Source of the DNA: Ruminococcus sp.
Lineage (GTDB): Bacteria; Bacillota; Clostridia; Oscillospirales; Ruminococcaceae
Assembly (NCBI RefSeq): GCF_017464355.1
Contig: NZ_JAFUAG010000021.1
Span: forward strand, 1 to 56,598
Direction: 5' to 3'
Length of the DNA stretch: 56,598 nt
This document shows, piece by piece, positions 1 through 56,598 of the stretch. The notes beneath the pieces were generated by a model, which did no database searches, had not been told where the DNA came from, and was given only the letters and a program-made list of their open reading frames with translations. Both the position numbers and the translations under genes were made by a program. How positions within the stretch are numbered: position 1 is the stretch's first letter; every line of letters starts with the position of its first letter.

Positions 1-29
1 GAAAACGCTTCGCTGTTCGGCTGGTTGAC

Positions 30-110
30 GCGGGCGGTCGTTGTTCCGACTTAGCTTTGTGCGTGCGGGAACTATGTTCGCTCGGAAGGTTTGGCGACCG
101 CCCGCTTTTT
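30..110 (+). terminator. Long-loop hairpin followed by T-run
   Basis: Two perfect 11-base arms, GCGGGCGGTCG (30-40) and CGACCGCCCGC (95-105), are followed directly by TTTTT. A nested TTCCGA/TCGGAA pair lies inside. This resembles a terminator or structured RNA end for a gene left of the window. The loop is unusually long for a simple terminator, so a structured non-coding element is the alternative. Confidence 0.45.
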
Positions 111-233
111 CGGAGGTTTGCTTTGCTTTTATGGTTCGCTGTTGGCTTTGGTTTTGTGCCTTGGTGATTGAGGGCTCTGCCCTCAAGCTCCCGCAAGCCT
201 GCTGGCGCGAGGCTTGACCGCGCGCTTTATTTC
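103..233. repeat. ~130 bp direct repeat, copy 1
   Basis: This stretch recurs nearly unchanged at 265-394. Each unit holds two perfect small stem-loops: TTGAGGGC-TCT-GCCCTCAA and CAAGCCT-N9-AGGCTTG. No open reading frame of note spans it. It looks like an intergenic repeat family rather than a gene remnant. Confidence 0.8.
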
Positions 234-264
234 CTTGGCATTCTTCAAGGAGTTCTGCTCTTAT

Positions 265-394
265 CGCTTTTTCGGAGGTTTGCTTTGCTTTTATTGTTCG
301 CTGTTGGCTTTGGTTTGTGCCTTGGTGATTGAGGGCTCTGCCCTCAAACTCCCGCAAGCCTGCTGGCGCGAGGCTTGACCGCGCGCCTTATTTC
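265..394. repeat. ~130 bp direct repeat, copy 2
   Basis: Second copy of the unit at 103-233, separated from it by about 31 bases. It differs by a few substitutions and a one-base deletion in a T-run, and keeps both internal stem-loops. The 1-492 region otherwise holds only the hairpin at 30-110 and the leader of cdd. Confidence 0.8.
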
Positions 395-492
395 GCACAC
401 AGCTTTGCCGTTCTGCTGCTGCTTTGTCTGCGTCCGTTGTTTGCTTTTTTACTTTTTTCTCACCCATATTCTTTAAAAGGAGATAGCAATAA

Positions 493-876
493 ATGACTAA
501 TCAAGATTTGCTCAATGCTGCCGCTAATGCAGCTAAATATTCTTATTCAAAATATTCAGGCTTTAGTGTCGGCGCTGCTCTGCTCTGTAAGGACGGTACG
601 GTCTTTACAGGCTGTAATATCGAAAACAGCTCCTTCTCACTTACTAACTGCGCCGAGCGTACCGCCATTTTTAAGGCCGTGTCCGAGGGCTATACCGAGT
701 TTAAGGCTATCGCTATCGTCGGCGGCGCTGAGGGCGACCTCTCCCGACCTTGCTGCCCCTGCGGCGCCTGCCTCCAGGTCATGAGCGAGTTCTGTGACGG
801 CGATCTCTCTGTTATTCTTACCAACGGCGAGTTCTCCCTGGACGATTTCCTCCCCATGAGATTTGAACTGGAATAG
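493..876 (+). CDS. cdd: Cytidine deaminase
   Basis: Hydrolytically deaminates cytidine and deoxycytidine to uridine and deoxyuridine in pyrimidine salvage, in the cytoplasm. The 127-residue length fits the small tetrameric class. Zinc ligands and catalytic Glu are visible: NCAERTA (Cys53, Glu55) and PCGAC (Cys90, Cys93). The substrate loop GCNIENSSF is intact. An AAAAGGAGA ribosome binding site lies about 8 bases before the ATG. It is followed by an independent promoter for the GH8 gene, so it is probably monocistronic. Confidence 0.95.
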   Translation: MTNQDLLNAAANAAKYSYSKYSGFSVGAALLCKDGTVFTGCNIENSSFSLTNCAERTAIFKAVSEGYTEFKAIAIVGGAEGDLSRPCCPCGACLQVMSEFCDGDLSVILTNGEFSLDDFLPMRFELE

Positions 877-887
877 CAATCCTTGAC

Positions 888-917
888 TTGACTTTGCTCT
901 TTATACTGTGATACAAT
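888..917 (+). promoter_or_regulatory. Sigma-A type promoter of the GH8 gene
   Basis: TTGACT (888-893), an 18-base spacer and TACAAT (912-917), about 48 bases before the GH8 start. It indicates that GH8 is transcribed separately from cdd. Confidence 0.6.
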
Positions 918-964
918 GGTAAAAACAGGCAGGTCACGCACCGCCGGAATTACGGGAGGGTGTT

Positions 965-2125
965 ATGTTCAAGAATTTTTATCGCAATGCGTTTGTTGAG
1001 ATAGGTAAGTCCGAAGCGGAAATTTCTGCCAGACTTGATGAGATAGTCAGCGAATTTTTCTTCGGCGAGGACAGCTTCTACCACGAAACAGCCGACGGTA
1101 TGGGCTATTTTGAGGATACGGGCAACCATGACGCCCGCACCGAGGGTATGTCCTACGGCATGATGATGGCTGTTCAACTGGATAAAAAGGATATCTTTGA
1201 CAGGATATGGAAATGGTCGAAGACCTATATGTTCATGGATAAAGGTTGGAACGAGGGCTATTTTGCCTGGTCATGCAAGACCGACGGCACCCGCAATTCC
1301 GACGGCCCTGCCCCTGACGGCGAAGAGTTCTATGCTATGGCACTGTTCTTTGCTGCCCACCGCTGGGGTGACGGCGAGGGTATCTTCAACTACACCCATG
1401 AAGCACAGGAGCTTCTCCACAGCTGTATCCGCAAGGGCGAGAACGGCCGTGAGGGCGCACCTATGTGGAACAGGGAGAACAAGCTGATACTTTTCGGCCC
1501 GGGCTGTGATTTCACAGATGCTTCCTACCACCTGCCCCACTTCTACGAGCTTTTTGCACAGTGGGCCAATGAAGAGGACAGACCATTTTTTGCGGAGGCA
1601 GCTGCTGCTTCCCGTGAATATATAGCTAAGTCCTGCCACCCCGTAACAGGTCTGAACCCTGAGTACGGCGAGTTCGACGGCTCGCCCATGCAGCGGCCTA
1701 TGCCCTGGTCAAAGGACAGGCACGACTGGTTCTACAGCGATGCCTACCGCACCGCCGCCAACATCGGCCTTGACAGAGAGTGGTTCGGCAAGGACAGCGG
1801 ACATTTTGCCGCCGTGCCTAAAATACAGCATTTCCTCGGTGTGGTCAACAAGGACGAGCCTTTCATGACCTATGAGGTGGACGGCACCCGCATTGAACAG
1901 CCCGCCCTGCACCCCGTTGGTCTGCTGGCTACCACCGCCCAGGCCTCCCTCGCCATCGAGGCGCCCCTCTCGCTGAATTCCGCTGACCCCGAAGTCAAGC
2001 TGGCAGCAGAATGGGTAGAACGTTTCTGGAACGAACCCCTGCGCAAGGGCGACAGACGTTACTACGATAACTGCCTCTATATGTTCGCTTTCCTCGCCCT
2101 CAGCGGAAATTACAGGATCTGGTAA
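965..2125 (+). CDS. GH8 reducing-end xylose-releasing exo-oligoxylanase
   Basis: A 386-residue glycoside hydrolase family 8 protein matching the length and motifs of the Rex enzymes, which release xylose from the reducing end of xylo-oligosaccharides. There is no signal peptide, so it should act in the cytoplasm on imported oligomers. The family general acid sits in RTEGMSYGM (Glu60), with further acidic residues at PAPDGEEF (Asp118) and YSDAYR (Asp259). GGGAGGG precedes the ATG. The 3' end runs straight into the large palindromic repeat, whose outer stem can terminate it. Family assignment is firm; exo-specificity is inferred from resemblance. Confidence 0.9.
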   Translation: MFKNFYRNAFVEIGKSEAEISARLDEIVSEFFFGEDSFYHETADGMGYFEDTGNHDARTEGMSYGMMMAVQLDKKDIFDRIWKWSKTYMFMDKGWNEGYFAWSCKTDGTRNSDGPAPDGEEFYAMALFFAAHRWGDGEGIFNYTHEAQELLHSCIRKGENGREGAPMWNRENKLILFGPGCDFTDASYHLPHFYELFAQWANEEDRPFFAEAAAASREYIAKSCHPVTGLNPEYGEFDGSPMQRPMPWSKDRHDWFYSDAYRTAANIGLDREWFGKDSGHFAAVPKIQHFLGVVNKDEPFMTYEVDGTRIEQPALHPVGLLATTAQASLAIEAPLSLNSADPEVKLAAEWVERFWNEPLRKGDRRYYDNCLYMFAFLALSGNYRIW

Positions 2126-2130
2126 AAAAT

Positions 2131-2435
2131 CAGCCCCGAAGTGGGCGGATGAATACAAAAAGAGCTTGTATGCTTACTGGGGGAAACCCTTTTGAAAAAG
2201 GGTTATCCCCCAGACCCCCTTCCTAAAACTTCTATTTTGGGTGGGCGAAAGGTCACTGTTCTATGATAGAACAGCGAATGTCCGATACTTGCTATACTCT
2301 GTAAGTGCAGTGACTTTTCGCCCACCCAATATAAAAAGTCTTTGGAAAGGGGTTCGGGGGATAACCTTTCTTCAGAAAGGTTTCCCCCGATAAATATACA
2401 AGCTTTCTTTGTATTCGCTGCCCGCTTCGGGGCTG
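2131..2435. repeat. Large palindromic intergenic element, copy 1
   Basis: About 305 bp built as nested inverted repeats. The outer arms begin CAGCCCCGAAG and end CTTCGGGGCTG. Next come GGGGGAAACCC and GGTTTCCCCC blocks, then inner arms GGGTGGGCGAAAGG (from 2239) and TTTCGCCCACCC, around a ~49 bp core with two small hairpins. It fills the gap between the convergent GH8 and cysK genes, and an A-run precedes the outer stem. Copy 2 lies at 10135-10462. The core here is the reverse complement of the core in copy 2 although the flanks match directly. No coding potential is seen. Confidence 0.85.
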
Positions 2436-2449
2436 ATTATTTGCGCAAA

Positions 2450-2481
2450 GACCCCCGTCGGCACGAGGGTCGGCGGGGGTC
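2450..2481 (-). terminator. Terminator candidate of cysK
   Basis: GACCCCCG and CGGGGGTC arms enclose about 16 GC-rich bases just downstream of the cysK stop. On the minus strand the hairpin is followed by only TTT, so it may be weak and act together with the adjacent palindromic element. Confidence 0.45.
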
Positions 2482-2510
2482 GGAAAGAAAGATCGTTATG
2501 TCGGTTTGTA

Positions 2511-3440
2511 TCAGTCAAAAAGTGCGGTAGAGAGGTATCTCTCGCCTGTGTCGGGCAGGAGGGCTACTATGACCTTGCCCTTATTTTCGGGGCGCTTGGA
2601 TATCTCGGCTGCTGCGTGGAGTGCAGCGCCCGAGGAGATACCTACGAGTATGCCCTCGGTCTTGGCGAAGCGGTTGCCTGCTGCGAAAGCGTCAGCGTTC
2701 TCAACGGGGAAGACCTCGTCATAGATGTTGGTATCCAGCACATCAGGCACGAAGCCTGCGCCTATGCCCTGTATCTTGTGGGCGCCGGACTTGCCCTGAG
2801 AAAGCACGGGGGAAGAAGCGGGCTCAACAGCTACTATCTTAACATCGGGGTTTTTGGACTTGAGGTACTGGCCCACACCTGTGATAGTGCCGCCTGTGCC
2901 TATGCCTGCCACGAAGATATCCACCTTGCCGTCGGTATCGTCCCAGATCTCGGGGCCTGTGGTAGCCAGGTGAACAGCGGGGTTAGCGGGGTTGACGAAC
3001 TGTCCCAGGATAACAGAATTTTCTATCTCGTTATTCAGCTCCTCAGCCTTTTTGATAGCGCCTGTCATGCCCTTAGCGCCCTCGGTGAGGACTATCTCAG
3101 CGCCGTAAGCTTTCAGCAGATTTCTTCTTTCAACGCTCATGGTCTCGGGCATGGTAAGTATTACCTTGTAGCCCTTTGAAACACCCACTGCTGCCAGGCC
3201 GATACCTGTGTTGCCCGATGTAGGCTCGATGATAGTGGAACCCTCTTTCAGCACGCCGTTCTTCTCTGCGTCCTCGATGAGGTTCAGGGCAACTCTGTCC
3301 TTAACGCTGCCTGCGGGGTTGAAGTATTCCAGCTTAGCCAGAATGCTGCTGCCTGCGCCTACAGCCTGGGAAAATCTTGCAGCCTCAACTATAGGTGTGT
3401 TGCCGATGAGTTCGCCGATGTTCTTATAGATCTTTGCCAT
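2511..3440 (-). CDS. cysK: Cysteine synthase A (O-acetylserine sulfhydrylase)
   Basis: PLP enzyme making L-cysteine from O-acetylserine and sulfide in the cytoplasm; 309 residues, normal for the family. Lys47 in NPAGSVKDR is the Schiff-base lysine. TSGNTG (residues 74-79) binds substrate, and the GTGGTITG loop holds the PLP phosphate. AAGGAAGT precedes the ATG. A near-consensus promoter overlapping a palindrome lies upstream, which suggests a cysteine-responsive repressor. It stands alone between the GH8/repeat region and the chemotaxis operon. Confidence 0.95.
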   Translation of the reverse strand: MAKIYKNIGELIGNTPIVEAARFSQAVGAGSSILAKLEYFNPAGSVKDRVALNLIEDAEKNGVLKEGSTIIEPTSGNTGIGLAAVGVSKGYKVILTMPETMSVERRNLLKAYGAEIVLTEGAKGMTGAIKKAEELNNEIENSVILGQFVNPANPAVHLATTGPEIWDDTDGKVDIFVAGIGTGGTITGVGQYLKSKNPDVKIVAVEPASSPVLSQGKSGAHKIQGIGAGFVPDVLDTNIYDEVFPVENADAFAAGNRFAKTEGILVGISSGAALHAAAEISKRPENKGKVIVALLPDTGERYLSTALFD

Positions 3441-3515
3441 GATAGATTACTTCCTTTCGATAATATATCTGATTTATTCGGTGCGGTGTGTACCGCTTTT
3501 CTTTACTGTGATTAG

Positions 3516-3548
3516 AGTATATCACATTAATCCTAGTATGTCAATAGG
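3516..3548 (-). promoter_or_regulatory. cysK promoter with palindromic operator
   Basis: On the minus strand TTGACA (3539-3544), a 17-base spacer and TATACT (3516-3521). The -35 lies inside the imperfect palindrome CCTATTGACATACTAGG (3532-3548). Rrf2-family regulators (CymR, IscR types) often bind such sites at cysteine and Fe-S genes of Bacillota; which regulator acts here is inferred only. Confidence 0.65.
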
Positions 3549-3660
3549 TTAAATAGTGATTTTACCCTTTGCACAAACCGAGGGCTGATATTTTGTACCA
3601 TTTCCAGCAATATTAATCAACAAGTCCTATGGGAGATAGGGGAATTAACTTTCCCGCAGC

Positions 3661-3697
3661 AAAAAGCCCGCGGGCGGTCAGCTGACTGCCTGCGGGT
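3661..3697 (-). terminator. Terminator of the cheR-cheB-cheW operon
   Basis: On the minus strand the arms CCCGC-A-GGC-A-GTCAG and CTGAC-C-GCC-C-GCGGG form a stem with two mismatches, followed by CTTTTT. It lies about 8 bases past the cheW stop. Confidence 0.8.
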
Positions 3698-3704
3698 ATT
3701 GCGT

Positions 3705-4184
3705 TTATTCTGCTGTTTTATCAGAGGCTTCCTGCACTGCCGAGAATTTCTCTTCATCATCAGGCCTTATGACAAGGTCGGGCTTGATGATGTAGCAGGG
3801 CTGACCCTCGTGTATAAAGGTGCCGCAGATAAATCTGGCGTTCACCTGTTCGTTCACATCGGGGGGCGGCTGTATATCCTCGGGCTGTACCTCCACGAAG
3901 CCTGCTATGCTGTCGCACCTTAGTCCCAGGGAACGCTCGCTGTCGCATATCATTATGCATTCCCGCCCCTGAGGTTCGCGGTGTTCCCCTCCGAAGCGCC
4001 TGCGCAGGTCGATGACCGTCACCGTCTTCCCCTCATTGATAATAGTGCCGTCAACGTAATCGGGAAAATCAGGCAGTTTTTCGGCAGGCTGTGCGGGTAT
4101 TATCAGCAGCACGTCAGAAAAGCTCATACAGAAAGTCCTGCCGTCCACAGGAAATAAAAGGTATTTGTTGTCGCTGTCCTGCAA
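3705..4184 (-). CDS. cheW: CheW-like chemotaxis coupling protein
   Basis: CheW domain protein of about 159 residues, linking receptors to a CheA kinase. The FPVDGRTFCMSF opening and the VIDLRRRFGG stretch fit the SH3-like fold. Start choice: a GTG at 4193 directly abuts the GGGAGG ribosome binding site with no spacing, so the TTG at 4184, eight bases beyond it, is preferred. It follows cheB by about 21-30 bases and ends the operon before a clear terminator. No CheA or receptor gene lies nearby. The start is uncertain; the family is fairly sure. Confidence 0.8.
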   Translation of the reverse strand: MQDSDNKYLLFPVDGRTFCMSFSDVLLIIPAQPAEKLPDFPDYVDGTIINEGKTVTVIDLRRRFGGEHREPQGRECIMICDSERSLGLRCDSIAGFVEVQPEDIQPPPDVNEQVNARFICGTFIHEGQPCYIIKPDLVIRPDDEEKFSAVQEASDKTAE

Positions 4185-4214
4185 GATCGTCACCTCCCTA
4201 TTCAGGATATAAGG

Positions 4215-5195
4215 CTATTTCAGCCTGAGTTTTGTTATTATGTGCCCCGCTATGTTTTCAAGCGAGAGGCTTATGTTGGCAGCACCGTTTTCCGCCGCCG
4301 CCCTAGGCATACCGTATACCACCGCCGATTCAGCCGACTCAGCAATGTTGTAAGCCCCCATTTTCCGCATATCCAGCATACCCTTTGCGCCGTCGCTGCC
4401 CATGCCTGTCAGTATGACACCGATAGCGTCCTTTTTGGCAGCGTAGGCCGCCGAGTCGAAAAGCACGTCCACCGAGGGGCAGTGGCCGTTGACCTTTACC
4501 CCCGCTTCGCTGTTTATGAAGTAGCCCTTTTTGTCACGGAAAAGCCTGAGGTGCCTGCCTCCTGCCGCTATGACCACCATACCTCTTTTAAGATAGGTGC
4601 CGCTTTCCGCCTCGATAACGTTCTGGGGCAGGGAAGCGTTCAGCTGGGTGGCATAAAGCTTGGTGTAGCCCTCGGGCATATGCAGCACGCATACCACAGG
4701 GGGGCAGTCCGCAGGCAGACCTTTCAGCACCACGGGCAAAGCGTTGGTGCTTCCCGTAGAGCCGCCTATGACGATGACCTTTGTATCCCGGGTCATGTCC
4801 GTGTTTATCCTGGGTCTTAGAATGTTTGTGCAGCCCATTATGCTTGAAGCCAGCCTTGAAAGCAGCCTTTCATCAAGCTCATCGCCGTGGGGGCGGCTGA
4901 TAACGTCCAGGGCACCTGCCTGTATCAGCGAGGATTTTGGCGTAGGCCTTGATGTAATGGCGATGACGGGGGTAAGGTACCTGGGTCCCAGATTTTTAAT
5001 GTAAGCCGCCGCATCGAAGCTGCCCTGCTTATCCACATCAAGCACCAGTGCCGAGGGCTTGTCCCTGGCTATCATGGCCTTTGCTGAATCCAGCTTGCCC
5101 GTTTTGTACACTGCAACAGGGGGCAGCTGTTCTTTCAGCCCGTTCACGAGCAGCTCAGTCAGCTTATGGTTATCTGATATTATAAATATATTCAT
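4215..5195 (-). CDS. cheB: CheB protein-glutamate methylesterase with degenerate receiver
   Basis: 326 residues: an N-terminal receiver-like domain (1-120) and a C-terminal methylesterase (about 138-326) that would demethylate or deamidate chemoreceptors. The catalytic triad is present: Ser146 in GGSTGST, His172 in LHMPEG, Asp268 in TGMGSDG. The receiver keeps Asp53, but the usual second N-terminal acidic residue is missing (SDNHK) and the conserved Lys before Pro is Arg (SRP, Arg101). Phosphorylation control may therefore be altered. The ATG overlaps the cheR stop (ATGA), which indicates translational coupling. Confidence 0.9.
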   Translation of the reverse strand: MNIFIISDNHKLTELLVNGLKEQLPPVAVYKTGKLDSAKAMIARDKPSALVLDVDKQGSFDAAAYIKNLGPRYLTPVIAITSRPTPKSSLIQAGALDVISRPHGDELDERLLSRLASSIMGCTNILRPRINTDMTRDTKVIVIGGSTGSTNALPVVLKGLPADCPPVVCVLHMPEGYTKLYATQLNASLPQNVIEAESGTYLKRGMVVIAAGGRHLRLFRDKKGYFINSEAGVKVNGHCPSVDVLFDSAAYAAKKDAIGVILTGMGSDGAKGMLDMRKMGAYNIAESAESAVVYGMPRAAAENGAANISLSLENIAGHIITKLRLK

Positions 5196-6040
5196 CTGCT
5201 GCTCACCTCCGTCAGTTTGCGGTACACCGCAGGCTGCTGCTTTACATAGGGCATATCATCAGGGGCGGACTCGGCATGGCCTATGTAGAGATATCCGCCC
5301 TCCTCGGTAGCCTCGTAAAAACGTTTACACAGCTGCGACTTCGTCTTGTCATCAAAGTATATCATGACATTGCGGCAAAGTATCAGGTCAAACTTTTTCT
5401 TGAAATTTATCTCATCCATGAGATTGTGGTACTTGAACACCACGTTGCTGCGTATCCTGTCCTTTACCTGATACAGCCCGTGGGAGGTCTGGTCGAAGTA
5501 TTTCCTGCGCCATTCCTCGGGCAGGTTTTCAAGGGCATTCTCGGTATACACGCCCCTTGCCGCCGAGCGCAGTGCGTTGAAGGATATATCCGTGGCCAGT
5601 ATTTTCAGATCCCAGTTCTGCTGCCTGAAACCGAAATATTCATCTAAGCACATGGCCAGATTGTAGGGCTCGTTCCCGAAAGAACAACCCGCCGACCATA
5701 TGCGCAGGTCGTGGTCTGTTATGGCCTTTTCTGCCTGGGGCAGGAAGACCTCGCGGAAATGGTCGAAATGCTCCGACTCACGCATGAAGTAGGTGTGGTT
5801 GGTGGTCAGGCGGTTGATGAGGTTCGCTACCTCCCGTCCCGAATTGTCATCAAACACCGCTTCAAGATAATCGGAAAAATCCTTGAAGCCGCAGTCAGCC
5901 ACATAGTTGGCCAGGCGGGACTGCACTATGAACTGCTTGCCCTCCAGGTCGATGCCGTAGCCCGACTTGACGAAGTTCACAAGGCGCAGAAAATCCAGTG
6001 CGTTTATCTCGCACATACCGTCCATAGCTTTACCTGTCAC
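5192..6040 (-). CDS. cheR: CheR chemoreceptor glutamate methyltransferase
   Basis: SAM-dependent methyltransferase of 282 residues that methylates glutamates of chemoreceptors. It has an N-terminal helical domain (about 12-85) and a Rossmann domain with the SAM loop WSAGCSFGNEPYNLAM, where FGN replaces the usual TGE, plus LCRNVMIYFD. GTG is the likely start because AAAGGGGGT lies nine bases before it; in-frame ATGs follow five and eight codons later. It is the first gene of cheR-cheB-cheW, behind its own promoter. Confidence 0.92.
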   Translation of the reverse strand: MTGKAMDGMCEINALDFLRLVNFVKSGYGIDLEGKQFIVQSRLANYVADCGFKDFSDYLEAVFDDNSGREVANLINRLTTNHTYFMRESEHFDHFREVFLPQAEKAITDHDLRIWSAGCSFGNEPYNLAMCLDEYFGFRQQNWDLKILATDISFNALRSAARGVYTENALENLPEEWRRKYFDQTSHGLYQVKDRIRSNVVFKYHNLMDEINFKKKFDLILCRNVMIYFDDKTKSQLCKRFYEATEEGGYLYIGHAESAPDDMPYVKQQPAVYRKLTEVSSR

Positions 6041-6083
6041 AGTGCTGTACCCCCTTTCCGCAAGGCATACTCTCGTATAGTAG

Positions 6084-6112
6084 ATTATACCACATTTTGT
6101 TCATTTTTTCAA
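6084..6112 (-). promoter_or_regulatory. Promoter of the cheRBW operon
   Basis: On the minus strand TTGAAA (6107-6112), 17 bases, TATAAT (6084-6089). It is a housekeeping type rather than a sigma-D flagellar promoter. Confidence 0.7.
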
Positions 6113-6278
6113 GTGGTTTTGTAAAACTGATACAAAAATTTACACACAGGACCCAAAAACACGGCAGGCGAAGAAGCTCCTGTTAAAAGTTTTTGTTATA
6201 AATGCACAAGAGACTTCCTGCGGGGACGGCTCATGGTTGTGCAGGTAAATAAAGTGCAAGCGAAATTATATAATTCCA

Positions 6279-6307
6279 TTGACAAATTATTTAAACGGTG
6301 GTATACT
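6279..6307 (+). promoter_or_regulatory. Promoter of the ribbon-helix-helix gene
   Basis: Near-perfect TTGACA (6279-6284), 17 bases, TATACT (6302-6307), divergent from the che promoter. Between the two promoters no further element is seen. Confidence 0.8.
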
Positions 6308-6333
6308 GTTATCAGTGAAAAGGGGGTGAGTTG

Positions 6334-6990
6334 ATGAACAAGAGCGTGTACAGCCTGGTGCTGGCAGATGAAGTAGTTGAAGCTATTGACCGCATGGCCT
6401 ATTCCATGAACACCAGCCGTTCAAACCTGATAAACCAGATACTGGCAGAAAGGGTGAGCCTTATGACCCCCGAGATGCGTATGCGGCAGATATTCAGTGA
6501 GATAGAGCAGCTTATGGACCCGCGGTTTTTGTTCATCGACCAGCCCTCTGACAGCATGATAGCCATAAAAAGCCCCGTCAGGTACAAGTACAAGCCCACG
6601 CTGCGCTACAGCCTTGAGCTGAGCCGTGACCTGCAGGGGCGGGTGGGGCGGCTGAAGGTATCCTTCCGCACCAAGAGCGAACAGCTGATACTGGCGGCGG
6701 AGAATTTCTTTGAGCTTTGGCTGACGCTGGAGGACAGGTATCTTCACAAGGTATTCCCCGAGGGGGTGCCTGCCACCGCCGAAAACGGCAGGTATACCAG
6801 GGATTTCTATTCGCCGCTGGCAGAAAGGCTTTCCGATAACGAGATAGCAAATTCCGTGGCGGGGTATATAAGGCTCATGGACAGCTGCATACAGACCTAC
6901 TTTGACGGCCTGACCGACGGCACCGACCGTTCTGCCGAGATTGGCGCTGAATATGCCGCTTATGTAAAAACTGTCACAGCGGTGATATAG
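6334..6990 (+). CDS. Ribbon-helix-helix (CopG/Arc-like) protein with unknown C-terminal domain
   Basis: The first ~45 residues look like a ribbon-helix-helix DNA-binding fold: a beta strand (SVYSLVLADEVV) and two helices ending RSNLINQILAERVSL. The remaining ~170 residues are not recognised; they alternate strands and helices and carry few cysteines. ATG at 6334 is preferred over the TTG at 6331 because AGGGGGT then lies at proper distance. It is probably co-transcribed with the small membrane protein 9 bases downstream. A DNA-binding or toxin-antitoxin-like role is inferred from the N-terminus only. Confidence 0.7.
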   Translation: MNKSVYSLVLADEVVEAIDRMAYSMNTSRSNLINQILAERVSLMTPEMRMRQIFSEIEQLMDPRFLFIDQPSDSMIAIKSPVRYKYKPTLRYSLELSRDLQGRVGRLKVSFRTKSEQLILAAENFFELWLTLEDRYLHKVFPEGVPATAENGRYTRDFYSPLAERLSDNEIANSVAGYIRLMDSCIQTYFDGLTDGTDRSAEIGAEYAAYVKTVTAVI

Positions 6991-6999
6991 GAGGGCAGC

Positions 7000-7371
7000 A
7001 TGAGTAAGAAGATAAAGATAACGGCAGGCATTATATCGGCGCTTATCATATTGGCGGTCATTGCATTCTTTGCTCTGACTACTAAGGCGGAACGCAGATT
7101 CGGCATGACTGTTCCGAAGTCACCTACAACAGATGTCATCGGTACAGTGTATGATGTGCGCAGTGACTTTATAATAAATATGCCCGAAGACTATATCCTT
7201 GACCTCAGCAAAAGCGCTCCCACCTACGATGAAGTTGTGGAAGAACTCGGCGAACCCAGTGGAAAGTACGGCTTCGGGATATGCAGGGCATACTGGCGCA
7301 TAGGTGAAAGGAAATATGCCGAATATGTTTTCATGGGCGATGCGCCGTTTCTGGAGATAAGGGAATACTGA
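7000..7371 (+). CDS. Small membrane-anchored protein, unknown function
   Basis: 123 residues: a Lys-rich start, one hydrophobic segment (about 7-27) and a ~95-residue extracytoplasmic part containing YDEVVEELGEPSG, reminiscent of small lipoprotein-like SmpA/BamE folds in other bacteria, though that likeness is loose. TAGGAGGG precedes the ATG and the gap from the previous gene is 9 bases, so the two form an operon. No family is recognised. The MITE-like element begins about 10 bases after its stop. Confidence 0.7.
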   Translation: MSKKIKITAGIISALIILAVIAFFALTTKAERRFGMTVPKSPTTDVIGTVYDVRSDFIINMPEDYILDLSKSAPTYDEVVEELGEPSGKYGFGICRAYWRIGERKYAEYVFMGDAPFLEIREY

Positions 7372-7381
7372 TAATAATACC

Positions 7382-7484
7382 TATAGCAATCCAACTATTT
7401 AAATTCACAAAATCCAGTCGCAAAAGCTCGGATTTATGGATTTTGTGACTGGATTTTGTCTGAATTTTAAGGCGGATTGCTATA
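7382..7484. mobile_element. 103 bp MITE-like palindromic element, copy 1
   Basis: Terminal inverted repeats TATAGCAATCC and GGATTGCTATA bound a 103 bp palindromic unit with internal arms ACAAAATCCAGTC and GACTGGATTTTGT. Copy 2 at 17652-17754 differs at three positions by eye. It sits immediately before the clpB ribosome binding site and its right end merges into TATATAAA. It encodes no protein, so it would need a transposase supplied elsewhere. Confidence 0.85.
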
Positions 7485-7502
7485 TATAAAGGAGGACAAA
7501 CA

Positions 7503-10127
7503 ATGAATATGCAGAAGTTTACGGAGAAGTCCGTGCAGGCTGTACAGGACGCTCAGAATATCGCGGCAAGGCAGTCTAATCAGGCCATAGGACAGGAACA
7601 TCTGATGAGTGCGCTGTGCCTTGATGACAACGGGCTCATCCCCCAGCTGCTCACACAGATGAGTACCGATGTGAATGCTTTCAGATCGGCACTGGACAGG
7701 GCAGTGGATAAGATACCGAAGGTAACGGTAGGCGGCAGAGCTCAGGGGCAGATATATATTTCCAATGAGCTTGACAGAGCCCTTGCTGAGGCTGAGGCTG
7801 CTGCCAAGCAGATGCAGGACGAGTATGTTTCGGTGGAGCATATCTTCATCGGTATAATGGACTGCGCCAACAACGAGATAGCCGAGATACTGAGGACCTT
7901 CGGCATAAACAAGACAGGCTTTCTGGCGGCGCTGAAGCAGGTCAGGGGCAGTGCAAAGGTAACGAGCCAGAACCCCGAGGAGACCTATGACGTGCTGAAA
8001 AAGTATGGCCAGGAGCTGGTGGGTCTGGCAAGGCAGAACAAGCTCGACCCCGTTATAGGCCGTGATTCCGAGATAAGGAACGTTATCCGCATACTCTCCC
8101 GAAAGACCAAGAACAACCCTGTGCTGATAGGCGAACCCGGCGTGGGCAAGACCGCTGTGGCTGAGGGGCTGGCGCAGCGTATCGTCAGCGGTGATGTGCC
8201 CGACAGCTTAAAGGACAGGCAGATATTCTCGCTGGATATGGGTTCGCTGATAGCAGGAGCCAAGTTCAGGGGCGAGTTTGAAGAGCGCTTCAAGGCCGTC
8301 GTGGAGGAGATAAAGAAATCAGAGGGCAGGATAATACTGTTCATAGATGAGCTGCATACCATCGTAGGCGCAGGCAAATCCGACGGCGCCATGGACGCAG
8401 GCAACCTGCTCAAACCCATGCTGGCACGCGGCGAGCTGCACTGCATAGGCGCCACCACCCTTAACGAGTACAGACAGTTCATCGAGAAAGACAAGGCGCT
8501 GGAAAGACGCTTCCAGCCCGTTATGGTAGATGAGCCCAGCGTTGAGGACACTATCTCTATCCTCAGAGGACTTAAGGAGAGATACGAGGTCTTCCACGGT
8601 GTAAAGATACAGGACCAGGCGCTGATAACTGCGGCTGTGCTTTCTGACAGATATATCACTGACAGGTTCCTGCCTGACAAGGCCATTGACCTGGTGGACG
8701 AGGCCTGCGCACTTATACGCACCGAAATGGACTCAATGCCCACCGAGCTTGATGACCTGCGCAGAAAGATACTCCAGCATGAGATCGAAGAAACTGTCCT
8801 CAAAAAGGAAACTGACAAGCTGGCTGAGGAACACCTGCTGGAGGTACAGAAGGAACTGGCAGATATGCGCGCACAGTATGACGAGATGCGGGCAAAGTGG
8901 GAAAACGAGAAGAACGCTATCGGAAAGGTGCAGAAGATACGCGAGGAGATCGACGCTGTAAACGGTCAGATCAAACAGGCGGAGAGAGATTACGATCTGG
9001 AAAAGCTGGGCGAGCTGAAATACGGCAGGCTGGAAGACCTGAAAAAGGAGCTTGCCGAGGAGGAGAAGAAAGCCGACCAGACCTCCAAGAGCAACACCCT
9101 GCTGAGAGATAAGGTGACAGATGACGAGATAGCACGCATAATCTGCCGCTGGACAGGCATACCTGTGGCCAAGCTCATGGAGGGCGAGCGTGACAAGCTG
9201 CTCAGACTGGAGAGCATTCTCCATGAAAGAGTCATCGGCCAGAATGAGGCTGTTACAAAGGTCAGCGAGGCCATACTCCGTTCAAGGGCAGGCATAGCCA
9301 ATCCCAACCAGCCTATCGGTTCTTTCCTGTTCTTAGGACCTACGGGCGTGGGCAAGACAGAGCTTGCAAAAACACTGGCGCAGGCGCTGTTCGATGATGA
9401 GAACAACATGGTCAGGATAGATATGTCGGAATACATGGAGAAATTCAGCGTATCAAGGCTGATCGGAGCGCCTCCCGGATATGTGGGCTATGAGGAGGGC
9501 GGCCAGCTCACCGAGGCTGTGCGCAGAAAGCCTTACTCGGTAGTTCTGCTGGACGAGGTGGAAAAAGCCCACCCCGATGTGTTCAACATTCTCCTGCAGG
9601 TGCTGGACGACGGCCGTGTTACCGATTCTCAGGGCAGAACTATCGACTTCAAGAACACCGTCATCATACTTACCTCCAACCTGGGCTCGCCCTTTATACT
9701 GGAGGGCATAGATGAGCAGACAGGCGATATCTCCGAGGAAGCCAAGGAGAATGTGAACGAACTGCTGAGAAGCCATTTCAGGCCTGAGTTCCTCAACCGC
9801 CTTGATGAGATAGTTATGTACAAGCCCCTGCTCAAGAGCGAGATATACAGCATATGCGGTCTTATGCTCAAGAGCCTTGAAAAGCGCCTGGCTGACAAGC
9901 GCCTTAAGCTGGAGATAAGCGAGGCCGCCAAGGCCGCTATCGTTGACCAGGGCTATAACATGGCCTTCGGCGCAAGACCCCTCAGACGTTTCATTCAGAG
10001 CCATGTCGAAACTCTGCTGGCTAAGGCTATCATCAGAGATGACCCCGCCGCCGACAGCACCATGCGCGTTGATTTCGACGGCAATGACTTCTCCGCAGAA
10101 ACTATCGCACCCAAGGAAGAAGCCTGA
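7503..10127 (+). CDS. clpB: ClpB disaggregase (Hsp100 AAA+ chaperone)
   Basis: 874-residue ATP-driven disaggregase that works with DnaK to rescue aggregated proteins. Domain order: Clp N-domain (about 1-145), AAA-1 with Walker A GEPGVGKT (Lys216) and Walker [10 protein letters not shown], a coiled-coil M-domain (about 400-530), AAA-2 with GPTGVGKT (Lys618) and [11 protein letters not shown], and a C-terminal small domain. GGAGGACAAACA precedes the ATG. No CIRCE or CtsR box is visible upstream; the MITE-like element occupies the place where a heat-shock promoter would be expected. Confidence 0.97.
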
Positions 10128-10134
10128 TAAAAAA

Positions 10135-10462
10135 CAGCCCCCAGCGGGTGGGCGAATACAAAAAAGAGCTTGTATGCTTACTGGGGGAAACCCTTTTGAA
10201 AAAGGGTTATCCCCCTATGTCAGCTATGCTGACATATACCCCACTTCCTAAAACTTCTATTTTGGGTGGGCGAAAGGCCACTGCACTTGCGTAGTATTGC
10301 AAGTGTCGGACATTAGCTGTTCTACTATAGAACAGTGACCTTTCGCCCACCCAATATAAAAAGTCTTTGGAAAGGGGTTCGGGGGATAACCTTTCTTCAG
10401 AAAGGTTTCCCCCGATAAATATACAAGCTCTTTTCATATTCGCCCACCCGTTTGAGGGGCTG
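10135..10462. repeat. Large palindromic intergenic element, copy 2
   Basis: Second copy of the element at 2131-2435, again between convergent genes (clpB and GH5). The outer stem CAGCCCC...GGGGCTG is preceded by an A-run and followed by TTTTTTT, making a bidirectional terminator. The left arm carries a small extra hairpin (TATGTCAGC...GCTGACATA). The flanking arms match copy 1 in direct orientation, but the ~49 bp core between the inner arms is inverted relative to copy 1. The element fills the whole 10128-10467 gap. Confidence 0.85.
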
Positions 10463-10467
10463 TTTTT

Positions 10468-11691
10468 TTACGATGCGTTTGCCGAAGGGTCGCTTTCGGC
10501 GTATTTTTTGAAAACGTCCATCATCTGGGGGAAGTACCAGTCGTACTCAGCACGGTTGAGCAGACCGAAGTTCTCGCCGCCGCCGATACGGGCATAGTTA
10601 TCCCACCATATGCAGGGGATATCGTAGTTTGAAGCTGCGGTGAGGTAATCCTCCAGGCACTTTACTCGCTGTTCGATGTTATCCTTGTTGACCGAGCCGA
10701 ACTCACCGACGATAACGGGAATGCCCCTGCTGATGAACAGCTCGTTCAGGGTGTTGAAAAAATCGGGTATAGATGTATCGTTCAGGTCGTAAACATCGGT
10801 GCCCTTGGTATCCAGTGCAAAGGAGTAGGGCAGGTAAGCGTGGACCGAGATTATCAGCTTGTCGCTGTCCTCGGGCAGTTCAATGGCCGAGAGGTTGTTC
10901 TGTGCCGAAGAAGCGGCATAGCCTGTTATCATCAGGCACCTGTCAGCATTGTTGCCGCCGCTGGCTCTTACAGTTTCAACAAAGGCCTTTTCGTATTCGT
11001 TGATTATCTCCCTGGCCTCGGTGGTGCCTGTCCATTCAGCGGGCTCGCCCCTGAGTCTGGGTTCGTTGAGTCCCTCGAAGATGAGATGCTCGTCATAACC
11101 CTTGAAGCGGTCGGCTATCTGCGCCCATACCGCCTTTATCTCCTCTATGTCCTGCTCCTTTTCGGAAGCCTTGGGCATATACCATTCCTCGTGGTGGGTG
11201 TTGAGTATAACGTACAGTCCGTCATCAATGCCGTAGTTGACTATCTCCTGCACCCTGTCCATCCAGGCGGGGTCTATCTGATAGTCGTCACCTGTTATGT
11301 GGCCGTCCCAGCTTACGGGTATGCGCAGTACGTTGAAGCCTGCGGGCTCCAGCATATCTATCATGTACTGGTTGGTCTCTGCTTTGGTGGGGAGCCATGC
11401 AGTTTCCGCCTCAAGGCCGTTTCCGCTGGCGTCCATGGTGTTGCCCAGATTCCAGCCGTAGCTCATCTTCTTCACAAGGTCAATGGCAGAGGTCTCTGTC
11501 ATCGGGTCGTTGGTGTGGGTCTGTGAAACAGGCACGTCCTCAGCATTGCCGCTGTTATCTGCCGATGAACTGTTTTCAGCCTTGCTATCCTTTTCGTCCT
11601 TCTTAGAACTGCTGTCCCCCGAGCAGGAAGCAAATGTCCCCATAGATACTGCCGCTGCCACCAGCAGCGCTGCCAGTTTGCTCATTTTCAT
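10468..11691 (-). CDS. GH5 endoglucanase lipoprotein
   Basis: 407 residues. The signal peptide ends in a lipobox (TFASC) and a Ser/Lys/Asp-rich linker runs to about residue 60; a GH5 catalytic domain, probably subfamily 4, follows. Catalytic acid/base Glu210 is in GLNEPR and nucleophile Glu330 in VGEFGS. It should hydrolyse beta-1,4-glucan, or related xyloglucan and mannan, at the outer membrane face. AGGAGGA precedes the ATG. It lies 39 bases after the PHP gene, probably in one transcript. Substrate preference cannot be read from sequence alone. Confidence 0.92.
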   Translation of the reverse strand: MKMSKLAALLVAAAVSMGTFASCSGDSSSKKDEKDSKAENSSSADNSGNAEDVPVSQTHTNDPMTETSAIDLVKKMSYGWNLGNTMDASGNGLEAETAWLPTKAETNQYMIDMLEPAGFNVLRIPVSWDGHITGDDYQIDPAWMDRVQEIVNYGIDDGLYVILNTHHEEWYMPKASEKEQDIEEIKAVWAQIADRFKGYDEHLIFEGLNEPRLRGEPAEWTGTTEAREIINEYEKAFVETVRASGGNNADRCLMITGYAASSAQNNLSAIELPEDSDKLIISVHAYLPYSFALDTKGTDVYDLNDTSIPDFFNTLNELFISRGIPVIVGEFGSVNKDNIEQRVKCLEDYLTAASNYDIPCIWWDNYARIGGGENFGLLNRAEYDWYFPQMMDVFKKYAESDPSANAS

Positions 11692-11730
11692 AGAATATCC
11701 TCCTTATCCTATACCCCTTGTTTTCCGCCC

Positions 11731-12423
11731 TCAGCCAAGCCTGCGCTTTGGATATAAGGGCGTTATCTTATCTGATAAAAATGCGGCCTTGTAGTCAGCA
11801 CCGCCTGATATCTCCACCTCGCTCATCACTCCTGCGAGCCTGTCCTGCTCCACCGAAAGATGATGATTGTCCGTACCCGCCGTCACACGGAAGCCGAAGG
11901 TCTTAGCATACCACTCAGCCTCTTCGTTCCAGCTTTCCTCGCCGTTGCCGCTGTTGTATACCTCAACACCGTCCACCCACCGTGGCAGCAGCTTTATGAC
12001 TCCCCGCAGGTAGTCAGCCTGCCTGAAAGGGTGTGCGTGTATGAGCAAAGCGCCGCTTGCCCTGGCGTCATCGTGGAACCTGAAAAAATCCTTGTCACAA
12101 TCGGGGTGGTCGCAGAGCCACTGCTTATCCAGCCCGTAGACCAGTATGTCAGCGCCGTCATAGGTGTACTCTATGCCGAAAAATACTTTCAGGCCTATCC
12201 TGTCGCCCTCAGCCCTGGCATTTTCGTAGCCCTTGCAGTAGAGGTCCACCCTCTCTTTCCAGGGCAGGTCACGGGGAACAGTGGTGTTTGAGTTGAAGAA
12301 ATGGTCGGTGACGAATATGCCGTCATATCCCTCCTCCTTGTAGCGCCTTGCCTGTTCAGCCCCCGTGGCGGAAGCGCAGGCCGAGGTCTCGGCTGTGTGC
12401 AGATGTGTTTCGTACTTGTACAT
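11731..12423 (-). CDS. PHP-domain metal-dependent phosphoesterase
   Basis: 230-residue PHP (polymerase and histidinol phosphatase) family protein with metal-binding histidines in ETHLHTAE, VTDHFF, LIHAHPFR and the C-terminal GTDNHH. The family hydrolyses phosphate esters such as histidinol phosphate, nucleotides or 3',5'-bisphosphates; the substrate here is unknown. No signal peptide is present, so it is cytoplasmic. It lies between the glycosylphosphotransferase (75 bases upstream) and GH5 (39 bases downstream), all on the minus strand. A role in envelope polysaccharide signalling is conceivable but only inferred. Confidence 0.85.
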   Translation of the reverse strand: MYKYETHLHTAETSACASATGAEQARRYKEEGYDGIFVTDHFFNSNTTVPRDLPWKERVDLYCKGYENARAEGDRIGLKVFFGIEYTYDGADILVYGLDKQWLCDHPDCDKDFFRFHDDARASGALLIHAHPFRQADYLRGVIKLLPRWVDGVEVYNSGNGEESWNEEAEWYAKTFGFRVTAGTDNHHLSVEQDRLAGVMSEVEISGGADYKAAFLSDKITPLYPKRRLG

Positions 12424-12498
12424 GGTTTGTGCAGACCTTTCTATGCGGATACCCCGCAGAAAATTATCTATAGAGAATGCCGCTTACCGCAGCACCTG

Positions 12499-13956
12499 TT
12501 ACCTTTTTGGCAGACCGTTCTCCTCCTCGAACTCAACTACCTCTTCATCGCTGAGGCCGTTGTCCTTGGAGAAATCGTGCTGTATAAGGTCGCGCCTTGT
12601 TTCCAGAGGCCTGTCGTCGTCAACACCCTCAGTGGCGTCAGGCACGAATACCGTCCTCACCGTGCTGAGTATGATACGCAGATCCTCTCTGATAGACTGA
12701 TGTTCTATATACATCAGGTCAAGCTTCAGCTTGTCGTAGGGGGTGGTGTTGTACTTGCCCATTACCTGGGCATAGCCTGTCAGCCCCGCCTTGACCTTCA
12801 GCCTGTACTTGAACTCGGGCATGGTCAGCTCATACTTCTCTGCCAGTTCAGGCCTTTCGGGTCTGGGCCCCACAAAGGACATATCGCCTTTGAGTATGTT
12901 GAAAAGCTGGGGCAGCTCGTCAAAGCGTATCTTCCTGATGACTTTGCCCACAGGGGTTATGCGGTCATCGTTTTCCGCCGCCAGCCTGGCACCGCCTTTT
13001 TCGGCGTCAGTTACCATGCTGCGGAATTTCAGCACCCGAAACTTCCGTCCGTTTATAGTCAGCCTGACCTGAGAATAGAACACAGGCCCGCCGTCATACA
13101 GCTTTATTATCAGTGCGGTTATGAGCATAAAGGGCAGCAGCACCACCAGCATTATGCCTGCCAGCACCACATCGAAAAGGCGCTTGAGGGTGCGCTGCTC
13201 GAACTTAAGGCCGTCATTGCGTGACAGCAGCAGGGGAGTATCGAACAGGTGGAAATCGTCCGCCCCCCGTATGATTATATCCGAAAGCTTGGGGTTGATG
13301 TAAGTCCTGATAGAATGCTCAAAGCAGAACTTCACCAGCTTGTTGCGCAGGTCGTTGGGTATATCCGTGATGATGACACCCTCATATCTGAGTATGCGCC
13401 GTTCTATCTCTTCAAGGCTCTCCTCGCAGCTCACCGCCGCGCAGATGTTGTACTTGTCCGTCCGCTGTGCCATTTTGTTCACAAGGTACTTGGCATTTGA
13501 GTTGCCGTAGACGATTATCAGCCGCCTGGGCGGATACATCTTGGTGTACACCAGGGTGAACACATAGCTCCAGGGGCAGGCGAACAATAGCTCTATGGCG
13601 CACAGCAGGAACATGGGCTTAAGGTCCATACGGTTACGGCCGATAAGGGCTATCAGCACTACCTCCATACAGTTGGTGCCCGCTATGCCCAGCACCTGTG
13701 AGCCGAACAGCCCCATGAACTTCGAGTACCCCAGACGGAACCCGTTGAACAGGCTGGTTATAGTTGTATAAAGCACGCCGTATATGCCCACCATGAGCAG
13801 GTTTCCGTAGTACCAGAAAGGGTCGTGCATTTTGCTGTTATAGTAGTTGTACCACACATGGGAGAACCCCAGCATGAAGAAAAATATTATGACCAGTGCC
13901 GCAAGAAAATTCAGCAGGCGCTTATACTGCTCGCGGCTTTTAGTAGTTTTTTTCAA
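12499..13956 (-). CDS. Polyprenyl glycosylphosphotransferase (exopolysaccharide initiator)
   Basis: 485 residues. The N-terminus has several membrane segments (about 15-145), then a CoA-binding-like Rossmann region, then the Bac_transf catalytic domain (about 265-450) with KRLFDVVLA, GPVFYSQVR, VLKFRSM, DELPQLFNILKGDMSFVGPRP and KAGLTGYAQV. It would move a sugar-1-phosphate from UDP-sugar to undecaprenyl phosphate and so start capsule or exopolysaccharide repeat units. The start is TTG, with AAAGGATG ten bases upstream. The other genes of a polysaccharide locus are absent here. Confidence 0.92.
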   Translation of the reverse strand: MKKTTKSREQYKRLLNFLAALVIIFFFMLGFSHVWYNYYNSKMHDPFWYYGNLLMVGIYGVLYTTITSLFNGFRLGYSKFMGLFGSQVLGIAGTNCMEVVLIALIGRNRMDLKPMFLLCAIELLFACPWSYVFTLVYTKMYPPRRLIIVYGNSNAKYLVNKMAQRTDKYNICAAVSCEESLEEIERRILRYEGVIITDIPNDLRNKLVKFCFEHSIRTYINPKLSDIIIRGADDFHLFDTPLLLSRNDGLKFEQRTLKRLFDVVLAGIMLVVLLPFMLITALIIKLYDGGPVFYSQVRLTINGRKFRVLKFRSMVTDAEKGGARLAAENDDRITPVGKVIRKIRFDELPQLFNILKGDMSFVGPRPERPELAEKYELTMPEFKYRLKVKAGLTGYAQVMGKYNTTPYDKLKLDLMYIEHQSIREDLRIILSTVRTVFVPDATEGVDDDRPLETRRDLIQHDFSKDNGLSDEEVVEFEEENGLPKR

Positions 13957-14081
13957 ATATATAACATCCTTTACGGTTTCTCAGCTTGTCTTATGCCCCT
14001 TTTACCGCTGCTGCAAGGGGCTTTCCTCGGCGGAAAAGTCTTGTTTTCCGCATATGTGCCTTTGCACTATTCTTGGATATC

Positions 14082-14110
14082 ATTATATCATATCTGTGCC
14101 GATTATTCAA
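14082..14110 (-). promoter_or_regulatory. Promoter of the glycosylphosphotransferase-PHP-GH5 unit
   Basis: On the minus strand TTGAAT (14105-14110), 17 bases, TATAAT (14082-14087), about 125 bases before the TTG start. Confidence 0.65.
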
Positions 14111-14189
14111 GTATTTGCGCCTATTTTCAGCTTATTTTCACACATTTGAACGTCCTGATGTGTGTTTTTAAGGACAGTAAAACTAACAT

Positions 14190-14216
14190 GAGCCCGCGGC
14201 TGCCTGCCGCAGGCTC
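14190..14216 (-). terminator. Terminator of cellobiose epimerase
   Basis: GAGCC-T-GCGGC and GCCGC-G-GGCTC arms with a 5-base loop on the minus strand, followed by a moderately T-rich stretch, about 20 bases past the stop. Confidence 0.6.
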
Positions 14217-14236
14217 ACAAAATGTCAGATATCCTG

Positions 14237-15406
14237 TCAGAAGTCTACCCCTCTGTCGATGACCTCCATGCACATCCTGCCGTTGTGGTAGGGGCACTTC
14301 CAGGGGCCGACTATCTCCTTGTAGTCGTGGGGCTTGTGGTCGAAAGCTACCTCGGAGTACCACTCAGAGCCTTCGCGCTTGTCGATGATATCGCTCTTGA
14401 TATACTCCCACACGCTCCTTGCTGACCTGAGGAACTCCTCCTCACCGCAGTGCTGGTAAGCGTTTATAAAGCCTACCACAGCCTCTGCCTGCACCCACCA
14501 TACGCGGGTCTTGTCGATCTTGTCGTTCTCACGCTCGTTGTTCAGGGCGCCGTCTTCAAGGGCGATAGCCTGAATGTTGTGGGATATCTTAAGATCCATC
14601 TCAGCAAACTGCTTTTTCAGCTCCTCGTCGCCCAGCACATCGCAGGCTCTGTCCATGAGCCAGGTAGCTTCAATATCGTGGCCGAAGGAATGTATATCCC
14701 CCACCAGGCCAAAGGCGGTATCAAAGAATACCTTGAGCGCATTTGTTTCGGGGGTGTACACTATGTCCCTCATCTGTCCCAGCTGGAATTTCAGCCTGTC
14801 GGCCACCTTTTCGTTGCCGTCTGCCAGATAAAGCTCGGTGTAGGCCTCGATAAGGTGCAGTATGGCATTCATGGTCTTGTCCGCTTTCAGGCCGTTCTCG
14901 CTGAGGGCTTCGTTGTCCACCAGGTTCCACTGACGGTCGAAGGCTTCGCGGTAGCCGTACTCATCAAGGGTGTTCTTCTCGATGTCCTCAAAAAGCCTGT
15001 AGGCCAGCGAAAGGGCTTCCTTGTCGCCGCTTGCCCTGTAGTAGCAGGAAAGGGCATAAATGGCGAAAGCGATGTTGTAGGTGTGCTTCATGGTGTCCGC
15101 AGGCTGACCCTTATAGTCCATCATCCAGTAAACACCGCCCTGCTCGTAGTCTATGCAGTTATCCTTTATAAATCTGTAGGCATGAGCAGCGTAGTCCAGC
15201 AGGCTGTCATCTTTCAGGGTCAGGTAAGCCTTTGAGTAGAACCAGAGTATGCGCGAGTGCAGTATAACACCCTTGTCAGCCTTTTTGTCCAGGGTGAGGT
15301 CAAAGCTCTTGAAGCCGTAAAAGCCCCCGTTCTCATCGTCCCGCAGACCATTCCAGAAAGGTATGATATGCTGTGTAAGTTCCTGTTTAACTTCTTCGAT
15401 CATCAT
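14237..15406 (-). CDS. ce: Cellobiose 2-epimerase (AGE superfamily)
   Basis: 389-residue (alpha/alpha)6 barrel enzyme that epimerises the reducing-end glucose of cellobiose to mannose, feeding mannan and cellobiose use in the cytoplasm. It closely resembles the R. albus enzyme from memory (GGVYWMMDYKGQP, HTYNIAFAIYAL). Active-site motifs seen: GHDIEATW, TRVWWVQAEA and the C-terminal CPYHNGRMC histidine. GGAGAG precedes two adjacent ATGs; either could be used. It has its own promoter and terminator, so it is monocistronic. The alternative, N-acylglucosamine 2-epimerase, is less likely given the resemblance. Confidence 0.93.
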   Translation of the reverse strand: MMIEEVKQELTQHIIPFWNGLRDDENGGFYGFKSFDLTLDKKADKGVILHSRILWFYSKAYLTLKDDSLLDYAAHAYRFIKDNCIDYEQGGVYWMMDYKGQPADTMKHTYNIAFAIYALSCYYRASGDKEALSLAYRLFEDIEKNTLDEYGYREAFDRQWNLVDNEALSENGLKADKTMNAILHLIEAYTELYLADGNEKVADRLKFQLGQMRDIVYTPETNALKVFFDTAFGLVGDIHSFGHDIEATWLMDRACDVLGDEELKKQFAEMDLKISHNIQAIALEDGALNNERENDKIDKTRVWWVQAEAVVGFINAYQHCGEEEFLRSARSVWEYIKSDIIDKREGSEWYSEVAFDHKPHDYKEIVGPWKCPYHNGRMCMEVIDRGVDF

Positions 15407-15450
15407 AGTTTATCTCTCCTTCATTTTCATAACATATCCTGTTTGCACTA

Positions 15451-15479
15451 ATTATACACCATAAAAACGCACATTTCAA
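15451..15479 (-). promoter_or_regulatory. Promoter of cellobiose epimerase
   Basis: On the minus strand TTGAAA (15474-15479), 17 bases, TATAAT (15451-15456). Confidence 0.75.
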
Positions 15480-15597
15480 GCATATCACAAATATTTAAAA
15501 ATTGTAAACGTTATCTTTTTTTCACTGCCCCGATGAGTGCTGCCGATGATACAGAATGGCTTTTTTCGTACACGGCCAAATTGAGATAAAATACAAT

Positions 15598-15627
15598 GCC
15601 CCGAAGCATTTCAACGTGCTTCGGGGC
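15598..15627 (-). terminator. Terminator of glmS
   Basis: A perfect 11-base stem, GCCCCGAAGCA and its complement, with an 8-base loop, followed on the minus strand by a T-rich tail, just past the glmS stop. Confidence 0.8.
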
Positions 15628-15634
15628 GATATAT

Positions 15635-17473
15635 TTATTCAACAGTAACGCTCTTTGCGAGATTTCTCGGCTTATCCACATCAAGTCCCTTGGCTACCGA
15701 GATGTAGTAGCCCAGCAGCTGCAGGGGCACTACTGCAAGGCTCGCAGCGAACAGGGGATCTGTTTTGGGAACATAGGCTGTGAAATCAGCGGTGTCTTCA
15801 ACGCTGTAGTTGCCGTAGGTGGTAAGACCCATGATATATGCGCCCCTCGACTTGCATTCCACCATGTTGGAAACTGTCTTCTCAAACAGTGCCTGCTGGG
15901 TCAGCACGCTGATGACCAGAGTGCCGTTCTCGATGAGGGAAATGGGGCCGTGTTTCAGCTCGCCTGCAGCATAAGCCTCCGAATGGATATAGCTTATCTC
16001 CTTCATCTTCAGCGAACCCTCCAGGCTCACCGCATAGTCGATACCTCTGCCGATGAAGAATGCATCGTGTATATTTGCGAATTTAGCAGCGAACCACTGT
16101 ATGCGCTCCTTGTCCTCCAGTATCTTGGCCACCTTGTCGGGGATAGTCTGCAGCTCCTCCAGCAGCTCTGCAAATCTCTCGTCGGTTATCTCACCGCGCA
16201 CCTTTGCAAACTGCATAGCCAGCAGATAGCCTGCTATCAGCTGGGTGCTGTAGGCCTTGGTGGTAGCCACGGATATCTCGGGGCCTGCCAGTGTGTAGAA
16301 TACGTTGTCCGCATCTCTTGCAATGTTTGAGCCCACCACGTTTACGATACCCAGTGTCTTTATGCCGTTCTCCTTGGCAAGGGTCAGGGCGGCACGGCTG
16401 TCGGCAGTTTCGCCCGACTGGCTTATTATGATGACCAGGCTGTTCTTGTTGAAGGGGGTGTTCCTGTATCTGAACTCGCTGGCAAGCTCAACTCTTACGG
16501 GAATGCTCGTCAGCTCCTCTATGACATACTGTGCAGCCACGCCCACATGGTAAGCCGAGCCGCAGGCTACTATGTATATCTGGCTGAGTGCCTTTACCTC
16601 ATCATCTGTAAGACCAAACTCTGAAAGCACGATGCTGCCGTCCTTTACCACTGAGTTTATGGTATCCCTGATGACCCTGGGCTGCTCGTGTATCTCCTTG
16701 AGCATGAAATGCTCATAGCCGCCCTTTTCGGCTGCCTCGGCATTCCACTTTATCTCGGTCAGCTCCTTCTGTATCTCCTCGCGCTCGATATTATAGAAGG
16801 TAACATTGCCCTTTTCCAGCTTGGCTATCTCGTGGTTGCCGATATAGTATACGTTCCTGGTATATTTGAGTATGGCAGGCACGTCGGAAGCCACATAGGT
16901 CTCGCCGTCAGCGATGCCTATTATCATGGGGCTGTCCTTGCGGGCAGTGTATATCTCCCCGGGAAATTCCTTGAACATAACGCAAAGGGCATAGCTGCCG
17001 CGTATGCGTATCATGGCTCTTGCGATAGAGTCCACAGGACCCTCGCCGTACTTGCGGTAGTAATAGTCCACCAGCTTTACAGCTACCTCGGTATCTGTCT
17101 GTGACTTGAAGCTGTAGCCTGCCTTTATCAGCTTTTCTTTCAGCTCCTGATAGTTCTCGATGATACCGTTGTGTACTGCGATGACGTTTTCGTCATCGGT
17201 GGCATGGGGGTGGGCATTCAGGGCAGAGGGCTCACCGTGGGTAGCCCATCTGGTGTGGCCGATACCGCAGCAGCCCTTTACGGCCTTGCCGCCGTCGGTC
17301 ATGTTTATGAGGACTTCCAGCTTGCCTTTTTCCTTGATTATCTCGGTGTCGCTTTCGCCGTTACGCACAGCTATGCCCGCCGAGTCATAACCTCTGTATT
17401 CCAGTTTGGACAGTCCGTCCAGCAGCACGGGGGCAGCCTGACGCATACCTGTAAAACCAACTATTCCGCACAT
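15635..17473 (-). CDS. glmS: Glutamine-fructose-6-phosphate aminotransferase (isomerizing)
   Basis: 612-residue enzyme making glucosamine-6-phosphate from fructose-6-phosphate and glutamine, the first step to UDP-GlcNAc. The start is set at MCGIVGF because Cys must be residue 2 after Met removal and GGGAGGT precedes that ATG; upstream extension to 17506 is not likely. An N-terminal class II glutamine amidotransferase domain (about 1-240) is followed by two SIS sugar isomerase domains and the C-terminal DKPRNLAKSVTVE. No glmS ribozyme is recognisable in the leader. Confidence 0.97.
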   Translation of the reverse strand: MCGIVGFTGMRQAAPVLLDGLSKLEYRGYDSAGIAVRNGESDTEIIKEKGKLEVLINMTDGGKAVKGCCGIGHTRWATHGEPSALNAHPHATDDENVIAVHNGIIENYQELKEKLIKAGYSFKSQTDTEVAVKLVDYYYRKYGEGPVDSIARAMIRIRGSYALCVMFKEFPGEIYTARKDSPMIIGIADGETYVASDVPAILKYTRNVYYIGNHEIAKLEKGNVTFYNIEREEIQKELTEIKWNAEAAEKGGYEHFMLKEIHEQPRVIRDTINSVVKDGSIVLSEFGLTDDEVKALSQIYIVACGSAYHVGVAAQYVIEELTSIPVRVELASEFRYRNTPFNKNSLVIIISQSGETADSRAALTLAKENGIKTLGIVNVVGSNIARDADNVFYTLAGPEISVATTKAYSTQLIAGYLLAMQFAKVRGEITDERFAELLEELQTIPDKVAKILEDKERIQWFAAKFANIHDAFFIGRGIDYAVSLEGSLKMKEISYIHSEAYAAGELKHGPISLIENGTLVISVLTQQALFEKTVSNMVECKSRGAYIMGLTTYGNYSVEDTADFTAYVPKTDPLFAASLAVVPLQLLGYYISVAKGLDVDKPRNLAKSVTVE

Positions 17474-17566
17474 TGTAAATATACCTCCCAAAAGCACGGC
17501 ACGCACGGTCAGCGCACCGAAGAAATGCTTTCCAGCTTATTATTATCGGTAAAAACACCTGAGATA

Positions 17567-17595
17567 ATTATATCAGAATAACCCCTCTCTGTCAA
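17567..17595 (-). promoter_or_regulatory. Promoter of glmS
   Basis: Consensus TTGACA (17590-17595), 17 bases, TATAAT (17567-17572) on the minus strand, about 95 bases before the ATG. Confidence 0.85.
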
Positions 17596-17651
17596 TAGCG
17601 TGGGTAGAATTTCGGATATTTAGCACAAGTTCAACACAAAAGCAAAATGCC

Positions 17652-17754
17652 TATAGCAATCCAACTTTTTAAATTCACAAAATCCAGTCGCAAAAGCTGG
17701 GATTTATGGGTTTTGTGACTGGATTTTGTCTGAATTTTAAGGCGGATTGCTATA
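17652..17754. mobile_element. 103 bp MITE-like palindromic element, copy 2
   Basis: Same length and ends as the element at 7382-7484, with three mismatches by eye. It lies between the glmS promoter and the copA stop, that is downstream of copA and upstream of glmS. Its palindromic fold could also act as the 3' end of the csoR-copA transcript. Confidence 0.85.
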
Positions 17755-17772
17755 AGATCACAGCCTGCTCTG

Positions 17773-20283
17773 CTATTTTATGACCTCGTAGCCCTTCTTT
17801 ATTACAGCTTCTTCCATTTCCGTAAGGCGGCTGAGGGGTGCGCTGAGGGTCAGCACGGCGGTGCCCTCGGTGAAGCTGCACACAGCCTCATCGACCTCTT
17901 CAAAGCTTTCAAGAACTTTCTTCACCGTAGCCTCGCAGTGGGGGCACATCATGCCCTCTATGCGCATGGTGTAGGTCTGCTGCTGCTCGGGTGCCAAGTC
18001 CTCGGGCAGGGCGACGGCCTCCCGCTTTTTGTCATGCTTCGGCGAGAAGATATCTTTCAGGTTCAGCCGCAGGGCATTTGTCACCACCGTGAAGCTTGAA
18101 AGGCTCATGGCAGCCGCCCCGAACATGGGCTGCAGCTCCCAGCCGAAAAGCTTTATGAAAGCCCCCGCCGCCAGGGGTATGCCTATGATGTTGTAGATAA
18201 AAGCCCAGAACAGGTTCTGGTGTATGCTCCTCAGGGTCAGGCGGCTCAGGCGGATAGCCGCAGGCACGTCCGTAAGGCGGCTGTTTACCAGCACCACATC
18301 GGCGGCATCTACAGCCACATCTGCCCCTGCGCCGATAGCTATGCCCATGTCCGCACGGGTAAGGGCGGGGGCATCGTTAATGCCGTCCCCGACCATGGCC
18401 ACCCTGCCGCAGGCCTGCAGCTTGCGTATGACGCTTTCCTTGCCCGCAGGCAGCACGCCCGCTATGACACGGTCAACTCCCGCCTGCCTGCCCACGGCAC
18501 GGGCGGTGCGCTCGTTGTCCCCTGTCAGCATGACCACGGCTATGCCCATGGCTTTCAGCTGCTTTATGGCTTCAATGCTTTCCTCTTTCAGGCTGTCCGC
18601 CGCCGCTATGATACCCAGCAGCTTTCCGCCCTTTGCAAAGTACAGGGGAGTCTTGCCCTCCTCCGCCAGCTTTTCCGCCAGGGACCTTTCCTTGTCGTCA
18701 ACGGTGCAGTATCTGCTGATCAGGCCGATGTTTCCGCCCGCCACTTCTTTTCCGCCGACCCTGCCCCGCAGGCCGCTGCCGGAAAGTGCCTTGAACTCTG
18801 TTACCTCCTCAGGGGAAAGGCCTTTCTCCTCACAGTGAACCCTCACTGCTGCCGCCAGGGGGTGCTCGCTCATTTTCTCCAGCGCTCCCGCAGACAAAAG
18901 CAGCTCCTCCGCAGTTACGCCCTCCGCAGGAAGAACGTCCGTTACCGCAGGCTCGCCTTTGGTGACGGTGCCTGTTTTATCCAGGGCAGCTATCTGCACC
19001 CTGCCTGTTTCTTCCAGCGAAACGGCCGTTTTAAAAAGTATGCCGTTTTTTGCGCCCATGCCGCTTCCCACCATGATAGCCACAGGGGTAGCCAGCCCCA
19101 GCGCACAGGGGCAGCTTATGACCAGCACCGAGATCGCCCTTGCCAGGGCATAGCCCGCACTCTGCCCCACCGCCAGCCAGATGATCAGCGTCAGCGCAGA
19201 TATGCCTATGACCGTCGGCACGAATACCCCCGATACCCTGTCGGCTATTTTTGCGATAGGCGCTTTTGTGGCGGCGGCATCGCTGACCATTTTTATTATC
19301 TGTGCGAGGGTGGTGTCCTCGCCTACCCTTTCAGCCCTGCACCGCAGGAAGCCCGTGGTGTTTATGGTGGCGGCAGATACCTTGCTGCCCGCCTGCTTGT
19401 CAGCGGGAATGCTCTCGCCTGTCAGGGCAGCTTCGTTCACGGCGCTCTCGCCCTCAATGACTACACCGTCCACAGGTATGCTGTCCCCGGGGCGCACAAG
19501 AAAAATATCACCCACCCGAACTTCTTCCACTGCAATAACAGTTTCCTTGCCCTCACGCTCCACCGCGGCGGTCTTCGGGGTCAGCCGCATAAGGCTTTTC
19601 AGCGCGTCGGTGGTCTTCCCCTTGGAACGTGCCTCCAGCAGCTTGCCCACGGTTATAAGGGTGAGTATCATGGCGGCGGACTCAAAGTAGAAGTTCATCA
19701 TTAGCTCTTCCGTCCGCCCCTTGTCGCCGTCGGTGACAGAGCGTGTCATCTCAAACAGCACCCAGAGGCTCCACCCGAAGGATACCCCCGAGCCCATGGC
19801 CACCAGGGTATCCATATTGGGCGCACGGTGTATGAGCCCTTTAAAGCCGCTTATGAAGAATTTCTGATTTATGACCATTACTGCCGCTGACAGTATTAGC
19901 TCTGCCAGCCCCATGGCTAAATGGTTGCCCGCGAAGAAAGCAGGCAGCTTCCAGCCCCACATCATGTGTCCCATGGAGATGTACATAAGCGGCAGCAGCA
20001 GGCACAGTGAGGCTATGAGCCGCTTTTTCAGCACAGGGGTCTCACGGTCGGCCAGGGCGCCCTCATCGGCTGAGGCCTTTGCCGCCCCTTTCACCGAGGC
20101 GCCGTAGCCCGCCGCCTGCACCGCCTGTATGACCTTTTCCGCAGGGGCGCTGCCCTCCACCGACATGGAATTCGTCAGCAGGCTCACCGTGCAGGCGGTG
20201 ACACCCTCCACAGCTCCCACCGCTTTCTCGACCCTGGCGCTGCAGGCGGCACAGCTCATGCCTGTAACATCGTATTGCTTCAT
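17773..20283 (-). CDS. copA: Copper-exporting P1B-type ATPase with HMA domains at both ends
   Basis: About 836 residues; pumps Cu(I) out of the cytoplasm. Domain order: N-terminal HMA (TGMSCAAC), membrane helices, actuator TGES, membrane CPC (about 391-393, ISCPCALG), phosphorylation site DKTGTVT, GDGINDAP hinge, last helices, then an unusual C-terminal second HMA (GMMCPHCEATV, about 770-836). ATG at 20283 is preferred to GTG at 20289 because AGGGG then has a 7-base spacing. It follows csoR by about 10 bases and shares its copper-regulated promoter. Confidence 0.95.
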   Translation of the reverse strand: MKQYDVTGMSCAACSARVEKAVGAVEGVTACTVSLLTNSMSVEGSAPAEKVIQAVQAAGYGASVKGAAKASADEGALADRETPVLKKRLIASLCLLLPLMYISMGHMMWGWKLPAFFAGNHLAMGLAELILSAAVMVINQKFFISGFKGLIHRAPNMDTLVAMGSGVSFGWSLWVLFEMTRSVTDGDKGRTEELMMNFYFESAAMILTLITVGKLLEARSKGKTTDALKSLMRLTPKTAAVEREGKETVIAVEEVRVGDIFLVRPGDSIPVDGVVIEGESAVNEAALTGESIPADKQAGSKVSAATINTTGFLRCRAERVGEDTTLAQIIKMVSDAAATKAPIAKIADRVSGVFVPTVIGISALTLIIWLAVGQSAGYALARAISVLVISCPCALGLATPVAIMVGSGMGAKNGILFKTAVSLEETGRVQIAALDKTGTVTKGEPAVTDVLPAEGVTAEELLLSAGALEKMSEHPLAAAVRVHCEEKGLSPEEVTEFKALSGSGLRGRVGGKEVAGGNIGLISRYCTVDDKERSLAEKLAEEGKTPLYFAKGGKLLGIIAAADSLKEESIEAIKQLKAMGIAVVMLTGDNERTARAVGRQAGVDRVIAGVLPAGKESVIRKLQACGRVAMVGDGINDAPALTRADMGIAIGAGADVAVDAADVVLVNSRLTDVPAAIRLSRLTLRSIHQNLFWAFIYNIIGIPLAAGAFIKLFGWELQPMFGAAAMSLSSFTVVTNALRLNLKDIFSPKHDKKREAVALPEDLAPEQQQTYTMRIEGMMCPHCEATVKKVLESFEEVDEAVCSFTEGTAVLTLSAPLSRLTEMEEAVIKKGYEVIK

Positions 20284-20293
20284 AGTCACACCC

Positions 20294-20599
20294 CTATCTC
20301 ATCAGCTTTTGTATGGTGGCCACCAGCTCGTCCACCGTTTCGTCCTTTCCCCCACGGATATCCTCGGCCACGCAGGTGCGTATGTGGCTCGCCAGCAGCT
20401 CTTTGGAAAAAGCGTTCATGGCTGCATTTACGGCGGCGCACTGCACCAGTATGTCGGGGCAGTAGGCGCTTTGCTCCACCATGGTCTTTATGCCCCGCAC
20501 CTGCCCCTCGATACGGCTCAGGCGGTTGAGCAGCTTTTTGTATTCCTCTTCACTGCGGACTTTCTTCCTGCCGCAGCACTCGCATTTGTTCTCACTCAT
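20294..20599 (-). CDS. csoR: Copper-sensing transcriptional repressor CsoR
   Basis: 101-residue helical repressor of the DUF156 family that leaves DNA on binding Cu(I). The canonical ligands Cys47, His72 and Cys76 are all present. An additional CECC motif (residues 6-9) precedes the core. GGGAGGG is the ribosome binding site. It is the first gene of csoR-copA, with the operator between its own -35 and -10, so the operon is autoregulated. Confidence 0.95.
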   Translation of the reverse strand: MSENKCECCGRKKVRSEEEYKKLLNRLSRIEGQVRGIKTMVEQSAYCPDILVQCAAVNAAMNAFSKELLASHIRTCVAEDIRGGKDETVDELVATIQKLMR

Positions 20600-20644
20600 A
20601 TCATGCCCTCCCGAAAAATGTCTGATACATAGTTAGCTGTAACT

Positions 20645-20673
20645 ATTATATACCCCCATGGGGTATTTGTCAA
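20645..20673 (-). promoter_or_regulatory. csoR-copA promoter and CsoR operator
   Basis: TTGACA (20668-20673), 17 bases, TATAAT (20645-20650) on the minus strand. The spacer is nearly all taken up by the GC-centred palindrome ATACCCCATGGGGGTAT (20650-20666), which matches the known CsoR operator type (TACCC...GGGTA). Confidence 0.88.
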
Positions 20674-20693
20674 GAGGGTACACACAGCAAAAA

Positions 20694-20718
20694 ACACCCC
20701 CGCTTTAAGCAGGGGTGT
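20694..20718 (-). terminator. Terminator of the endonuclease V gene
   Basis: ACACCCCTGCTT and its near complement form a stem followed on the minus strand by TTTTTT, about 12 bases past the stop. Confidence 0.8.
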
Positions 20719-20729
20719 CTGTAAATGTG

Positions 20730-21413
20730 TTATTCTGTCAGTTCATGCCTTGCGGCATGGGTCTCAAGGTCGGCCAGGCGGGTGGGTATGGGGATATGGC
20801 TTTCTTTGTCGGTCAGCATAATGGCGATACGGCAGGCGGTGTCAAGGCAGACCTTGTTTCCCGCCGATACGAACACGGGGCGCACCCCTTTGTGTGTCCT
20901 CAGGGCACGGCCGTAGACCTCACCTCCGATGACGATATCCGTAAAGCTGCCTGCTTCGGGGGCGGGCTCGGTGTAGTCGGTCTTTTTGTCCACACGGAAG
21001 TATGTTTTTGCGATACCTATGGCAGGCTTGTCCAGCACCAGTGCTGCGTGGGTGGCAATGCCCATGTGCCTCGGGTGGAGATATCCGTTGCCGTCAAACA
21101 CATAGATATCAGGCTCATGCTCCAGCTTTTTCACCGCTTCAAGTATCAGCGGAAGTTCCCTGAAATCCAGGAACCCGGGTATGTAGGGCACATCTATCAC
21201 ACCGTCATAACGCTGCTTTTCTATGACCTGACGGCTCTGCATATCTATAACTACGATGCAGCACACTGCCCTTTCGGTGCCGCCGTCCTTCCAGTAAGCC
21301 AGATCGACCCCTGCCACAGTTTTTATGTCCTCTAAGACAAAGCTGTCTTCAAGGCATATCTTCTCCCTGAGAGAATCCTGTATCGTGAGAAAACGCTGTT
21401 CATCTGTATCCAT
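20730..21413 (-). CDS. nfi: Endonuclease V (deoxyinosine 3'-endonuclease)
   Basis: 227-residue DNA repair nuclease that nicks one base 3' of deoxyinosine. Family motifs are seen: AGVDLAYW with the catalytic Asp, the wedge-like PYIPGFLDFRELP, FDGNGYLHPRHMGIA and GVRPVFVSAGN. Start set at MDTDEQRF because AGGAGC lies 6 bases before it; the longer frame from 21461 runs back into a hairpin. It sits downstream of folD behind a terminator-like structure. Confidence 0.93.
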   Translation of the reverse strand: MDTDEQRFLTIQDSLREKICLEDSFVLEDIKTVAGVDLAYWKDGGTERAVCCIVVIDMQSRQVIEKQRYDGVIDVPYIPGFLDFRELPLILEAVKKLEHEPDIYVFDGNGYLHPRHMGIATHAALVLDKPAIGIAKTYFRVDKKTDYTEPAPEAGSFTDIVIGGEVYGRALRTHKGVRPVFVSAGNKVCLDTACRIAIMLTDKESHIPIPTRLADLETHAARHELTE

Positions 21414-21423
21414 AGTAGCTCCT

Positions 21424-21499
21424 GTTAAAAACGCAGGGCGCAAGTCTTTGTACGCAGGCAAACGTTACCTCACAGCGCACAACAAGACCCGCGCCCCTG
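21424..21499 (-). terminator. Hairpin with T-run between folD and nfi
   Basis: On the minus strand CAGGGGCGC and GTCTT pair with AAGAC and GCGCCCTG at the far side of a 35-base loop, followed by CGTTTTT. It ends just before the nfi ribosome binding site, so nfi expression may depend on read-through from folD. Confidence 0.5.
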
Positions 21500-21506
21500 T
21501 CAATTA

Positions 21507-22355
21507 TTAAGAATTATGTATCAACCCGGCAGTGAGGGTGTTCTTCATGAGCATGGCAATGGTCATGGGGCCAACGCCGCCGGGAACGGGGGTGATGTAG
21601 CCTGCCTTCTCCTTGCAGTCCTCGAAATCCACATCGCCGCAGAGCTTGCCCTCTTCATCACGGTTCATGCCAACATCGATGACTACTGCACCCTCCTTGA
21701 TGTAGTCGGCTGTGACCATTTTAGCCCTGCCTACAGCGGCTACCAGTATGTCAGCACGGGAGCAGACTTCTTTAAGGTCTTTGGTCTTGGAGTGGGTGAT
21801 AGTAACGGTGCCGTTCTCGTGGAGGAGCAGCATGGCCTGGGGCTTGCCTACAATGTTGCTTCTGCCGATGACTACGCATTCCTTGCCTGCTACCTCAGTT
21901 CCTGTGGACTTGATAAGTTCCATAACGCCCGCAGGTGTGCAGGGCAGGAAGCTGTAATCGCCTATCATTATCTTGCCGACATTTACAGGGTGGAAAGCGT
22001 CAACGTCCTTGTCGGGGCGGATATTGTTGATGATCATCTTGTCATCAAGGTGCTTGGGCAGAGGGAGCTGTACCAGTATGCCGTCTACCTTGTCATCGTT
22101 GTTGAGCTTGTCAACCAGCGCCAGCAGTTCTTCCTCTGTGGTCTCAGCGGGAAGTGCGTACTTGTAGGAGTTGAAGCCCACTGCCTCGCAGGCTTTTTCC
22201 TTGTTGCGTACATACACCTGTGAAGCGGGGTCGTCACCTACGATGACTACTGCCAGACCTATCTCGATACCCTTGGCTTTCAGCTTTTCGACCTCCTGCC
22301 TGATACCTTCCTTGACCTGTGCCGAAACTGCCTTGCCGTCGATAATGTTTGCCAT
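21507..22355 (-). CDS. folD: Bifunctional methylenetetrahydrofolate dehydrogenase/cyclohydrolase
   Basis: 282-residue enzyme interconverting 5,10-methylene-, methenyl- and 10-formyl-THF in one-carbon metabolism. The catalytic [10 protein letters not shown] motif, [19 protein letters not shown], the NADP-binding [11 protein letters not shown] and the C-terminal [10 protein letters not shown] are all present. AGGAGGA precedes the ATG. It follows the M16-lgt-lipoprotein cluster after a 113-base gap in which a TATAAT lies close to the ribosome binding site but no good -35 is seen. Confidence 0.97.
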
Positions 22356-22468
22356 TGTTTTTTCCTCCTAGTATTATATATCGTTCTGTATCAGGGGTAC
22401 TGCGGTGAGAGCTTTTCTGACTTACAGACTGCGCCCCGCCCGCCCACCCGCGGACTTTTGTTATTCTG

Positions 22469-24013
22469 TTATTTCACATCGAACTCCAGCGTGTTGCTGA
22501 CAGGGATATAATACCCCGACACAAAGGCCGTGAGCGTTATATCGTAGTGCCCCGGGGAGTTTGTGAACTCAGGGGGCAGCTCGGTCTCGTCCCGGGCGTT
22601 GCGGCTGACAATATGCCTGCCGTCACAGTTTACCTCCCAGCCGAGATTTTGGTATTTGTCCTCAATGCCCGCCTCACGGGAGATGACACCGTCATCGGAC
22701 CTGTAAATGGTCTCGGCGGGCGGGTTTGCCGCCGCCGTATCAGCCTGCAGCTTCTTGTCCCCCGAGAGAAATTGCCCGAAGTCCTCGCCGTTGACTATGA
22801 CATCAGCCGTGCAGTCTATTATGTCGGAGGTCTGCTGTAAGCTGGATATAGCTCCCGCCTCGGAGCCGTTGACTTCGCCCGAAACATGGCAGTTTGTGAC
22901 TATGCTGCCGTTCCTCAGATAGCCGACCATGACCGCAGGGTTCAGGCCGCTGACATAAGCGTCCTCAACGTTCAGGTCGTATATGTAGCAGTAGGAAGAA
23001 AATCCTACCAGCCCCACATAGTAGCCGTCCTCTATCCTCATGTTGCGGATAGTGTGGCCGTTGCCGTTGATAGTTCCCTCAAAGGGGAACTCTATGCCCG
23101 CAGTGTACCAGCCCATGGAGGCCCACTCGTATCCCGCCAGGTCAATGTCATTCGTCAGCTCTATGACGATGGGTACCCTGGGGGTGGCGCAGTTGTTCAC
23201 AAATACAGCGCTGGCCAGCTGCTCGGGGGTGCCCGCCTCAAAGAGATAGCTGTTGTCAGGCTGACGGCTGGCGGCTATGTAAGCATCGTCCTTAAGTTCA
23301 AGTATGTCGCCTGTCAGCTCGTTCTTTTCCCACATGGTGCTGTCAATGGGCTGGCTGTAGGGGTCGTAGCCGCTTTCAAGGCCGTTGTCGGGAAGCTCAG
23401 CTCCCCAGGCATTCAGCCACTCGTACTTGTTCACCAGCAGGTATACCCCGGGCTTTTCGATAGGCAGGGTCATGGAACAGTTCTCTGTGTTGAGTACGCC
23501 GTTGTCACACTCTTGGTAGAAGTCATCGTTCTCTTCATAATACAGGAACATCAGCGCATCGGGGCGCACACCTCCCAGCTGCGCAGGGTCGTAAACGAAG
23601 ACCAGATTTCCGCCGCTGACCTCTGCCGTGTCAAACTCTACCTCCACAGGTGAACCTACCAGCCCCACGACCCCCGAATGCAGGACGTGCCTGCCGTACA
23701 GATCGCTGAAACTCACCTTGCGGGAGATATCCACGTCCTCATCGGGTATCAGCAGTACATCTGTCACTCCCTTGGCGCCGCTGCTGCCTAAGGCCTGGTG
23801 GGCAGGCTTTTTCTCGCCCTCGGGCTTGCTGTCCTCCGTCTGACTGTCCTCCGCCTGACTCTGGCTTTCAGCGCCCGTATCTTCCGACGAAGATACCTCC
23901 GCCGACACAGCCCTTGCCGCCTTGCTGTGTTCTTTGTCTGTGGTCTTCCCGCAGCCCGCCGATGTCATCACCAGCAGCGCCGCCAGTACAGCTGCGTATC
24001 GTTTTGTTTTCAT
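22469..24013 (-). CDS. Lipoprotein with GLUG-like repeats
   Basis: 514 residues: signal peptide with lipobox (MTSAGC), an acidic Ser/Glu/Gln linker to about residue 75, then an extracytoplasmic region. The middle (about 285-390) has phrases such as GTINGNGHTIRNMRI, YYVGLVGFSS and SIVTNCHVSGEVNG, typical of GLUG motifs and right-handed beta-helices found in surface adhesins. AAGGAGG lies 5 bases before the ATG. It follows lgt by 20 bases, so the lipid-modifying enzyme and a substrate are co-expressed. Function is unknown; surface binding is an inference. Confidence 0.8.
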   Translation of the reverse strand: MKTKRYAAVLAALLVMTSAGCGKTTDKEHSKAARAVSAEVSSSEDTGAESQSQAEDSQTEDSKPEGEKKPAHQALGSSGAKGVTDVLLIPDEDVDISRKVSFSDLYGRHVLHSGVVGLVGSPVEVEFDTAEVSGGNLVFVYDPAQLGGVRPDALMFLYYEENDDFYQECDNGVLNTENCSMTLPIEKPGVYLLVNKYEWLNAWGAELPDNGLESGYDPYSQPIDSTMWEKNELTGDILELKDDAYIAASRQPDNSYLFEAGTPEQLASAVFVNNCATPRVPIVIELTNDIDLAGYEWASMGWYTAGIEFPFEGTINGNGHTIRNMRIEDGYYVGLVGFSSYCYIYDLNVEDAYVSGLNPAVMVGYLRNGSIVTNCHVSGEVNGSEAGAISSLQQTSDIIDCTADVIVNGEDFGQFLSGDKKLQADTAAANPPAETIYRSDDGVISREAGIEDKYQNLGWEVNCDGRHIVSRNARDETELPPEFTNSPGHYDITLTAFVSGYYIPVSNTLEFDVK

Positions 24014-24033
24014 GGCTGCCTCCTTCGGACTTA

Positions 24034-25275
24034 TCAGTCGTCCGTCTTATCTTCCTTTTCCTCCTCATCGTCCCCCAGTATAGACTTGTAGTCCTCGTCG
24101 GGGTTCTCTGCCTCGGTCTTGTCCTTTGCGGCAGCGGCCTTCATGGCTTCCTTGCGGGCCTTTACAGCCTCCTTGCCGAATTTTTCCTTGTATTCCTTTT
24201 CCAGCTCCGCGAAGCTTTCGCCCTTGTGCTTGGCTTCGTTTATCTTCTTTTTCAGCTCTTTCTTTTCCTTCTGCATATCCTCGTAGCCTGCATACTCAGC
24301 CAGCTGCGCCTTGGATACCTCGGTCTCGTAGAAGAACCTGTAGCTGCCCGAACGCTTTGTGTAGCTGCGGAAGAATATCCACAGTACCAGCGAAGCTACC
24401 ACGCAGGTGCCTGCCACCAGCTGTGATACCCTGATGTTTCCCAGGTACAGCGAGTCGGTGCGCAGACCCTCTATGAAAAATCTGCCGAGGCCGTACCAGC
24501 CTGCGTACATTATAAATATCTCACCGTCGAACTTGCGGTGCCTGAAGTACAGGTGCAGCAGGATAAATCCCAGCAGGCACCAGAGGCTCTCGTAGAGGAA
24601 GCAGGGGTGTATGGGCTTGAAAGCGTCTACCTCTGTAAGGGTGTCGTAGTGGTCGCTGACAAAGGCAGCGGTCTTCCAGGAGAGCATACCCCAGGGCTTG
24701 TCGGTGTTGGCGCCGAAGGCCTCCTGATTGAAGAAGTTGCCCCAGCGGCCTATGCACTGCCCTATGAGGAAGCAGGGCGCTGTAACATCAAGCATGGCCG
24801 AGAGCCGCAGCCCCCTCAGCTTGGTGACTATGCCTCCTACCAGTATGGCGCCTATGATACCGCCGTATATAGCCAGACCGCCTTCGCGTATCTTGAAGAA
24901 ATCCGTAAGCTCCATGCCCTCGGTGTTGAATATGATATAGTAAAGTCTTGCACCCACAATGGCGCCGATTATACCGCTTATTACCGAGTCGGTGGCTCTG
25001 TCGGGGTCAATGCCGCAGGGGCGCATTTTCTTGTAGCCGTAAACTATGGCCAGCAGCATACCTATGCCGATGAGCAGCCCGTACCAGTACACCGTGAAAT
25101 TTATACCGGGTATGGTAAATGCCACCCTGTCGATGCTTATGCCCTCTTTCAGGATATTGTCGCCGCTGCCGAAATTCGGGAAATAAACCTTGTCGGGGTT
25201 TTCGCGCAGCTTTTCCCTGACCGCCGCCGTGTCATTCGCAAGGGTCGTCAGGGCGGTCATCACATTCATGTTCAT
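24034..25275 (-). CDS. lgt: Prolipoprotein diacylglyceryl transferase with long charged tail
   Basis: Transfers diacylglycerol to the lipobox Cys of prolipoproteins at the membrane. Core signatures GGLAIYGGIIGA, IGQCIGRWGNFFNQEAFG and the C-terminal GLRTDSLY are intact across about seven membrane segments. At 413 residues it is roughly 100 longer than the usual Lgt. The extra C-terminus (from about residue 310) is a Lys/Glu-rich, predicted coiled-coil cytoplasmic tail ending in a run of Asp and Glu. AAAGGAG is built from the last codons of the M16 gene six bases upstream. Confidence 0.95.
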   Translation of the reverse strand: MNMNVMTALTTLANDTAAVREKLRENPDKVYFPNFGSGDNILKEGISIDRVAFTIPGINFTVYWYGLLIGIGMLLAIVYGYKKMRPCGIDPDRATDSVISGIIGAIVGARLYYIIFNTEGMELTDFFKIREGGLAIYGGIIGAILVGGIVTKLRGLRLSAMLDVTAPCFLIGQCIGRWGNFFNQEAFGANTDKPWGMLSWKTAAFVSDHYDTLTEVDAFKPIHPCFLYESLWCLLGFILLHLYFRHRKFDGEIFIMYAGWYGLGRFFIEGLRTDSLYLGNIRVSQLVAGTCVVASLVLWIFFRSYTKRSGSYRFFYETEVSKAQLAEYAGYEDMQKEKKELKKKINEAKHKGESFAELEKEYKEKFGKEAVKARKEAMKAAAAKDKTEAENPDEDYKSILGDDEEEKEDKTDD

Positions 25276-25281
25276 TTCAAT

Positions 25282-26565
25282 TTACTCCTTTGTTGGCTCT
25301 ATTATAGAAATAGCCGAATTTTCCTCATCGAACAGTTCGTCCAGGGCAGCCCTGCAGTCCTCGATAGTCATTTCAGCCAGCACCTCAGCCTCATCGAAAA
25401 CAGTTGTGCCGTTGAAATAGCTCTCGGTCATGGCGTCCGCCAGACCCTCTACATTGCCCATGGTGCGCACCATTGAGCCGTAGCGGGACTTTTTCAGTAT
25501 ATCGAAATTGTCCTTGTCGAAGCCCTCGCGTTTAACTCTTTCCACCTCGGCAAGTATGCGCCTGTAGACCTCATCGGGGTCCTTTGACTCGCCCGATATC
25601 ACGCAGGCGAAGAAGCTGCCGCTTCCCGAGAACACGCTGTAGCCGAACTGAGAATTTATCAGCCCGTCATCGAACAGCTGCTGGTGCAGGGGCGATGACG
25701 CACCCACGAGCAGCTGCAGCACCATTCTCGCCACGCAGACCTTGCGCTCGTATTCTATCCCGTCGCAGGGGGCGGCCTTGAAGCCTATATCGAACAGGGG
25801 TTGGCCTATGGGGAACTTGTCTGTTACCCTCTTCTGTGCCACACCATGGCTCTCCTCGGGGAACCTGCATTCCAGCTTCAGATCCTCAGCAGGCTTCAGA
25901 GCCCTGTCGCATATCTCAATTACCTTGTCCTCGTCCACATTGCCTGCAATGGAAAGCACCATGTTGTGCAGGTTGTAGAAGGTGTAGTAGCAGTCGTAAA
26001 GCAGCTCGGGGGTTATCTTCGCTATAGACTCCACCGTGCCTGCAATGTCTATCTTGACGGGGTGCTGCTTGTAAAGGGCTTTCAGCAGGTTGAAGTAGCT
26101 GCGCCTGAAAGGCGAGTCCTCGCCCATTCTTATCTCCTGGGCGATTATGCCCTGCTCCTTGTCAACATTCTCCTGAGTGAAGTAGGGCTTCTGCACGAAG
26201 TCCAGCAGTATCTCCAGGGCCTTGTCCCAGTTCTGGGTGGTGCTGAAGGTATAGGCTGTTTCATCAAAGCTGGTGAAAGCGTTGGCATTGGCACCTGTAG
26301 CCGCGTAAAGGTCAAAGACATCAGTGTCCTCGTTCTCGAACAGCTTATGCTCCAGATAATGGGCTATGCCCTCGGGTACCTCGATATAATCCCCCGTCTT
26401 GGTGGTCTTGAAGCAGGTGTTCACCGAGCCGTATCTGGTGGCGAACAAAGCCTCGGTAGTGGAATAGTTCTCCATTTTCCACACCAGTATATCCAGCCCT
26501 GAGGGGTGGTGTATCAGCGAGTACTGCTCGCCGAAGCGCTCGTTCCTTATTATCTCCTTATTCAT
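25282..26565 (-). CDS. ymfH: M16-family zinc peptidase, YmfH-like
   Basis: 427 residues with the inverted zinc motif HxxEH as HYLEH (His69, Glu72, His73). This is the catalytic member of an M16 pair. In Bacillus subtilis the ymfF/ymfH pair is linked to the 5-aminopentanol modification of elongation factor P; the same role here is inferred from resemblance. It overlaps the upstream M16 gene by 8 bases, with GGAGGG as ribosome binding site, and its last codons form the Shine-Dalgarno of lgt. Confidence 0.9.
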   Translation of the reverse strand: MNKEIIRNERFGEQYSLIHHPSGLDILVWKMENYSTTEALFATRYGSVNTCFKTTKTGDYIEVPEGIAHYLEHKLFENEDTDVFDLYAATGANANAFTSFDETAYTFSTTQNWDKALEILLDFVQKPYFTQENVDKEQGIIAQEIRMGEDSPFRRSYFNLLKALYKQHPVKIDIAGTVESIAKITPELLYDCYYTFYNLHNMVLSIAGNVDEDKVIEICDRALKPAEDLKLECRFPEESHGVAQKRVTDKFPIGQPLFDIGFKAAPCDGIEYERKVCVARMVLQLLVGASSPLHQQLFDDGLINSQFGYSVFSGSGSFFACVISGESKDPDEVYRRILAEVERVKREGFDKDNFDILKKSRYGSMVRTMGNVEGLADAMTESYFNGTTVFDEAEVLAEMTIEDCRAALDELFDEENSAISIIEPTKE

Positions 26566-27838
26566 CAGCGCTGCCCTCCTCTGCTTTCAGTATGAACACG
26601 GTATCTGCCTTGAAGCTTTTTGCGCACTCTATCACCTGTTCTCTGGTAACGGCATTTATGAGCGCCCCTGCTTCCTCGGGAGAATAGGCTGTACCGCGGG
26701 TGGCCTGCACCCTGTACCAGCCTGCTATATCCCATTCCGAGTCGTAGTTAGACCTGAAATTACCGCTGATGTAGAGCTTGGTGTTCTCCAGCTCCGTATC
26801 CGTGAAATCGCCGTTCTGCACGGCTTCAAGCTCAGCGGTGATAGCTTTCTGCGCCTTTTCGATGTTTGAGTTGTCCACGCCGCTTTCTATCATCATGACA
26901 CCTTTGAGATCCTGATAATAGCTGTCGCAGTAATAGCACACCGAAAGCTTCTCGCGGACGTTCATGAACAGCTTTGAAAAAGCCGAACCGCCCAGCAGGC
27001 AGGCCATCACCTTGCAGACGTAGATATCCTCATAGTCGGATTTGTAAGCCATGAACATCTTGCTCTGCTTGATATCCATAGGCTCTTCTCTGCGGCACAC
27101 CTCGTTCTTCACAGGCGAGAATTTGCGGTATACCACCTCGGGCACATCGCCCCTCTCCATTCCTGCGAACTTTTCTGTCAGCATGGCCACGGCGCTGTCT
27201 ATCTCGCCGCCGCCGCATACAGTTATATCTATGACCGCATTTTTCATCAGGAAGTCATACTGCCTCAGCAGGTCCTCCTGAGTTATCTTTTCAGCCCTTT
27301 CAGCAGACCCCAGGTCTGTAGCCGCCGCAGGCTCGCCCTCATAGATGACTTCTCTTGCCTTCATGAAAGCGTAGCTGCGCTTGTCGTTCACAGCTGCCGC
27401 AATGTTGTCCAGCAGCTCCTGCCTGCGCAGCCTGAAATACTTCTCCTTGAATTTTCCGTCAGTAAGGTCGGGGGAGAAAATGCACAGCAAAAGCTGACGC
27501 ACTGCCTCTTCCGAAATGACCTCGCCGCCGATAGTGAACCTGTCCCGTATGGTGCTTATAGTTATGCCCAGCGCCTGCAGGTCGCTGACATTTCCCCATA
27601 CTGCCCCGATAGATGTGCCGTAAAGCCCTATGAGCTTCTTTGAAAGCTCGCTCCTCGAAGGTATCTCGGAGTTTGAGGTTATCAGCATGGACATCAGCAG
27701 GGCATTCACACCCAGGTCGTCCTTGTTTATAGGCGTTATGAACCGCACACGCACTATGTTCGATTTGTACTTGGGGTCGCATATCCTTGTCAGGAATATC
27801 CCCTTGCCTATCTCGCTCCTGTTATAATTTACTGCCAT
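26558..27838 (-). CDS. ymfF: M16-family peptidase-like protein, YmfF-like (no zinc motif)
   Basis: About 426 residues from the preferred ATG at 27838 (MAVNYNRS), which has GGAG seven bases upstream. The longer frame from 27970 would start inside the promoter region. The protein has the two-domain M16 fold (for example KMFMAYKSDYED and FRSNYDSEWDIAGWYR) but no HxxEH, so it is probably the non-catalytic partner of the next gene, as in other M16B heterodimers. It is the first gene of the ymfF-ymfH-lgt-lipoprotein run. Confidence 0.88.
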   Translation of the reverse strand: MAVNYNRSEIGKGIFLTRICDPKYKSNIVRVRFITPINKDDLGVNALLMSMLITSNSEIPSRSELSKKLIGLYGTSIGAVWGNVSDLQALGITISTIRDRFTIGGEVISEEAVRQLLLCIFSPDLTDGKFKEKYFRLRRQELLDNIAAAVNDKRSYAFMKAREVIYEGEPAAATDLGSAERAEKITQEDLLRQYDFLMKNAVIDITVCGGGEIDSAVAMLTEKFAGMERGDVPEVVYRKFSPVKNEVCRREEPMDIKQSKMFMAYKSDYEDIYVCKVMACLLGGSAFSKLFMNVREKLSVCYYCDSYYQDLKGVMMIESGVDNSNIEKAQKAITAELEAVQNGDFTDTELENTKLYISGNFRSNYDSEWDIAGWYRVQATRGTAYSPEEAGALINAVTREQVIECAKSFKADTVFILKAEEGSADE

Positions 27839-27889
27839 TGACATTCTCCATTCTATATGCCGCCATGGGCATAAAATATACCAACATAT

Positions 27890-27918
27890 AGTATAACACA
27901 TAACTGTAAAAATTTCCA
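27890..27918 (-). promoter_or_regulatory. Promoter of the M16-lgt operon
   Basis: On the minus strand TGGAAA (27913-27918), 17 bases, TATACT (27890-27895). The -35 is only a four-of-six match. Confidence 0.5.
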
Positions 27919-27963
27919 CCCATTTCACAATATTTTCACTCTTACAGAACACAATTCCTGCGG

Positions 27964-27992
27964 TTGACAAAAGGGCGGCGTTGGTCTATAAT
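27964..27992 (+). promoter_or_regulatory. Promoter of the GNAT acetyltransferase gene
   Basis: Consensus TTGACA (27964-27969), 17 bases, TATAAT (27987-27992), 25 bases before the ATG. Confidence 0.85.
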
Positions 27993-28017
27993 ATTGTAAA
28001 AGGGGAGAGGTGGTCAA

Positions 28018-28560
28018 ATGGAACTCAGGCTCGTATCAGCCAATGACAGCGACAAGCTGCTGCTCGACGAGATAAACAGCGAGGCTTTCCCCGAAAACGA
28101 AAGAACTGCTCTGGACGAGCTGTATGCCTCGGGCGGTGCCGTGCCCATTGATATACTCGGTATCTACGAAAACGGCGTGCCTGCGGGATATTTTGCGGTG
28201 CGCAAATGGGGCAGGCTAAGGTACATGGCATATTTTGCGGTGCGGGCAGACCTTCGGTGCAGAGGCATAGGCAGCAGAGCGCTGGGACTTCTCAGAGAAT
28301 ATTACCCCCACAGCGTGATCGTCCTTGAATTTGAAGCCCCCGACGCAAGCCTCAGCGGAAATGATGTGCGTCTGCGCAGGCGGGCTTTCTATCTCCGCAG
28401 CGGGTTCTGCGAAACAGGCTGGTACACCTTTTATGACGGTGTCGAGCTGGAGCTGGCCTGCTCGGAACAGGACTTCGACGCAGAGGCTTTCATGGCTTTC
28501 GCCGCACACCTGCACCTTACGTTTTCAGACACCGTCCCGAAATTTTACAGAAAAGACTGA
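28018..28560 (+). CDS. GNAT-family N-acetyltransferase
   Basis: 180-residue acetyltransferase fold. The acetyl-CoA loop region is RADLRCRGIGSRALGLLREY (about 78-97), after the beta strand YMAYFAVRADL, followed by VIVLEFEAPD and RRRAFYLRSGFCETG. The acceptor substrate is unknown. GAGAGGTGG precedes the ATG and a consensus promoter lies just upstream. It forms a two-gene unit with the small DUF4236-like protein 14 bases downstream. Confidence 0.9.
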   Translation: MELRLVSANDSDKLLLDEINSEAFPENERTALDELYASGGAVPIDILGIYENGVPAGYFAVRKWGRLRYMAYFAVRADLRCRGIGSRALGLLREYYPHSVIVLEFEAPDASLSGNDVRLRRRAFYLRSGFCETGWYTFYDGVELELACSEQDFDAEAFMAFAAHLHLTFSDTVPKFYRKD

Positions 28561-28574
28561 CAGGAGGTATCATC

Positions 28575-28790
28575 ATGGGTCTTAACATCAGAAAAAGCTT
28601 CAAGATCGGCAACCTATTCAGGATCAACAAGACCAAGAAAGGCCTGAGCGTTTCGGTGGGCAACAAAAACCTCAAGCTGACCCTGAACAACAAAAACAAA
28701 GTGACTTTCGGCCTGCCCGGCACAGGTATCTCCTACGATACCACCCTGGGCAGCAAGCCCACCGCCAAAAAGCGTCCCAAAAAGAAATGA
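28575..28790 (+). CDS. Small DUF4236-like protein
   Basis: 71 residues, very basic, resembling the DUF4236 core: the IRKSFKIGNLFRINKTKKGL opening, then SVSVGNKNLKLTL and GLPGTGISY. The function of the family is unknown. AGGAGGT precedes the ATG. The C-terminus is a Lys/Arg-rich tail (KKRPKKK). It ends the unit begun by the acetyltransferase and is followed by a strong terminator. Confidence 0.8.
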   Translation: MGLNIRKSFKIGNLFRINKTKKGLSVSVGNKNLKLTLNNKNKVTFGLPGTGISYDTTLGSKPTAKKRPKKK

Positions 28791-28815
28791 CCGCCCGCGG
28801 GCATTCTGTAAAACA

Positions 28816-28853
28816 ACGCCCCCGCAGCTTATGCAGCTGCGGGGGTATTGTTT
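28816..28853. terminator. Bidirectional terminator
   Basis: The perfect stem CCCCCGCAGCT (28819-28829) and AGCTGCGGGGG (28835-28845), with A-rich and T-rich flanks, serves the plus-strand DUF4236 gene and the convergent lipoprotein gene. Confidence 0.85.
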
Positions 28854-28889
28854 GGAATATTTGAAATTGGGAAAGAGGATCTTTTATGT

Positions 28890-30017
28890 TTATTCTGCTG
28901 CTGCGGTGACACCCGAATAGATAGTGCCGTCGCCCAGGGGATCAACAACGTCATAGCTTGCGCCGCCGGGGATATTCTCCTCGGGAACGGGTATAACGTT
29001 ATCCGACTCATCGAGCAGTACCATATCAGCGATGTAGAAGTCTACCAGCTGATGATGAGTGCTTGCCCAGGTCTGGAAGAAGATATAGTTGTGGTCATTG
29101 CCCTCAAAGCCGAAGGACTTCTCGGTGCCTGCGTTAACGCCGGGTCTGCCGACGATCTCGGTGTAAGCCCACTGGTTGATCCAGCCTTCTTCGTCATTCT
29201 TGTCGGAGCTCATATCGAAGCCTGTCAGGTTGCCCGACCACTTCTCAACGTTGTTGGTACCCATTTCGCCGCCGAGCCAGTAGATACCTGTGCCCCAGAT
29301 CTCGCCATTGTCGGAAGCGGGCTCCTGAGCGATAGCTACTACATCGAACTTAACTGTGAATATCTTTGCAAGCTCGTCCTCGTGGCCTGCGAACAGCTTG
29401 TCGAGGTCGATGTTCCATTTTCTCAGCATATATACGGGAGAAGCAGTGTCATCGGGTCTTTCGTAAACTACGTTGCCGTCAGCGTCCTTCCACTGGGTAT
29501 AGATCTCTCTGAACTTGCACATAGGTATGCCGCCGACGTCCTGCACGGAGATATCCAGCACGGCCTCGTTTCCGCCGTAGCCTTCCTCACCGGGGGTATG
29601 CACCTCGTCCTTGTGGGGATTTTCAATATCGTTGCCGTCAGCGTCCTTGTATTTCAGATTATTGGTGTTCTCCTGGTTGAAAGGATAGATGAACTGGCTG
29701 ACATCTGTGTCAAGCGCAAATTTCAGCGAAGCGTTGTCGTAGTTGAGCAGTCTGTCCTTGATAGCGTCAAGGCCTGCGGCGCCGCTGGCGGGTTCCTCTT
29801 CTGCGGGAGCTTCTGTCTCCTCGGGAGCCTCGGTCTCAGCGGGAGCTTCTGTCTCCTCAGGTGCTTCGCTCTCTTCGGGAGCCTCGGTCTCAGCTGCGGT
29901 AGTCGTAGTAGTGGTGGTATCCTCCTTCTTGGAGTCCTCACTTGCCGTATCGCCGCAGCCGCCAAGCATAGCAGCCGTCATGGTGAGCGCAAGAGTCAGC
30001 GCAAGTAGCTTCTTCAT
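28890..30017 (-). CDS. Lipoprotein with Thr/Glu-Ala-Pro linker, unknown function
   Basis: 375 residues. Signal peptide with lipobox (MLGGC), a low-complexity linker of Thr run plus repeated ETEAPEE units (about 30-80), then a ~290-residue beta-rich extracytoplasmic domain with many Trp and Tyr (GIYWLGGEM, WASTHHQLVDFYI) that resembles carbohydrate-binding proteins, though no family is recognised. Start at MKKLLAL, since TGGAGG lies 9 bases upstream. A 30 bp inverted repeat lies at its promoter region. Possibly a substrate-binding surface protein; this is inference. Confidence 0.75.
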   Translation of the reverse strand: MKKLLALTLALTMTAAMLGGCGDTASEDSKKEDTTTTTTTAAETEAPEESEAPEETEAPAETEAPEETEAPAEEEPASGAAGLDAIKDRLLNYDNASLKFALDTDVSQFIYPFNQENTNNLKYKDADGNDIENPHKDEVHTPGEEGYGGNEAVLDISVQDVGGIPMCKFREIYTQWKDADGNVVYERPDDTASPVYMLRKWNIDLDKLFAGHEDELAKIFTVKFDVVAIAQEPASDNGEIWGTGIYWLGGEMGTNNVEKWSGNLTGFDMSSDKNDEEGWINQWAYTEIVGRPGVNAGTEKSFGFEGNDHNYIFFQTWASTHHQLVDFYIADMVLLDESDNVIPVPEENIPGGASYDVVDPLGDGTIYSGVTAAAE

Positions 30018-30053
30018 TTTAATAGCCTCCATTTCAACAAAACTTGTTGCTTA

Positions 30054-30083
30054 TCTACAAATATCTAGAATTATATTTGTAGA
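30054..30083. promoter_or_regulatory. 30 bp inverted repeat at the lipoprotein promoter
   Basis: Perfect 11-base arms TCTACAAATAT and ATATTTGTAGA around an 8-base centre. A minus-strand TATAAT lies inside it, with a weak GTGAAA -35 at 18 bases, so a regulator bound here would cover the -10. It could be an operator; the regulator is unknown. Confidence 0.5.
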
Positions 30084-30117
30084 ATTTGTACATTTTCACG
30101 GTTTTTATGGCGTAATA

Positions 30118-30147
30118 ACAGGCGCAGTTGCTGCCAACAGCGCCTGT
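30118..30147 (-). terminator. Terminator of the surface protein gene
   Basis: ACAGGCGC-T-GTTG and CAAC-T-GCGCCTGT arms with a 4-base loop, followed on the minus strand by TATTA, about 40 bases after the stop. Confidence 0.6.
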
Positions 30148-30185
30148 ATCATTACTTATTTATTGCTGTTTTCCCTAAGCAGAAA

Positions 30186-31016
30186 TTACTTTCTCTTAGA
30201 AACTACTGCAACAGCGCCTGCCAGTGCCAGACCTGCCAGTGCCAGACCGGCGGTAGCGCCTGTAGCCTGGTTGGTGTTGTCGGTAGCGGTAGAATCGGTA
30301 GCAGCTGCTGCGGAAGAAGCAGCTGTTGTTGTAGCGTTGTTTGTCTTGGTAGCAGTTGTGGTAGAAGCCTTGGAAGACTCAGCCTTAGAGGACTCAGCCT
30401 TGGAAGACTCATCAGCCTTGGAAGAAGACTCTTCAGCCTTGCTGCTCTCGTCGTTAGCTGCCTCGCTGCTGCTCTCCTCGTTAGCTGCCTCGCTGCTGTC
30501 TTCAGGAGCTGCCTGCTTCTCTTCACCAACGATCTCGATGCCTGTCATGGTCAGGTCAGCGCCCCACCACAGCTGGCAAACTACCTGTGCCCAGTACTCT
30601 TCATCAGAGGGGCTGCCCCAGTAGTCCTCGCCCAGTGCGCCGAAATCAAATGTCAGGGTGTAGTTGCCGTCAGAACCCTCAGGTGTCAGGCTCTTCTCGG
30701 AACCCTCACTGCCCCAGTCACCGGGAGTAGTGCCGTCCTGATCCCAGCCGCTCTTCTTGCTGTTGAGCATCAGACCGCCGCCGAAACCTTCTGTATCATC
30801 GATAGTAAAAGTGTACTTGATGGAAGATACGGTAGCAGGATCATAGGGGCTGGCAGCCAGATCGATGTAATACTGATAAACACCGTCAGCTTCCTTTACC
30901 TCAACGTAGTCAAGGCCTGTGGTATCGGTTATCTCTTTCTCTGCGAAAGCGGGGATAACTGCGGTACCTGCTATTGCCAGTGCGGACATACCTGCGAAGA
31001 TCTTTGAAATTTTCAT
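30186..31016 (-). CDS. Exported surface protein with Ser-rich stalk and C-terminal membrane anchor
   Basis: 276 residues. A Sec signal peptide (MKISKIFAGMSALAIAG...AFA) precedes a ~150-residue beta-rich domain with several Trp residues (SGWDQDG, CQLWWGADLTMTGIEIVG) resembling a carbohydrate-binding module. A low-complexity stalk of Ser/Lys/Ala/Glu and Thr repeats follows, ending in NQATG, a hydrophobic segment and KRK. That layout is like LPxTG sorting signals, with NQATG in place of LPxTG. Start at 31016, because GGAGGTAATGTAT places the Shine-Dalgarno correctly. Ligand and sortase are unknown. Confidence 0.75.
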   Translation of the reverse strand: MKISKIFAGMSALAIAGTAVIPAFAEKEITDTTGLDYVEVKEADGVYQYYIDLAASPYDPATVSSIKYTFTIDDTEGFGGGLMLNSKKSGWDQDGTTPGDWGSEGSEKSLTPEGSDGNYTLTFDFGALGEDYWGSPSDEEYWAQVVCQLWWGADLTMTGIEIVGEEKQAAPEDSSEAANEESSSEAANDESSKAEESSSKADESSKAESSKAESSKASTTTATKTNNATTTAASSAAAATDSTATDNTNQATGATAGLALAGLALAGAVAVVSKRK

Positions 31017-31365
31017 ATACATTACCTCCAAAATTTTTTTTGTAATACCATTTAGTCCCAATTTGAGACCGATTACATATATCCATGTAATCATTTTAGT
31101 ACAACTACAGATAAATGACTAATCATTTATTGCTAGGTTGACCCTTGATTTTGACCATTAATTGCGAAAAAAGCAATTTTTGATTAAATTTGTATTCTTT
31201 TCTCTGAAAAAATCCAGTTTTTACAAGTTAAAATGCTTATAATTCGCAAAATGCTCATCGTGATTTTTAACATCGGTCTACAATATCCCGATTAATTTTG
31301 AGAAGTTTTTGACAAATCAGACAAAACAACTTTGAAACAGCAATTTTTGAACAGTAAAGCCCTGT
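31017..31365. other. AT-rich intergenic region
   Basis: 349 bases without a gene between the surface protein and the xylanase gene (both minus strand). It holds the TGGAGGT leader of the surface protein, a possible TTGTAC-17-TATATG promoter near 31075-31105 on the minus strand, and otherwise AT-rich sequence. A short AACAG/CTGTT hairpin near 31330-31350 may weakly terminate the xylanase transcript. Confidence 0.5.
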
Positions 31366-33420
31366 TTAGCTGAGTTTACTGTACACATTTCCGCCCATAA
31401 GCTCCTTGCCGTTGGCCGCAAACAGCTCAGATACGGTAACTACCTGCCAGCCCTCGTCCTTCAGCCAGGGCACGATAGTCTCCATGGCCTCGGCGGTGGT
31501 GGCATAGTTCTCGTGGCAGAGGATTATAGCCCCGTTCAGGGAGCCGTCTTCCTTGGCCTTTTTCAGCTTCTCGACTATCTCATCGGCAGAAGCCTTGTTC
31601 CAGTCCTGGGTGTCTATGGAGCAGGATATCAGAGCCACGTCGTTGAGGGTCTTCCTGGTATCTCCGCCGCCGTCAAGGTAGGGAAGTCTGCATAAAGCCG
31701 AAGGCTCTTCGCCTATGATGCCCTTGAGCTTCTCGCGGCACTGCTCGTACTCGTCCCTTATCTCGGCAGGCTCCAGCTTGGAGAGATAGGGGTGGGTCAT
31801 GGTGTGGTTAGCTATCTCCATGCCCTTTTCCTTGGCATATTTTACCTGTTCCTCGGTCTTTATCCAGCTGCCCACATAGAAGAATGTGGCATGGAAACCG
31901 TTATCTGCCATGGTATCGATGATACGGTAAGCAGGGTCGTCCTTTTTGGTGGCGCTGGCACCGTCATCGAAGGCTATAGCCACCATGGGCTTGTCCTTGT
32001 CTATCCACGAAACATCAGCGGTGTTGTTTATGGCAACGGGGTCTTCAAAAACATACTCGCCCTCGTCCTTTTTGCCCGAGGAGGACTCCTCAGTCTCTCC
32101 GCCGTCGCCCTTGCCCTCGGCACAGTCGATATAGAAATCAGCCAGGCTGTCAGGGGACTCAACATACAGTATGGGGTTCACAGCACCCTCGGGAAGTGTG
32201 TATTCGCCTTCAAGAGTCACCCATTCGCCGTCGGGGGCGGTCTTGAGGTCTACCTGGTCGTAGTGGTCGCCGCCGCCGTCGCTGTACTGCATGGTCAGCT
32301 TGAGGGATATCTCCTCGCCGCTCTTCTGCATAGCGTCGGTCTTGAAGGTGTAGGTGCCGCCCGGCTTGAAGGCTTCAACATCAAGGTTGATAGCAGCGCC
32401 GTTCCAGTTATCCGTTCTTCCGCTTACGAACAGCGAGCCGCTGCCGTCGGAAGCTTCATCGGTGGTCCGGCTGACAGTGGCAGAACCTCTGGGTCCCCAG
32501 CTGCATTCATCTTCCTCAAAGTTGCTGGTGAAGAAGCCCACGCCGCCTGCCATGGCCGCAGGACCGCTGCCTGTGCTTTCGTTGACAGTTACCTCGGGGG
32601 CGGGGTCAGCGGAATAATTTCCGTCGATGACCAGATCGTTCTGATAAATGGTAGCCTGACCCTTGGACTGATAGCCCTCGATGTTCAGTGCCACCTCATG
32701 CATATTGCCCAGGTGCAGACCTATCTGCTCCCACGCGTCAAAGTGCTTTGATACCGATATAGTTCCTTCGATCTTGGTGCCGTCAGCCTCGGGCTTTACC
32801 TGCCTTACGCTCCAGAACTGGTCGAAGGTCTGTGTGCCGTCAATAGAGGGCTGGTCGTATCTGGTGGTGCGGTAGATATCGTATGTGCCGCCGTCCACAG
32901 TGACAGTGCCCAGTGCCTCAGGCGCTCCGGGCGGCCTCCAGGAACCCCATGTTTCTACGATGTAATACTCTATCAGCGGATCCCTTGTCCAGCCGTATAC
33001 GCACATATACGAGTTGCCGTCGGGCTGGTAGTCAACGCCGTACTTGATAGAGATGTTGCCCAGATCCTTGTAGGTCTGTGTGCAGTCGAACTTCTGTCCC
33101 TTGCGGAACAGGGCATTGTTGATGTTCTCCCATTTGCATGAGAACGTTCCGCCGCCTGTAATGGTCATTTCGGTGTCGCCGTTGTCCTTCCACAGCTCAT
33201 AGGCATAGCCGTCCTCGGTGCCTGTGACGTTCTCGGTGAACACCTGATCCTCGTGGTTCTCAGCTGCCTCTGACTCCTCCGCTGCCTTGCTTTCAGCCTT
33301 GGTGGTCTTTGCAGAGGAACTGCTGTTCCCCGACTCACCGCCGCAGCCTGCCAGCAGACCTGTCATGCAGGCAGTTGCCACAACACCTGCCGCGAAACGC
33401 TTGAATAGTCTTTTTCCCAT
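31366..33420 (-). CDS. Lipoprotein GH11 xylanase - CBM22 - CE4 acetylxylan esterase
   Basis: 684 residues in one chain. Lipobox LLAGC and a Ser/Ala/Glu linker (to about 60) come first. A GH11 xylanase (about 62-265) has nucleophile Glu151 ([10 protein letters not shown]) and acid/base Glu248 (IEGYQSKG). A CBM22-like domain (about 300-435) contains [12 protein letters not shown]4 polysaccharide deacetylase domain (about 475-670) carries the metal motifs AFDDGAS and HTMTHP. It would cut xylan and remove acetyl groups at the cell surface. Ruminococcal relatives of this layout usually carry a dockerin; none is seen here. No dedicated promoter is clear; the leader has a CCCGCAG/CTGCGGG hairpin (33448-33473). 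Confidence 0.93.
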
Positions 33421-33806
33421 TCGGGTACTGACCTCGCTTTCCGTGTTCCCGCAGCTTAGCTTTCATCTGCGGGTGTGATAGGGGACAGAATTGTTATGCC
33501 CCCAATTATGGTTTTACCACGTTTGCCCTTTTATTACAAGTCAAAAATTGTTCTTTGCCTTGTGGATACAGTCAGTTTTTGTGCTTTATGTTTATAAATT
33601 TCGTTAACATTAACTAAATGTTAATGATGTTTTGCCAAAGAAAGACCTTTTGTTCATAAATGAGGGCTTTACGGTGCGCAATATATAGTGAACAATAGTG
33701 TACTATATAAATGTCATACCATTCAGTATCCGCGGTATTTAAGAATATGACTATCCCTTTAGCACACCAACTAAAAATGCGGCAAACAAAAGGATAATTG
33801 AGCATT

Positions 33807-33845
33807 GTATATCTTTCCCCCGCCTGCGGCGGGGGAAAGATATAC
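33807..33845. repeat. GC-rich perfect palindrome
   Basis: 18-base arms GTATATCTTTCCCCCGCC and complement with the loop TGC. The TTTCCCCCGCC...GGCGGGGGAAA centre recurs at 55460-55494 and, less perfectly, at 36478-36502. No gene ends immediately before it, and no T-run follows, so it is not an ordinary terminator. Confidence 0.7.
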
Positions 33846-33906
33846 GCCAAGAACCTTAAGTTCTGTATAGCCGCTGTTTTTGTGGTGTGTCAGCGGGATA
33901 ACCACA

Positions 33907-33923
33907 TTTAAGAATGATTTAAT
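33907..33923 (+). promoter_or_regulatory. Distal TTTAAK direct-repeat box
   Basis: TTTAAG (33907-33912) and TTTAAT (33918-33923) on an 11-base period, the same arrangement as the boxes at 33985 and 36561, but without a -10 at the matching distance. It may be an upstream auxiliary site. Confidence 0.45.
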
Positions 33924-33984
33924 AAACTGCCCCGCTGTCCTCTGCACAAAGGGGAAAGATCCCGATATCACGGTGTTTGCGGCC

Positions 33985-34018
33985 TTTAATGATTATTTAA
34001 TAATTCCCGTGTTATACT
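33985..34018 (+). promoter_or_regulatory. Permease promoter with TTTAAK-N5-TTTAAK box
   Basis: TTTAAT (33985-33990) and TTTAAT (33996-34001), then 11 bases, then -10 TATACT (34013-34018). There is no good -35, so the direct repeat sits where an OmpR-type activator would contact polymerase. The identical geometry precedes the ATPase gene. Confidence 0.65.
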
Positions 34019-34068
34019 TAAGTCACAGAAGAACGGAAGACAACATTCCCGAAAGAGAGGTAACGAAT

Positions 34069-36429
34069 ATGTATCCGACAATACTTAAAAAAGACCTGAA
34101 ACGCAAAAAGACGATAAACTGCATACTGCTGCTGTTTATTGTCCTTTCAACAATGTTCGCCGCCAGCAGCGTGAACAACATCATCAGTGTGGCAGGGGGC
34201 ATAGACAGCTTCCTGGACAAGGCAGGTGTCACCGATTATTTCATCATATCGGGCGGTGACACTGCTGATGTGGAAAACGTGCTGGACAACAGCAAATATG
34301 TATCTGACTACAAAAGGGAAGAGGCTGTTCTGCTGCAGGGCAAGGAGCTGTTCTCTGACGGTGAGGTCATCGATGAAGACCTGCGCCTTTCGCTGGTGCA
34401 GTCGGTGGACAGACTTGAGCTGAATATCTTTGACGAAAAAGATGAAAAGCTCACCGAGGTGCCCAAGGGCAAGTTTTATTCTTCAAGCACACTGGCAGAC
34501 AAGGGCGGCCTTGACAAGGGCGACAAGCTGACCATAAAGAAAAACGGCGCAGAGTTTGAGCTTGAATATGCAGGCCATGCCAAGGACGCAGTGCTGGGCT
34601 CAAACTTTACAGGCACCCCCAGGATAATCGTTAACGAAGCTGACTACAAGGAACTGCTCGATAACAAAGAAGCTGGCCTGTGCAGCATAGGGCTGTACTA
34701 CATGAACACCACCGACATGGACGGCGTGCAGAGAGATACAGCAGATATCTGCAGCGTACTGTTCTCGGGTGACAGAGCCCTGATACGAATGACCTACATA
34801 CTTGACATGGTGATCGCAGCCATAATGCTGGTAGTCTGCGTGGCGCTCATACTCATAGCCTTCTCGGTGCTGAGATTTACCATAGGCCTGAGCCTTACAG
34901 AGGAGTTCCGCGAGATAGGTGTCATGAAAGCGGTGGGCCTGAAAAACATTTCCGTAAGAACACTGTATATGGTGAAGTACCTGGGTCTGGCGCTGGTAGG
35001 TGCGGCCATAGGCTTCTTCCTGAGCTTGCCCTTCGGCAGGATGCTGCTGCTCTCTTCCTCGAAGAGCATGGTGCTGAGCAATGACAACAGTATCGGTATA
35101 AGCATAGTGAGCGCAGCGGCAGTTGTAGTGATAATAATGCTGTTCTGCTGGAGCTGCACAGGCAGGATAAAGAAGATGTCCCCCATAGATGCAGTGCGCA
35201 GCGGCCAGACAGGTGAGCGCTTCCGCAAAAAGGGCATGATAAGCCTGAGCAAAAGCAAACTGGGCGCAGGCAGCTTCCTGCCCCTGAACGACGTTCTCAG
35301 TCAGCCTAAGACCTACGGCATGATGACAGTGATATTCTCCATATGCATGGTGCTGATAATGGTGCTTGCCACCACAGCCAACACCCTCCGTGACGGCGGG
35401 CTGGTAGGTATGCTGGGCTGTATCGAATGCGACCTGTACATCGACCCGGGATTTGATGACGTATCGGATATACAGACAGGCAATGTAAAGGTCGGGGACA
35501 GACTTGCCGAGATGGAGAAAAAACTTGCGGATAACGGTATGCCCGCAAAGATCACACTGGAGGGCGGATACTTCCTGCCTGTTGAGTTCGGTGACAAGAA
35601 GCTGAACCTGGAGATGATGCTCAACAAGGACACCGATACCGCAGATTACGACTACGTTGAGGGCACCGCTCCTCAGAACGTTCACGAGATCGCCCTCAGC
35701 ACAGTTATGTGCGAACAGCTGGGCGCCGACATTGGCGACAAGCTGAAAATAACCATCAACGACAAGCAGGAGGAATATCTGCTGACCGCAAAGTTCGTAA
35801 GTATGCAGCAGGCAGGCAAGGTGGGCAGGCTGTATCAGGACGTGGACCTGGACTACACCGAAATGGATCAGCACATGGAGTGCGGCATATCATTCGATGA
35901 CCACCCCGACCGCAAGACTATCCTTGAAAGACAGGAAAAGATAAAGGATATCATGGATAACGGCAGGGTATTCACTGTAGGTGAGTTCGTGGATATCAGC
36001 ACCAACTCTGCTGACACCATTGATATGGTAAAGTACATGGTGCTGGCTATCAGCGTGATAATCATACTGCTCATAAGCGTGCTTATGGAGAGATCCTTCA
36101 TATCCAAGGAGAAGAGCGAGATAGCCCTGATGAAGGCTCTGGGCTTCAGGAACAGCTCCGTTTCGGCACACCACAGCGTGAGGTTCATCATCTGCGCAGT
36201 GGCGGCGGGCATACTGGCGAATATCCTCTGCCTGCCCCTGACAAAGCTCATCATGACCCCCGTTTTCAGTATGCTGGGCGGCGACAGTGACATACCCTTC
36301 AAGTTCGATCCCCTGGAGATAAGCGTAGTTTACCCCGTGCTCATGGCAGCCGTGACAGTTATAGGCGCTTCCCTGACAGCGATATACACCAGAACTATCA
36401 AGGCCAGCGACACGGCAGATATTGAATGA
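34069..36429 (+). CDS. ABC transporter permease with FtsX-like domains
   Basis: 787 residues from ATG 34069, preceded by AGAGAGGT. One N-terminal membrane helix, an extracytoplasmic domain, three helices with the FtsX signature (EEFREIGVMKAVGLKN), then a second extracytoplasmic domain and three more helices with a matching SEIALMKALGFRN. This is the duplicated-FtsX layout of MacB/BceB-like or lipoprotein/peptide exporters. The partner ATPase is encoded 223 bases downstream. The longer frame from 33880 is rejected since it would start before the promoter. Substrate unknown; antimicrobial peptide resistance is one possibility. Confidence 0.92.
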   Translation: MYPTILKKDLKRKKTINCILLLFIVLSTMFAASSVNNIISVAGGIDSFLDKAGVTDYFIISGGDTADVENVLDNSKYVSDYKREEAVLLQGKELFSDGEVIDEDLRLSLVQSVDRLELNIFDEKDEKLTEVPKGKFYSSSTLADKGGLDKGDKLTIKKNGAEFELEYAGHAKDAVLGSNFTGTPRIIVNEADYKELLDNKEAGLCSIGLYYMNTTDMDGVQRDTADICSVLFSGDRALIRMTYILDMVIAAIMLVVCVALILIAFSVLRFTIGLSLTEEFREIGVMKAVGLKNISVRTLYMVKYLGLALVGAAIGFFLSLPFGRMLLLSSSKSMVLSNDNSIGISIVSAAAVVVIIMLFCWSCTGRIKKMSPIDAVRSGQTGERFRKKGMISLSKSKLGAGSFLPLNDVLSQPKTYGMMTVIFSICMVLIMVLATTANTLRDGGLVGMLGCIECDLYIDPGFDDVSDIQTGNVKVGDRLAEMEKKLADNGMPAKITLEGGYFLPVEFGDKKLNLEMMLNKDTDTADYDYVEGTAPQNVHEIALSTVMCEQLGADIGDKLKITINDKQEEYLLTAKFVSMQQAGKVGRLYQDVDLDYTEMDQHMECGISFDDHPDRKTILERQEKIKDIMDNGRVFTVGEFVDISTNSADTIDMVKYMVLAISVIIILLISVLMERSFISKEKSEIALMKALGFRNSSVSAHHSVRFIICAVAAGILANILCLPLTKLIMTPVFSMLGGDSDIPFKFDPLEISVVYPVLMAAVTVIGASLTAIYTRTIKASDTADIE

Positions 36430-36477
36430 TGCATAATTTTCGGCGGCGCAGGAAGACGCTGCTGATGACGGACGGTG

Positions 36478-36502
36478 TTTCCCCTGCGGTGCGCGGGGGA
36501 AA
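36478..36502. repeat. Degenerate GC-rich palindrome
   Basis: TTTCCCC-T-GCG and CGC-G-GGGGAAA arms around GTG, resembling the palindromes at 33807-33845 and 55460-55494. It lies after the permease stop and about 60 bases before the ATPase promoter box, as the 33807 palindrome lies about 60 bases before the distal box. Confidence 0.45.
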
Positions 36503-36560
36503 GCTGTGCGGAAATCTCTGCAAGGCATTGATAAAAGAAATTTTCCCGGGGTTTTCGGGA

Positions 36561-36594
36561 TTTAAGGACTATTTAAGAATTTAAGTGCTATAAT
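36561..36594 (+). promoter_or_regulatory. ATPase promoter with TTTAAK-N5-TTTAAK box
   Basis: TTTAAG (36561-36566) and TTTAAG (36572-36577), then 11 bases, then -10 TATAAT (36589-36594). A third TTTAAG lies at 36580-36585. No -35 consensus is seen. Spacing is the same as at 33985-34018, which points to one shared activator, most simply the OmpR-type regulator at 38485. Confidence 0.65.
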
Positions 36595-36652
36595 GCATAC
36601 AGTGGAGGACGAGAGAGGCTCCTCCGAAGACAACAGACAAGGAGAGATAACT

Positions 36653-37411
36653 ATGACGAACGTACTGGAAGTAAAGGACCTTTGCAAGACCTATGTGGTA
36701 AACAAAAGACAGAACAATGTATTGTGCAACCTTGACCTGACCGTCAGCGAGGGCGAGATGGTAGCGGTCATGGGACCCTCGGGCTCGGGCAAAAGCACAC
36801 TGCTGTACACCGTATCAGGCATGGACAAGATGACCGCAGGCGAGGTAAAGTTCTGCGGAAAGAATATGTCCGACATGAAGGACAACGAGCTGGCCGAGAT
36901 GAGGCTGGACGACATGGGCTTCATCTTCCAGCAGATGTACATGATGAAGAACCTGACAGTGCTTGACAATATCATTCTTCCTGCGGTAAAATCAAAGAAG
37001 ACCAGAGAGAGCCGCAGCGAGACAGTTAAGCGCGGCCAGGACCTCATGCGCAAGCTGGGCATAATCGATACCGCCAACAACGACATCAACGAGGTATCGG
37101 GCGGACAGCTGCAGCGTGCCTGCATTTGCAGGAGCATGATAAACTCCCCGAAGATGATATTCGCTGATGAGCCTACAGGTGCGCTTAACCGCACTTCCTC
37201 CGAGGAGGTAATGGAGGAGCTGACAAAGCTCAATGACGAGGGCACCACCATAATGCTGGTAACACATGACGCCAAGGTAGCTGCCAAGTGCAGCAGGGTG
37301 CTGTTCATAGTTGACGGCAGCATAAAGGGCGAGTACGACATAGACCGCAGCAAGCCCCTGCGTGACAGGGAGAGAGATCTCAACAACTGGCTGCTGGAAA
37401 TGGGCTGGTAA
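36653..37411 (+). CDS. ABC transporter ATP-binding protein
   Basis: 252 residues from ATG 36653, with AAGGAGAG upstream. Walker A GPSGSGKST, signature VSGGQLQRA, Walker B MIFADEPTGALN and the switch His in LVTHD are all present. It belongs to the MacB/LolD/BceA-like class that pairs with FtsX-type permeases, and should energise the permease encoded upstream. It has its own promoter with the TTTAAK box and is followed after 24 bases by the DUF4097 gene. Confidence 0.95.
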   Translation: MTNVLEVKDLCKTYVVNKRQNNVLCNLDLTVSEGEMVAVMGPSGSGKSTLLYTVSGMDKMTAGEVKFCGKNMSDMKDNELAEMRLDDMGFIFQQMYMMKNLTVLDNIILPAVKSKKTRESRSETVKRGQDLMRKLGIIDTANNDINEVSGGQLQRACICRSMINSPKMIFADEPTGALNRTSSEEVMEELTKLNDEGTTIMLVTHDAKVAAKCSRVLFIVDGSIKGEYDIDRSKPLRDRERDLNNWLLEMGW

Positions 37412-37435
37412 AGCAGAACGAAAGGAGACAGCAAA

Positions 37436-38350
37436 ATGAATAAACTGGTAAAGGGTCTGCTGGCAGGCGGAGCAGTGCTGCTGCTGACAGGTGCCTGCGC
37501 CATGGCAGTGTATGCGGTGGCAGGCAAAGAGATAAGAGAGAGCAGGCTTGTAAGCGACAAGATAGAGCTTGATGATTTTGACAAGCTGGATATAAGCACC
37601 ACCAGCACCGATGTCACCATAACCGTAGGGGACAGGAACGAGCTGACCTACAGGACCATAGAAGAACTGGCACCGCAGATAAAGGAGAATGACGGCAGGC
37701 TGACCATAATCTCGGAGAACAAGAAAAAGATATCGCTGATGACAGGGACAGTTTCAAAGCAGTATATGGAGCTTACCGTGACCAAAGACAAGCTGGCTGA
37801 GGTGCAGGCAAAGGCCGCCTCGGGGGACGTGACCATAAAGGGCATAAGCTTTGCGGGCAGCGTGGAAACTACCTCGGGAGATATAGATATATCGGGCAAT
37901 ACCGCAGAAAGCCTCAGGCTTGAGGCCACATCGGGAGATGTAAAGCTGTCTGACTCTGTGATAGCTGACCTGAGCGTAAAGACGACTTCGGGCGAAACTG
38001 AGCTGAGAGATGTCAGCGGCGGCAGACTTGACCTTGAGGCCGCCAGCGGAGATATGCTGCTGGACAGATGTGTATTTGAAAGCATAGGCAAGAACCAGTC
38101 CTCGGGAAATATCACATTAAAGAATACAGCAGCTGCTGATATGGATATGAAGTCCTCCAGCGGCGATACAGAGCTGCTGCTCAGAGGCAGCGAGCAGGAC
38201 TACAACTACGACCTGACCGTGACCAGCGGTGATATCAAGGTCGCAGGCAGCAGCCATGAGGGCAGGTCATACAAGAGAGACAACGGTGCGGATAAAAACA
38301 TAAGGCTCGAAAGCACCTCGGGCGAACAGACGATAAGCTTCATCGGATAA
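37436..38350 (+). CDS. DUF4097-family exported beta-helix protein (LiaG-like)
   Basis: 304 residues: a membrane segment at the N-terminus (about 8-30), then repeated strands with the phrase SGD or SGE about every 18-22 residues (AASGDVTIKG, TTSGDIDISG, ATSGDVKLSD), the hallmark of DUF4097 right-handed helices. Relatives (for example LiaG) occur in envelope-stress operons of Bacillota; their molecular role is not known. AAAGGAGA precedes the ATG. It is co-transcribed with the ABC ATPase and ends at a strong terminator before the two-component genes. Confidence 0.88.
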   Translation: MNKLVKGLLAGGAVLLLTGACAMAVYAVAGKEIRESRLVSDKIELDDFDKLDISTTSTDVTITVGDRNELTYRTIEELAPQIKENDGRLTIISENKKKISLMTGTVSKQYMELTVTKDKLAEVQAKAASGDVTIKGISFAGSVETTSGDIDISGNTAESLRLEATSGDVKLSDSVIADLSVKTTSGETELRDVSGGRLDLEAASGDMLLDRCVFESIGKNQSSGNITLKNTAAADMDMKSSSGDTELLLRGSEQDYNYDLTVTSGDIKVAGSSHEGRSYKRDNGADKNIRLESTSGEQTISFIG

Positions 38351-38367
38351 CTTCTCCACCTTATAAA

Positions 38368-38406
38368 GGGCGCAGGCGGCTGCTGTCGTCTGCGCCCGCT
38401 TTTTTG
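38368..38406 (+). terminator. Terminator after the DUF4097 gene
   Basis: GGGCGCAG and CTGCGCCC arms around a 14-base loop, followed by GCTTTTTT. Confidence 0.8.
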
Positions 38407-38419
38407 CATGGGGCGGCAC

Positions 38420-38448
38420 TTGAAAAATATGAGAAAATATGGTATTAT
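38420..38448 (+). promoter_or_regulatory. Promoter of the two-component genes
   Basis: TTGAAA (38420-38425), 17 bases, TATTAT (38443-38448). It lacks the TTTAAK box, so the regulator genes look constitutive. Confidence 0.7.
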
Positions 38449-38484
38449 GAATTGAGAATAAAGCTTTTGGAGAGGAGCGTTCCC

Positions 38485-39147
38485 ATGACGGACATACTTG
38501 TAGTAGAGGACAACAAGGAACTCAGCAGTGTGCTGAGCGATTTCCTGCGGGCTGAGGGCTATGTAGTAAGTGTGGCGGACAGCGGCGAAAGGGCGCTTTC
38601 GCTGTTTGAGAGATACGGGGCAAGGCTGGTGCTGCTGGATATCAATCTCCCCGGTATGGACGGCTTTGCTGTCTGCAAAAAGATACGCGAGCAGGACAAC
38701 ACACCCATACTCATACTTACCGCCCGCGTTGACCGCGAGGACAAGCTGAGCGGCCTGGTGCTGGGGGCTGATGACTACATCGAGAAGCCCTACGATATAG
38801 ACATACTCATGGCCAAGATAAAGGGCATATTCGCCAGGCGGCTGGCACTTGATACTATCACTGACGGTGACATCACCTTAAATCTGGCAGACGGCACCGT
38901 CACCCGAAACGGCGGGCAGATACAGATGACCGCCAAGGAATTCGAGCTGCTGCACCTGCTGATGACAAACAAGGGCCAGCTTATGACCAAGGATATGCTC
39001 TTCGGGAAGATATGGGGTGCAGACAGCGAAAGCGAACAGCAGACCCTGACGGTCCACATAAAGTGGCTCCGCCAGAAGATAGAGGACGACCCCAAGGCGC
39101 CCAGGCATATACTGACCGTCTGGGGCAGGGGCTACAGGTGGGAATAG
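38485..39147 (+). CDS. OmpR-family response regulator
   Basis: 220 residues from ATG 38485. The receiver domain has acidic pocket Glu8/Asp9, phosphoacceptor Asp52 (LVLLDINLPGMDGF) and Lys in EKPYD; the winged-helix DNA-binding domain covers about 130-220 (MTAKEFELLHLLM, LTVHIKWLRQKIE, TVWGRGYRWE). It probably binds tandem direct repeats, and the TTTAAK boxes before the nearby ABC genes are its obvious candidate targets. The partner kinase starts two bases after its stop. Confidence 0.95.
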   Translation: MTDILVVEDNKELSSVLSDFLRAEGYVVSVADSGERALSLFERYGARLVLLDINLPGMDGFAVCKKIREQDNTPILILTARVDREDKLSGLVLGADDYIEKPYDIDILMAKIKGIFARRLALDTITDGDITLNLADGTVTRNGGQIQMTAKEFELLHLLMTNKGQLMTKDMLFGKIWGADSESEQQTLTVHIKWLRQKIEDDPKAPRHILTVWGRGYRWE

Positions 39148-39148
39148 C

Positions 39149-40381
39149 ATGAAAAGCTACGGCAGACTTACGGCGGTCATACTGGTGATATGGCTGGGAC
39201 TGTGGGCAGCGGCGGATATCATCATGCTGAAAAGGAACAGTGCTGTCAGCAGCAGGCAGTATCAGGTGGACGCCGAGCGCATAAAGCAGTCCATAGAAAA
39301 CGGCGGTACCCCCGACGAGGCCGACTACCCTGCGGTGACAGGCATATTCCCCGATGACGGCAGCGAGGACTTCTACTATACCACGAACGAATACGTTGTG
39401 ATAAAGGCGGGTGGCAGGCTCTACCGCCTTGAATACGACGACAGCACCTTCAACAGCTATGCCCGTGCCATGAAGACGGTAAATATAGCCATGGGCGCAG
39501 GGGCGCTGCTGATGGCGGGGGTGCTGATATATCTGGGGCGCAATATAATTGTCCCTTTCAACAGAATAAGCGAGCTGCCCTATGAGCTTGCAAAGGGCGG
39601 GCTCAACCGTCCGCTTAAGGAGAGCAGGCATAAGTATTTCGGCAGGTTCCTCTGGGGACTTGATATGCTAAGGCAAAGCCTTGAACAGGCCGAGCTGCGC
39701 AGGCTTGAACAGGCCAAGGCCGAAAAGACTTTGCTTTTGTCCCTTTCCCACGATATCAAGACACCGCTGGCGGCCATAAAGCTGTATTCCAGTGCCCTTT
39801 CAAAGGGGTTGTATCCCGATAAGGAAAAACAGCGTGAAACAGCCGCGAGCATAAATGCCAAGGCCGATGAGATAGAGGGCTATGTGGGGGAGATAATCAA
39901 GAACAGCAGTGATGACTTCCTGTCCTTCACGGCGGATAACAGACCTTTCTACCTTTCGGAGGTCATGGAACGGCTGAAGGCCTATTACAGCGACAAGCTT
40001 GATGATCTCGCCATAGGCTTTGAGATCGAAAAGTATACCGACTGCCTGCTGGAGGGGGACCCCGACAGGCTCTCGGAGGTGCTGCAGAACCTCATGGAAA
40101 ATGCCATAAAATACGGGGACGGCAGGCGCATAGCAGTTAGCTTCGGCAGCGAGGAGGATATGCGGTTCATCACCGTGACAAACAGCGGCTGCACCCTGAC
40201 AGACAGCGAGCTGCCCCATATCTTCGACAGCTTCTGGCGGGGCTCTAATGTGGGCAGCCGACAGGGCAGCGGCCTGGGGCTGTATATATGCAGGCGGCTC
40301 ATGCAGCTGATGAACGGGGATATCTTCGCTGAGATAAAGGGCGATGAGATGAGCGTGACGGCAGTGTGCAAAAAAGCGTGA
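39149..40381 (+). CDS. Sensor histidine kinase
   Basis: 410 residues. Two membrane helices (about 8-28 and 108-130) flank a small ~80-residue extracytoplasmic sensor domain. A short linker leads to the HisKA dimerisation helix with SLSHDIKTPLAAI (His201) and a HATPase domain with N box (NLMENAIKYG), F box and GSGLGLYICRRLM. It phosphorylates the regulator encoded just upstream. The signal is unknown; placement next to an FtsX-type ABC exporter suggests envelope or peptide stress. Confidence 0.95.
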   Translation: MKSYGRLTAVILVIWLGLWAAADIIMLKRNSAVSSRQYQVDAERIKQSIENGGTPDEADYPAVTGIFPDDGSEDFYYTTNEYVVIKAGGRLYRLEYDDSTFNSYARAMKTVNIAMGAGALLMAGVLIYLGRNIIVPFNRISELPYELAKGGLNRPLKESRHKYFGRFLWGLDMLRQSLEQAELRRLEQAKAEKTLLLSLSHDIKTPLAAIKLYSSALSKGLYPDKEKQRETAASINAKADEIEGYVGEIIKNSSDDFLSFTADNRPFYLSEVMERLKAYYSDKLDDLAIGFEIEKYTDCLLEGDPDRLSEVLQNLMENAIKYGDGRRIAVSFGSEEDMRFITVTNSGCTLTDSELPHIFDSFWRGSNVGSRQGSGLGLYICRRLMQLMNGDIFAEIKGDEMSVTAVCKKA

Positions 40382-40502
40382 ATACATCAGGCGGACGGTA
40401 CGGACAGTGCTGCCCGCCCTTTTGTGTATGCTGCCGGGTAAAATATGGCATATACCCCGAAAAAGTGCAACTGAACTTAACACAAGTGCAATCGCAGGAG
40501 TA

Positions 40503-40531
40503 TTGACATTTAGGGGAAAATCAATTATAAT
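40503..40531 (+). promoter_or_regulatory. Promoter of the membrane protein/GtrB/YfhO operon
   Basis: Perfect TTGACA (40503-40508), 17 bases, TATAAT (40526-40531). Confidence 0.88.
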
Positions 40532-40588
40532 TATGATGATGAACGAAACGGTTCATCTTTATCATCTGTTTATACGGAGGTGTGGGAT

Positions 40589-41146
40589 ATGTTCGGAAGA
40601 GGCACAAACTTTGACAAAGAGATGAAAAGAGCAGAAAAGAGCGCAAGAGCATTTGCGAAGAAAAATAAAAGAGACGCAAAGGAAGTGGAGGATATCATGA
40701 GAGGAAAGACAACTAACACCTTTGATCATGATGTAAGCAACAGAAGCGGTTCCACAGGGAACAACACGCTGCAGTTTTTCATAGGTTTCCTGCTGCTGGG
40801 CGGCGGACTTTACTGGCTGCTCAACTCGTTCACCGTTTATTCGGGCATAGGTGCAGGCGGCTTCGGCGGATATTACAGCCTTTTCGGCATGAGGATAACG
40901 GGCGGCGTTATGCTGATACCTCTGCTCCTCGGTATAGGCCTGATATTCTTCCTTGACGGCAAAAAGCGTTTCATCGGCTACTCGGTGGCTGCACTGGGTC
41001 TGCTGGTCATAGTTATATCGCTGCTGTCTTCGCTGGAATTCCGTGCGAAACACGGCTACTCCCTGTACGTTTATGTTATCATGTTCGCCATGATAGCAGC
41101 AGGTTCAGGTCTGCTTATAAAATCCACTTTCAAGAAAAAGAGCTGA
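40589..41146 (+). CDS. Four-helix membrane protein, unknown function
   Basis: 185 residues. A ~50-residue basic, Lys/Arg-rich N-terminal cytoplasmic part is followed by four hydrophobic segments (about 60-80, 100-122, 128-148 and 158-178) and a Lys-rich end. ATG 40589 is preferred to GTG 40580 since GGAGG then has a normal 9-base spacing. No family is recognised. It is first in a run of four closely spaced genes ending with yfhO, so a role in envelope glycosylation is possible but not shown. Confidence 0.75.
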   Translation: MFGRGTNFDKEMKRAEKSARAFAKKNKRDAKEVEDIMRGKTTNTFDHDVSNRSGSTGNNTLQFFIGFLLLGGGLYWLLNSFTVYSGIGAGGFGGYYSLFGMRITGGVMLIPLLLGIGLIFFLDGKKRFIGYSVAALGLLVIVISLLSSLEFRAKHGYSLYVYVIMFAMIAAGSGLLIKSTFKKKS

Positions 41147-41150
41147 GTGA

Positions 41151-41903
41151 ATGACGTTTGTTTTTCTGGGCATCATCATACTGCTGGTGCAGCTCCCTCT
41201 TGGCTGGACGGCAGGCTACGTGCTCAAGACCATAGGCTTTGCACTGTGCGCAGCGGGCTTCTCGGAGCTGAGAGAGCATTGTGCGCAGGATAATAAAAAC
41301 AATAAGGCTGACCCCCCTGTCCGCGAAAGCGGGCTTGGGGGTATCGCTGTTTGGAGGGCTGTGAGCAGGCTGCTTTCCGCTGAGGGCGCAGGGGGCTTTC
41401 GCACCTCACGGCTGAAAGCCTTGGATATGCTGAGAAAAAATGCGGTAACGGGCATGGCAGCGGGCATAATAAGTGCAGGGGCTGCTGCGGTGTTTGAGTT
41501 TGTATCTCACTCATCGGCAGGGAACTATGTGACCTCCCTTTGCGGCGCTGTGATGACCTTTCTGGCACTGCGGCTGGCAGGGGGCATAACGGCCTTTCTC
41601 TGTGAGCATGATAAGCTTTGCCGTGAATACCGCCTGACCGAGCTGCTTTTCTGTGATACAGGCACCGACCTTCTGAGAATGAAGGACCTCATCAACAAAA
41701 CGGGCATATGCATGGCGGTGAACCTGATATGCGATATACTCAACCGTGTGGTGCCCCTGGAAAGCGTGCAGACCTATGCGGGGTTCATGGCATTTGTAAG
41801 CAAGCTGACGCTGTATGTTTTTGTAATAACTGCCGCTGTCAGGACAAATGCTGTAAGGGCAGGCTTTTACCGCCGCCACCCCAAGCAGCCCGAAGAAGAC
41901 TGA
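41151..41903 (+). CDS. Multi-pass membrane protein, unknown function
   Basis: 250 residues starting four bases after the previous stop, with only a weak Shine-Dalgarno, so probably translationally coupled. It has about five to six hydrophobic segments (2-18, 22-38, 100-118, 125-148, 185-205 and 212-232) with a basic soluble stretch between. No known family is recognised. It precedes the GtrB-like gene by 16 bases in the same operon. Confidence 0.7.
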   Translation: MTFVFLGIIILLVQLPLGWTAGYVLKTIGFALCAAGFSELREHCAQDNKNNKADPPVRESGLGGIAVWRAVSRLLSAEGAGGFRTSRLKALDMLRKNAVTGMAAGIISAGAAAVFEFVSHSSAGNYVTSLCGAVMTFLALRLAGGITAFLCEHDKLCREYRLTELLFCDTGTDLLRMKDLINKTGICMAVNLICDILNRVVPLESVQTYAGFMAFVSKLTLYVFVITAAVRTNAVRAGFYRRHPKQPEED

Positions 41904-41919
41904 TACTGGAGTTGAAATA

Positions 41920-42864
41920 ATGTTATCTGTTATAATACCTGCCTACAACGAGGAGGGCAACGTTGAACGCACCGCCGCCGCTGTGGGCAAAGTTATGGCT
42001 GAAAATAATATAGATCATGAGATAGTTTTTGTGAACGACGGTTCCGCTGACAAGACCTGGGAGAAAATGACAGCGCTGGCAAAGGCGGACAGCCGCATAA
42101 CTGCCGTGAATTTTTCCCGTAACTTCGGCAAGGAGAGCGCAATTTTCGCAGGGCTGGAGACAGCAGCGGGAGATTGCGCAGTGCTGCTGGACTGTGACCT
42201 GCAGTTCCCCGTGGAGACCGTGGTGGAGATGTACCGCATATGGGAAAAGGGCGGGGTGGATATCGTCGAGGGGCGCAAGAAGTCCCGTGGGCGGGAAAAC
42301 CCTGTGTACAAGGGCTTTTCCCTGCTGTTCTACAAGCTGATAAGCAAGTCGGGGGGGCTTGATATGAAGGACGCCTCCGATTTCAAGCTCATGGACAGGT
42401 GCGTCATAGATGCCCTGAACCGTATGCCCGAAAGGCTGACGTTCTTCCGCGCCATGTCGGGCTGGGTGGGCTTCAGGACGGAGAAGGTCTGGTTCGAGGT
42501 CGCCGACCGTGAGATAGGTACCTCAAAGTGGCGCCCATCACAGCTGGTAAAGTTTGCGGTGAACAACATAACCTCCTTTACCTCTGCGCCGCTGCAGCTG
42601 GTAACGGTCTTCGGTGTCATAACCTTTCTGGTTTCGCTGATACTGGGTGTGAACACCCTTTACAATAAATTTTTCGGTAATTCCGAGGCGGGCTTCCCTA
42701 CGGTCATAATCCTGCAGCTGCTGACATCGAGCATAATCATGTTCAGCCTGGGGATAATAGGGTATTATATCGCCAAGATCTATGAAGAGATAAAGCAGAG
42801 GCCCCGCTATATCATAAAAGATATAGTCTGCCGAAGAGAGGATAAGGATAAAAATGGAAAATAA
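41920..42864 (+). CDS. GT2 polyprenyl-phosphate glycosyltransferase (GtrB/CsbB-like)
   Basis: 314 residues. A GT-A glycosyltransferase 2 domain (about 1-220) opens VIIPAYNEEGNV, with VNDGSADKTW and the metal motif DCDLQFP, followed by two membrane helices (about 230-250 and 262-288). Enzymes of this type load a sugar onto undecaprenyl phosphate for later transfer outside the cell. CTGGAG precedes the ATG. Its end overlaps the YfhO gene by 11 bases; GtrB- and YfhO-type proteins together form a known teichoic-acid glycosylation module in Bacillota. Confidence 0.92.
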   Translation: MLSVIIPAYNEEGNVERTAAAVGKVMAENNIDHEIVFVNDGSADKTWEKMTALAKADSRITAVNFSRNFGKESAIFAGLETAAGDCAVLLDCDLQFPVETVVEMYRIWEKGGVDIVEGRKKSRGRENPVYKGFSLLFYKLISKSGGLDMKDASDFKLMDRCVIDALNRMPERLTFFRAMSGWVGFRTEKVWFEVADREIGTSKWRPSQLVKFAVNNITSFTSAPLQLVTVFGVITFLVSLILGVNTLYNKFFGNSEAGFPTVIILQLLTSSIIMFSLGIIGYYIAKIYEEIKQRPRYIIKDIVCRREDKDKNGK

Positions 42865-45832
42865 AAGCAGGCTCGCCCCGCCCGAAAAGCAGGGCAGCTT
42901 ATTCAGAAGGCTGCCGGAAAGACTTGGCGGCTTCTGTATAGACAGGAGGATATATTTTGCGGTGTTCTTCCTGTCCGCAGGGATACTTTACGCATCATAC
43001 GCATTTTTCAGGATATACCCCATAGGCGACGGCTCGCCCCTGGTGCTTGACCTTAACGGCCAGTATGTCTATTATTACGAGCATTACCGCGAAGCCTTCT
43101 GGGGACGTGAAAGCTGGATCTACAGCTGGTCGAGAAATCTGAGCGGCGAGATGTTCGGCATATTCGCCTACTACCTGGCCAGCCCCTACATGATAATAAT
43201 AGCCCTTATGCCAAGGCGCCTCATGCAGATAGCTGTGCTGATAATGCAGCTTGCCAAGGTGGGCTCGGCGGCGGTGACTTTCTGCTTCTTTTTGCAGCGG
43301 ACGGCCAAGCGCCCCCCGAAGACGGTCTCGCTCATACTCTTCCCGCTGATGTATGCGCTGATGTCCTACATGGTGGTGCAGCTCATGGACCCCATGTGGC
43401 TGGACGGCCTGATATATCTGCCCCTGATATGCCATGGGGTAAGGCGGCTGGTCAATGAGGGCAGGCTGCTGCCCTATATAATACCCCTGACACTCATGTT
43501 CATAGCCCATTTCTATATAGGCTACATGGTGGGCATATTCACGTTTTTCTATTTCTGCTATGTGTGCCTGGGAGACCCCGAAAGGGCGCTGCCCAGGAAG
43601 TTCATACTGCGCTGCCTGGCCTTTGGTGCGGGAACGCTGGTGGCTCTCATGTGCGCAGCCTGGGTGCTGATACCTGTGTATAACTCCCTTAAGCTGGGCA
43701 AGTTCGAGTTCACCGACCCCGACTTCTCCCTGGCTACCCAGTTCGATTTCCTGACATTTATAACCAAGCTTTTCCCCATGACCTACGATACGGTGTACCC
43801 CGAGGGTATGCCCATGATATACTGCGGAACAGCAGTGCTGCTGCTGGTGCCCCTGTATTTCATGAACGAGAAGATAAACGTCAAGGAGAAGACCGCTGAC
43901 GGCATACTCTGCGTGATACTGACGGTGCTTATGTATATAAAGCCCTGGGATATGGCCATGCACGGTTTTCAGGTGCCTAACTGGCTGCCCTTCCGCTACT
44001 CGTTCATACTCTCATTCATGCTGGTGGTCATGGCTTTCAAGAGCTTTGAGAACTTAGACGGCATAACCGCCAAAAATATAGGCGGTGTGTTCTTCGGGCT
44101 CATGGTCTTCCTCTTCTGGTGCGAGAGGGAGAACTACACCCACTTCAAGCTTTTCGTGACCCGCCGCGATGCGAACAACGAGCCCTATAATGTCATACAG
44201 GGCATATGGGTCAGCATGATAGCGCTGATAGTTTATTTCGTCATGCTCTATCTTATCAGGAAATACCCCCGTTCAAAGGCGGTGGCTTTCTCACTGACAG
44301 TGGTGCTGACCGCTGAGCTGTTCGCCTCAAATATCGATACTATCAAGAAGATAGATATCGATGTGGCATACTCAAAGTACAGCTCCTACGAGCCTTATAT
44401 GTCCGACCTTAACAAGGCCGTGGACACCATTGAGGATTTTGACACCGATCCCTTCTACCGCATGGAAGCCACCTTCCACCGAACGGTAAATGATGCCATA
44501 GGCACGGGCTACAAGAGCCTTTCACATTCAAGCTCCACCATGAATGCCCCCGCACTGCTCATGCTGCACAGGCTGGGCTTTGCCTACGGCGGACATTTCA
44601 CCCGCTATGACGGCGCCACCCCCATGACAGATGCAATTTTTGACATAAGGTATCTTATGGACAAAACGGGGAATGATATGTATGTCAGCAGCAGGTACAA
44701 GGTGCCTGCGGAGTACAAGCTGACCACCGAGGTGAGCATTGACCACGAGAAGATAGTTGACGGCGAGAAAAAGGTGGTGCCCACCACATTCAAGTTCTAC
44801 CGCAACCCCAATGCACTGGGGCTGGGGCTGGCCGCCAAGGGGGATATACAGGACGTCAAGCTGAACGACGATGACCCCTTTGATAACCAGAACAGGCTTT
44901 TCAATGCACTGGCAGGGGAGGAATGTAACTTCTTTACACAGCTTGATGTTGTGAACAGCGACACCGACAATGTCATGACAGTGAACACCACTGACGGGCA
45001 TATCAAGTATTATCCCATGGACGAGAGCCGCAAGGAATGCCATGTGGACTATGTGGTGCGCATGGACAAGGACAGCGACCTCTATATGTTCCTGCCCACC
45101 AAGTATGAGCGCAGCTGCAACATCTGGTACCAGCCCGAGGACGACTATGTGGACGGCGAGTACAATATGGAATACGTGGGGCAGTTCTTCACGGGGGATA
45201 ATTATTCCATAATGAAGATAGGCAGGTTCATCGAGGGGCAGGAGATACGGGTGCGCATAACCATAGCCAACGATGACAACGAAGCCTACTGGCGGGACAA
45301 GCTGTTCTACAGCTTTGACTACGAGGGCTTTGCAAAGGCCTGCGAAAAGCTGAAGGCAAGTTCCTTTGAGGTGACGGAGTTTGAGGATACTCAGCTGACA
45401 GGCAGGGTAACTGCCGAGGAGCAGGGACAGCTGCTGTTCACCACCATACCCTACGAGAACGGCTGGACCATAACTGTAAACGGCAAAAACGTCAAGCCCG
45501 AAAAGGCCGTGGACGATGCCCTTATAGCCATACCCCTCGAAGCGGGAGAGAACACCGTGAAGATGAAGTTCTCGCCCAACTACTGGCGGCTATCGCTGAT
45601 AATAAGCATTTTCGGCGTCATACTGCTGGCTGTCATCATGCTCTGGGAGCTTGGGGGCGGCAGGCGCATAAAGAAGCTGCTTGAAAACGGCAGGGAAGAG
45701 GCTGCGGAAAAACCTCTGCCTGAGCCTACCTACAGCGGCGCCGAGGTGCCCGAGCCCGTTATGATAGAGATAGCCGATGATGACCCGCCGACCTCTGAGA
45801 AGACAGAAAATACTGTTGACAAAAACGAGTGA
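42854..45832 (+). CDS. yfhO: YfhO-family membrane glycosyltransferase (GT-C fold)
   Basis: 992 residues. About 12-13 membrane helices lie in the first ~490 residues, with an acidic motif in the first external loop (LVLDLNGQYVYYYEHYRE), then a large beta-rich extracellular domain and a last membrane helix near 915-940. It is expected to transfer the sugar from the lipid carrier made by the GtrB-like partner to a wall polymer such as teichoic acid. AAGGA within the GtrB coding end serves as the ribosome binding site. No GtcA-type flippase is recognisable beside it. Confidence 0.9.
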   Translation: MENKSRLAPPEKQGSLFRRLPERLGGFCIDRRIYFAVFFLSAGILYASYAFFRIYPIGDGSPLVLDLNGQYVYYYEHYREAFWGRESWIYSWSRNLSGEMFGIFAYYLASPYMIIIALMPRRLMQIAVLIMQLAKVGSAAVTFCFFLQRTAKRPPKTVSLILFPLMYALMSYMVVQLMDPMWLDGLIYLPLICHGVRRLVNEGRLLPYIIPLTLMFIAHFYIGYMVGIFTFFYFCYVCLGDPERALPRKFILRCLAFGAGTLVALMCAAWVLIPVYNSLKLGKFEFTDPDFSLATQFDFLTFITKLFPMTYDTVYPEGMPMIYCGTAVLLLVPLYFMNEKINVKEKTADGILCVILTVLMYIKPWDMAMHGFQVPNWLPFRYSFILSFMLVVMAFKSFENLDGITAKNIGGVFFGLMVFLFWCERENYTHFKLFVTRRDANNEPYNVIQGIWVSMIALIVYFVMLYLIRKYPRSKAVAFSLTVVLTAELFASNIDTIKKIDIDVAYSKYSSYEPYMSDLNKAVDTIEDFDTDPFYRMEATFHRTVNDAIGTGYKSLSHSSSTMNAPALLMLHRLGFAYGGHFTRYDGATPMTDAIFDIRYLMDKTGNDMYVSSRYKVPAEYKLTTEVSIDHEKIVDGEKKVVPTTFKFYRNPNALGLGLAAKGDIQDVKLNDDDPFDNQNRLFNALAGEECNFFTQLDVVNSDTDNVMTVNTTDGHIKYYPMDESRKECHVDYVVRMDKDSDLYMFLPTKYERSCNIWYQPEDDYVDGEYNMEYVGQFFTGDNYSIMKIGRFIEGQEIRVRITIANDDNEAYWRDKLFYSFDYEGFAKACEKLKASSFEVTEFEDTQLTGRVTAEEQGQLLFTTIPYENGWTITVNGKNVKPEKAVDDALIAIPLEAGENTVKMKFSPNYWRLSLIISIFGVILLAVIMLWELGGGRRIKKLLENGREEAAEKPLPEPTYSGAEVPEPVMIEIADDDPPTSEKTENTVDKNE

Positions 45833-45844
45833 ATGGGTTATCAT
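45816..45844 (+). promoter_or_regulatory. Promoter of the zinc-ribbon protein gene
   Basis: TTGACA (45816-45821), 17 bases, TATCAT (45839-45844). The -35 lies inside the last codons of yfhO. Confidence 0.7.
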
Positions 45845-45886
45845 ATATGTACACGCAAAAAATTTCCCTGAAGGAGATAGAGATAT

Positions 45887-46690
45887 ATGGCAAAAAAAGT
45901 CTACAGAAAAACACTAACCAACAGCGGCGGCGGTGTCTGCACGCTGACAGGCTTCGCGGCAGTTTCCGCACTGGCGGCTGCGGCGGGGGATTTCATCGCA
46001 GGGGCGGTGTACACGCAGTTCTATAAAAATCAGGTCTATGATATGACCCCCGACCCCATAGAGTATATCAGGGATAACAACGGCGGTATAGTCATGGGGC
46101 TGTTCGCACTGATAATGTTCATCTGGGCACTGACCGCTGCCAAGGGCAGACGCATGGGAAGAGAGTTCGGCTGGCTGGGCATTTTCATGGGGCTGGGACT
46201 TACCCTTTCCCCCGCAGTGAAGCTTTATGAGATATTTGACAGCGACTTCATGAGCAGGTGGTTCGATACCGCTTATGACAGCGATAAATTCCGCGGCGCA
46301 GCTGAACTGGCAAAGGCAGGGCTCCCCGAACTGGCAGGTCTGCTGCTGCTCATAGCAGGCATAATAGTTCTGGTGCGCATAGGCGGTGAGGACTTTGAGA
46401 TAGAAGCCCCCCGTGCAGGCAGAAAGGCTGAGGCTCCCAAGCCCGAAAAGCCTAAGAAGAACGACGCCCACGGCTTCGGCGAGAACACCCAGCAGATACA
46501 GGGTCTTACAGGTGAAACAAAGCCCGCCACCTACGGCGAAAAGGAGGAGGCTCCCGCTGCTGTAAAGGAAGAAGCTCCCGCACCTGCACCCAGGCCTGCA
46601 AAGAAAGCCACCGTCAAGCTTTGTCCTAACTGCGGCGAGCTGGTCGGCGAGGACGAACTGTTCTGCTCAAACTGCGGACAGAAAATGTGA
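45887..46690 (+). CDS. Membrane protein with C-terminal zinc ribbon
   Basis: 267 residues. Three to four hydrophobic segments (about 17-40, 62-80, 90-110 and 140-160), then an Ala/Pro/Glu/Lys-rich cytoplasmic linker (about 170-240) and a C-terminal zinc ribbon with two CxxC pairs (CPNCGELV, CSNCGQ). AAGGAGATAG precedes the ATG. Zinc-ribbon tails of this kind are common on Bacillota membrane proteins of unknown role. It is monocistronic between its own promoter and a strong terminator. Confidence 0.8.
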   Translation: MAKKVYRKTLTNSGGGVCTLTGFAAVSALAAAAGDFIAGAVYTQFYKNQVYDMTPDPIEYIRDNNGGIVMGLFALIMFIWALTAAKGRRMGREFGWLGIFMGLGLTLSPAVKLYEIFDSDFMSRWFDTAYDSDKFRGAAELAKAGLPELAGLLLLIAGIIVLVRIGGEDFEIEAPRAGRKAEAPKPEKPKKNDAHGFGENTQQIQGLTGETKPATYGEKEEAPAAVKEEAPAPAPRPAKKATVKLCPNCGELVGEDELFCSNCGQKM

Positions 46691-46705
46691 TATGTAACAA
46701 AAGGC

Positions 46706-46743
46706 ACAAGCCCCGTCTTCCGTAACAGGAAGACGGGGCTTGT
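46706..46743. terminator. Bidirectional terminator
   Basis: The perfect 16-base stem ACAAGCCCCGTCTTCC and complement with a 6-base loop lies between convergent genes (zinc-ribbon protein and ammonium transporter), with A/T-rich sequence on both sides. Confidence 0.85.
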
Positions 46744-46776
46744 TATATATAAGATGGGGTCCGGTGAACGCTTGAA

Positions 46777-48528
46777 CTATGTGGAGCTGTCCTGGAGAGC
46801 ATCGTAGCCCTCTTCGCCTGTGCGTACCCTTACTACGTTCTCGATATCGTAAACGAATATCTTGCCGTCGCCGATATGGCCTGTGTAAAGGGCAGCCTTG
46901 GCAGCCTCGATGACATCACGGGGACTTACCTTGCATACCACGACTTCTACCTTTACCTTGGGCACAAGGCTCGCCTCGACCACAGCGCCTCTGTAGTATT
47001 CGGGCTGACCCTTCTGTATGCCGCAGCCCAGCACGTTGGTCACGGTGACACCTGTTACCTCGATGTTCTCCAGAGCCTCGATAAGGGTGTTGAGCTTCTG
47101 CTGGTTGCATACGATGACAAGCTTGGTCATCTTGTTTGTGCCTGTGGTGTAGCTTTCGACCTCTACTGCCTTTTCAACAGGCACCGCGGGTCTTGCGGGA
47201 GCTTCGACCTTTGTAACGCTCTTTGCGTCGTCCTTGGTGTAGGAAAGTGCTGCCTGTGCCATGGTGGGGGCAAAGTCAGCATAAGAGGATACCAGACCAT
47301 GCTCGGTTATGTCAAGGCCGATGATCTCTTCCTGTGCGGAAGCCCTCAGGCCTATGGTGTGCTTGATGATCTCAAATACTGCGAACATTGTAACAGCTAC
47401 CCAGAGGATGACCGAGCCTGCGCCCAGCGCCTGTATGCCCAGCAGGTGAGCGCCGCCGCCTGTGAACAGACCCTTTTCGCCGATAGTGCCGTCAGAGAAC
47501 AGGCCTACAGCTATGGTGCCCCAGAGACCGTTGCAGAGGTGAACGCCGCAGGCACCTACGGGGTCATCTACCTTGAGCTTGGCGTCGATGAATTCAACGG
47601 CTACTACTACCAGTATGCCCGAAACTGCACCGATGATAGCTGCCGATACGGGGGATACGGTGTCACAGCCTGCGGTTATGGCCACCAGGCCTGCCAGTGA
47701 AGCGTTGAGGGTCATGGAAACATCGGGCTTTTTGTACTTGAACCAGGTGAACAGCATGGTCACGATAGTTGCAACTGCTGCCGCCAGGTTGGTGGTGGTG
47801 AATACCTTGCTTGCCAGCGAGATGTTCTCGCCCTCCATGGAAACGGTGGAAGCGCCGTTGAAGCCGAACCAGCAGAACCAGAGGATAAAGCAGCCCAGTG
47901 CGCCGATGGTCAGGTTGTGCCCGGGGATAGCCCTTGGCTTGCCGTTCTTGTCATACTTGCCTATACGGGGGCCGAGTATGGCAGCACCCACAAAGGCAGC
48001 CACACCGCCTGCCATGTGTACGCAGGTAGAGCCTGCAAAATCGTGGAAGCCCAGGTCGGCCAGCCAGCCGCCGCCCCAGATCCAGTGTGCCTCTATGGGG
48101 TAAACTATCAGGCTTATGCAGGCCGAGTAGATGCAGTAGGAAACGAACTTTGTCCTTTCAGCCATGGCGCCCGAAACTATGGTAGCTGCGGTGGCGCAGA
48201 AAACTGTCTGGAAGATGAAGTATGCGAAAAAGGGTACGCCATCGGGTGAAACGGAAGCGTAGGTCTCATCGGCGATGCCCTGATAGGCACCGATGAACTT
48301 GCCCGCCCCGAACATTATGCCAAAGCCGAACAGCCAGAACAGCGGCGTACCGATACAGAAGTCCATAAGGTTTTTCATGATGATGTTGCCTGCGTTCTTG
48401 GCGCGGGTGAAGCCCGCTTCGACCATGGCAAAGCCTGCCTGCATGAAAAATACCAGCGCCGCACCGACCAGCACCCATATGGTGCTGACCGCACTGTAGT
48501 CTGCGGCAAGGGTTGATGAGTGTAACAT
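46777..48528 (-). CDS. amt: Ammonium transporter fused to a PII signalling domain
   Basis: 583 residues. An Amt/Rh transporter (about 1-425, eleven helices; GFAMVEAGFTRAKN, HMAGGVAAFVGA, DDPVGACGVHLCNG) is joined by an Ala/Val/Pro/Lys linker to a PII (GlnB/GlnK) domain (about 467-583). The PII part keeps the T-loop with the modifiable Tyr region (KGQPEYYRG), KVKVEVVV and the GDGKIFV B-loop. In most bacteria GlnK is separate and plugs Amt when nitrogen is plentiful; here the regulator is tethered. AGGAGGA precedes the ATG. It lies just downstream of glnN. Confidence 0.95.
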   Translation of the reverse strand: MLHSSTLAADYSAVSTIWVLVGAALVFFMQAGFAMVEAGFTRAKNAGNIIMKNLMDFCIGTPLFWLFGFGIMFGAGKFIGAYQGIADETYASVSPDGVPFFAYFIFQTVFCATAATIVSGAMAERTKFVSYCIYSACISLIVYPIEAHWIWGGGWLADLGFHDFAGSTCVHMAGGVAAFVGAAILGPRIGKYDKNGKPRAIPGHNLTIGALGCFILWFCWFGFNGASTVSMEGENISLASKVFTTTNLAAAVATIVTMLFTWFKYKKPDVSMTLNASLAGLVAITAGCDTVSPVSAAIIGAVSGILVVVAVEFIDAKLKVDDPVGACGVHLCNGLWGTIAVGLFSDGTIGEKGLFTGGGAHLLGIQALGAGSVILWVAVTMFAVFEIIKHTIGLRASAQEEIIGLDITEHGLVSSYADFAPTMAQAALSYTKDDAKSVTKVEAPARPAVPVEKAVEVESYTTGTNKMTKLVIVCNQQKLNTLIEALENIEVTGVTVTNVLGCGIQKGQPEYYRGAVVEASLVPKVKVEVVVCKVSPRDVIEAAKAALYTGHIGDGKIFVYDIENVVRVRTGEEGYDALQDSST

Positions 48529-48616
48529 TTTATTTTTCCTCCTAAATAAGATCTCCGATACTTATGTGTATCACTGATAATGCTGATATTGTAACTATAC
48601 GCAGCCGTATCGGGAT

Positions 48617-48661
48617 AAAAAAAGAAGTGTACACCGACGTTTTACCGTCTGCGTACACTTC
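48617..48661 (-). terminator. Terminator of glnN
   Basis: GAAGTGTAC and GTACACTTC arms with an inner GACG/CGTC pair, followed on the minus strand by TTTTTTT, between the glnN stop and the amt leader. Confidence 0.85.
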
Positions 48662-48706
48662 CTCGTGTTCATCATATCATTTTACTTTCCCTGAAAGGGG
48701 CAGCTG

Positions 48707-50788
48707 TTACTTAACGTAGAACAGCAGCTGACCGTATGTGGGATAAGGCCAGTACTTCTCGCCTACCAGTGTTTCTATCTCGTCTGCGGCAGCCCTCAGC
48801 TCGCCCATGGCAACGAAAACAGTGTCGTGGTAGTAGTTTGCAAGAGCCTCAACATCGTCGATCTCTCTTGCCTTGACCTCAGCCTCCTCCAGTGCGGAAA
48901 GCTTTCTGTAGGTCTGTGCAGCCAGAGATGACAGGCGCTTCACCAGATCGTCCTCGAAGCTGGTGTCAGCACCGCAGGCCTTTGCCAGTGACGCAGTTTC
49001 TGCCAGTTCCTTTATGTAGGTGGCAACTGCGGGCAGAATGTCCTTCTTTGCCATGTCAGCCATGGTCAGTGCTTCGATGTTTATGGTCTTGCAGTATTCG
49101 TCCAGCAGTATCTCCACTCTGGATCTCAGCTCGGTCTCGCTGTACACGCCGTACTTTGAGAACACCTCAACGTTCTTGGGTGCCAGGTAGGTGGGTATAG
49201 CCTCGGGGGTGCTCTTCAGGTTCAGCAGACCTCTCTTCTCAGCCTCGCTCACCCAGTCCTCGGAATAGCCGTCGCCGTTGAAGATGATATCCTTGCTCTC
49301 CTTGATGGTGTTCTTGATAAGGTCGTCCAGTGCGTCCTGGAAGTTATCTGCCTTTTCAAGCACATCTGCAAAGTCGTCCAGCACCTTGGCAACGATAGTG
49401 TTGATAACAGTGTTGGGGCCTGCGCAGGAAAGTTTTGAACCGGGGCTCCTGAACTCGAACTTGTTGCCTGTGAAAGCGAAAGGCGAAGTCCTGTTTCTGT
49501 CAGTTGTATCCTTGGCGAAATGGGGAAGTACGTCAACGCCTATCTCCATTTCAACGTGCTCGCCCTCATACTTGTAGCCGTTTACGATAGAATCCAGCAC
49601 ACCTGTCAGCTCATCGCCCAGGAAAATGGAGATGATAGCGGGAGGTGCCTCGTTGGCACCGAGTCTGTGGTCGTTGCCTGCGGTAGCTACGCTGGCTCTC
49701 AGTATATCCTGATAATCATAAACTGCCTTTATAACTGCGGTCAGGAACAGCAGGAACTGTGCGTTCTCAGCGGGGGTCTTTCCGGGCTCCAGCAGGTTGA
49801 CACCTGTGTTGGTGGAAAGGGACCAGTTGTTGTGCTTGCCCGAACCGTTGATGCCCGCAAAGGGCTTCTCGTGGAGCAGGCACTTGAAGCCGTGCTTTCT
49901 TGCAGTACGCTTCATTATCTCCATGGTCAGCTGGTTGTGGTCGGTGGCGATATTTGTGGTGCCGTAGATAGGTGCCAGCTCGTGCTGTGCGGGAGCGACC
50001 TCGTTGTGCTTGGTCTTGGCATAGATGCCCAGCTTCCACAGCTGCTCGTCCAGGTCCTTCATGTAAGCGGCAACTCTGGTCTTGATAGTGCCGAAGTAGT
50101 GATCCTCAAGCTCCTGTCCCTTGGGTGCGGGTGCGCCGAAGAGTGTTCTGCCTGTGAAGATCAGATCCTTTCTGTGAGAATACATCTCTCTGTCCACCAG
50201 GAAGTATTCCTGCTCGGGACCCACATTTGCCACAACTCTGGTAGCGTCGGAGCCGAACAGCTTAAGCACTCTCAGCGCGGAACGGTTCACAGCCTCCATA
50301 CTTCTCAGCAGAGGTGTCTTCTTGTCCAGCGCTTCGCCGTTGTAGGAGCAGAAGGCGGTGGGTATGCACAGGGTCTTCTCCTTGATGAAAGCGTAGGAGG
50401 TGGGGTCCCATGCGGTGTAGCCCCTGGCCTCGAAGGTAGCTCTCAGTCCGCCTGAAGGGAAGCTGGAAGCATCGGGCTCGCCCTTTACCAGCTCCTTGCC
50501 CGAGAACTCCATGATGACATGGCCGCCGTCAGTGGGTGTGATGAAGCTGTCCAGCTTTTCAGCGGTAAGGCCTGTCATAGGCTGGAACCAGTGTGTGTAG
50601 TGGGTGCAGCCCTTTTCCACTGCCCAGTCCTTCATGGCATTAGCCACGATGTTTGCCACATCAGCCCCCAGGGGGTCGCCGTTGTCGATAGTCTTTTTCA
50701 GTGCCTTGAAAGTAGACTTTGGCAGCTTTTCTCTCATGACCGACTCATTAAAAACATCAGAGCCGAAGATCTCGGGTACGTTGATCAT
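48707..50788 (-). CDS. glnN: Glutamine synthetase type III
   Basis: 693-residue ATP-dependent enzyme joining ammonia to glutamate. Length and motifs ([20 protein letters not shown] near the start, [34 protein letters not shown]) fit GSIII, a large form typical of Ruminococcus, Bacteroides and some other anaerobes. TGGAGGG precedes the ATG. A strong promoter and a leader terminator lie upstream, so expression is probably set by attenuation. It is upstream of the Amt-PII gene on the same strand. Confidence 0.97.
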
Positions 50789-50803
50789 AATCTATCCCTC
50801 CAG

Positions 50804-50857
50804 AAAAAATTAAAAGCGCTGTGGACCAGACTGTTCGGTCCACAGCGCCATTGCTGT
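50804..50857 (-). promoter_or_regulatory. glnN leader terminator with overlapping hexaloop hairpin
   Basis: On the minus strand GCGCTGTGGACC and GGTCCACAGCGC (50816-50848) form a terminator followed by TTTTAATTTTTT directly before the glnN ribosome binding site. Overlapping its 5' arm is an alternative hairpin, ACAGC-AAUGGC-GCUGU (50842-50857), with a six-base loop carrying A at 1 and G at 4. The terminator top (50823-50841) has a loop containing ACAGUC, also A1/G4. This matches in outline the two-hairpin targets of ANTAR antiterminators. The terminator is clear; the ANTAR reading is an inference. Confidence 0.6.
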
Positions 50858-50868
50858 TTACGTGTATG

Positions 50869-50897
50869 AGTATACACCAACTTTCCCTGTTTGTCAA
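50869..50897 (-). promoter_or_regulatory. Promoter of glnN
   Basis: TTGACA (50892-50897), 17 bases, TATACT (50869-50874) on the minus strand, giving a leader of about 70 bases that contains the attenuator. Confidence 0.88.
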
Positions 50898-50975
50898 GGG
50901 AATTTTTGATTTTTGGATTTTGGCACAAAAGCAGTTAGTCACAGTTAAAAATTATTGGTGCAAACAGCTCAATAC

Positions 50976-51578
50976 TCAACACCTGCCGCCATTGTTGCCC
51001 CACTGTGCCATGGAGAGCCTTATATAGTACCCCTGAGGTACCCCGCAGACAGGGCACTGCTCGGGGGCGCTGTCACTTTCAACGATGAAGCCGCAGTTGA
51101 GGCACACCCAGGTCTCGGTCTTGTCGGATGTGTACAGCCTGCCCTCCTTCATCAGCTTTGCAAAGGTATCGAACCGCTTTGAATGGGTATCCTCTATCTT
51201 GGTGATGTTCTCAAAGTCACGGGCGATATCCGCAAAGCCCTCCTCACGGGCGGTCTTTGCAAAGGCGGGGTACAGCTCGCCTGACTCGTTCTGCTCGTGG
51301 CTCACTGCCCTTTCAAGCAGCACACATACGTCCGTTTCAGTGTCCACAGGGTAGTCCGCCGAGATGTTTACCTGCTGCCCCGTAAATTCTTTCAGGTGGC
51401 CGTAAAAGACCTCAGCGTGCTCCTTCTCCTGGTCTGCGGTAAAGCGGAAAAGCTCTGATACAGCGTAGTGCTGCTGACGGGCAGCCTGCCGGGCGATGTT
51501 GTATCTTTCCCGCGCCTGGCATTCTCCTGCGAAAGCCCTCATGAGGTTTTCCTTAGTCTTTGAATTTGCAAGTTCCAT
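50976..51578 (-). CDS. rbr: Rubrerythrin
   Basis: 200-residue peroxide-reducing di-iron protein protecting anaerobes from oxidative stress. The N-terminal ferritin-like four-helix domain has iron ligands in FAGECQARERY and EKEHAE; the C-terminal rubredoxin-like domain has two CxxC pairs (CLNCGF, CPVCGV). Start at MELANSK, preceded by AAAGGAGAT; the longer frame from 51737 runs into the upstream intergenic region. It follows the YpeB-like gene by 32 bases. No PerR box was recognised. Confidence 0.95.
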   Translation of the reverse strand: MELANSKTKENLMRAFAGECQARERYNIARQAARQQHYAVSELFRFTADQEKEHAEVFYGHLKEFTGQQVNISADYPVDTETDVCVLLERAVSHEQNESGELYPAFAKTAREEGFADIARDFENITKIEDTHSKRFDTFAKLMKEGRLYTSDKTETWVCLNCGFIVESDSAPEQCPVCGVPQGYYIRLSMAQWGNNGGRC

Positions 51579-51610
51579 ATCATATCTCCTTTGTATAAAT
51601 GTTCTCATCG

Positions 51611-52948
51611 TTATACGGTAAGGGTTCCGTTCTCGTTTTCCTCCAGCAGAAGCACCTGCTCTTCCTCGGCGGTGCAGGCATTTACATAGACAAGCACCTT
51701 TCTGCCGCTGCCTGCTTTGCAGGTGTATTCGCGGCACAGCACCTCGCCGCCGCCGTCGGTGGGTATTACAGCCATGCGCTCACTGAGGATATCGAGCCTT
51801 GGCGATACCGCCTGCCTTGCTTTCAGGGCCGAGCATAGCTTGTCCCTGTAGGTGCGCCTGCGGTGGTTCACCAGAAAACCTCTGGCATCGTAGCCCAGTA
51901 TATCCCCGTTGTCCATGGCCACCGTGACCTTTGCAAGGTCGGGGTACACCCGCCTGTCCTCATCGAGATAGCAGAAGTTCACCGTCATGGCGCCGTTCTG
52001 TATCTCGTAGTAGGTCACTTCCATGGAGGTCATGCCCAGCCTTTCAAGGAAGTCTGCCGCATTGTCAAGGGCGGTGTCCCTGCCGATCTTTTCCTGCCCT
52101 GCGTCCCGCATATTCAGAAAATATGAGATATACCCGCCCTGCTTAGTCACCTCACAGAAAGCGCTGCCCTCCTCATCGCTGAACCGCCATGCGGGCATTT
52201 TGCCGCCTACCTCAGCGGTGTCGGTCAGGTCTGCGGTGCTGATGCCCAGGGCTTCTGCCGCCTGATCGCGGGCATATTCCTCGGTGACAGCCTCCGCGTC
52301 TTTGGTCATCAGGGGCTCCTGTTCAAGCAGGTCGTCCGAAAAGGGGCCGTCGTAGATGAGCTTGGGGTATTCATCAAAGCTGCCCTCAAAATCAGTGAAG
52401 CCCTCGGTGACATGGGGCGGCTCCTTGTCGGTGAGCATACCATCGGCCTGCTCAAAGGTCAGCTCGCCCCCTGCTATCTCACCCTCCAGCTCCCACAGGC
52501 TGTCACACAGCTGCTTCGAGAAACGGCAAAGCTTCGAGATATTGCTGTACTCCTCCGCTGTCAGCGCCTCGCCTTTGTCCAGCTTTTGGGAAAGGGTCAG
52601 GGAATAGTTGCCCACCTGGGAAAGGAATTTGTTGGTGTTCTCCAGATCTCCCCGTGAAACAGGCAGCCTGGAAAGGGCAGCCTTTGCCGCCGCAGCCTCT
52701 TTGTAAAGGTCGGCGGAAAGGCTCTGCTGTATCCGCCCCGAGCCTGCATACAGCTGCTTTTCCAGCACGTTTGAAAGGTTCTCGCAGCTGCCCGCCAGTT
52801 CCTCCACCGCCGCAGTGTAGCTGTTGTTCACCGAGCGCTGCGCAGCTTCCGCTTTGCGCATGAGCGAGTAGTTCTTCACCGAAAGGGCACCCACTGCCGC
52901 CAGTGACAGGCTGCACAGGCGGATAAGCCCCCGTTTTTTTAGTGTCAT
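51611..52948 (-). CDS. ypeB: YpeB-like germination/PepSY-type protein
   Basis: 445 residues from ATG 52948 (AAGGA eight bases upstream). A short basic N-terminus and one membrane segment (about 8-25), a helical region to about 200, then repeated PepSY/YPEB-like units (ARDQAAEALGIS, DTALDNAADFLERLG, RVYPDLAKVTVAMDNGDILG). In Bacillus, YpeB partners with the cortex-lytic enzyme SleB in spore germination. No sleB lies in this window, and the host may not sporulate, so the role is uncertain. It is divergent from the lipoprotein gene at 53148. Confidence 0.8.
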   Translation of the reverse strand: MTLKKRGLIRLCSLSLAAVGALSVKNYSLMRKAEAAQRSVNNSYTAAVEELAGSCENLSNVLEKQLYAGSGRIQQSLSADLYKEAAAAKAALSRLPVSRGDLENTNKFLSQVGNYSLTLSQKLDKGEALTAEEYSNISKLCRFSKQLCDSLWELEGEIAGGELTFEQADGMLTDKEPPHVTEGFTDFEGSFDEYPKLIYDGPFSDDLLEQEPLMTKDAEAVTEEYARDQAAEALGISTADLTDTAEVGGKMPAWRFSDEEGSAFCEVTKQGGYISYFLNMRDAGQEKIGRDTALDNAADFLERLGMTSMEVTYYEIQNGAMTVNFCYLDEDRRVYPDLAKVTVAMDNGDILGYDARGFLVNHRRRTYRDKLCSALKARQAVSPRLDILSERMAVIPTDGGGEVLCREYTCKAGSGRKVLVYVNACTAEEEQVLLLEENENGTLTV

Positions 52949-53089
52949 TCTATCAGTCCTTCTTCTGCCGACCTGCCGTGCCTGTTTTGCAGACAAAGGA
53001 GGTCGGTGTATTTGAGGATAGTATGGGCAGTTTTCTTTGTATTATTCGTGTGAAAAAAATGATACTGCACCGAAAACTCTGGCAAAGCC

Positions 53090-53118
53090 TTGATTTCAGC
53101 GAGGTAATGTGCTATAAT
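53090..53118 (+). promoter_or_regulatory. Promoter of the lipoprotein/comEB cluster
   Basis: TTGATT (53090-53095), 17 bases, TATAAT (53113-53118), 30 bases before the ATG at 53148. Confidence 0.75.
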
Positions 53119-53147
53119 GATGAAAAAGCTCATTGTCGGAGGTCAGC

Positions 53148-53603
53148 ATGGACAGATCAAAGATGATATTTCTCGCGCCCCTCTTGCTTGCGGCACTGCT
53201 GACAGGCTGCGGCGGGGGCGGCACAGGCAGTTCTTCTGCGGAAAGCAGCTCTGCGGCAGCGACAGAAGCCCCTGCGGTGAGCGAGCCTTCGGATTTAGAT
53301 ATAGACACCGATACCGCGGCAAAGGCGGCTTATGACGGGCTTTGCAAAAGGCTTAAGGTCTTCGCCTTTGACTACGAGATGACCACTGCCGAGGTGCTGA
53401 AAAAGAAATACCCCGCAGCAGCCTCCGAGGAGGGGCTTGACCTTTCGGGTGAAAGGCCTGCCGCCGAGGGTGACAGGGACATCTACGACAGCGCCCGTGA
53501 AAGCGGCATAACTGCGGGTCGGGTGTATGCTGATGATGTGCCGTCGGTGAGGTATGTCTCCCCGAAGGGCGGCGAGAGAGTTTATACAGAAGATCAAAGC
53601 TAA
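53148..53603 (+). CDS. Small lipoprotein, unknown function
   Basis: 151 residues from ATG 53148 with CGGAGG upstream. Signal peptide with lipobox (LLTGC), a Gly/Ser/Ala linker, then a ~100-residue domain with no recognised family. The next gene follows after 22 bases and is also a lipoprotein, so both belong to one transcript reaching into comEB. The N-terminal five residues of the longer frame are not needed. Confidence 0.75.
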   Translation: MDRSKMIFLAPLLLAALLTGCGGGGTGSSSAESSSAAATEAPAVSEPSDLDIDTDTAAKAAYDGLCKRLKVFAFDYEMTTAEVLKKKYPAAASEEGLDLSGERPAAEGDRDIYDSARESGITAGRVYADDVPSVRYVSPKGGERVYTEDQS

Positions 53604-53625
53604 CAAAAGCAAAGGAGAGAATGTT

Positions 53626-54642
53626 TTGACAAGAAAAATAACAGCAGCACTTACCGCACTGGTGATGTGCGCAGGACTTTCGGCCTGCGGTGAAAAAGCT
53701 GCAAAGGAAGAAAGCAAGGCAGACACATCTTCTTCCGCAGCGGTGACTTCCTCTGAGAAAGAAAAGGCAGAGGAAACTTCTACGGTGACAGAAGAAAAGC
53801 CCGAAGACAGCAAGGCTGATGAAAGCAAGCCCGAAGAAACCACCGAGAGTGAAGCGCCTGCGAGTGAAGCCCCTGACGGCGCGGAAGAGTATACCACCGA
53901 AGAGGGCACTTCTGTCAAAAGGACGGGCAATATCATATATAGTGTGACGTACTCCGATATAGAAGAAAAGCCCACAGATGAAGATGTAAAGGGCTTTGCA
54001 GAAGCGGCTGTCAGGCACATTGAGGCTTCCCGCGGGGGAGATATGCAGGCATTCCTTGACACTATGGGCCTGGGGCTCATGCAGAAGCCTGTCAATGAGG
54101 TCAATACAAAGATCAATGAGCTGAGCGATGAGGACTTTGAAAGCTGGTGCAAGGACGCAAACCACGTTTTACAGTACGAGCTTTCCGATGAGGTAGCAGG
54201 GCTCTGGATGGTGCTTGGCAGCGAAAAGGCCGCTGCGGCAGTTGAGGATACCATTGACGCAACAGACCCCGAAAAGTTCAGTGAGGCAATAGCTGAGCTG
54301 GTAGGCAGCATATCCCCCGATGAGCCTAATACCGCCGATAACCTGACCGATGAAACTATCTGGGATACCGAGGGCGAGCCCATAGCGGTCAGTGATGATG
54401 CGGTCATACTTCTGCTGCTGGAGTATTATGGGAAAGACGGCGATGATGCATATTTCTGGGGAGATATCACTATCGTGGACGGTGATAATTCCTACAGGGT
54501 GCCCGACTACCTTATGGGCTGGAAGATAGACGGCAAGTACGGCGTTTTTGCTGGTATCGACGTCGATGAGGGTGAGGCCGATGAGGAGATGAAAGGCAAG
54601 ACCGCCGAAGAACTGTTCAAAATATTTGCAGCGCAGCAATAA
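53626..54642 (+). CDS. Lipoprotein with Lys/Glu/Ser linker, unknown function
   Basis: 338 residues from a TTG start. AAAGGAGAG lies nine bases before TTG 53626, and starting there gives a proper signal peptide ([18 protein letters not shown]) with lipobox LSAC, whereas the longer frame from 53554 would not. A long acidic/Ser linker (about 22-90) precedes an extracytoplasmic domain (about 95-338) of unknown fold with many Asp and Glu. It is the second of two tandem lipoproteins ahead of comEB. Confidence 0.75.
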
Positions 54643-54664
54643 GCTTTTTTCAGGGAGGAAAAAT

Positions 54665-55144
54665 ATGAAAAGACAGGATTATCTCAGCTGGGACGAATAC
54701 TTCATGGGTATAGCACACCTTTCGGCCAGGCGCAGCAAGGACCCCAACACACAGGTGGGGGCCTGCATAGTTTCTGAAGAGAACAAGATACTCTCGGTGG
54801 GCTACAACGGTATGCCCACAGGCTGTGATGACGATGAGATGCCCTGGGAGAGGGAGGGGGAATTCCTTGATACCAAGTACCCCTTTGTCTGCCATGCGGA
54901 GCTGAATGCCATACTCAACCGTTCTACGGGCAGCCTGAAAAATGCCAGGATATATGTGTCGCTCTTCCCCTGCAACGAGTGCGCCAAGGCTATAATACAA
55001 AGCGGTATCAAGGAAGTCGTTTACGGTGACGACAAGTATGCCGATACCGACGGCGTAAAGGCCTCAAAGCAGATGTTCAACATGGCGGGTGTAAAGCTGA
55101 GGAAGTACGGCTTCACCGAAAGGGTAGTGAGGATAGAGCTTTGA
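54665..55144 (+). CDS. comEB: Deoxycytidylate (dCMP) deaminase
   Basis: 159-residue zinc enzyme converting dCMP to dUMP for dTTP synthesis. The zinc ligands and catalytic Glu are in CHAELNAIL and PCNECAK; an N-terminal [15 protein letters not shown] stretch is typical. AGGGAGG precedes ATG 54665. Its stop overlaps the start of the next small gene. With cdd at 493, the window holds two separate pyrimidine deaminases. Confidence 0.95.
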
Positions 55145-55455
55145 CAGCGAAGAAAATGATATCCGCACTGGCGGAAAAGTACGGCGATGAGTTCATCTGG
55201 TCGCCCCTTGCTGACGGCAGCTTTTTTGAAAGGCAGCTGGTAAAGGAGTCGGACATTGAGCCCGAAAGGATAACTGCCCTGGCAAAATGCGAGGCCAATG
55301 ACGATGTGCTGTATCATATCGGGGGAGAGGAGCTTCCCTGGAGGATATACCACCTCACCTATTATTGCAGGGCAAAGTACAAGGGGTTTTCTTCGGCGGA
55401 GGAAGCCTGTGACTATATCGAAAAATGCTTCATTGAAGATTATATCTCAATTTGA
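55141..55455 (+). CDS. Small protein, unknown function
   Basis: 104 residues if it begins at TTG 55141, whose codon overlaps the comEB stop (TTGA), suggesting coupling; ATG 55156 is an alternative start five codons on. It is rich in Glu, Ala and aromatic residues, with no membrane segment and no recognised family. Codon use looks like that of its neighbours. It is followed by a GC-rich palindrome before aroE. Confidence 0.6.
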
Positions 55456-55459
55456 TCGT

Positions 55460-55494
55460 GTATTGTTTCCCGCCGAAGGCGGGGGAAACAATAC
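55460..55494. repeat. GC-rich palindrome between genes
   Basis: GTATTGTTTCCCGCC and GGCGGGGGAAACAATAC arms with the loop GAA and a two-base bulge, followed by GAAAAAA. Its centre matches the palindrome at 33807-33845. It lies five bases after a stop and upstream of aroE. It is not followed by Ts on the plus strand, so it is not a normal terminator. Confidence 0.7.
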
Positions 55495-55568
55495 GAAAAA
55501 AGCCATTCTGTATCATCAGCGATACACTTCAAAATTGGGAGAAGATTATTTATAAAGGAGTAAGGAAA

Positions 55569-56426
55569 ATGGAAAGAAAATACGCACTGCTGGGCGAAAG
55601 CCTGAAGCACACCATGTCGCCGCCCATACATACGAGGCTGTTTGAGCTTAAGGGCAGAGAGTTCAGCTATGAGATAATAGAGCTGCCCCCCGAGCAGCTG
55701 GAGCCCCATGCGGGGTACTTGAAAAGTCTGGCGGGGTTCAATATCACCATTCCCCATAAAATGGGCATAATACCCCACTGCGACAAGCTGGCGGAGTCGG
55801 CAAAGCGGTACAACTCGGTCAACTGCGTTGACAACAAGGACGGTGTACACACAGGCTACAACACCGACTGTGACGGCTTCCTGGCCTCGGTGAGAGCCAT
55901 GGGTGCCGAGCTGGGCGGAAGAGTGCTGCTGCTGGGCTGCGGCGGTGTGGGCAGAATGATGGCCATTGAGGCCGCCCTGGCTGGTGCTGAGCTTTACATA
56001 GCTGTCCTTGAAAGCGACCTTCCTCTGGCGGAGCAGGCTAAGAAAGAGATAACCGCCATGAAGCCCGACGCTGCGGTGAACATAGTGCTGACCACCAAGA
56101 TAGACGCTTCCCTCGGCTATGATCTGCTTATGAATGCGACCCCCGTGGGTATGTACCCCAGGGTGGATAACTGCCCTGTCAGCGACGAAGTCATCGCTGC
56201 AAGCAAGGCGGTATTCGATGTTATCTATAATCCAAGGGAAACTCAGCTGCTGAAAAAAGCAAAGGCCGCAGGCAAAAAATACTGCGGCGGCATGGCCATG
56301 CTGGTATGGCAGGCTGTGAAAGCCCACGAGATATGGGACGGCGACAGCTACACCAACGAAGAGGTGCAGGCTATAATCGAAGAAATGCAGCAGCTGGTGG
56401 AAAAGGATTTCCCCGCGGCTAAGTAA
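55569..56426 (+). CDS. aroE: Shikimate dehydrogenase
   Basis: 285 residues from ATG 55569, preceded by AAAGGAGTAAGG. NADPH-dependent reduction of 3-dehydroshikimate in aromatic amino acid synthesis. Substrate site LKHTMSPPIHTRLF, catalytic Lys in NITIPHKMG, NTDCDGFL with the Asp, and the nucleotide loop GCGGVGRM are seen. The usual HSxSP is HTMSP here (Thr for the first Ser). The longer frame from 55452 would read through the palindrome and is rejected. Confidence 0.9.
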   Translation: MERKYALLGESLKHTMSPPIHTRLFELKGREFSYEIIELPPEQLEPHAGYLKSLAGFNITIPHKMGIIPHCDKLAESAKRYNSVNCVDNKDGVHTGYNTDCDGFLASVRAMGAELGGRVLLLGCGGVGRMMAIEAALAGAELYIAVLESDLPLAEQAKKEITAMKPDAAVNIVLTTKIDASLGYDLLMNATPVGMYPRVDNCPVSDEVIAASKAVFDVIYNPRETQLLKKAKAAGKKYCGGMAMLVWQAVKAHEIWDGDSYTNEEVQAIIEEMQQLVEKDFPAAK

Positions 56427-56513
56427 TGATAAGAGCGTCAACAGGGTCTTTGTGTGCCCTGACCCGCCCCACATTGTGCGTACAGCACAAAAAAGCCCCT
56501 ATGGTAAATTAAA

Positions 56514-56598
56514 TCAAGCTACGAACTGGCTTCGCAATTCAAGCGGAGTCAGTTTTGTTTTGAGTTGAATTCGCTGGTGATTGTAAAAGTAGATGTAA
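56514..56598 (-). CDS. IS3-family transposase OrfB, C-terminal fragment (cut by window end)
   Basis: Reading the minus strand from the window edge gives YIYFYNHQRIQLK then TPLELR and a TGA stop at 56514-56516. The YIxxYNxxRxQ...TPxxxR pattern is the conserved end of IS3-type OrfB (rve) transposases. The gene continues beyond the window, so completeness is unknown. The element end must lie between 56427 and 56513, possibly near the AAAAAAGCCCC at 56488-56498; the exact inverted repeat cannot be fixed from one side. Confidence 0.75.
   Translation of the reverse strand, partial: YIYFYNHQRIQLKTKLTPLELRSQFVA

Follow-up and report, generated by a model that had tools for sequence, protein, structure and literature searches.

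Two intergenic palindromes, each lying between convergent genes, raise the question of how repeats whose outer arms run in the same direction came to carry their central segments in opposite directions. Both occur in the window analyzed here, a 56,598-nt stretch of a Ruminococcus sp. genome (contig NZ_JAFUAG010000021.1, assembly GCF_017464355.1).

Structure of the two elements

An earlier note had placed the palindromes at 2131–2435 and 10135–10462. They are real but longer, extending over about 2124–2439 (element 1) and 10129–10469 (element 2), because the outermost stem is the terminator-like stem between the genes. Direct alignment gave matches of 204 nt at 85% and 55 nt at 100%, confirming that the outer arms of the two elements are co-oriented. 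The core, by contrast, is inverted between them, as had been proposed: once turned round, it agrees at 55 of 65 bases (identity 0.85), compared with 0.68 without inversion, and 2000 shuffles gave a mean identity of 0.59 and a maximum of 0.69. The flipped segment thus exists, but it measures 65 nt in element 1 rather than the previously estimated 49 bp or so.

Element 1 is located between a gene for a glycosyl hydrolase family 8 (GH8) protein (965–2125, plus strand) and a gene for a PALP enzyme (2511–3440, minus strand), which we take to be cysteine-synthase-like. Its left outermost stem (2130–2146), which is site-specific and terminator-like with an A-run outside it (2124–2129), pairs with the right outermost stem (2420–2436). 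Inward from the left stem are a type p hairpin with the loop TTTTGAAAAA (2179–2211), of which element 2 holds an identical copy; a spacer (CCTAAAACTT) with the inner layer CTATTTT (2212–2238); and the left inner arm TTGGGTGGGCGAAA (2237–2250), which forms a perfect inverted repeat of 14 with the right inner arm TTTCGCCCACCCAA (2316–2329). The invertible core of 65 nt (2251–2315, plus strand, orientation 1) lies between the inner arms, and the right half continues with an inner layer and spacer (AGTCTTTGG; 2330–2355) and a type q hairpin with the loop TTTCTTCAGAAA (2356–2388). The first two bases of the left inner arm are common to the adjoining inner layer. In both elements, a strand is assigned only to the core.

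Element 2 separates a clpB gene (7503–10127, plus strand; Clp_N, AAA_2, and ClpB_D2-small domains) from a glycosyl hydrolase family 5 (GH5) gene (10468–11691, minus strand). It consists of a left outermost stem and arm (10135–10164), again site-specific and terminator-like with an outer A-run (10129–10134); a type p hairpin (10183–10215); an extra 23-bp palindrome, TATGTCAGCTATGCTGACATATA (10216–10238); the left inner arm TTGGGTGGGCGAAAGG (10262–10277); the invertible core, a 61-nt loop in orientation 2, that is, the reverse complement relative to element 1 (10278–10338, minus strand); the right inner arm CCTTTCGCCCACCCAA (10339–10354); a type q hairpin (10381–10413); and the right outermost arm and stem with its T-run (10431–10469). 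The palindrome TATGTCAGCTATGCTGACATATA is present in six further copies in the same genome and, by eye, in a variant form in copy C44. Element 1 folded as DNA with z = −17.6 and element 2 as RNA with z = −20.0; in either case, none of 100 shuffles was as stable.

Copies and core orientation in the genome

We listed 32 copies in the window's own genome, about 310 to 340 nt in size and built of nested inverted repeats; the true number is perhaps 29 to 32 because contigs break inside elements. The family is therefore short, carries inverted repeats, and is present in many copies, as expected for a MITE. No clear target site duplication was visible by eye at the element ends, which sit in palindromic terminator-like stems.

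The core was complete in 26 of the 32 places, the others being at contig ends (C7, C32, C42, and C36) or truncated (C44 and C47), and 14 cores ran one way and 12 the other. Clustering oriented 23 of them, and C10, C33, and C45:11960 were oriented by eye. Both core clusters were mixed in orientation (5 versus 5 and 9 versus 4) with no sign conflicts, the sign between the clusters being set by eye from a shared motif. C13:20488 and C20:34500 have cores that match each other exactly after reverse complementation. On a neighbor-joining tree, orientation changed at least seven times, compared with an average of 8.9 and a minimum of 4 for shuffled labels. According to the earlier note, one fixed core orientation in all other copies would refute its reading; instead, both orientations occur in this genome and in G002, RGIG9177, and G003, where the core and arm sequences are different. 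The four copies in G002 show both orientations and lie on one contig of 3,685,408 bp, and the four G005 copies compared within a group share one orientation.

Inner arms and the position of the break

Inversion recurs across inner arms of several sequences, namely, TTGGGTGGGCGAAA (own group A), TTTTGGGGCGAAAGGGTGC (own group B), TCTATTTGGCAGGGGCAG (G002), AAAAATTCCCCCTGATATGGCG (RGIG9177), and TCTTTTTGGCAGGGGGCAG (G003/G005). These five are not independent, since own groups A and B share GGCGAAAGG and the G002 and G003/G005 arms are related. An A/G difference in the arms, scored in class A/C copies and present as a marker in 7 of 12, was on the right in all four marked copies of orientation 1 and on the left in all three of orientation 2. 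The marker moves with the core, and the break therefore lies outside it, within the 14-bp inner arm TTGGGTGGGCGAAA. We also compared the two arms of each class A/C copy (class B was dropped because a one-base shift inflated its count): among 240 positions, 8 had changed alike on both arms and 9 on one arm, reflecting few independent events.

Orthologous sites in related genomes

We aligned 12 orthologous places picked from flank matches, nine between G003 and G005, two between G002 and G013, and one between G002 and G005; elements in ten G003–G005 pairs are surrounded by long matches, and all of these pairs except L287/L263 were aligned. In a listing of 94 elements, L031 is counted twice and L161 (p-p by eye) was missed. 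Four G003/G005 sites, alpha to delta, hold full elements of the same class with both flanks aligned, and orientation differed at all four: one had only the core turned, one the inner layer and core, and two the whole element. The remaining places were set aside as a full element facing a single hairpin (epsilon) or a truncated element (eta), coreless short forms in both genomes (theta), a degenerate element (zeta), alignment on one flank only (iota), or different cores or partly aligned flanks (kappa, lambda, and mu). At site beta, the arms are nearly identical on both sides and the core alone is turned. At site alpha, the evidence from the core is weak (0.74 inverted versus 0.65), and the inner layers are plainly swapped. 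The orthologous copies of G003 and G005 are 92 to 96% alike over about 4 kb. A second species pair, G015/G020, gave three matches of at least 350 nt among 17 and 20 stretches, which were unusable because contigs end in elements.

Because both orientations are common elsewhere and four orthologous sites differ, the suggestion that the core inverts by recombination at the inner arms gains support, with strand switching at the arms as an equivalent reading. That segments invert is well supported.

A core could also be replaced or turned if dispersed elements exchange sequence, by homologous recombination or gene conversion, in either of the two registers that their palindromic arms allow. For three of the four orthologous cores in G005, the nearest G003 core is at another site rather than at the ortholog, so that exchange in inverted register may have occurred and would look the same as inversion in place; L286 and another G003 site have identical cores; kappa and lambda hold different core classes in G002 and G013; and flank matches switch at elements (L287 versus L263/L264). 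Exchange among copies of fixed orientation, however, cannot make the first inverted core of a lineage, so at least one true inversion is required for each core group with two states, and site beta, with near-identical arms around a turned core, also argues against it. We regard exchange as an unlikely main cause, albeit the strongest competitor.

Terminator-like outer stems and gene context

The outermost arms are site-specific stems, predicted to be terminator-like. For the 21 of 32 places with both flanks present and a matching hairpin pattern, the arms paired with a mean of −36.7 kcal/mol within copies (n = 21) and −22.1 kcal/mol between copies (n = 420), and the own partner arm ranked first for 10 and in the top three for 18 of the 21.

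Both window elements lie between convergent genes (GH8/PALP and ClpB/GH5), as had been noted, and the flanking genes are convergent at 18 of the 24 own places readable on both sides, taking the longest open frame per side; eight of the 32 were unreadable on one side, and the count is given without a background frequency. Two own sites have counterparts without an element in relatives that keep the gene pair (three relatives for one site and two for the other); short terminator-like hairpins, identified by eye, stand there instead. Terminator sequences vary between species, and these empty sites therefore do not match letter for letter. The flanking genes of each window element match separate places in the nine relatives searched, which left no empty site to read for either element. 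By eye, most of 26 listed relatives show a plain terminator-like hairpin 3′ of clpB.

Proposed mechanism and alternatives

These observations are probably best explained by a dispersed foldback repeat that sits in terminator-like loops and whose nested segments have been inverted repeatedly through strand switching or recombination at their arms. The family would be MITE-like in size and copy number, and its home would be the loop of hairpins that resemble intrinsic terminators, in most cases flanked by convergent genes; the outer stems there may still act as terminators, and the copies would presumably have spread into such loops. From the outside inward, the nested layers are the terminator-like stem, the outer arm, the p and q hairpins, the spacer layer, the inner arm, and the core, and the segments between paired arms, typically perfect over about 14 to 22 bp, would turn round repeatedly. 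The likeliest route would involve a hairpin or cruciform, with DNA synthesis switching strand from one arm to the other or the two arms recombining. The orientation of a segment would presumably have no dedicated role. Strand switching is also known to keep drifting arms alike while turning the spacer and may have done so here; in the available part of PMC8604942, template switching homogenizes the arms and inverts the spacer, with inversions only where arms exceed 9 bp. It is distinctly less probable that an enzyme guided by hairpin structure acts on the arms regardless of their sequence, rather than passive polymerase slippage, in a nested foldback family with exchangeable, invertible cores and rapidly shuffled layers.

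A site-specific invertase flipping the core, as in phase-variable invertons, would fit a segment that is flanked by short inverted repeats and common in both states. The inner arms, however, vary between lineages, though some are related, and two outer layers invert too. A simple sigma-70 scan found no promoter site in 2000–2600 and one in 10000–10600, located inside clpB (10006–10033), so that neither window core contains a promoter-like site, and none of the four genes directly adjoining the window elements encodes a recombinase. We consider an invertase very improbable.

Slightly fainter still is the chance that the core began as a small hairpin element in its own right and was inserted independently, in one direction or the other, into the loop that the arms enclose. 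Other parts of the element have indeed taken up small palindromes, such as that at 10216–10238, and the same kind of arms hold unrelated cores in different species, but within a lineage the arm junctions are alike in both orientations and near-identical cores are found both ways round. Assembly error, with cores placed the wrong way round between near-identical arms during short-read assembly, is scarcely credible: many contigs end in elements (seven ends in G000 and many end matches in G015 and G020), but both orientations occur among the G002 copies on their single 3.69-Mb contig, and the core should be unique enough for ordinary reads to link both flanks.

We also searched for a mobilizer, a carrier, and a known RNA family. 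The genome contains one weak REP-type Y1 transposase-like gene (24.1 bits; 27.8 bits with Pfam), which scored 62.2 against REP_Tyr_transpos, below the cut-off of 80. A Y1/RAYT protein was rejected as the mobilizer because, across 29 genomes, Y1_Tnp of any type occurs in 12 of the 21 that have elements and in 4 of the 8 that lack them. An exact 26-mer had no match in viral contigs, and PLSDB plasmids gave no match at E 1e-5. Rfam gave no match in the window at the gathering threshold; the 10 low-threshold matches to element 1, the best being MIR5380 (47.9 bits, E 7.5e-9), were rejected because all fell under their gathering scores (150 for MIR5380).

Comparison with known systems

REPIN/REP sequences are palindromic intergenic repeats in inverted pairs. 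The Ruminococcus family resembles REPIN/RAYT systems in being a palindromic intergenic repeat with one REP-type Y1 transposase-like gene in the genome, but its elements are longer and lie within terminator loops, and their presence is not followed by that of Y1 genes.

Minute or small inversions in chloroplast hairpin loops were reportedly described by Kelchner and Wendel in 1996 and by Kim and Lee in 2005. As in the chloroplast, short inverted repeats enclose a mostly intergenic loop that has been turned round recurrently; here, both loop orientations occur with unchanged flanks, and breakpoints fall within the arms. Unlike the chloroplast inversions, the Ruminococcus family is bacterial, dispersed, and multi-copy, and its layers invert separately over 28 nt to about 300 nt. 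In Juglans chloroplasts, inversion stems are 8 to 18 bp and loops 2 to 31 bp, according to the portion of PMC5492656 at hand, and the corresponding portion of PMC12371153 gives a typical range of 4 to 50 bp. The yeast cases in PMC8604942, as far as its accessible text goes, likewise combine similar arms with a flipped spacer, but they involve 2 to 5 bases in single genes, whereas the Ruminococcus cores are longer and belong to a repeat family. With cores of 28 to 65 nt and whole elements of about 300 nt, the family lies at or beyond the range known from these yeast and chloroplast examples.

Among bacterial repeats, the Correia repeat enclosed elements of Neisseria are short, intergenic, and reported to invert (PMC10969869, in part). 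They carry promoters near genes, whereas our scan found no promoter-like site in the two window elements, and inner segments of the Ruminococcus family also invert. SPRITE, BOX, and RUP of Streptococcus pneumoniae, compared here by description, are small intergenic elements capable of inserting into one another, and some of them resemble terminators; the available part of PMC10969869 mentions no inversion of inner layers for them.

The family provides a natural record of a little-studied DNA rearrangement, and about 30 scorable natural hairpins in one genome mean that the rate and genetics of short-repeat inversion could be measured in a bacterium. It also shows how terminator loops may tolerate insertions, and short-read Ruminococcus assemblies break at its copies. 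Should orientation vary within a culture, the elements would add to the micro-scale structural variation of rumen bacteria.

Element family and other repeats in the window

Elements 1 (2131–2435) and 2 (10135–10462), as reported in the earlier note, are both present. Their arms match in direct orientation over one stretch of 204 nt (85%) and another of 55 nt (100%) and, as that note had described, the core is reversed between them, with an identity of 0.85 inverted versus 0.68 uninverted. The core of element 1 spans 65 nt between the inner arms; across 2000 shuffles, identity between the two cores averaged 0.59 and never exceeded 0.69. A long nested hairpin was predicted for element 1 folded as DNA (z = −17.6) and for element 2 folded as RNA (z = −20.0).

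The outermost layer is a site-specific stem, flanked (as read by eye) by an A-run and, in most copies, by a T-run at the opposite side, and the next layer inward is an outer arm common to many copies. Inside the outer arm, hairpin p (loop TTTTGAAAAA) stands on the left and hairpin q (loop TTTCTTCAGAAA) on the right, with the spacers CCTAAAACTT on the p side and CCAAAGACTT on the q side; inward of the spacers come an inner layer, the inner arm, and the core. Element 2 carries an extra 23-bp palindrome, which six more copies in the same genome (G000) also have as judged by eye. A token search over the fetched loci found 94 instances (L031 twice), each pairing a p side with a q side, in the order p-q in 49 and q-p in 45; locus L161, missed by this search, is p-p by eye. 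Single-hairpin short forms without a core occur at L262, L261, L143, and L181, and a full element stands at L253, the counterpart of L262 in a relative.

A 96-nt arm query gave 60 matches in G000 (3.48 Mb, 49 contigs), and matches were present in 21 of the 29 genomes of the genus, G000 included. We listed 32 places in G000, 26 of them with a complete core; because seven contig ends fall within elements, the true copy number is perhaps 29 to 32. Many contig ends of G000, G015, and G020 lie inside element palindromes, and short-read assemblies probably undercount elements that break so many contigs. An exact arm 26-mer was found in 107 contig stretches, 101 under Ruminococcus names and the other six, going by title, from Candidatus Magnetomicrobium (three), uncultured Clostridia (two), and one other bacterium. 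The exact p-hairpin 26-mer is present at L169, L208, and L220 in Candidatus Magnetomicrobium, which is distant from Ruminococcus.

No mobilizer was found among the Y1 genes, viral contigs, and plasmid records examined; the viral contigs had no match to the exact 26-mer, and the plasmid records gave none. G000 has one weak REP-type Y1 transposase gene, and this type of enzyme was rejected as the mobilizer, Y1 genes being present in 12 of the 21 element-bearing genomes and in four of the eight that lack elements. The titles and abstract openings among the literature matches listed, a scope excluding most subscription journals and all of bioRxiv, contained no description of the family.

The window also holds a second repeat of ~105 bp (7379–7484 and 17649–17754) with ends TATAGCAATCC and GGATTGCTATA and nested inverted repeats. 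Its two copies are 96% alike, one lies directly upstream of clpB, and dozens of matches at 93 to 99% occur in G004 and G018. A tandem-like duplication of ~160 bp lies near the window start at 103–394 (52-nt and 86-nt blocks, 95–98% alike), and an inverted 29-bp pair (15542–15570 and 55492–55520) is 97% complementary with 40 kb between.

Predicted terminator setting

Convergent genes surround 18 of the 24 places in G000 readable on both sides. In the 21 G000 copies having both flanks, the parts outside the common arms paired with a mean of −36.7 kcal/mol with their own partner versus −22.1 kcal/mol with partners from other copies; the own partner ranked first in 10 copies and among the first three in 18. 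At two G000 sites on contig C20, the relatives examined keep the gene pair but have no element: G004, G026, and G018 at one site, and G004 and G026 at the other. A letter-exact empty site was not found at the examined sites. By eye, these element-free sites carry short terminator-like hairpins instead, which suggests that the elements inserted in the loops of predicted terminators.

Core orientation within and between genomes

With p set on the left, 14 of the 26 cores in G000 run one way and 12 the opposite way. A fixed orientation in the other copies, named beforehand as the outcome that would speak against inversion, was not observed: both states occur. Clustering by identity gave groups split 5 versus 5 and 9 versus 4, with no sign conflicts; the remaining three cores, two in one cluster and one on its own, were oriented by eye. 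The cores at C13:20488 and C20:34500 have an identity of 1.00 inverted and 0.65 uninverted. A neighbor-joining tree, a rough guide built on 52 to 76 nt per copy, requires at least seven changes of orientation label, versus an average of 8.9 (minimum 4) for shuffled labels, suggesting that orientation tracks descent weakly, if at all.

Opposite cores were also found in other lineages: L062 and L082 versus L129 and L140 in G002 (0.92–0.96 inverted versus 0.61), L162 versus L149, L158, L232, and L242 in RGIG9177 (0.88–0.95 versus 0.71–0.73), and L126 versus L120, L124, L127, L131, and L134 in G003/G005 (0.84–0.92 versus 0.64–0.72). Both states occur within G003 (L126 and L134), and all four copies from G005 lie the same way. 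Core inversion is well supported, and we hold it to be very probable.

G003 and G005 have several sites in common, four of which hold full elements and are 92 to 96% alike over about 4 kb. Orientation differs at all four, a count restricted to same-class full elements with both flanks aligned; at eight other aligned places the copies are shortened, differing, or one-sided. The core alone is turned at site beta (0.87 inverted versus 0.74), the inner layer and core at alpha, with a weak core match (0.74 versus 0.65), and the whole element at gamma (0.83 versus 0.69) and delta (0.98 versus 0.72). The nearest G003 core is the ortholog for only one of the four G005 cores (L267, weakly), and for L286 the ortholog is second-nearest at 0.98. 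Exchange among copies may therefore operate besides inversion in place, or instead of it at some sites. The core class differs between corresponding places in G013 and G002 (L122 versus L125, L064 versus L137), a sign that cores may have been exchanged. At L287 (G003:C25) versus L263 and L264 (G005), flank matches switch contig at the element positions, as if the elements were rearrangement points.

Inner arms and exchange point

In the compared G002, RGIG9177, and G003/G005 copies, the inner repeats are perfect over 9 to 25 bp. Inner-arm sequences vary by lineage, although classes A and B of G000 have a common stretch and the G002 and G003/G005 arms are related; this variation is not easily reconciled with a recombinase that uses a single fixed recognition site. 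An A at the variable base of GGCGAAA[A/G]GTCAC marks one arm only in seven of the 12 class A/C copies: the right arm in four copies oriented as element 1 and the left arm in three oriented as element 2, adjoining the same core end in all seven. The marker moves with the core and the layers outside the inner arm stay in place (CTATT left, TTTATA right), placing the exchange point within TTGGGTGGGCGAAA. Of 240 positions in the class A/C arms of G000, eight changed alike on both arms and nine on one, counts that are no more than suggestive of arms being kept alike.

Proposed route of inversion

Strand switching or recombination at the element arms would turn the core, and template switching could also account for arms staying complementary in classes of differing sequence. 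According to PMC8604942, template switching between inverted-repeat arms makes the arms alike and inverts spacers, the latter only when arms exceed 9 bp. For chloroplast DNA, published accounts describe hairpin-loop small inversions in Juglans with stems of 8 to 18 bp and loops of 2 to 31 bp (PMC5492656) and typical small inversions of 4 to 50 bp (PMC12371153). The anatomy of the Ruminococcus elements agrees with such a route. We consider the whole explanation reasonably likely, the best route being strand switching or recombination between arms.
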